Source: a virus. Taken from it: DNA of 26,345 bases. Of the stretch, positions 1 through 26,345 are shown in pieces. Where the stretch lies: the IMG/VR virus record IMGVR_UViG_3300027320_000046, positions 1 to 26,345 of that record; one strand, 5' to 3'. The position numbers and the translations under genes are program-made. The notes beneath the pieces were generated by a model. That model searched no databases. It was not told where the DNA came from and worked only from the letters and a program-made list of their open reading frames with translations. Positions within the stretch are counted from its first letter, which is position 1, and each line of letters starts with the position of its first letter.

Positions 1-256
1 TCTCAATGAGAACTTCTAACTTGGGAGCGATAACAATCTTCGCTGGTTCGCGAACAGGCATAGGGGTAACGTTACCTGCCATCAGCGGCGAAAGGTCGTA
101 CGTACCACGCTTAATCATACGTTCCTTGGTGAAAATCCACCCAGGATATTTCATGCCGAGATTTTCGGCGGCAGCGACAACGTCGCGTTTACGAAAAACA
201 CCACGGTTGGTGTTATTGGCGGAAAGGAACTCAACCAAAGCATCACGATTCATCAT
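1..256 (-). CDS. N-terminal fragment, possibly a CobS/MoxR-type ATPase
   Basis: This is the first 85 codons of a leftward gene that runs off the window. It starts MMNRDALVEF and continues through RKRDVVAAAENLGMKYPGW and KRGTYDLSPLM. A ribosome site GAAGGTG lies 6 bases before the ATG at 256, and promoter 290-318 sits just upstream. The visible part looks like a small helical, winged-helix-like leader. No Walker motif is reached, so the ATPase assignment is inference. It rests on position: it lies downstream of the CobT-like VWA gene, and CobS-type AAA+ ATPases and CobT/VWA proteins are partners and common in T4-like marine phages. A DNA-binding or unrelated protein is possible. The reading frame and start are secure; the function is not. 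Confidence 0.55.
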   Translation of the reverse strand, partial: MMNRDALVEFLSANNTNRGVFRKRDVVAAAENLGMKYPGWIFTKERMIKRGTYDLSPLMAGNVTPMPVREPAKIVIAPKLEVLIE

Positions 257-289
257 TTTTTTCACCTTCACATCATCAATTTATAATAT

Positions 290-318
290 AATATACCTTA
301 GAACGGTACAGAAGTCAA
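290..318 (-). promoter_or_regulatory. Early sigma70-like promoter P1
   Basis: On the minus strand, TTGACT (318-313) and TATATT (295-290) are separated by exactly 17 bases, with GG directly before the -10. The preceding GGC is shared with the other members of the family. It drives the partial gene starting at 256, leaving a 5' leader of about 27 bases that contains the ribosome site. Confidence 0.8.
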
Positions 319-323
319 GCCTA

Positions 324-521
324 TTATTTAGAAATAATCAACTCACGCGACTCAACCAGTTCATGAGAACCGTCATTACAGAAGTCATAATATTCAACAG
401 TTTCACCACGAAGGAGGATAAACCCAGCACCGTTAGGGTAAACAGCACGAAGGACACCATTTTCATCACGCGACCAGTCAACGAGGACGAGAGTTTCAAG
501 TTCAGAGGGGAAGTCAATCAT
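324..521 (-). CDS. Small conserved-type hypothetical protein (65 aa)
   Basis: The function is not recognised. The 65-residue acidic protein begins MIDFPSELETLVLVDWSRDE and looks like a compact beta-rich domain (LVLVDWSRDENGVLRAVYPN, then GAGFILLRGETVEYYDF). I chose the ATG at 521 because AAAAGGAA lies 9 bases upstream. ATGs at 545 and 554 are in frame, but 545 falls almost on the predicted transcription start of promoter 553-581 and 554 lies inside its -10 box. It ends just before promoter P1. It is one of several short early genes that have their own promoter, a pattern typical of phage host-takeover or accessory genes; that role is inference only. Confidence 0.72.
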   Translation of the reverse strand: MIDFPSELETLVLVDWSRDENGVLRAVYPNGAGFILLRGETVEYYDFCNDGSHELVESRELIISK

Positions 522-552
522 AATAATATTTTCCTTTTCAATCATTATATAC

Positions 553-581
553 ACTATACCCTAAAACTTGATAAAAGTCAA
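553..581 (-). promoter_or_regulatory. Early sigma70-like promoter P2
   Basis: TTGACT (581-576), a 17-base spacer and TATAGT (558-553) on the minus strand, with GGG before the -10. The TGA inside the -35 box is the stop codon of the upstream 68-aa gene, so gene end and promoter overlap. It drives the 65-aa gene. Confidence 0.85.
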
Positions 582-784
582 GCCCTATTTTTACGATATA
601 CGTAAATAATAAAAAGAATCAACCACAGTGGCCACAGCGAGAGTGCGAGCAAAAACACGACACCAAAGACATAAAATGTGATGACTAAAACCACCAACAA
701 ACCAATTAATTCCAGCACAGATTTTCCTTCTAACCATTGCACCCTAGACTTGAACCATTCCAACATAGACTTTCCTTCAAACAT
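578..784 (-). CDS. Small membrane protein (68 aa, or 62 aa from an inner start)
   Basis: The protein has a short amphipathic N-terminus followed by one long or two closely spaced hydrophobic segments (from about residue 25 to 63: LELIGLLVVLVITFYVFGVV, then FLLALSLWPLWLILFIIYVY) and a basic end, YRKNRA. This is typical of an inner-membrane protein with a short cytoplasmic tail. The ATG at 784 overlaps the stop of the VWA gene as TAATG, so translation is probably coupled. A second in-frame ATG at 766 has a good site of its own (AAGGAA, 6 bases upstream). A 16-residue tandem duplication covers EGKSMLE and EGKSVLE. Co-transcription with the VWA gene suggests a linked role, perhaps at the membrane, but no known family is recognised. 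Confidence 0.72.
   Translation of the reverse strand: MFEGKSMLEWFKSRVQWLEGKSVLELIGLLVVLVITFYVFGVVFLLALSLWPLWLILFIIYVYRKNRA
707..778 (-). repeat. Short tandem duplication inside the 68-aa gene
   Basis: Two 24-base copies (778-755 and 730-707) start 48 bases apart and agree at 19 of 24 positions. Each contains GAAGGAAA followed 4 bases later by ATG or GTG. Both therefore look like a ribosome site plus start codon, and both encode EGKS(M/V)LE. Confidence 0.7.
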
Positions 785-3051
785 TAGGCGACTGCCCGAA
801 TCATTTTGGTCAGCAGAACACGACTCGCTTGCTTTCCGTTCTGCATTTTCTTGAATGCCTGGAAAATTTGCTTCGTATTCTCACTATCAACCGTCAGAGT
901 GTCAGCACCGATCTGAAGGTTTTTACCACCAGGAACGAGGAAGCGATTGTGGAAACCACCGTGATTTTCGAGAGCGAAAACACGATCCTTAATCCACTCT
1001 GACCGCCACTTCTGGTCGAAATTGAAGTCATCATTGAACATATTGCGAGCAGTATGCCGCTCACTGTATCCCAGAATGAAGAAGTTGATCACTCGTGAAC
1101 CAGTAACCTTACCGTAGAGTTCGAGCAGCGCAGACGAGAAAGCAGTACGACCACGTGTATTGGTGTCATATTTTACCGTAACCGACTTACGAGTCTTAGA
1201 ATCTTCAACAGTCAGATTACTGTGACCATAATAACTTTTCGAATTCGTATTGAAGTTATTGTCACCATCACCATCAGTTAGGAACACAGTTGACAGAACT
1301 TCTAGACGATGCTTAGAACGAAACTGGTCAGCAATCGAACGAGCAACAATGATCGATTCCTCAAGAGGAGTAGAACCCAGACCGAAGTGGTCAGGATACT
1401 TATAGTGCCGTTGTTTGCCATATGAACGGCGATTATCATATGCCTTACCAAGATGCAGCAACTTTTTCACAGCGTTGTTAAATTGTGCACTCGAGCAACT
1501 ACTGTCGAGGAACTGATACAGGAAGAAATTATAATCAGCAATCTGAAGATCGTTCAGACCAGCACCAGTGGTAGGATTTTCATAACCACGATCATGCTTC
1601 GGGAATGCAGTGCGAGCAAATTGATTATTAATGAAACCGTAAACTTCAAAAGGAATGCGAACCTTACGAGCAAACATTGCCAGCGTAACCAACTGCTCAA
1701 TCGTACCCTTCATGTTCATGTCCATAGAACCAGACATGTCGAGGAACATAAGCATACCATGATTTTTACCGTTCGGCATAATCGTATTACGAGCGAACAG
1801 GTCTTCGCTAATCTTATGCGCCCACAGACGATCAGCGTCGAGGCGACCAGTCTTAGCGACAGTCGCACGAGCAAACTCAGATGCCTTACGACGCATTTCG
1901 AATTCTTGAACCATTAGGTTGATATATTTTTGATTGTTCGCACGAAATTCGTTGTAAATTTGAGTCGCATCTGATTCCGAGTCGATAACATCATACCCCT
2001 GACGAACCGTGATTTTGATACTATCAATTACCGTGTTCATCGGAATGATATAGTCAGAGGGTTTCAGTATGTTTAGGTTACCATAGACATACGGCAGAGA
2101 CTCACTGTCGACCAGTTCGTTTTCACGATCACGGAAGTGTTCGTCAGTTTCAGCGACAGGATTTTCGTCGTAATATGGTTCTTCTTGGAAACCGTTAGAA
2201 CCGTCTGGGTCACGCGAGTCAGACTCTGAGTCAGTATCGGTATCCCATTCAGAGACATCAGGATCAAAGCGATCATCGTCACTATTATCGTCAGACTTTT
2301 CTGACATATCAGCAGACTGACCATCACCTTCCTGCTTTTCATCAGACTCATCGGAATCACCGTCAGATTTCTCATCAGACTGTTCGTCAGAAGTCTCGGA
2401 AGGGATAGAAGAAGGTTCCATATCAGAGTCATCTTTCATCATTGCACCGAGTTGGTCCATGATATCATCGAAAGCAGTTTCTTCAGGAGTCTGTTCGGTT
2501 TTGGCAAGACCATAGAGTTCGGTCGCAAGTTCCGAGACATCGTCCCAAGTTTCCAGAACATCGATACGACGCAGGACTGCTTTCTCGTCTTCCGAGAACT
2601 GAATGTTCAGGAAAGCACCAACTTTATAATAGAGATTGATACGGTCGATAAAGCGGAGGGTGTTAAGGTCACGACCTTCAACGCCGAAGAAGTTGCGCTC
2701 AAACAATTCCTTGTAACCAGCGAAGAAGTTCTTGCGGATACCAGGATACTTGTCCTTAACCTTGCGCTCGATACGAGCATCTTCAAGGATGTTTAGGAAC
2801 GACTTGATGCCGTTGCCACCGTCGGTGATAGCATCATGCCAACCCTCGGCAGGAGTATAGAGAGCATGACCGATTTCGTGACCGATAAGCAGGTCATACA
2901 GGTCAGCAGACATTTCCTTCCAGATAGGAAGGATGAGTGAGCGATTCTTAAGATCGAAGGCAGCGGTCGGAACCTTGCGATGCTCAATATGGATATTCTC
3001 AGAAGCTAGAAGCTTGGCGAGAATGGATTTTTCAGAATTAGAAACGGACAT
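784..3051 (-). CDS. HExxH metallopeptidase-like protein with CobT-like VWA domain
   Basis: The protein has 755 residues from the ATG at 3051 (GAGG 7 bases upstream); a GTG one codon earlier is less likely. N-terminal domain: LLIGHEIGHALYTP near residue 58 is an HExxH zinc site, and LEDARIERK near 90-98 could supply the third, glutamate, ligand. Residues about 205-300 are a very acidic, Asp/Ser-rich linker like the middle of CobT. The C-terminal third is a von Willebrand A domain with an intact MIDAS motif (FLDMSGSMD) and a later FLTDGDGD. CobT pairs with the AAA+ protein CobS, and VWA proteins generally pair with MoxR-type ATPases. A CobS-like gene may be the partial gene at the left edge. 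Real cobalt insertion is unlikely here: no other cobalamin gene is seen and the peptidase motif is not part of CobT. A chaperone or protein-remodelling role, perhaps proteolytic, is inference. Confidence 0.9.
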   Translation of the reverse strand: MSVSNSEKSILAKLLASENIHIEHRKVPTAAFDLKNRSLILPIWKEMSADLYDLLIGHEIGHALYTPAEGWHDAITDGGNGIKSFLNILEDARIERKVKDKYPGIRKNFFAGYKELFERNFFGVEGRDLNTLRFIDRINLYYKVGAFLNIQFSEDEKAVLRRIDVLETWDDVSELATELYGLAKTEQTPEETAFDDIMDQLGAMMKDDSDMEPSSIPSETSDEQSDEKSDGDSDESDEKQEGDGQSADMSEKSDDNSDDDRFDPDVSEWDTDTDSESDSRDPDGSNGFQEEPYYDENPVAETDEHFRDRENELVDSESLPYVYGNLNILKPSDYIIPMNTVIDSIKITVRQGYDVIDSESDATQIYNEFRANNQKYINLMVQEFEMRRKASEFARATVAKTGRLDADRLWAHKISEDLFARNTIMPNGKNHGMLMFLDMSGSMDMNMKGTIEQLVTLAMFARKVRIPFEVYGFINNQFARTAFPKHDRGYENPTTGAGLNDLQIADYNFFLYQFLDSSCSSAQFNNAVKKLLHLGKAYDNRRSYGKQRHYKYPDHFGLGSTPLEESIIVARSIADQFRSKHRLEVLSTVFLTDGDGDNNFNTNSKSYYGHSNLTVEDSKTRKSVTVKYDTNTRGRTAFSSALLELYGKVTGSRVINFFILGYSERHTARNMFNDDFNFDQKWRSEWIKDRVFALENHGGFHNRFLVPGGKNLQIGADTLTVDSENTKQIFQAFKKMQNGKQASRVLLTKMIRAVA

Positions 3052-3080
3052 CACAAAACCTCATCATCAACTTATATTCC

Positions 3081-3109
3081 ATTCTACCCCGAAACGTGGT
3101 AAAAGTCAA
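3081..3109 (-). promoter_or_regulatory. Early sigma70-like promoter P3
   Basis: TTGACT (3109-3104), a 17-base spacer and TAGAAT (3086-3081) on the minus strand, with GGGG before the -10 and GGGC before the -35. It drives the VWA/peptidase gene starting at 3051. Confidence 0.83.
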
Positions 3110-3133
3110 GCCCTAATTTAAGATTTTTGAAAA

Positions 3134-3502
3134 TTAATAGCAGGTCGTAACCTTAGCATATTGCACGATGCGACCGTAGGAATCATACAGAGGTTGAAAT
3201 TCCTTATAGCAGGTGCGTTCTTGTTGGCGACGATTGTGATAATTATATTCACGATCATAGACTTGACGGTCATCCCAACGGTCATCTTCTACACGTTCGT
3301 CAGTTCGCTTGCTGCTTACTGCGGCACCAAGGATAAATGCCCCGACACCGAGAGCAATTGCCTCACCAGTACTAATACGCGAACGATGTTGACTCTGTTC
3401 TGAGCGATTTCCGTCACGATTATCGCGATGTCTTGCCTCGGCAGCGACGGGAACAAAAGCAACACTCAGAGCAATCAAACTTACAACAACAGACTTAATC
3501 AT
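3134..3502 (-). CDS. Secreted or periplasmic small protein with glycine-rich segment (122 aa)
   Basis: The N-terminus MIKSVVVSLIALSVAFVPVA is a classic signal peptide with probable cleavage after AEA (about residue 23). A polar, basic stretch (RHRDNRDGNRSEQSQHRSR) follows, then a glycine/alanine segment, GEAIALGVGAFILGAAVSS (about residues 46-64), resembling a glycine-zipper or single membrane span. After that comes a charged region and a C-terminal part with two cysteines (RTCYKEFQPLYDSYGR ... TTCY) that could form a disulphide. AAGGAG lies 7 bases before the ATG, and it has its own early promoter. The layout resembles small envelope proteins of proteobacteria, so it may be host-derived. A phage product sent to the envelope early could alter the surface or block superinfection; that is inference. 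Confidence 0.78.
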   Translation of the reverse strand: MIKSVVVSLIALSVAFVPVAAEARHRDNRDGNRSEQSQHRSRISTGEAIALGVGAFILGAAVSSKRTDERVEDDRWDDRQVYDREYNYHNRRQQERTCYKEFQPLYDSYGRIVQYAKVTTCY

Positions 3503-3523
3503 TTTTCGTCTCCTTATTATTCC

Positions 3524-3552
3524 ATTCTACCCTAGAACTCGACAAAAGTCAA
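3524..3552 (-). promoter_or_regulatory. Early sigma70-like promoter P4
   Basis: TTGACT (3552-3547), a 17-base spacer and TAGAAT (3529-3524) on the minus strand, with GGG before the -10. It drives the secreted 122-aa protein, and a strong AAGGAG follows in the leader. Confidence 0.85.
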
Positions 3553-3556
3553 GCCC

Positions 3557-4171
3557 TTAATTACGATATCTTGTCATCGTTCCATCATGATGGGCAAGGT
3601 ATGCTTCAAAATCAACATCTGGATATTCAGTCTTTAAACCTAGCAGCATATCTAGGTTTGAGATAGCATCATCGAACAGGCGAACACGACCGTATTTACC
3701 AGAGTCGAGATACTGTTTAATGAAGATTTTCTTACCCGCAGCAGAATTGGGAGCATCTAGATTACCAGCACGGTGAACGTGCACGTCATCAATGTCAATT
3801 CCCTGTTGACGGAAAGTGTCTAGGAAAGTGTCACGATCATCGAAGTCCGAGCGAGCAGTGATAATTATCATTTTGCTACCAGCACGATTCTTAATGTTTT
3901 TGTGGATTGCCTTTGCCTTCGCGATTGCTCGAGCGATAGGTTCAGAGGTGTCGCGGAAATGCTTCGCGTCTTTAAATTCAACGAAGTCGTAGGACTCTCC
4001 AGGTTTCCGAGTGTATGTATTATACTCAGTGTTGGAGAGTTTCTTTACCAGTTTGCCGTCTTTGACGACATGGATCTGTGCTTTAGTGTTAAAGAGGGTC
4101 TCGTCAATATCCCAAATGGTTAGACCAGCACCCTCCTTAGACTCAGCAATATAATCTTTAAACTTTATCAT
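3557..4171 (-). CDS. HAD-family phosphatase with capsid-targeting-like N-terminus (204 aa)
   Basis: This is a HAD-superfamily hydrolase. Motif I is IWDIDETLF (about residues 19-27; the two aspartates are nucleophile and acid/base), motif II is IIITARSD (about 100-107), and motif IV is RLFDDAISNL (acidic pair binding Mg). It probably removes phosphate from a nucleotide or other small molecule; the substrate cannot be read from the sequence. The first residues, MIKFKDYIAES, closely resemble the T4 internal-protein capsid-targeting sequence, and IAE followed by S fits the gp21 cleavage rule (I/L-x-E). The predicted transcription start falls at or beside the ATG, leaving essentially no leader and no ribosome site. 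No other ATG precedes motif I, so this start is kept. Confidence 0.88.
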   Translation of the reverse strand: MIKFKDYIAESKEGAGLTIWDIDETLFNTKAQIHVVKDGKLVKKLSNTEYNTYTRKPGESYDFVEFKDAKHFRDTSEPIARAIAKAKAIHKNIKNRAGSKMIIITARSDFDDRDTFLDTFRQQGIDIDDVHVHRAGNLDAPNSAAGKKIFIKQYLDSGKYGRVRLFDDAISNLDMLLGLKTEYPDVDFEAYLAHHDGTMTRYRN

Positions 4172-4177
4172 ACAAAC

Positions 4178-4206
4178 AGTATACCCGATTTTTCTAGAAA
4201 AGTCAA
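4178..4206 (-). promoter_or_regulatory. Early sigma70-like promoter P5, abutting the start codon
   Basis: TTGACT (4206-4201), a 17-base spacer and TATACT (4183-4178) on the minus strand, with GGG before the -10. Only six bases separate the -10 from the ATG at 4171, so +1 should fall on or next to the A of ATG. Confidence 0.82.
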
Positions 4207-4212
4207 GCCTAT

Positions 4213-4818
4213 TTATTCGATTGGAAGTTTCTTTCTTGGTTTTTTCTTAGCAGATTCTTCTTGTTCGAGTTTCTCCTGCGTTTTAACTCGGTGTTCAAGT
4301 CGTTTAGCAACTTCCTCTGCATCCAACCAGATATCCTTGTTGTCGAGCATCGACTTAATCTCTGCGTCGGTTAAGAAATCCTTATAGAAAGAATTGAAAA
4401 GTTTCTCAGACCATACACGGAAGTGGGTAATTTGGTCATACATCTCACCACCCTTACCGATTGTTCCGCTTGAGTAGTTGTGGAACATAAACATTGTGTG
4501 GTCAGAAAGTTCGTATCGATCAGCACTCAGGAAAACCAGAGTAGCAGCACTCATACAAATTCCTTCGACTGAGCAGATAATCGTAGCAGAGGATTCTTGA
4601 ATCGCTCGAACCAACTGCAACGTGGAGAACAAATCTCCACCCTCACTGTTAATGCGGATGTAAACGATATCGGTTTCACCAACTGATCGAAGAATTTGAA
4701 ACCATTCAATGTATTCTTCTGCCTCTTTAATCTCACCACATAGGTAAAAATTAAAAATCTTTGCAGCAGGTTCAACAAAAAACTTTTGTTTAGTGGCAAA
4801 AGTTTCAGAGTCGTTCAT
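4213..4818 (-). CDS. clpP: ClpP-like serine protease (201 aa)
   Basis: The fold is that of the Clp protease proteolytic subunit. NSEGGD (about residues 57-62) matches the oxyanion region, GICMSAATLV carries the catalytic Ser (about 90), MFMFHNYSSG carries the catalytic His (about 113), and the acidic residue is probably Asp in LDNKDIWLDAEEV (about 162). Length is near the usual 190-200. The last 25 residues are Lys/Glu-rich (KKKPRKKLPIE), unlike typical ClpP. I prefer the ATG at 4818, 14 bases inside the upstream gene; upstream extension to 4902 is possible but overlaps more. It is the last gene of the gp47/gp46/def operon. Whether it works with host ClpX/ClpA or as a separate phage protease is unknown. 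It is distinct from prohead protease gp21, also present. Confidence 0.88.
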   Translation of the reverse strand: MNDSETFATKQKFFVEPAAKIFNFYLCGEIKEAEEYIEWFQILRSVGETDIVYIRINSEGGDLFSTLQLVRAIQESSATIICSVEGICMSAATLVFLSADRYELSDHTMFMFHNYSSGTIGKGGEMYDQITHFRVWSEKLFNSFYKDFLTDAEIKSMLDNKDIWLDAEEVAKRLEHRVKTQEKLEQEESAKKKPRKKLPIE

Positions 4819-5170
4819 AAAATCTCGTGATCGCTGTGATCTTGTCAATTTGTGCGTCAATTGTTTTGGTCCTTGTTTCTCCTGGCCAATGTATATAATC
4901 ACGCTCAGGATTTTTCTTTAAATTATAAAGTAGAGGCAAGATCATATCCTCGACTTCTCTCAACTTTGATGAAACTTCTTGTTGTAGTAATGCCTTGTGC
5001 TCAGCGACGATACCAGTTGCATCTGTTCCAAGAATTCTGGCAGAGAGTTCAGAGAGTTTCGCCATAATCTCATCTTGGGCACCAGTGTCGATTTGTTGTG
5101 CTGGTTGTTGGATAATTGTTTCGGTTGGATCCTCAAACGTGAACCCAAAATCATACGTTTTGTCTGACAT
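4805..5170 (-). CDS. Conserved-type hypothetical protein (121 aa)
   Basis: Not assigned to a family with a known role. The N-terminal 35 residues are acidic and probably disordered (MSDKTYDFGFTFEDPTETII, then Gln-rich). The remainder is mostly helical with coiled-coil character (EIMAKLSELSARILG ... LLQQEVSSKLREVEDMILPL). It ends with a distinctive LLYNLKKNPERDYIHWPG motif and a final helix. It overlaps the deformylase stop by 20 bases and the ClpP start by 14, so it is translated as part of the gp47-gp46-def-clpP operon. A small helical adaptor or structural protein is plausible, without direct evidence. Confidence 0.75.
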   Translation of the reverse strand: MSDKTYDFGFTFEDPTETIIQQPAQQIDTGAQDEIMAKLSELSARILGTDATGIVAEHKALLQQEVSSKLREVEDMILPLLYNLKKNPERDYIHWPGETRTKTIDAQIDKITAITRFYERL

Positions 5171-5666
5171 TTTTTTGAATATACCTCTTTGCTCGTTTCT
5201 CTAGTGATTTGATTGCCATGTCGCGCTTTAGTTTTGATGCTCTATCCATAAAATTCATACCGATCATATGATCGTATTCATGGAGAGCGATTCTTGCCTC
5301 TAGTCCAGCAAGTTGCTCAACGACATATTCACCTTCGACATTACGATATGAAACAGTAACTTCCTCTGGTCGACGAATGTTCAACCAAATACCAGGAAGA
5401 CTCAGACAACCTTCAGTCGCAGTATTCTTCTTATCAGAAAGAGCAACAACTGTTGGGTTAAAGATGTTCTTTCTGTTTGTTTCGTCGGTTCCCATAACGA
5501 AAACCTTTGCGTCGATACCAACTTGGTTAGCAGATAGACCAAGTCCCTTCAGTTCTCGACACTTTTCCCAGAGAGCATCAGCGAGTTCTTGTGCATTCTG
5601 AGTCTCGAAATCAAATTCAGTCGGAGTATCGCGCAGAATCGGATCACTAATTTTCAACAGTTCCAT
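5151..5666 (-). CDS. def: Peptide deformylase
   Basis: It removes the formyl group from N-terminal Met of new proteins. All three family motifs are intact: GLGLSANQVG (residues 41-50), EGCLSLPG (85-92, with the metal-binding Cys 87) and HEYDH (129-133, two metal His and catalytic Glu). At 171 residues it is the length of bacterial enzymes, slightly longer than the minimal phage forms; the C-terminal helix (KRDMAIKSLEKRAKRYIQKN) is retained. The ATG at 5666 overlaps the gp46 stop as TAATG. Phage deformylases are well known in marine T4-like viruses, where they support synthesis of short-lived membrane proteins. Here no photosystem gene accompanies it, so a general role in late translation is more likely. 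Confidence 0.96.
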   Translation of the reverse strand: MELLKISDPILRDTPTEFDFETQNAQELADALWEKCRELKGLGLSANQVGIDAKVFVMGTDETNRKNIFNPTVVALSDKKNTATEGCLSLPGIWLNIRRPEEVTVSYRNVEGEYVVEQLAGLEARIALHEYDHMIGMNFMDRASKLKRDMAIKSLEKRAKRYIQKNVRQNV

Positions 5667-7381
5667 TATACCACCATTTCACTATAATTGTTTTTCTTCT
5701 CGAACTTAATCAAACTGCGGAACTTATCGAACAGTTGATCGCCCTTGTGGCTGATAACAAAAGTATTCGTTTCTTCACCAAGAGTATCTAGTAATGCCAT
5801 GACATAATCAGTTCCGTTGTTATCTAGAGAACTGTCAAACACTTCGTCAAGAATCAACAAGTTAGTCGCAACGCTGTTCTTCATCTTAGCGATTGTGCGC
5901 CAAGTAAACAGCAGCGCCAGATCGATTCTCTGTTTCTCACCTTCACTGAACGATGCATAACTAAAGTCATCACGGTGACGAGACTTGATTGTCTCATCGA
6001 ACTTCTCATCTAGATTAAACTGAACAAAGAAGTCCATAGCAGTTAGATATTTATTCACCAATTTATTGATAACTGGAAGGTATTGCCGAATAATCTTAGT
6101 CTTAATACCAGTGTCCTTGAGGAGAGTGGAGACAGCATCCATGTAATGCTTTTCTTCATTAAGATTCGCTTTCTCGGAATTCTGAGCAAGAACATCCTTC
6201 GCGAATGTCTTTAGTTTATCTTTCTCACCATCAATGTCTGCAGTCTTAGTAGCAATGTCATTCAGTTCTAGATTGAGTGCTTGAATTAATCTCTGTTGAA
6301 CAATAATTTCATTGTTGTGAGTAATGATCTCTTTATTCAGTCCTGAAATTTGTTCGGAAAGAACATCATTCTCCGCGATAAGTTCTTCAAGTTTTGTAAA
6401 TTCTTTCTGGAGTTTTTCCATTCCTGAAGATAGTTCTTGGATTTTCTCTTGTCTGGATGATACGATGGTCTCTTTATGATCATGAGCAATCCCTTGCCTA
6501 CACGTCGGACACTCATCCGTGCCTTCATAGAACGCCACCTCCTTTTGAAGATCTCGGAGTTGAGTGGAAAACTTGGTTTTGAATTGATCGAGTTTCTTTT
6601 GTTTTGATGTAAGATCTCCGAGTGCTGCCGAGGCATCCTCATGCGTAATCTTTTCACCTTCAAGCGTAGCAACGAGACTCTGGAACTGGATGATTGCTCG
6701 TTCACCAAAGAAAATGCGTGATTGAATTTCATCTGATCGTTTCTCCTTGTTTGCTTCAAGAGTATCTACATATTCTTTCTGTAGAGTTGCTTTTTGCTTT
6801 AGAACCTCGAGACGACTATCTGCAGCAGTCAACTTATCCTTAATCTCAATGATTTTGTCTTTCAAGACAGTGTTCATCGTAGTGAAAATCTGAATATCAA
6901 GAATGTCTTCAATGATCTCTCGACGAGTGAACGCAGGAAGTTGCATAAATGGGGTAAAGGATGCACTTCCCAGAATAACAATCTGAGTGAACGACTTATA
7001 ATTCATCTTGAGAATTGATTCTTCAAGATACTTCTGGTAGTCGCGAGCAGCAGCGTCTTGATTGATCAGTTCACCATCTACATAAATCTCAAACACATTT
7101 GGTTTGATTCCCCGCACAATCTTATATGATTTGCGACCAGTTTGAAACTCAATCTCTATCAGCATATTCTTCTTGTTGATAGAGTTTACCAACTGCGGTT
7201 TGTTGATGTTACGAAACGGTTTATTGAAGAGAACAAAACAAAGCGCATCGAGCATAGTCGATTTACCACCACCATTCTCACCAATGATTAGTGTACTGGG
7301 AGAACGATTCAATTTAATTTCTGTAAACTGATTACCAGTCGACAGAAGATTCTTCCATCGAAGTGCTGCAAAATTTATCAT
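5666..7381 (-). CDS. 46: gp46 recombination endonuclease subunit (Rad50/SbcC-like)
   Basis: ATPase subunit of the gp46/gp47 nuclease, which resects DNA ends for recombination-dependent replication. Visible in order: Walker A GENGGGKST (about residues 34-42), a long coiled coil, the zinc hook ECPTCRQ (about 289-295) at its apex, the return coil, the ABC signature FSEGEKQRIDLAL (about 475), Walker B LLILDEVFD (about 507) and a C-terminal His in VISHKGD. Length 571 compares with 560 in T4. The ATG at 7381 overlaps the gp47 stop as ATGA, so the two subunits are co-translated. No defect is seen. Confidence 0.97.
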   Translation of the reverse strand: MINFAALRWKNLLSTGNQFTEIKLNRSPSTLIIGENGGGKSTMLDALCFVLFNKPFRNINKPQLVNSINKKNMLIEIEFQTGRKSYKIVRGIKPNVFEIYVDGELINQDAAARDYQKYLEESILKMNYKSFTQIVILGSASFTPFMQLPAFTRREIIEDILDIQIFTTMNTVLKDKIIEIKDKLTAADSRLEVLKQKATLQKEYVDTLEANKEKRSDEIQSRIFFGERAIIQFQSLVATLEGEKITHEDASAALGDLTSKQKKLDQFKTKFSTQLRDLQKEVAFYEGTDECPTCRQGIAHDHKETIVSSRQEKIQELSSGMEKLQKEFTKLEELIAENDVLSEQISGLNKEIITHNNEIIVQQRLIQALNLELNDIATKTADIDGEKDKLKTFAKDVLAQNSEKANLNEEKHYMDAVSTLLKDTGIKTKIIRQYLPVINKLVNKYLTAMDFFVQFNLDEKFDETIKSRHRDDFSYASFSEGEKQRIDLALLFTWRTIAKMKNSVATNLLILDEVFDSSLDNNGTDYVMALLDTLGEETNTFVISHKGDQLFDKFRSLIKFEKKNNYSEMVV

Positions 7382-8433
7382 ACTGTAACGTTCTGTGCCT
7401 CAACATAGAGAGTCTGTAAAATAGACTTGATCCGAGTCTTTTCTAAATCAGTTGAGATAGTATCAACGAAATCTGAAAGAACAGTCATAGTATCCTCGAC
7501 ATTGAATTCTTCGTCGTCCATCGCTTCTGTTTCAAATTCAGAAAAGTCTTCAATAATTTTAAGTTCGAGAAGATTGCAGTCATATAGTTTGTCTACGAAA
7601 CGATCAAACTTATAGAAGTCTGTTTTCTTTACGACAATCAACCGAACGCAAGTTCCAACAAATGCACTAAGATCAAGCAAACTGATATCGCCAACAGTGT
7701 CGTCATAATAGATTTTGTGGAATATTCTATTGGGGTTTTCATAAAATTCTATCTCATTAGTTTCCGTATCATAGATGTGATACCCTCGAGGATCGTTATA
7801 ATCAGACCAAGTAAACTCATAAGTATTACCAAGATAAACAACGTTACCGATACGACTACGATGATGGAAGTGCCCACTACAAACAAGAGGAAACTTGCTG
7901 AAAAGTTTAGTATCCATTCCGTGGTCATTCGTATGCCCACGATACATTTGGAAACCAGCAAATTCAAAGTGCCCGAATACGGCTTGTGCATTTGAGGCAT
8001 TAACAATCTCCATAGTTTGGTCATAGTTACCCGAACAAATCCAAGGAACTAGTAGTACGTTTTTACCGTCGACGATAATATTTTCTGCCTCGGAATATGT
8101 AATTACGTTTGGATATTCCCGCAGCAGCAGATCAAGTGCGTTTACTTCATTAGTGTTCTTGAAGAAGGTATCGTGGTTTCCTGCGATCATATGAACATCG
8201 ATACCAAGTTCAGTTGTTCGGTCGAAGAAATATTCCTTACACTTCTTCAGTGTATTAAAGTTGATGTACTTCCTACGATCAAAGACGTCACCCAGATGGA
8301 TGATTGTCTTAATCTGTTCGCGCTCAAGATGAGGAAAGAAAACTTCTGTGTAGAATTTATTAAAGAAGTTGTCAAACGGAATTGAATCCGATCGTGCACC
8401 AAAGTGGGTGTCAGTGATTAGTGCGACTTTCAT
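7378..8433 (-). CDS. 47: gp47 recombination endonuclease subunit (Mre11/SbcD-like)
   Basis: Manganese-dependent nuclease partner of gp46. The calcineurin-like phosphoesterase motifs are all present: TDTHFG (D8, H10), HLGDVFDRR (D49), AGNHDTF (N86, H87), FGHFEF (H155) and SGHFHHRS (H188, H190). The C-terminal 100 residues form the capping and gp46-binding region and are acidic (EDFSEFETEAMDDEEFN). Length 351 compares with 339 in T4. Its ATG overlaps the upstream 62-aa gene stop as ATGA. Confidence 0.97.
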   Translation of the reverse strand: MKVALITDTHFGARSDSIPFDNFFNKFYTEVFFPHLEREQIKTIIHLGDVFDRRKYINFNTLKKCKEYFFDRTTELGIDVHMIAGNHDTFFKNTNEVNALDLLLREYPNVITYSEAENIIVDGKNVLLVPWICSGNYDQTMEIVNASNAQAVFGHFEFAGFQMYRGHTNDHGMDTKLFSKFPLVCSGHFHHRSRIGNVVYLGNTYEFTWSDYNDPRGYHIYDTETNEIEFYENPNRIFHKIYYDDTVGDISLLDLSAFVGTCVRLIVVKKTDFYKFDRFVDKLYDCNLLELKIIEDFSEFETEAMDDEEFNVEDTMTVLSDFVDTISTDLEKTRIKSILQTLYVEAQNVTV

Positions 8434-8618
8434 GCAGAGCGGATCGCCTTACGAATATCTGCATAAAATTCATCGAGGATTGCTCGCACCTTTGCCTTTT
8501 CAGAAGGTGTTGCACCACGAATGTCAAAATAGATGTTGGCATTTAGTGATGATTCACCTGCTTCTTCTTGCATGTCCGAAACTATGTCATTAGTTAGAAG
8601 TTGTGTATTAATTATCAT
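8430..8618 (-). CDS. Small hypothetical protein before gp47 (62 aa)
   Basis: An unassigned small acidic protein beginning MIINTQLLTNDIVSDMQEEA and ending in a helix, PSEKAKVRAILDEFYADIRK. I place the start at the ATG at 8618, seven bases after the stop of the membrane-protein gene, where TGAG gives a weak ribosome site; longer versions would overlap that gene heavily. The stop overlaps the gp47 ATG (ATGA), so its reading is coupled to the nuclease. A modulator of gp46/47 is a guess from position alone. Confidence 0.7.
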   Translation of the reverse strand: MIINTQLLTNDIVSDMQEEAGESSLNANIYFDIRGATPSEKAKVRAILDEFYADIRKAIRSA

Positions 8619-8625
8619 AATAATC

Positions 8626-8949
8626 TCACTTAGCAGGGGTGGATGAGGCAGCAGGAGCCGTTTCATCAACCGCATTCTGAATTACATCGACGGCTTCAAC
8701 AGTAGGGGTTTCGCCATCAGCGGCAAGATGCACAAGGTTAATCCGTCCATCACACAGCATATAGTGTTGATCTACGCCAAGACGACTGGATTCGAGATAG
8801 ATGCAACCTGAATTCTGACGAGTAACTTGGGATACATTTTCTTCGTACTTTCCGACAATATAGAAAAGGAGAAGAAGTGGAATACCCAAACCAGCAGCGA
8901 CTATAAGACTTGTGGTATTTTCAGAAACCCATTTAAAAAACTTACTCAT
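8626..8949 (-). CDS. Membrane-anchored small protein (107 aa)
   Basis: Short cytoplasmic N-terminus (MSKFFKWVSENTT), one transmembrane helix (SLIVAAGLGIPLLLLFYIVG, residues about 14-33), then a soluble domain of about 50 residues with two cysteines (SGCIYLESS ... YMLCDGRINL) and an Ala/Glu/Pro-rich tail (ETPTVEAVDV ... APAASSTPAK). The two cysteines suggest a periplasmic domain with a disulphide. AAGGAG lies 6 bases before the ATG, and promoter 8979-9007 lies directly upstream, making it the first gene of the gp47/gp46 operon. The family is not recognised. Confidence 0.78.
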   Translation of the reverse strand: MSKFFKWVSENTTSLIVAAGLGIPLLLLFYIVGKYEENVSQVTRQNSGCIYLESSRLGVDQHYMLCDGRINLVHLAADGETPTVEAVDVIQNAVDETAPAASSTPAK

Positions 8950-8978
8950 ATAAAACTCCTTACATTAATAATAGAACC

Positions 8979-9007
8979 ACTATACCCTAAACTCGGTCAA
9001 GAGTCAA
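8979..9007 (-). promoter_or_regulatory. Early sigma70-like promoter P6
   Basis: TTGACT (9007-9002), a 17-base spacer and TATAGT (8984-8979) on the minus strand, with GGG before the -10. The -35 box lies inside the last codons of gp55. It drives the membrane protein, 62-aa, gp47, gp46, def, 121-aa and clpP operon. Confidence 0.84.
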
Positions 9008-9563
9008 GGTTTTTTTCTTCTTTCTTATCAAAATATTTTGGTCGACGTTTTGGCATAGGATTCTTTGGGGGTTGATTCTCCATAGAACTATCATACGAAT
9101 CATCGATTTGTTTACGAAGATAGTTGATAAACTCATTAGTATGCTCAGAACCATCTGCGTCTTCAGTAATGATGCTACTAACATCTAGATTCTGAATGTA
9201 GCGATACTTGGTCGCCATATACTTCTTCTCTTTCTGGATTCTTCGTAGAAAAGCATAATATGTAATTTGAGTAAAGTAGGCAAAGGGATTTGAGGATTTG
9301 GCAGGATCAAAGTTGTCAACATAAGTAATGCAGTTCTCAATACCATCTAGCACCATCTCTTCTCGATATGTGTAGTTGATAAAGTTTGCTTTATATGCAA
9401 GATGGTTTGCGATCTTAACAAAACACTCGCCGATATAGTTCGGAACTCGAGGTTTCGGTGTGCCGTTTTCTTTGGAAGCAATAACCTTTTCTCGATGCGC
9501 CACTATGGCAGCAAGAAATTCTTTATTGTTTACGTAATGTACGTTAGTCTTTGACTTTACCAT
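8997..9563 (-). CDS. 55: gp55 sigma factor for late transcription
   Basis: A sigma70-family factor that directs host RNA polymerase to TATAAATA late promoters. The family signature REEMVLDGIENCITYVDNFD and SSNPFAYFTQITYYAFLRRI (about residues 68-110), corresponding to sigma region 2, is intact. The 188-residue length compares with 185 in T4. The C-terminal 30 residues are charged and Pro/Lys-rich (PKNPMPKRRPKYFDKKEEKN), where T4 gp55 contacts the core and the clamp. GAGG lies 7 bases before the ATG, and it has its own early-type promoter (9590-9618). This fits its job: it must be made before the structural genes to the right, each of which carries the matching promoter box. Confidence 0.95.
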   Translation of the reverse strand: MVKSKTNVHYVNNKEFLAAIVAHREKVIASKENGTPKPRVPNYIGECFVKIANHLAYKANFINYTYREEMVLDGIENCITYVDNFDPAKSSNPFAYFTQITYYAFLRRIQKEKKYMATKYRYIQNLDVSSIITEDADGSEHTNEFINYLRKQIDDSYDSSMENQPPKNPMPKRRPKYFDKKEEKNLDS

Positions 9564-9589
9564 TATAAATCCTCATTAATATAACTTTC

Positions 9590-9618
9590 ATCATACCTCG
9601 AAAACAATGAAAAGTAAA
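9590..9618 (-). promoter_or_regulatory. Early sigma70-like promoter P7 for gp55
   Basis: TTTACT (9618-9613), a 17-base spacer and TATGAT (9595-9590) on the minus strand, with GAGG before the -10. It is the weakest match of the family at -35 but keeps the exact spacing and the GG. Confidence 0.75.
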
Positions 9619-9651
9619 TAGTTTTTTTAAACTTTTTATTCAACAATTCTA

Positions 9652-9680
9652 TTGACTAGTTGTCGTATTCGAGGTATAAA
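9652..9680 (+). promoter_or_regulatory. Rightward sigma70-like promoter P8, antisense to the genes beyond
   Basis: On the plus strand, TTGACT (9652-9657), a 17-base spacer ending TTCGAGG, and TATAAA (9675-9680). Its GAGG-TAT element equals that of promoter P7, which points the other way 34 bases to the left. A transcript would start near 9687 and run antisense through the 3' end of the gene at 9708-10094. No plus-strand gene follows: the first ATG opens only a five-codon frame. Confidence 0.6.
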
Positions 9681-9707
9681 GACTATGTCGTCTATGAAAT
9701 AAACCTT

Positions 9708-10094
9708 CTAATTGAGTAGCTTATGCCTGTTAAGAAGTTCTGAAGGACAATCCCAATCTTCATAAACATCAATTTCGTTAGTAGGTGGGTTGTCTCTCGT
9801 CTCAATAAATGATGTATACTGAGTTTGTATATCTGATTTCAATGTTCCCACGATCATAATACTGTCAGAGGCAATCTGAAATTCTGCACCTTCGCAAATA
9901 GGCAACCATGTTTTAAATGCAAATCCTTCTGCAGTTCCATTCGGTGTTGCGACTTGATATGGAATAATCTGAACAGGATTCTTTACACTAATTGTTTTTT
10001 TAAAATCTAGATCTGTGGTCTCGACAGCATTGGTGGAGCACATGATCATCTCTCCATCTTTCAATTTAAGTAGTCTGATATGATATTCAGTCAT
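9708..10094 (-). CDS. Small beta-rich protein, possible Sm-like fold (128 aa)
   Basis: It starts MTEYHIRLLKLKDGEMIMCS at the ATG at 10094, overlapping the UvsW stop by 8 bases. The pattern of short strands is that of a small beta-barrel: a KLKDGEMIMC opening, ISVKNPVQIIPYQ, then WLPICEGAEFQIASDSIMIVG and a final helix-like QTQYTSFIETRD. I recall a crystal structure described as an Sm-like protein of presumed cyanophage origin, and this gene sits in the corresponding region between uvsW and 55; the link is inference. If correct it would bind RNA as a ring. Nothing catalytic is visible. Confidence 0.8.
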   Translation of the reverse strand: MTEYHIRLLKLKDGEMIMCSTNAVETTDLDFKKTISVKNPVQIIPYQVATPNGTAEGFAFKTWLPICEGAEFQIASDSIMIVGTLKSDIQTQYTSFIETRDNPPTNEIDVYEDWDCPSELLNRHKLLN

Positions 10095-11577
10095 CAATTG
10101 CCAACCTTACAATTTTGTAGTTGAAGCCTTCTTCATTATAAATTTTGATGCGCTCGACCATATGATTCAGCGTATAATTTTTCTTTGATTTCCACGACAG
10201 ATCATCACCAATATCAAAAAGATTGCATCGTTCTTTCTGATTTCCCTTTCTTAATCCGCGACCAATAGACTGGAGATTTCTAATGCGAGATTTAGATGGA
10301 GAAGCAAATACCACGTTATGGAGGTTACGTATATTTATTCCTGTGGAAAAGGTTCCGTATGAGGCAACAATAATTGCATCAGTTTCTTTTTCGGTAATGG
10401 CACGGATCTGTTCTCGTTGTGTAGTATCTGTTCCACCGTAAACGAAGAAAACTTTTCGAGCAGTTCCTGCTTTTTCTTTAATCATTTTATATAAAACATC
10501 ACCATGTTTCTCTACAAACTGAAACAGAACTAGCGTGTTACCTTTTTGCGTAACTGAGAGATTACGAATAACCACGTTTCGTTTGTGGTTTCTTACCAAC
10601 CAGTCCATTTCTTCTTGATATGTATGATTCTTAACTGCCTTTTTAGTTTCGTCTGTATAATCTAGAAGCAAACAGGTGATTTTTAAATCAGCAAGATCTT
10701 TATTGTCCATCAGTTCCTTAGTAGTAATTACCCTGTGAACCTTACCGAACAGACCCTCGAGAATTAACTTATGCGTTTTAGTTCCATCGAGAGTACCAGT
10801 GGTTCCAATGCGAAACTTAGTCTTGGTGCACTTATTGAAAATTGAGGTAAGAGACTTCGCCTTAAAAAGATGCGCTTCATCTCCGTAGATAACATCAAAT
10901 TCATCGAAGAACTTTTTCGGCAACTTGTAGATAGACTGCCACGTTGAGATGACGATGTTTGATTGGTTTGACTTTTCAAAACCAGCATAAATTTTGGAGC
11001 AGTTATTTGCAACATGCCACGTAGGATCATTGTGCGAGTAATCAGCAAAGTCACCATACATCTGTTCAACCAACGATGTCGTGGGAACAATTACCAACTG
11101 CTTGCGATTAAATTTCTGGTGGTATCGCAGTAGTAGATAGATAATTAGAGATTTACCAGATGCGGTTGGGGAGAGCAGCAAAGTTCTGCCGATACGAATC
11201 GCATACTTGACAGCATCGATTTGATATTCTCGTGCCTGAATCGGATTGCCTTGCGAGGTAAGGTTCAGACTCTCGGCAAATTCTTCTAGGTATTCAATGT
11301 CAACTGGGTCACCAATCGGATCCATGTTGACATCCATTTCGTAATCAGATCTCGCAGCAAACTCTCTTAGATATGGAAGCAGACCAACGTAAAGTTCCTT
11401 GGTCCACATGTTAAACATTCGTGCTTTACCATCCCACATTTTTGCCTTGTAGGTTGGCATAAATCTGGCACCAGGAACGTCGAAAGTGAAGTAGTCGTTC
11501 AACTCGGAAGCAATCGACGGATCGCTTTCGATATTCAAGTAGACTTCATCTTTCTTGGTAACTGTTAAGTCGGGCAC
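10087..11577 (-). CDS. uvsW: UvsW DNA/RNA helicase
   Basis: Superfamily 2 helicase that unwinds R-loops and branched DNA, shutting down origin replication and promoting recombination late in infection. Visible: an N-terminal substrate-binding region (about 1-110), QAREYQIDAV (Q motif, about 114-123), Walker A SPTASGKS (136-143), DEAH (233-236), the motif III-like TTGTLDG (about 259-265), GTFSTGINIRN and the motif VI SIGRGLRKG in the second RecA domain. Length 496. The start is a GTG at 11577 that overlaps the UvsY stop as TAGTG; no earlier or nearby ATG exists, so the GTG is the best start. Confidence 0.95.
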   Translation of the reverse strand: MPDLTVTKKDEVYLNIESDPSIASELNDYFTFDVPGARFMPTYKAKMWDGKARMFNMWTKELYVGLLPYLREFAARSDYEMDVNMDPIGDPVDIEYLEEFAESLNLTSQGNPIQAREYQIDAVKYAIRIGRTLLLSPTASGKSLIIYLLLRYHQKFNRKQLVIVPTTSLVEQMYGDFADYSHNDPTWHVANNCSKIYAGFEKSNQSNIVISTWQSIYKLPKKFFDEFDVIYGDEAHLFKAKSLTSIFNKCTKTKFRIGTTGTLDGTKTHKLILEGLFGKVHRVITTKELMDNKDLADLKITCLLLDYTDETKKAVKNHTYQEEMDWLVRNHKRNVVIRNLSVTQKGNTLVLFQFVEKHGDVLYKMIKEKAGTARKVFFVYGGTDTTQREQIRAITEKETDAIIVASYGTFSTGINIRNLHNVVFASPSKSRIRNLQSIGRGLRKGNQKERCNLFDIGDDLSWKSKKNYTLNHMVERIKIYNEEGFNYKIVRLAIDD

Positions 11578-12017
11578 TACATCAATCCGTTAGTAAACTT
11601 TGTCCACTCAATGGCATTCTTGATTTCCCAACCACGACCATTTAGCGAACGGATAATCTGCTCTAGTTGATAGAGCATTGCTTTCATATATTCTACTTTG
11701 TCAATACAACGAATAACATCTTCGTCGCAGTTGACAATATCTTCGACTTCATTCTTCAGAGGTTTCAATCCCTGAAATTGATTCCATCCAAGTTCTTCTA
11801 GTTCTTCGCGAGTCATTTCACCGCGATAGTATTTAAACTTACTACGGCGAAGACGCAGGTAGTCTGCCTCGCATTTGCGAAGTTGTAATTTAGTATTGGT
11901 TAGGATGTTGAGATATTTTGCATGTAGTTCGGCGATTTGAATCGAAGACTTACCAAGATCCAACTCATTGATCTTAGCATCTTTTGTCCACATGTCTTGA
12001 ATTTCAGATAGTTTCAT
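11577..12017 (-). CDS. uvsY: UvsY recombination mediator
   Basis: Loads the UvsX recombinase onto gp32-coated single-stranded DNA. The 146-residue helical, charged protein parallels T4 UvsY (137 aa) along its length: an N-terminal MKLSEIQDMWTKDAKIN, a central basic RLRRSKFKYYRGEMT (T4 has a similar ARLDYYSG stretch), a CDEDVIRCIDKVEYMKAMLY helix and a C-terminal SLNGRGWEIKNAIEWTKF equivalent to the T4 KSRGFAIKHIQDMRAF end. It directly precedes UvsW, as in related phages. GAGG lies close before the ATG. No clear promoter is seen; a TATAAAAT at about 12052-12059 lies too far downstream of gp23 to judge. Confidence 0.9.
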   Translation of the reverse strand: MKLSEIQDMWTKDAKINELDLGKSSIQIAELHAKYLNILTNTKLQLRKCEADYLRLRRSKFKYYRGEMTREELEELGWNQFQGLKPLKNEVEDIVNCDEDVIRCIDKVEYMKAMLYQLEQIIRSLNGRGWEIKNAIEWTKFTNGLM

Positions 12018-12054
12018 ATTACCTCACAAAGAATAATTTAATCAAAATATAATT

Positions 12055-12639
12055 TTATATTGTCTCAATTGTATAATATCTATATTTAAACGCAGCAACT
12101 CCTACAAGATACTCAACAGAACCACCAGCAATATCGAAATCTAGTGCCTCGAGACTGATAGGAAATAGATCATAATATGTAATCTTGACGTTTGGATTGT
12201 TGTCAGAATCCAGAATAAAGAAGTCAGCGTCTGAGAAGTTAGCAACTGCACCCAGTCGTTTCTCTGGAACTGCGGGGAATCTGTATGACTGCGACTTGTT
12301 CCAGTTTACATATTGGTCGTGGTTTTCTGGGAATGATAAACCTACCAACCATTTATATAGTTCTGTGTAATTTGCCATGTTTTCTTGAACAAGGAATCGA
12401 ATAACAAGTTCGCCGAACTGTGGTTTCTCTCCTGGATTATACAATGCTGACAGTGGAGTTTCGGTTGTGGTAAATCCAATGCTAAACGATGGGATGTTTG
12501 CTGCTTGACAGAAATATGATACGTTTGGTAGTGTATGGATCTGGAACTTAAAACCATTTGGTTTCAGATAATCGAGATCGCTTGGTTGCGTATTGCTCCA
12601 AGATCCTTCAGTGATGTTTGTTGTTGTAGATACTACCAT
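12055..12639 (-). CDS. Tail-tube-fold protein between gp23 and UvsY (194 aa)
   Basis: A structural protein that looks like a divergent relative of tail tube proteins: NGFKFQIHTLPNVSYFCQAA, the IPSF and TPLSALYNPGEKPQFGEL segment, LVIRFLVQENMANYTELYKW and a C-terminal strand set ending VEYLVGVAAFKYRYYTIE, which parallels the gp19 ending YTVTFQYQHYTT. Start chosen at the ATG at 12639, preceded 7 bases away by a strong GGAGGA. It has its own late promoter at 12660-12667. In some cyanophage maps this slot is labelled gp3 (tail completion), but the sequence looks more like a tube, tube-cap or baseplate-tube protein. A true gp3 assignment is uncertain. Confidence 0.85.
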   Translation of the reverse strand: MVVSTTTNITEGSWSNTQPSDLDYLKPNGFKFQIHTLPNVSYFCQAANIPSFSIGFTTTETPLSALYNPGEKPQFGELVIRFLVQENMANYTELYKWLVGLSFPENHDQYVNWNKSQSYRFPAVPEKRLGAVANFSDADFFILDSDNNPNVKITYYDLFPISLEALDFDIAGGSVEYLVGVAAFKYRYYTIETI

Positions 12640-12659
12640 TGAATTCCTCCATTGCTGTA

Positions 12660-12667
12660 TATTTATA
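12660..12667 (-). promoter_or_regulatory. T4-type late promoter TATAAATA
   Basis: Exact TATAAATA on the minus strand, 20 bases before the ATG of the tube-like gene and immediately after the U-tract of the gp23 terminator, so the gene restarts transcription after the terminator. Confidence 0.88.
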
Positions 12668-12670
12668 ATG

Positions 12671-12700
12671 AAAAAAGGGGAGAGCATTTCTGCTCCCCCC
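12671..12700 (-). terminator. Intrinsic terminator after gp23
   Basis: On the minus strand a 10-bp stem with one A-C mismatch (arms GGGGGGAGCA and TGCTCTCCCC) closes on a GAAA tetraloop and is followed by six Ts (12676-12671). A second weaker hairpin (12716-12730, CTCTT/AAGAG arms) lies between it and the gp23 stop. It should limit read-through from the highly expressed capsid gene. Confidence 0.9.
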
Positions 12701-12737
12701 AGTTTCTGCAACCCTCTCTTCTGAGAAGAGGTATTGA

Positions 12738-14012
12738 TTACATAAGGTTAGTAACCTTAACACGACGATAGTAGTGGTTGCGGTTAGCAGTGAACGTATC
12801 AGCGTCTGTGTCACCATTCGACTTAAGAACGAATGGGTTAGCAATCATGCCGTAACGAGTCTTGAAACCAATCTTAGGTTGGAAGGTGTTAGGGTCGATC
12901 GCACGAACCATTTGTAGTGGAACGTATGGGCAATAGAAGATACCTGCGTCATAAGCATTCGCACCCTTATAACCAACAACGTAGAACTGCGATGCAGCGC
13001 CAGCATTTGCTGAGTAAGGATCAACGTATACCTTGTAACGACCGTTAAGAACACCAGCAAAAGTATTGCCTGTATCATCAACATTCAGAGTTGGCGAACC
13101 AGAAAGTGCAGCACCAGTATCAAGCATACCTGCCATTGCAAGAGCAGCAGCAACGTCTGACGAACAGATAATGAAGTTACCCTTACCACGACGAGTGTCT
13201 TGAGCAATTACGTTCGCATCGCGTTCGATGTTGAACAGAAGACCCTTGAAACGCTCAACTGACCAACGACCGTTTGAGTCAACATCAAGATCGAAAGTAC
13301 CAGCAGTTGCAGTCGATGCTGCACCTGGCTTAGCAACCTTATAGATCGTGCGGATAACTTCGCGGTTGATTTCAGCAAGAATTTCTTGTGAAAGGATGTT
13401 CGAGAGTTCTGACTCAGCGTCAAGACCGTGAATTGCCTTGAGATCTTGAGCAAGTTCTACTGTGTATTCTGCTTTAAGAGCACGTGTCTTAGCAGTTACA
13501 GTTGTCTTCTCGATGCTGAATGCCATCTCATTGAAGTCAGTTCCGCCTGATTCACCAAGTGCTTCAGCGTCAGCAGTAGCAATACCAGTACCTGTGGTGT
13601 AAGAACCGTCAACTGGGTTTGAACCAGCATGAGTTCCTGTACCCGAGAAGTCTGTATCTGCTTCGTTGAAGAGTGCTTCCGTACCCGTCTGGGTAGTGTA
13701 TGCCGACTTCATTGCGAAGATAAGACCAACTGGTCCAGTCATTGGTTGAACGCCAGCAACGTCATATGCCATCAAGTTTGGCAGAGCACGACGAACGAGC
13801 GAGATTAGGATTGGATCGTAGTTATCGATGCCAGATCCAGTTGCGTTTGCAGGAGTTTCGAACAACGCAGTCTTTTCTTCTTGAAGAGCCTTTTGTTGGT
13901 TTTCGAGAACGACAGCAGTAACTGCACGCTTGTAGGAATCCTTAATTTGTCCCATGCCTTCATGGTTTAGGACAGGCTCCCACTTCTTTTGTAGAGATTC
14001 TGAAAGAAACAT
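12738..14012 (-). CDS. 23: gp23 major capsid protein
   Basis: Major head subunit. The 424-residue product is close in length to the short gp23 forms of marine T4-like phages and shorter than T4 (521). The N-terminus FLSESLQKKWEPVLNHEGMG and the IDNYDPILISLVRRALPNLM segment followed by DVAGVQPMTGPVGLIFAM are hallmark gp23 sequence. The C-terminal region (PLQMVRAIDPNTFQPKIGFK) is also typical. The first 50-60 residues should be the propeptide removed by gp21. AAGGAG lies 6-7 bases before the ATG, with a late promoter 38 bases upstream. It is followed by a strong terminator, so it is probably the most abundant late message. Confidence 0.97.
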   Translation of the reverse strand: MFLSESLQKKWEPVLNHEGMGQIKDSYKRAVTAVVLENQQKALQEEKTALFETPANATGSGIDNYDPILISLVRRALPNLMAYDVAGVQPMTGPVGLIFAMKSAYTTQTGTEALFNEADTDFSGTGTHAGSNPVDGSYTTGTGIATADAEALGESGGTDFNEMAFSIEKTTVTAKTRALKAEYTVELAQDLKAIHGLDAESELSNILSQEILAEINREVIRTIYKVAKPGAASTATAGTFDLDVDSNGRWSVERFKGLLFNIERDANVIAQDTRRGKGNFIICSSDVAAALAMAGMLDTGAALSGSPTLNVDDTGNTFAGVLNGRYKVYVDPYSANAGAASQFYVVGYKGANAYDAGIFYCPYVPLQMVRAIDPNTFQPKIGFKTRYGMIANPFVLKSNGDTDADTFTANRNHYYRRVKVTNLM

Positions 14013-14049
14013 TTTTTTCTCCTTGTAGGGTTTTTTTATTTCAACTTAT

Positions 14050-14057
14050 TATTTATA
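14050..14057 (-). promoter_or_regulatory. T4-type late promoter TATAAATA for gp23
   Basis: Exact TATAAATA on the minus strand in the 50-base gap between gp22 and gp23, 37 bases before the gp23 ATG. Confidence 0.9.
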
Positions 14058-14062
14058 TTAAT

Positions 14063-15271
14063 TTAGATTTGGGATGCCATTCTGTCTAGTGCCTTTGAGT
14101 ACTTCTCCATAAGAGGAGATGAATTATACTCAGTTGACTCATCTAGACCGTCAGTCATCTTTTCTTCCGTATTAGGTTGTGCTTTAGGGAAATAGTTTTC
14201 TCTAATGACATTCAACTTTTCTTCGAAAATTTCTGCGTTCTCGAATTCTACATCAGCGACAATACTTACAAACTTTTCAGCGTCGGTCTTTGCGAGGTTT
14301 TCGGTAACCGCGATTAGGACGCTTTCTCTTTGAAGTCTTGTATTTTCAGCATGCAGTTCTACATTTGCAGTCATAGTTTGGTCCACACGGGATTGAAGAT
14401 TTTCAATCTCGACTTGCATTTCACCAAGCACATCATATTTCTCTTCAGGAACTTCAATATAATGTTCCGAAAACAGATTCTTAAGTCCTGCAATAAACGA
14501 TTCAGTGATGTCAGAACGCAGACCGTTCTCAACAACGAGTTCGTTTTCAGCAATATACTGTTCAGCGACATAAGTTAGGTAAGAATCAACCTTCTCAACA
14601 AGTTCGGTTTTAAATTCTTCCATAAGGTCAGAAGCTTCTTCGATAAGTGCTTCTTCAAGTGCCGCTACCTTAACGTTGACAGACGCAGAAACCATTGCTT
14701 CAAACAGCGATGCTGCTTTACCACGGAATTCTTCTGACAGATTTTCGTTACCATCAAATAGAGTTGCGAGTTCTGCTGAGAAATCTTCTTCAAGATCATC
14801 TTCGCCTTCGTCTTCATCTTCTTGATCATCATCGTCTTCGATTAGATCATCATCTTCTGGTTCAAACTCTTCTTGATGAACGTTGCCCTTAGAAGATGCT
14901 TGATTCACAACCGAAGTTGGATCAGCAACAGTTTTGAAGTTTGGTGCATCACCTGGACCAGATGCAGATCCTGACGAGTCAGAAGTATCCTTGGCGTTTA
15001 CGGCAACCTTTGCACCCTGATTTTCGTCAGCATCACCATCACGGTCTTGGTGTGGTGCGTCTGCCGAAGAACCTTGGCGTGGTTGAGTTTGGTCGCCCGA
15101 TGTATTTGACTTAGATGCCTTTGAGGTATCTTTACCGTTCGAGGCACCCATCTTTTCTGAGGAAGATGTGACCGAATTACCTTGCTTTGGTGCGGTCATA
15201 TCACCGTCAGAAGCTTCAGTAATCGCTTGCTTTCCCGCAAGCAACTCTCTGATTTTTCTTTCTACAGTCAT
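14063..15271 (-). CDS. 22: gp22 prohead core scaffolding protein, extended
   Basis: Scaffold of the prohead core, later digested by gp21. Assigned by place between gp21 and gp23 and by composition. Residues 1-20 (MTVERKIRELLAGKQAITEA) form a conserved-looking helix, and about 21-135 are Ser/Gly/Asp-rich and disordered. About 136-165 is a nearly pure Asp/Glu run, and the remainder is helical and acidic with coiled-coil stretches (EMQVEIENLQSRVDQTMTAN) ending YSKALDRMASQI. At 402 residues it is much longer than T4 gp22 (269), owing to the disordered N-terminal section. Many I/L-x-E sites would suit gp21 cleavage. GGAG lies 7 bases before the ATG, and a late promoter lies upstream. Confidence 0.88.
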   Translation of the reverse strand: MTVERKIRELLAGKQAITEASDGDMTAPKQGNSVTSSSEKMGASNGKDTSKASKSNTSGDQTQPRQGSSADAPHQDRDGDADENQGAKVAVNAKDTSDSSGSASGPGDAPNFKTVADPTSVVNQASSKGNVHQEEFEPEDDDLIEDDDDQEDEDEGEDDLEEDFSAELATLFDGNENLSEEFRGKAASLFEAMVSASVNVKVAALEEALIEEASDLMEEFKTELVEKVDSYLTYVAEQYIAENELVVENGLRSDITESFIAGLKNLFSEHYIEVPEEKYDVLGEMQVEIENLQSRVDQTMTANVELHAENTRLQRESVLIAVTENLAKTDAEKFVSIVADVEFENAEIFEEKLNVIRENYFPKAQPNTEEKMTDGLDESTEYNSSPLMEKYSKALDRMASQI

Positions 15272-15303
15272 TTTTTTCTCCTAATTTTCGGAACTTAGTC
15301 TTT

Positions 15304-15311
15304 TATTTATA
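15304..15311 (-). promoter_or_regulatory. T4-type late promoter TATAAATA for gp22
   Basis: Exact TATAAATA on the minus strand, 32 bases before the gp22 ATG and downstream of the gp21 stop. Confidence 0.88.
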
Positions 15312-15322
15312 ATAAAGAAACT

Positions 15323-15979
15323 TTAAATCTTAGCAAGTCTATTGAGGAAATTCTCAAATACTACCATTTTTGCTTCTTCGAGTTGCTTTTTGCTTGCCTT
15401 CTTAATGACTTTCTTTGCCATATCAGATGCTTGTTCAGTCCAAAGACCATCAACAATTACCCATTCTTTATTTTCCATAATGCCTCTTACGAATGCATCA
15501 GGAGCAGAAGGATCGGCAACAATATCTGCTGCGGTTGCAAGATGGAAGTCGTCTTGAACGATTTGAATTCCATCTCTATTCTCTTTCAGAGTACCAAGTC
15601 CTCTTGAAGAAACACCAAGTTGACCACCTGATTCAATCAGACCACGAGCAATATTTCCCATGGGAGTATCAGTGATCTTCGCCTTACCCATCCAGTTATC
15701 ACCATCTCGGCGAAGTTCTGTAACGATGTGCGAAACACGATCGAGGTTGATCGAAGGACCATCTGGGTGACCAAGTTCGCCAAATGCTCTCTTGTTCTCC
15801 ACTGCTTCCTTCATATAACGCTCGACTTCTTTTTCCATAATATCAGCAGGATACATGCGTCCATTACGATTCTTGAGATTTGACTGTAGGAAAACACCTT
15901 CAATGAAGAGGGATTTCTTGCCGTCTTTTTCTTCAGTGATATAACGAACGTTGTCGTTTACTTCAGTAATTAATTTCAT
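15323..15979 (-). CDS. 21: gp21 prohead core protease
   Basis: Serine protease of the prohead that cleaves gp23, gp22 and other core proteins after (I/L)-x-E. Visible: SLFIEGVFLQSNLKNRNGR (about 23-41), the His motif GELGHPDGPSINL (H71), the Ser motif LGVSSRGLGT (S124 or S125) and DIVADPSAPDAFV downstream. Length 218 compares with 212 in T4. The ATG overlaps the preceding gene stop as TAATG. The C-terminal helix (KKVIKKASKKQLEEAK) is basic. It is distinct from the ClpP-like protease in this window. Confidence 0.96.
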   Translation of the reverse strand: MKLITEVNDNVRYITEEKDGKKSLFIEGVFLQSNLKNRNGRMYPADIMEKEVERYMKEAVENKRAFGELGHPDGPSINLDRVSHIVTELRRDGDNWMGKAKITDTPMGNIARGLIESGGQLGVSSRGLGTLKENRDGIQIVQDDFHLATAADIVADPSAPDAFVRGIMENKEWVIVDGLWTEQASDMAKKVIKKASKKQLEEAKMVVFENFLNRLAKI

Positions 15980-16362
15980 TATCCTAGATCTCCATTGGAA
16001 TTTTGGTGCTGCTGCGAACCATAACCAGAAATCTTCGCGAGTTCTAGAACTACAGCGCCAGTTCCTGATGAGAAATCAACAACAATATCTGATCCATTAT
16101 GTTCATTATCAGACCATCCCATAAATTCCATCTTTCCTGAACCAGAAAGATAGTATAGTACTTGACTATTTCTAGTAATTGTTGCAGTAGTATTTACTGC
16201 ACACGCCCAATGAAGGGTGCGAATATTTGCTTTGGGTGAAGACTGAGATTCTGAAGTCTTCTTAAGATCTGTTGCAAGTGCAATCGTAGCAGATCCAGTG
16301 CCACGCACTTTAACCACACCGTGCACTTGGGTTAGTTTTAGAACTGATACAGTTGCTGCCAT
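15979..16362 (-). CDS. Beta-rich head-operon protein of unknown role (127 aa)
   Basis: No recognised family. The sequence is a run of short beta strands (TVSVLKLTQVHGVVKVRGTG, ATIALATDL, QVLYYLSGSGKMEFMGWSDN, SDIVVDFSSGTGAVVLELAK) with a Ser/Gly/Gln-rich tail ending GDLG. This is the look of a small virion beta-sandwich, for instance a capsid decoration or joining protein. It lies between a gp68-position gene and gp21, is translationally coupled to gp21 (TAATG), and has AAGGA 8-9 bases upstream of its ATG. The decoration role is inference. Confidence 0.8.
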   Translation of the reverse strand: MAATVSVLKLTQVHGVVKVRGTGSATIALATDLKKTSESQSSPKANIRTLHWACAVNTTATITRNSQVLYYLSGSGKMEFMGWSDNEHNGSDIVVDFSSGTGAVVLELAKISGYGSQQHQNSNGDLG

Positions 16363-16373
16363 TTGCTATTTCC

Positions 16374-17093
16374 TTACTGGTATCTTGCTTTTTTCTGATT
16401 ACGAAGAATCTTAAAATCGTGACCATCAACCTTACCATTCTTATTCGCGTCAATCTTATGTTGATCGCCCTTTAGTGCTTCAGACTTCAAAGAACTTTGC
16501 ATTTCTTGCTTTGTTCTTTTATGTTTCTTTTTAAAATCTGCATGAGACAATGATTCCATGTCCATTGCCAGATCTTTCATACGACCTTCTTCTAGATCGA
16601 CTTCTTCCTTGGCAAGTCTATTTGTTGCCTTGTCGATACCCTTTGCTCGATTCATCCAGCGATGACCGAGTTTTTCGCCTTGTTTATGTGCAGGACTATC
16701 ATAATTGTTTTTCTTTTTTGCTTTCTTCAGAGAAGCATTAACATCGGCAGCTGCATTCTGTGCATCAGAATGTTTACGAGCAGTATGCGCCATATCCCGT
16801 GCTGCTGATGCTGTATACGATGATAGAGTTTTTCTCGAAAGTTCGTCGATCTGCTCGACTTCTTCTCCGTACATCTTATCAAGTGCACGGTTGACACCAA
16901 CTTTACGGTTCTGCATCTTCTTTAGCTGACCATCATAACCCATCTTTGGTTTACGAGCAGTAAAGTCAGCAGCTGCCTTCTTAGCATAAGCACCCATAGT
17001 TGATTTTGAAAGTTCGTCGAGAGTTTCAACTTCTTCTACAAACAATGAAAGAGTTTCATCGATCTGTTCCAGTAATTGTTTAAACGTCTTCAT
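16374..17093 (-). CDS. Repeat-containing prohead core-type protein with EF-hand-like loop (239 aa)
   Basis: Occupies the gp68 position. It is highly charged, Lys/Glu-rich and helical. N-terminus MKTFKQLLEQIDE resembles a capsid-targeting sequence. Two clear repeat units, EEVETLDELSKSTMGAYAKK (about 20-39) and EEVEQIDELSRKTLSSYTAS (about 77-96), plus a decayed third (EEVDLEEGRMKDL, about 163-175), are each preceded by a GVNRALDKM- or GIDKATNRL-type segment. Each repeat contains L-D-E or I-D-E, the gp21 cleavage rule. Near the end DANKNGKVDGHDF (about 215-227) fits a calcium-binding EF-hand/dockerin loop (D1, N3, N5, G6, D9, D12). GAGG lies 6 bases before the ATG, which overlaps the gp67-like gene by 14 bases. 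Probably a prohead core or internal protein. Confidence 0.85.
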   Translation of the reverse strand: MKTFKQLLEQIDETLSLFVEEVETLDELSKSTMGAYAKKAAADFTARKPKMGYDGQLKKMQNRKVGVNRALDKMYGEEVEQIDELSRKTLSSYTASAARDMAHTARKHSDAQNAAADVNASLKKAKKKNNYDSPAHKQGEKLGHRWMNRAKGIDKATNRLAKEEVDLEEGRMKDLAMDMESLSHADFKKKHKRTKQEMQSSLKSEALKGDQHKIDANKNGKVDGHDFKILRNQKKARYQ

Positions 17094-17280
17094 CGTTTTC
17101 CTCTTCCGTTTCTAGTTCTTCGCTCGAATTAAAAACAGCGGTTGCCATTTCTTCTCGACGAGCAGAAAGAATGTCTGCAAGTTTTAGATCGAATGCAGCG
17201 TTAAAATCATCACCCGCATCGACCATATTACCTGTTTCAATGTTATTTATTAAACTTTTAATTACCTCAGTATTATCCAT
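17080..17280 (-). CDS. 67: gp67-like prohead core protein (66 aa)
   Basis: A small acidic protein directly after the portal gene, where T4 has gp67. It reads MDNTEVIKSLINNIETGNMV, then a helix FDLKLADILSARREEMATAV and an acidic tail (SSEELETEEENDEDV). T4 gp67 has the same plan: a short N-terminal helix, a central helix and a very acidic tail. Primary sequence similarity is limited, so the name rests on position, size and composition. The ATG overlaps the gp20 stop as TAATG. Confidence 0.72.
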   Translation of the reverse strand: MDNTEVIKSLINNIETGNMVDAGDDFNAAFDLKLADILSARREEMATAVFNSSEELETEEENDEDV

Positions 17281-18797
17281 TATTGTTGTCCTTCATCTGG
17301 TGGCGGTTGCATCGCAGGTTCTAACTGGACTGGGTCTGCCGAATTATCTAATTCAATTTGTGCAATATCGTCATCTGTTAGTTTAAGAATATGCTTCTGA
17401 ATATATGCTTTACTATATAAAGTACCGATATAATTTGCTACTCCGTTGAGAATCTCAACACGAGATTGTATAATTTGCTGTTCTTTCGACTCAGTATAAT
17501 ATGCATCAGTAGCATACTTGTATTCAATATTATTTCTGATCAAATTCCAGTCTGCCTCAGTAATAATACCCTTGATAATTAACTGAGTCTTAAGAAGATC
17601 ATCGAACAGAAGAGAAAAACGACGACGAAGTTTAGCAATAAACTTAGTAAACTTCCATTCGTCGCGGTTAATTTCAGCAGCACGACCAAAGTTTAGACCT
17701 GACTGCTGTTGCATTCTTGAAATCGGAACGTTCAATGCTTGAAATAGTTTCTTCTGGAAGTAGTCGATGTCTCCGATTTCACCGAGACTCTGACCACCTG
17801 GAAGAGTTTCAATCTGAGTACCACGTCCACCTTCGCGGCGAGGCAACCAGAAGTCTTCAAGCATTGACATAAACTTTTTGTCATCACGGATCTCACCAGT
17901 ATTACCATCATATACCAGTTTATTTCTATACTGGTCCATAATACCTTTAAGATATTGTTCCGCTTTTAACTTAGGGAGATTACCAACGTCAACATAAAAT
18001 ACGCGACGTTCTGGTGCTCTCGAAATTCTATAGATTACTGCAGCGTTTTCCATCATGCGCAACTGATTGGCGGGACGAATCGCTTTATGTAAATACGACA
18101 AAGCAATGTTCTTATCCTGATCACTCAGACCAGACGGAACATAGCAAATCGCATCACGAGTAACCTTCATTGTTGCAGCAGATCCAGGAGAAGCAGTATG
18201 TGCTTTATCTAGAACAATACCACGTTCATTATAAACAAAGTATTCTTCAATCTTCTTGATGAATTCAACACCTGATTTTTCATCTTTTTCTTTAAAGATC
18301 TCGCGAACTTTTTTAATCTTACGAGGATCAATAAAGCGAATATCGGTAATACCATTTTTAGGTTTTGCCGTATCAATTACTTTGTGGAAATAAATTCTAC
18401 CATCAATATACCAACGACGATAATAGTCTTGCGCTCTAAGATTAAACTCTAAGAGATCCAGAATTGTTTCAAATTCTTGTTGAATCTTTTTCTTAATTGG
18501 GTCAGATAGTTTGACATTATCAAGATTGATTTCAACAGGACGTTCATCATCGAGGTTTGAAATAGAATCATTCACGATATCATCAATCGCAGAATCGACA
18601 TCTGCCATAAAAGCAATGTCGCGATACTTTTTAATAAGTTCTGCCTCGGTGTTGGCGGTTCCTTCTAAGTCAAGGTAGGTGCCAAAATAACCACCTGCCT
18701 TTATGACATCAGAACCTCCATCGTCCGTCGGCGGCACAAACGATTTCTCCGTCGGTGCCGCCTTGGATTTCTCAACTTTATAACCAAAAATTTCCAT
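17280..18797 (-). CDS. 20: gp20 portal vertex protein
   Basis: Forms the dodecameric portal through which DNA is packaged. Typical gp20 sequence: KYRDIAFMADVDSAIDDIVN (about 59-78), FEAILDLLEF-like QEFETILDLLEFNLRAQDYY, IRFIDPRKIKKVREI, the YLHKAIRPANQLRMMENAAV segment and LPGGQSLGEIGDIDYFQKKL followed by NVPISRMQQQSGLNFGRA. Length 505 compares with 524 in T4. There is no clear ribosome site before the ATG; the gap from gp19 is only 21 bases, so it is probably expressed by read-through from the gp19 message. The C-terminal end is Pro/Gln-rich. Confidence 0.97.
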   Translation of the reverse strand: MEIFGYKVEKSKAAPTEKSFVPPTDDGGSDVIKAGGYFGTYLDLEGTANTEAELIKKYRDIAFMADVDSAIDDIVNDSISNLDDERPVEINLDNVKLSDPIKKKIQQEFETILDLLEFNLRAQDYYRRWYIDGRIYFHKVIDTAKPKNGITDIRFIDPRKIKKVREIFKEKDEKSGVEFIKKIEEYFVYNERGIVLDKAHTASPGSAATMKVTRDAICYVPSGLSDQDKNIALSYLHKAIRPANQLRMMENAAVIYRISRAPERRVFYVDVGNLPKLKAEQYLKGIMDQYRNKLVYDGNTGEIRDDKKFMSMLEDFWLPRREGGRGTQIETLPGGQSLGEIGDIDYFQKKLFQALNVPISRMQQQSGLNFGRAAEINRDEWKFTKFIAKLRRRFSLLFDDLLKTQLIIKGIITEADWNLIRNNIEYKYATDAYYTESKEQQIIQSRVEILNGVANYIGTLYSKAYIQKHILKLTDDDIAQIELDNSADPVQLEPAMQPPPDEGQQ

Positions 18798-18818
18798 AAT
18801 TCAATTTACTTTTCAATA

Positions 18819-19355
18819 TTACGCAGGAGTAGTCTTCGAACGACCGCGAGTAGTGGTATAGTGCTGATATTGGAAGGTTACGGTGTACTCTTCAATCACA
18901 TCGTTCTGTCCATACTGAAGAGCGATTTCCGACATATTGATCGGGAATGCTGAAGCCAGTTTATAGGTCTGAAGAACACCGTCATTGCGATCGAGATGCT
19001 CGACCGTCATATCGGTTTGATAATCACGTGGTGTGATGTAACCAGTATTATCCGTCAGATTATTCATTCCATCCATCCATGCTTCAAATGGGCGACGAAG
19101 TGAAAACTCTGTGTCGTTTACAATGGTAATTGTGAATGGATCGAAGATACGTTCACCAGCGAGTTTAACCTCACGACCACGATACTGAAGTAGGGTTGGG
19201 TTTACATTAGATGCAGGAACTGCAGCACCAGTAACCAACAGAGCGTATTCCTTGTTGGGAACATTAACATATGCAGGGAAACCCAGAATTACGCGGAATT
19301 GATTTGGTCTTGCACCACCAGCACCTAGTAACCCCTTAAATTTTGAAATATCCAT
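18819..19355 (-). CDS. 19: gp19 tail tube protein
   Basis: Subunit of the inner tail tube. The N-terminus SKFKGLLGAGGARPNQFRVI, the ASNVNPTLLQYRGREVKLAG loop, FDPFTITIVNDTEFSLRRPF and the C-terminal EYTVTFQYQHYTTTRG are characteristic. Length 178 compares with 163 in T4. GGAG lies before the ATG, and a late promoter lies 22 bases upstream. Confidence 0.96.
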   Translation of the reverse strand: MDISKFKGLLGAGGARPNQFRVILGFPAYVNVPNKEYALLVTGAAVPASNVNPTLLQYRGREVKLAGERIFDPFTITIVNDTEFSLRRPFEAWMDGMNNLTDNTGYITPRDYQTDMTVEHLDRNDGVLQTYKLASAFPINMSEIALQYGQNDVIEEYTVTFQYQHYTTTRGRSKTTPA

Positions 19356-19377
19356 ATTAGATTCTCCTAATCTTTTT

Positions 19378-19385
19378 TATTTATA
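19378..19385 (-). promoter_or_regulatory. T4-type late promoter TATAAATA for gp19
   Basis: Exact TATAAATA on the minus strand between gp18 and gp19, ending 22 bases before the gp19 ATG. Confidence 0.88.
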
Positions 19386-19389
19386 GGGT

Positions 19390-21078
19390 TTAAGCGCCGA
19401 CTTCTTCAAACGTAATTGAAGTTCTCGTAGCGATGAAATTCAGTTGGATGAAGTTGATCGATTTTGCTGGTTTGATAAAGATGTCAGCAACGAATTCGTT
19501 ACGGTCAATTACCTCACCAGTGTTATTCGTATCATCACAAACTACTCGGAAGTCATAGATACCACGACGACCACGAACATCGCGGAGGAATGGTTCTACA
19601 ATGGACTTGAACTGAGCGCGAGTAAACACGTCATTGAATTCGAACAACTGATACTTAGCAGCAGTCGAAATTGCTTTTTCAAGAACGATAAACAGACGAC
19701 GAACATTAATGCGATCAAACGCTGAAGGTTTCGCCAGCAATGTTTTGTCGCCATAAAGAACGATACCATTTCCTGGGAGATTAGCAACAGGATTGATACC
19801 ATTCTTATAAAGTTCGTCACGTTCTGTTTGGTTTGGAGTCCAAAGAAGTTTAACAACGTTCTTAATCGCACCACGATTTAGACCAGCAGGTGAGAACCAA
19901 GGATCGTTGGTATTGTCAGTACGAGCACAAAGACCAGCGATGTCAGGGTTCAAAGGAACGTTGACATATACGTCATTGTAACGATCGTATTGACGCTTCC
20001 AACCTGAGTCAGCAACAGCATACGAACTAAAACGAGTTAGAGTATCTACGAAGTAATCAATTACGTCTGCTGCTTCAGAACCAGCATTGTTCTTAACATC
20101 AGCGAGGGCAGGAGAAACAAACGTAACGCAATCTAGGCGACCCAGTGAAAGGGTATCAATCGCATGCTGACAAACAGCAGCAGAGTGACCACCAGTAATT
20201 ACCAGAGAGATATCTACTAGTTCTTTATCAGCGAACAGTGAGTATCCTGCTTCAAGATCACCGTTGCAAGGAGCATCATCAACACCACCTGTGAAAGTGC
20301 AAGTGTGCTCACCGTTAGCATCAATGTAATCATAAGTACCTGCAGCGGCAGCAGCACCCCATGCAAGACTTTCTTCTTCAGCTTGGGATGGGTGTTTTGT
20401 CCACCATGCATACTTTGATTGTGTATTAACTACATTCTTGTAGTAGATTGATCCACCGTCATTGCCTTTTGCATCAGAAGCAACTGACAAGTTGGCGAAC
20501 TTCTCAAGAACTGTTCCCACAGTTCCAGTAAACGCTCCAACTCCGTCGACTACAATTACGTGGACTTCATCATTAGATGCACCTTTGGCATCAGCATAGT
20601 CAGAAGTTCCTGGAGCACCAGCGAAATTCGATGCATAATCCCATGTATCAAATCCTGTTGAGTCGCAGATTGAAACAATAAGACCATTGCCTTTTTCGCC
20701 AGGATACTTTGCAGTAAATTCCATACCCTGATTACCGTCGCTGAAACTGTCTTCGTAGACATCTCCGTTTGGAATATAAACTGCAGGTTGACCGCATCCG
20801 ACAGCGTTTCTTGCTGCTGTTCCACATGCGCGAACGAGTTTGAGATTGTTGGTGTATGCGAGGAAGTTTGCAGCAGAATAAAAGTCTACTGAGTTAGTTG
20901 AGGTTGGTCCAGTAAACTTTTTTACAAGTTCGTTCTCGGATCCAATAGTAACGATTTCTTCCGCTGGTCCCCAATTGAAATTACCTACGAATGCGCCAAT
21001 AGAAGTCGAAACTGCTGGAACAACATTAGTAAGGTCTTGTTCGGTAACTAGGACTCCAGGCGATAACTGAAAAGCCAT
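19390..21078 (-). CDS. 18: gp18 tail sheath protein
   Basis: Contractile tail sheath subunit. The N-terminus SPGVLVTEQDLTNVVPAVST and the GAFVGNFNWGPAEEIVTIGS segment are the conserved sheath start. The C-terminal domain with LLAKPSAFDRINVRRLFIVL and FLRDVRGRRGIYDFRVVCDD is the conserved core that binds the tube. Length 562 compares with 659 in T4; the shortening is in the outward-facing middle (about 120-270), which is Ala/Gly/Asp-rich. AAGGAG lies 7 bases before the ATG, with a late promoter upstream. Confidence 0.97.
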   Translation of the reverse strand: MAFQLSPGVLVTEQDLTNVVPAVSTSIGAFVGNFNWGPAEEIVTIGSENELVKKFTGPTSTNSVDFYSAANFLAYTNNLKLVRACGTAARNAVGCGQPAVYIPNGDVYEDSFSDGNQGMEFTAKYPGEKGNGLIVSICDSTGFDTWDYASNFAGAPGTSDYADAKGASNDEVHVIVVDGVGAFTGTVGTVLEKFANLSVASDAKGNDGGSIYYKNVVNTQSKYAWWTKHPSQAEEESLAWGAAAAAGTYDYIDANGEHTCTFTGGVDDAPCNGDLEAGYSLFADKELVDISLVITGGHSAAVCQHAIDTLSLGRLDCVTFVSPALADVKNNAGSEAADVIDYFVDTLTRFSSYAVADSGWKRQYDRYNDVYVNVPLNPDIAGLCARTDNTNDPWFSPAGLNRGAIKNVVKLLWTPNQTERDELYKNGINPVANLPGNGIVLYGDKTLLAKPSAFDRINVRRLFIVLEKAISTAAKYQLFEFNDVFTRAQFKSIVEPFLRDVRGRRGIYDFRVVCDDTNNTGEVIDRNEFVADIFIKPAKSINFIQLNFIATRTSITFEEVGA

Positions 21079-21124
21079 GTTTTATTCTCCTTGTGTTAAA
21101 ATGATTCAGTCTCATCTTGTTTTT

Positions 21125-21132
21125 TATTTATA
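21125..21132 (-). promoter_or_regulatory. T4-type late promoter TATAAATA for gp18
   Basis: Exact TATAAATA on the minus strand in the 71-base gap between gp17 and gp18, 46 bases before the gp18 ATG. Confidence 0.88.
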
Positions 21133-21149
21133 ACTCGTGTATTTTGTGT

Positions 21150-22769
21150 TTATCGATATGTCGTATCGACTTTCCAATAATCACCCCCAGCAATAAACAC
21201 TTCTTCTTCTCTTCCATTGACAATAATACCAAAGGGAGTGAGTTCTTCTTCAATCTGTCTCATTTGGGTGTCATATAACTTCTCACGAATATCTATATCT
21301 GTCAAGTCTTTAAAGTAAGTATTTGTGGTTAACCATCCGAACAGTACTAAGCACATTGCTAAGTCGTCATGATAACCTTCGTCTGCTTGATATGATCCTG
21401 CTTTTTCAATAAACGTTGATAATTCACTAATCGTATCAGCATCAAAAATTTGTAACTTCATTTCCTCTAGTAACGACTTAAACGTAAAACAACCCTGTCT
21501 CTTAACTTGCTTTGACATTCTGACACCAAAGGTAGTCGTTCTGCCAAAACCTGGAGACAGATATTGTTTGTTCGCATCTCGAGCAGTTGTAAGAATATTA
21601 TCATATTCTAAGTCGCTATGTAAAATATCAGCGACTTGCTGCCCAATATCATTTACTTCAATCAATACATGTGCGGAATTATAATCTCTTGCAACCTTAT
21701 TTATAATATTGGGAAATAGAAGTGGAGCGATCTTGTTATCACGATACTTTGCCACCATCTTATATGGAACAGATGTAACATCAATTACGACTGCAGTTGA
21801 ATAGTCTCCGCCAATACCTCTGGCAGTATCAACAGTTATCGCATATGTTCTCTCTGGCATAGGTTCTTCAAAGATATCCAATCCATCTTTAGCATAGACT
21901 GGATCGATAGAACTCATATTCCCCAGAGTTTTCGCATTAATAAGTGTATTACTCGAACCGAGGAAATTACACATAACTTCCTGATTGAATTTAAGTTCGC
22001 CGAGCATTTTAAGTTGCTCTTCTGCCCATGCATCATCACGCCCAGGAATTTCGCTATATGGAATGAACATAGGTTCAAATCCATTGACACCTTTTTCTGC
22101 TTCGTTCCAGAATTTCCAGAAGTGATTGTAACCAAGAGGTGTCGATGTCAATAGAATCTTGGTGGTTTGACCAGCGGAAATTGTAGGATAAACCGAAGCA
22201 AAAAACTGTTCAGCAACGGTGTTTGGAATGATCGCTGCTTCGTCGATATACAACCAGTTAACCGACTTACCACGAATACCAGAGGCAGTCGTAGCAGCAG
22301 TAAATACCTTGGATCCGTTTTCTAATTCAACGTCACCCTTGTTCCATGTCTTTACACCTTGCTGCATCCACAGTGGTAAGTTTTCATACATACCTTGGTA
22401 GCGATTCATAACTTCGCGAGCAGCAGATGTTTTGTTGGCAAGGATAGCAACTGTTTTTGCTTCTTTATACAATGTATACCAGAGAATACATGCAGCAGCT
22501 GTAATAGTTTTACCCTGCTGACGACCTTCCATAAGAATCGCTTTACGATTATCTAGGATATGATGGACTTTGCGCTTCTGACAGTCATATAGTTTGAATG
22601 GAATCAAACCAAGATCGAGCGAAACGATCATGCAGTAATTTTCAATGAAGTAAATTGGATCGTCCTCGCACTTAGCGAGTTCTTCTAATTGTTCATGAGT
22701 AAAATTATGTTTATAACCAATCGGTTTTAAATTAATATTACCGTGATATGAGGATTCTTCTTCATTCAT
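21150..22769 (-). CDS. 17: gp17 terminase large subunit
   Basis: DNA-packaging motor ATPase and headful nuclease. Visible: Walker A MEGRQQGKT (about 80-88), Walker B NWLYIDEAA (Asp/Glu about 176-177), the coupling motif LLTSTPLG (about 205) and the RNase H-like nuclease with ITVDTARGIGGDYSTAVVID and later YHDDLAMCLVL. I start it at the ATG at 22769 (MNEEESSYHG); a TTG two codons earlier is unlikely. Length 539 compares with 610 in T4. It overlaps gp16 by 8 bases and lacks a strong ribosome site, so it is probably coupled. An exact TATAAATA occurs inside the gene at 21698-21705. No intein or frameshift is seen. Confidence 0.97.
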   Translation of the reverse strand: MNEEESSYHGNINLKPIGYKHNFTHEQLEELAKCEDDPIYFIENYCMIVSLDLGLIPFKLYDCQKRKVHHILDNRKAILMEGRQQGKTITAAACILWYTLYKEAKTVAILANKTSAAREVMNRYQGMYENLPLWMQQGVKTWNKGDVELENGSKVFTAATTASGIRGKSVNWLYIDEAAIIPNTVAEQFFASVYPTISAGQTTKILLTSTPLGYNHFWKFWNEAEKGVNGFEPMFIPYSEIPGRDDAWAEEQLKMLGELKFNQEVMCNFLGSSNTLINAKTLGNMSSIDPVYAKDGLDIFEEPMPERTYAITVDTARGIGGDYSTAVVIDVTSVPYKMVAKYRDNKIAPLLFPNIINKVARDYNSAHVLIEVNDIGQQVADILHSDLEYDNILTTARDANKQYLSPGFGRTTTFGVRMSKQVKRQGCFTFKSLLEEMKLQIFDADTISELSTFIEKAGSYQADEGYHDDLAMCLVLFGWLTTNTYFKDLTDIDIREKLYDTQMRQIEEELTPFGIIVNGREEEVFIAGGDYWKVDTTYR

Positions 22770-23220
22770 GATCAATGATCTTTGCTTTCTCTGCCTTTAA
22801 TGCTTTGAGTAGATCGGAAGTACTACCAGAGAAAATAATATTGTTCTGAGTATCAATTTGCTGAGACTTCTTGTTGTCGTCTTGTAAAACTTTTTTCTTC
22901 TTCGCCTGTAGATCGAGTAGATCTTTAGCGGCATCACCCGTTGTTTTGATTAATTGACCGACAACTTCATATGCCCGAGGGCTGTCGCTGGCAAGAGCAA
23001 CACCTAGCATTCCATCAAGTGCTTGTTGACTTTTGTCGATAAGATCGTTGATTTTCTTACGGGCAACTTGATAATCGTCTTCGATATCGTCGCCTGTTGG
23101 TATGTACGCAACAGGAACTTGAATTGGTGGAGCAGGTGGGATAACTACTGCGGTAGATGTTGGCGCAGACTGAGTCCCAAAAATCTCATCTAATTTTTCA
23201 TAGTTATTCGAAGAACTCAT
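22762..23220 (-). CDS. 16: gp16 terminase small subunit
   Basis: Recognises and regulates DNA for packaging by gp17. The protein has 152 residues from the ATG at 23220, chosen because GGAG lies 7 bases upstream. N-terminus SSSNNYEKLDEIFGT, a Pro/Val-rich spacer (about 28-45), then the helical core DDYQVARKKINDLIDKSQQA and RAYEVVGQLIKTTGDAAKDL typical of T4-like small terminases (T4 gp16 is 164 aa), and a charged C-terminus (DLLKALKAEKAKI). It overlaps gp15 by 17 bases and gp17 by 8. Confidence 0.92.
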   Translation of the reverse strand: MSSSNNYEKLDEIFGTQSAPTSTAVVIPPAPPIQVPVAYIPTGDDIEDDYQVARKKINDLIDKSQQALDGMLGVALASDSPRAYEVVGQLIKTTGDAAKDLLDLQAKKKKVLQDDNKKSQQIDTQNNIIFSGSTSDLLKALKAEKAKIIDHE

Positions 23221-23977
23221 CAAATGTCTCCACATAGTCCCACACACCAACTTCTGGTGTTACGTCGGATGGTGTTGTTGTCACTGTATATCTTTGTCCA
23301 TTGTTGATATCAACCGTGTCATTTGCGTATGTATTCGCAATAGCAGTTCGAATGATACCTTGCAGTTCGACTGGACCGTAGAAATTTAATCCAAGTTTGA
23401 AATTCAAAGTCCAGATAACTGACTGTCTCTGAGCATAATCGCCTTCATATTGATCTTCATAATCGATTCCTTCCAACGTTATTTGCAAGTCACGTTTGAT
23501 ACCCATCTCTGGAACATCATTAATCGTAACACAAAAGTCTGGATTGAAGAATGGTAGAATCTGCTCAATAATTTGCAATCCATCATCTTGGTTCTTTGCG
23601 AAAACGTAAAGAGAAATCGACATGTCATATGGAGTGCTAGTAAACTGACTGCGTAACTTATTTGTATCGTCGCCAGCACCTACAGCAATGTTTTTTGTCA
23701 GTATGTTGATCTTGCGAGATGGATTGTAATTGAGTCCAGTGATTTCAAACCCAATTCTTGGTAGTGTAATTGCTATGCTTGCAGGATCGATAGTAGGAAC
23801 TGAGGCAATACGAGCAAGAAATTTCTGCTTAGTAGAATATGCTAACGGAACACGAAGACTCTGCGCAAATTCTCCCGCAGAGTTTTTGCGCTGAACAACA
23901 ATGTTGTTGAAGATGGTACCAAAGGCAATAATCGCTTTACGAATATGCGAGTGATAGAAAAATTTACCAGCGAACAT
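23204..23977 (-). CDS. 15: gp15 tail sheath stabiliser / tail terminator
   Basis: Caps the finished tail and connects it to the neck. The sequence aligns by eye with T4 gp15 from the start: FYHSHIRKAIIAFGTIFNNI, VQRKNSAGEFAQSLRVPLAY, KFLARI and ITLPRIGFEITGLNYNPSRK are all recognisable. Length 257 compares with 272 in T4. The ATG overlaps the gp14 stop (TAATG), with GAGG upstream. Confidence 0.95.
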   Translation of the reverse strand: MFAGKFFYHSHIRKAIIAFGTIFNNIVVQRKNSAGEFAQSLRVPLAYSTKQKFLARIASVPTIDPASIAITLPRIGFEITGLNYNPSRKINILTKNIAVGAGDDTNKLRSQFTSTPYDMSISLYVFAKNQDDGLQIIEQILPFFNPDFCVTINDVPEMGIKRDLQITLEGIDYEDQYEGDYAQRQSVIWTLNFKLGLNFYGPVELQGIIRTAIANTYANDTVDINNGQRYTVTTTPSDVTPEVGVWDYVETFDEFFE

Positions 23978-24726
23978 TAGTTCCTCACCAACACTTCGCC
24001 GAATGGATTGATAGACGTAAAGTCTATGATTCCATCATACGCAAGATTATCAAAGTCTTCATTATTTGCTAGAGGATCAATTTCGGTCACCGAATATCCT
24101 GCCAAGATTAGAGAATCACCAGAGTTTAGCAATAGATCATCGCCACCCTCAAGTAAGAACTGGTATGCATATTGATCTTGAGACTTATCATCGATAACAT
24201 CGATTTCTGCATTCCCAGTAATAAATCTCTCAGAACTGTATTCAAAGACTTCGCATTTCAGTTTGAATATGTTAATCTTACCGAGTTGGTAAAACGGATT
24301 AAGAAAATCAACATACTTGATTTCAAAGAACGTCTTAGTTTTTGGAAAATAAAGTATGTCACCTTCTGACGGTCTTGTTGTCAGTTGCAGACTGTCAGCG
24401 TTATCCGCGACAGATTCTTCCCAACGTCTCTTAGAAACTACGAAGGTTGCTGATGCTCTAAACTCAAATCCGAACTTGGTGAACAGATCGCCTTCACCTT
24501 CAAATCCTTCTACGTTCTCTAGATACATTTCCAGAGGATAGAATTGACTGAAGTATGATAGCGGATCTTCGCCGAAAATTGGATCTTGGTTAGCAATTGT
24601 TCTTGGAAGATAGTAAACGTCATGTCCATAAATCTTAAGACTTTCAATGACAAGATCCTCCACCAAACGCTGTTCGTTTGTTGTTCCCGAGGTATTACCA
24701 GATTGAAAGTAAAAATTCGTTGGCAT
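23977..24726 (-). CDS. 14: gp14 neck protein
   Basis: Neck protein joining head and tail with gp13. The N-terminus PTNFYFQSGNTSGTTNEQRL, then LVIESLKIYGHDVYYLPRTI and DPLSYFSQFYPLEMYLENVE, is typical of T4-like gp14. The 249 residues compare with 256 in T4. Three bases separate it from the gp13 stop, and GGGATAA supplies the ribosome site. Confidence 0.95.
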   Translation of the reverse strand: MPTNFYFQSGNTSGTTNEQRLVEDLVIESLKIYGHDVYYLPRTIANQDPIFGEDPLSYFSQFYPLEMYLENVEGFEGEGDLFTKFGFEFRASATFVVSKRRWEESVADNADSLQLTTRPSEGDILYFPKTKTFFEIKYVDFLNPFYQLGKINIFKLKCEVFEYSSERFITGNAEIDVIDDKSQDQYAYQFLLEGGDDLLLNSGDSLILAGYSVTEIDPLANNEDFDNLAYDGIIDFTSINPFGEVLVRN

Positions 24727-24729
24727 CTC

Positions 24730-25698
24730 TTATCCCGTATAGAAATCGACAGGAAGTTCTGACTTGAGTTGCATTTCGTTTTCGATTTGTTTAATCTCGT
24801 CGACTGCTTCGTCATAAACTTGCTGACCATTCAGAAGAACACCACCTGGAAGTTGGATTCCTCCAAACTTCTTCATGTTCTCACCCCATTGACGTTTGAT
24901 CAATGCAGTGGTATACATCTTTAGGAACATGTCATTATAGACTTTAGTGTATTCTGCTGGATCTAGAATGCGATAACACTCAACGATAATGTAATCACCG
25001 ACTTGGAATGTCTCTTTCCAGTTTACGTCGATATAAAGTTTATCTGTTTTTCTGTTAAATCTAATCGAACGCTGTCCAGGGAAAATCTGGTCATACATCT
25101 GTAGAGTTGTTTTAACTTGTGCATAGTAGATAAGGTCTGCTGCCAGAAGATTATACATGTCATTAAGTCTAAACTGATAGACCAAGTTAAACATGTTGTT
25201 TGGATTTTCCATACCATCGCTAGGAGCATTGAAATTGAACAACTTGATGATGCCAATTACTGCGTCTGGAATGGGAATATACTGGTTATCTAAATCACCA
25301 GCGGTATAAAACAGAGAAGATGCAAGCGTACGAGTAAAACCAGAATTAAGACCAGTTACAGGTTCGCTTACTAGGAATACTCCCGTTGTCACACCAACTG
25401 TGGCAGTCGTGCCATCTAATGAAATCAAATAACAAGATGCACCCGATGTTTCGCCGACGAGTTTTTCGCCGAGAGTAAACGAGGGAGAACTTAGTCCGCT
25501 AAATTTAAGAGTGTTGCCTGTAATTTGATGCTTAAGATAAGTTCTTTCGACACCATCGAAATGGTATTCTTGAAAATACTGCAATGCATCGTCAACCCGA
25601 TCAGAAACTTGATCTTCGTCTACGTTAATTTCGATTACTGGGAATCCGAGTCTACGGAGAGAGTAATCAATTAGTCCTTGTCTAGATGAAATTGCCAT
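24730..25698 (-). CDS. 13: gp13 neck protein
   Basis: Head-completion/neck protein. The N-terminus SSRQGLIDYSLRRLGFPVIE and the VDEDQVSDRVDDALQYFQEY segment are the conserved gp13 start. IYYAQVKTTLQMYDQIFPGQ and the VNWKETFQVGDYIIVECYRI region follow. The end contains TALIKRQWGENMKKFGGIQL. Length 322 compares with 309 in T4. GAGG lies before the ATG, and a late promoter lies 19 bases upstream. Confidence 0.96.
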   Translation of the reverse strand: MAISSRQGLIDYSLRRLGFPVIEINVDEDQVSDRVDDALQYFQEYHFDGVERTYLKHQITGNTLKFSGLSSPSFTLGEKLVGETSGASCYLISLDGTTATVGVTTGVFLVSEPVTGLNSGFTRTLASSLFYTAGDLDNQYIPIPDAVIGIIKLFNFNAPSDGMENPNNMFNLVYQFRLNDMYNLLAADLIYYAQVKTTLQMYDQIFPGQRSIRFNRKTDKLYIDVNWKETFQVGDYIIVECYRILDPAEYTKVYNDMFLKMYTTALIKRQWGENMKKFGGIQLPGGVLLNGQQVYDEAVDEIKQIENEMQLKSELPVDFYTG

Positions 25699-25717
25699 AT
25701 CTTGTCCTCTTTGGGAC

Positions 25718-25725
25718 TATTTATA
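25718..25725 (-). promoter_or_regulatory. T4-type late promoter TATAAATA for gp13
   Basis: Exact TATAAATA on the minus strand, overlapping the stop codon of the small fibre-type gene and 19 bases before the gp13 ATG. Confidence 0.87.
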
Positions 25726-25963
25726 ATGAACCCATGTCGTAAACTGAAGGATTTACGCCAGCGATATCACCTAAGTCGATTGTTCCAGGAATTGTAAAAA
25801 ATTCTGGATTGTATCCACCAACTTCGATAATACTTCCGTCGGTTTTTTTTGAGTATAGTGTTCCGTCTGCTAAATTTACCGCAAGTTCTCCGACTGCAAT
25901 TTGACCTGCAGTGGGAACTGCACTAGCAGTCTCACTTCTTTTGAGTTGAATAACTGTTGACAT
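25721..25963 (-). CDS. Small fibre-type structural protein (80 aa)
   Basis: Residues 1-50 (STVIQLKRSETASAVPTAGQ, IAVGELAVNLADGTLYSKKT, DGSIIEVGG) match the short N-terminal attachment domain seen on many phage fibre proteins, of the kind found in the Bordetella phage Mtd N-terminal domain. Here it stands almost alone, with only 30 further residues (EFFTIPGTIDLGDIAGVNPS). The ATG overlaps the stop of the upstream fibre-like gene as TAATG. It could be an adaptor for fibre assembly or a gene cut down from a longer fibre. Confidence 0.8.
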   Translation of the reverse strand: MSTVIQLKRSETASAVPTAGQIAVGELAVNLADGTLYSKKTDGSIIEVGGYNPEFFTIPGTIDLGDIAGVNPSVYDMGSL

Positions 25964-26345
25964 TAGTTAAGCAGAGTCCCCGAAGAATCATAAATTGCAA
26001 CACGAGCGAGAGAATACCACTGTGTCGTCGATGATGCCATCAATTCAATTGAACCGTTTGAAGCAACAGAAATACCAGCATTAATCAATCCAGCATCGAT
26101 ATATGCCGAAGTCGCAGGATAGATCGTAAGAGTGCTTGCGCCTTTATTGACAATTACGATTCTACGACCAGCGGTGGCAGTTGGAAGTCTAACTCCAGTA
26201 GATGCAGCAACTGTAGTAACTACGTTATAATCTACGGTTAGAGCAGTAGCACCCGCTTGAGTTGAACCTGCAGCAGAAACAGCGTTGTTATTATCTACAA
26301 CCGCACCATTCAGTGCTGGTGTTGTTAATGTTTTATTGGTAAAAG
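25963..26345 (-). CDS. C-terminal part of a fibre-like structural protein (cut by window edge)
   Basis: The last 126 or so codons of a leftward gene that begins outside the window; the reading frame is open to the right edge. The sequence is Thr/Ala/Val/Asn-rich and beta-strand-like: NGAVVDNNNAVSAAGSTQAG, TVDYNVVTTVAASTGVRLPT, AGRRIVIVNKGASTLTIYPA, GSIELMASSTTQWYSLARVA and ends SSGTLLN. The combination VRLPTA, GRRIVIVNKG and TLTIYPA is common in phage tail-fibre and short beta-sandwich domains. It sits before the small fibre-type gene and the gp13 neck gene. Confidence 0.75.
   Translation of the reverse strand, partial: FTNKTLTTPALNGAVVDNNNAVSAAGSTQAGATALTVDYNVVTTVAASTGVRLPTATAGRRIVIVNKGASTLTIYPATSAYIDAGLINAGISVASNGSIELMASSTTQWYSLARVAIYDSSGTLLN

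Follow-up and report, generated by a model that had tools for sequence, protein, structure and literature searches.

The internal proteins of bacteriophage T4 carry N-terminal propeptides of 10-19 residues, and the first ten residues of one of them, IPIII, are enough for targeting (PMC9026906, a review of Black's work). Within this capsid-targeting sequence (CTS), targeting depends mainly on residues 4 and 7 and processing on residues 8 and 10; an Asp at position 10 blocks processing and not targeting (PMC9026906). T4 Alt is an enzyme that is carried in the head and injected, and gp21 cuts it after a short propeptide (PMC9026906).

Comparison of the HAD N-terminus with the T4 capsid-targeting sequence

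The window analysed here is a 26-kb IMG/VR fragment (26,345 nucleotides) of a T4-like myovirus, and it contains a gene for a HAD phosphatase with a predicted N-terminal CTS (3557..4171, minus strand; 204 aa, 23.3 kDa, pI 7.9). The product starts with MIKFKDYIAESKEGAGLTIWDIDETLF and reads MIKFKDYIAES-KEGAGLTIWDIDETLF onwards. A sequence-only reading had proposed that this start resembles the T4 internal-protein CTS, with I-A-E before Ser, and residue-by-residue comparison with the mapped T4 signal (PMC9026906) bears the proposal out. The decapeptide MIKFKDYIAE (4142..4171, minus strand) equals the T4 CTS at each mutationally important position, with aromatic residues at 4 and 7 (targeting) and I/L at 8 and E at 10 (gp21 cleavage), so that F4, Y7, I8 and E10 all match mapped IPIII residues. 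T4 IPI, IPII and IPIII are alike in having a ten-residue N-terminal peptide with these same features. Cleavage by gp21 is predicted after E10, before Ser11, which would leave SKEGAGLTIWDIDETLFNTK as the new N-terminus. Given the N-terminal composition of related phages, the pattern [FY]4-[FY]7-[IL]8-E10 would be met by chance in 1.2e-4 of genes, which amounts to 0.004 matches expected among the 32 genes in the window. Only 3 of 2522 internal Met positions in the window and four related genomes match it, and two of those three look like genuine starts of other tagged genes.

As with the T4 internal proteins, the gp21/gp22/gp23 head system is encoded in the same genome as the putative cargo. The window contains, all on the minus strand, a gp21-type prohead protease of the Peptidase_S77 family, the presumed processing enzyme (15323..15979; PF03420, E=2.9e-41), a gp22-type scaffold, the presumed docking partner of the CTS (14063..15271; PF25623, E=1e-58), and the gp23 major capsid protein (12738..14012; PF07068, E=6e-143). 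The nearest relatives of the capsid protein are those of Methylophilales phage Melnitz (71%) and Pelagibacter phage HTVC008M (69%). The phage is presumably of freshwater origin, an assumption that we base on some metagenome numbers of its relatives. Adjoining gp20/gp21 lies a candidate prohead core protein (16374..17093, minus strand) whose N-terminus, MKTFKQLLEQ, is a partial CTS match with Glu at 9 instead of 10 and which has only a weak PHROG match. This protein may be a core component of the gp67/gp68 type; it contains ELSxxTxxxY repeats, and its C-terminus weakly resembles a dockerin.

The locus departs from the T4 precedents in its cargo. Unlike the T4 internal proteins, the protein is a conserved HAD enzyme and not a small inhibitor, and its packaging has not been demonstrated. 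It shares with Alt, a packaged ADP-ribosyltransferase, the character of a head-borne, injected enzyme, which for the HAD protein is inferred; it belongs, however, to another enzyme class, and the seven-residue propeptide of Alt differs from the ten-residue CTS.

The HAD domain

The open reading frame is real, and the claim that it encodes a HAD phosphatase with a CTS-like start held up, with the full catalytic set present and conserved. The HAD domain occupies residues 15-201 (3569..4129, minus strand) and retains DxDETL, TAR, K147 and DD167-168 in alignment; motifs I-IV (DxD, T/S, K, DD) are all kept across 38 homologues. In the AlphaFold model (pLDDT 88) the first ten residues lie outside the HAD fold and have low pLDDT (56). 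The fold of the enzyme is intact and of the HAD-III acid-phosphatase-like type.

The substrate is a matter of inference. The protein matches PHROG 415, 'polynucleotide kinase' (E=1e-9), and scores 20.1 bits against PF03767 (class B acid phosphatase, HAD-IIIB), under the Pfam cut-off of 27; PF03767 matches 20 of 38 family members at E<=0.01, the best at 1.3e-7. Foldseek returned AphA, Lem4 and T4 Pnkp. A first, poorer structure model pointed to the T4 Pnkp 3'-phosphatase, whereas the better model lies closest to AphA, a class B acid phosphatase (HAD-IIIB), and to HAD effectors of Legionella; because the two models point in different directions we claim no specific substrate. Both AphA and the T4 Pnkp 3'-phosphatase domain are among the best structural neighbours of the catalytic domain and match it weakly by profile, but identity is only 10-15% and TM about 0.4-0.5. 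The HAD protein has no signal peptide for the periplasm, falls under the Pfam cut-off and has no kinase domain; with a phosphatase-like domain alone in 204 aa, it does not meet the two-domain criterion for a T4 polynucleotide kinase/phosphatase. Our best guess is that it acts as a nucleotidase or end-phosphatase, a substrate class that is inferred; the action on host nucleotides or signals suggested by the sequence-only reading is likewise conjectural.

Conservation of the decapeptide among HAD homologues

HAD homologues were gathered from IMG/VR. Two of the searches used peptides from the catalytic domain only and thus did not select for the N-terminus; one other search did so in part. No HAD homologue was found in cultured phages by tblastn against 50,697 records. 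Among 37 distinct homologue N-termini, 29 fit M..[FYL]..[FY][IL].E exactly, including MIGFKEFISES, MLKFNEFLSEQ, MQSFLEFLGEE, MKTFSEFLNES, MRSFSEYLSEQ and, from a TTG start codon, MKNYKKYITEG. Two more (MKHELIEYIIEA and MKRSLIDYIIEA) fit with one extra residue, bringing the exact or shifted pattern to 31 of 37. Within the 29 exact fits, the most variable positions are 3 (2.4 bits) and 9 (2.6 bits, the highest of the ten), position 4 swaps only among F, Y and L, position 7 is F or Y, position 8 is I or L, and position 10 is E; the restriction at 4, 7, 8 and 10 is in part a consequence of how the class was defined. The decapeptide of the HAD family is conserved in the manner expected of a CTS.

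The remaining six N-termini form a clade, MIKKRF[KR]EF[IV]G[ST]G, in which the aromatic residues are kept (F..F[IV]) and E10 is lost. That this clade is untagged because its phages are not T4-like was considered and rejected: its single long carrier (G009) has gp21 and gp23 and is T4-like. By the T4 rules, its enzyme may be targeted but uncut, or may stand outside the system, and we cannot decide between the two. The sequence-only reading named, as a refutation, homologues that lack the FKxYIAE pattern while conserving the enzyme; the clade without the cleavage Glu fulfils this in part.

Virion proteomes of cyanophages with the motif

Mass spectrometry detected 52 of the 219 ORF products of cyanophage S-CREM2 in virions (PMC10665884). 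Six annotated S-CREM2 genes start with the motif. Five of their products were seen in virions in these data: gp6, a SAM hydrolase (MKDFDSFLEE), gp13 (MKDLHSFLTE), gp14, a kinase (MKRFDAFLTE), gp136 (MQTFSMFFSE) and gp154, a cytidylyltransferase (MKNFSSFLTE). The sixth, gp175 (MNWLKNYLIE, 55 aa), is not among the virion proteins given there. The association is significant (hypergeometric P = 0.003; 3e-4 among non-structural genes). The authors of the proteome did not settle whether proteins of this kind are cargo or contaminants, and noted that non-virion proteins may contaminate preparations (PMC10665884).

The T4-GC190 cytidylyltransferase of the cyanophage core starts with MKKFSAFL[TN]EA in two members, and the S-SM1 protein of this group was detected in virions (PMC3037559). 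In S-SZBM1 only 30 proteins were detected; these include a cytidylyltransferase with a motif one residue shorter (MRFRQFIIEA) and do not include small tagged proteins of 105 and 165 aa (starts MKTFKQYITEA and MKSFKSFLSES), so that one of three tagged products was detected, which is not significant. Given five of six in S-CREM2 and the undetected small proteins in the shallower S-SZBM1 set, the virion test of the motif is strong in one data set and unreplicated for small proteins. The SAM hydrolase, kinase and cytidylyltransferases of S-CREM2, S-SM1 and S-SZBM1 are non-structural enzymes detected in virions and, like the HAD protein, start with the motif or a close variant; they belong, however, to other enzyme families, and the available passages of their papers name no targeting peptide.

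Separately, the virion-detected 'Cas9-like nuclease' gp12 of S-CREM2 (L381:7704-10313, minus strand) carries the CTS-like stretch RFASFMAEA at about residues 18-26 and not at the start given in the annotation, which may be wrong; alternatively, the tag is internal.

Predicted promoters of the HAD gene

A sigma-70-like promoter, TTGACT-17-TATACT (4178..4206, minus strand), precedes the HAD gene, and the homologous loci of this clade conserve it. It lies so near the gene that the transcript is predicted to begin at the ATG itself; a leaderless early HAD transcript is inferred. Further upstream, AATAAATA (4210..4217, minus strand; 38 nt upstream of the ATG) matches NATAAATA, the reported cyanophage late promoter (PMC2984593), which is also that of T4. 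The window has 11 copies of NATAAATA on the coding strand and none on the other, six of them within 50 nt upstream of gp13, gp18, gp19, gp22, gp23 and the HAD gene. At the HAD gene, AATAAATA overlaps the TAA stop codon of the preceding gene, and other copies of AATAAATA in the window lie inside genes. ATAAATA is kept in syntenic HAD homologues, and the syntenic clade conserves both promoter elements. T4-like cyanophages are thought to pair early and late promoters (PMC2984593), and we infer that the HAD gene is expressed both early and late. The gene directly upstream (4213-4902, minus strand) encodes a ClpP-like protease related to PHROG 1827 and to head maturation proteases, in a genome that also has the gp21-type protease.

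A good sigma-70-like promoter just before the ATG would also suit an ordinary intracellular enzyme made early, its N-terminus being a relic or a chance short helix without a packaging role, and the MIKKRF clade, which retains the enzyme without E10, is compatible with this. We regard this explanation as unlikely. A chance CTS match would occur in about 1e-4 of genes, the targeting and cleavage positions are conserved while positions 3 and 9 drift, and persistence down to 45% identity would be surprising in a relic; moreover, in S-CREM2 the motif tracks presence in the virion.

The decapeptide on unrelated proteins

Related phages were searched for other proteins with the same start, as the sequence-only reading had suggested, and dozens of unrelated ones carry the decapeptide. 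A DNA pattern for MK[ST and similar]FK[EQ]F[LI and similar]xE matched at least 120 viral stretches, compared with one for a shuffled version of equal degeneracy, and 11 places in 257 Gb of bacterial and archaeal genomes. Among the matches listed, 81 tagged ORFs fell into 33 clusters after removal of the first 12 residues. One of them is an ART-PolyVal protein and another a DPBB protein, and DUF6321-like and nucleotidyltransferase-like proteins were recognised by eye. In tagged proteins of HAD-carrying genomes and Melnitz, Pfam domains begin just after the tag, DUF6267 at residues 14-18 and DUF6321 at residues 18-24. A 150-kb relative (G001), whose HAD protein is 95% identical, encodes further motif proteins (MLSFKDFISEDG, MKSFKFFLNEGG and MHSFAEFVVET), and Melnitz has the tagged starts MQGFKTFLSEA and MINFSKYITED. 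Co-occurrence of gp23/gp21 with the tag or with the MIKKRF clade is limited by most contigs being fragments; a T4 portal was present in 11 of the 24 tagged contigs of at least 30 kb. The decapeptide behaves as a mobile module at the N-termini of unrelated proteins of aquatic phages. A word match over open-access titles and texts, which is no proof of absence, found no CTS reported in cyanophages or other aquatic T4-like phages.

Tags are also present on very small proteins, and IPIII of T4 has a role in assembly (PMC9026906), which would fit a HAD protein that the peptide brings into the prohead core, where it helps to build the head or is retained in the particle, without being an injected effector. 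This we consider very unlikely, since the HAD catalytic residues are strictly conserved, suggesting selection for phosphatase activity, and some of the proteins tagged elsewhere are enzymes with a potential to act on molecules of the host.

Several other loci deserve mention. Four genes on one contig (L144, 7000-9422, minus strand) each start with MKTFKQFI.E, one being ADP-ribosyltransferase-like by eye, and form a candidate effector island. On another (L067:4870-6357, minus strand), a 495-aa protein tagged with MKSFKFFLNEGG resembles PHROG 19290 in its N-terminal region and a cytidylyltransferase in its C-terminal region. Within the window, a 107-aa protein (8626-8949) starting MSKFFKWVSE has only a loose motif followed by a hydrophobic helix and was excluded from the tagged count.

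DUF6267 proteins are CTS-tagged at three loci (L088:13281-14525, L372:3577-4743 and L074:2299-3411). The family has KWDG/KYDG, QGDLM/QGDIM, EGFV and K-V-D, ordered as in ATP-dependent polynucleotide ligases; motif I is KIDD in two HAD-carrying phages, and PHROG 455 shows a fusion of the family with a cytidylyltransferase. No PDB sequence match supports a ligase, which rests on the motif reading alone. It is conceivable, although we give the idea little credence, that aquatic T4-like phages have a general CTS-based injection with dozens of exchangeable cargoes, and that the HAD phosphatase, co-packaged with ligase-like DUF6267 and nucleotidyltransferases, belongs here to an injected end-healing/sealing kit that repairs host-nuclease damage in the first minute.

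Inferred packaging and injection of the HAD phosphatase

We think it probable that this T4-like freshwater phage packages the HAD phosphatase in its virions and injects it; for this protein, its packaging, its cleavage, its injection and its substrate are all inferred. The presence of a T4-like tag at its start is the reason to suppose that it is carried in the particle and enters with the DNA. The protein would be made late, and probably early too. Its first ten residues would draw it into the gp22 prohead core, the gp21-type protease would cut it after E10, and the cleaved phosphatase of about 22 kDa would lie free among the packaged DNA and be injected with the genome. In the cell it would most likely dephosphorylate a small phosphorylated substrate or a nucleic-acid end, as a nucleotidase or 3'-phosphatase does, and so help infection to start.

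What is observed is that the sequence matches and is conserved, that the peptide behaves as a mobile module, that the active site is intact and that, in a related phage, proteins with the same motif are associated with virions. The original proposal that the enzyme is packaged in the capsid thus gains good support from signal homology and from S-CREM2, but it has not been shown for the HAD protein itself. Against it count the loss of E10 in the MIKKRF clade, the undetected small proteins of S-SZBM1, the overlap of the late-promoter match with a stop codon and possible contamination of the S-CREM2 preparation.

Cyanophage papers report virion enzymes for which cargo and contamination are unresolved, and a ten-residue motif that can be read from sequence would explain their entry and predict more of them, the HAD phosphatase being one such predicted cargo. 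Because the motif is readable in this way, the first-minute takeover of the host by abundant marine and freshwater phages would become testable from genomes.
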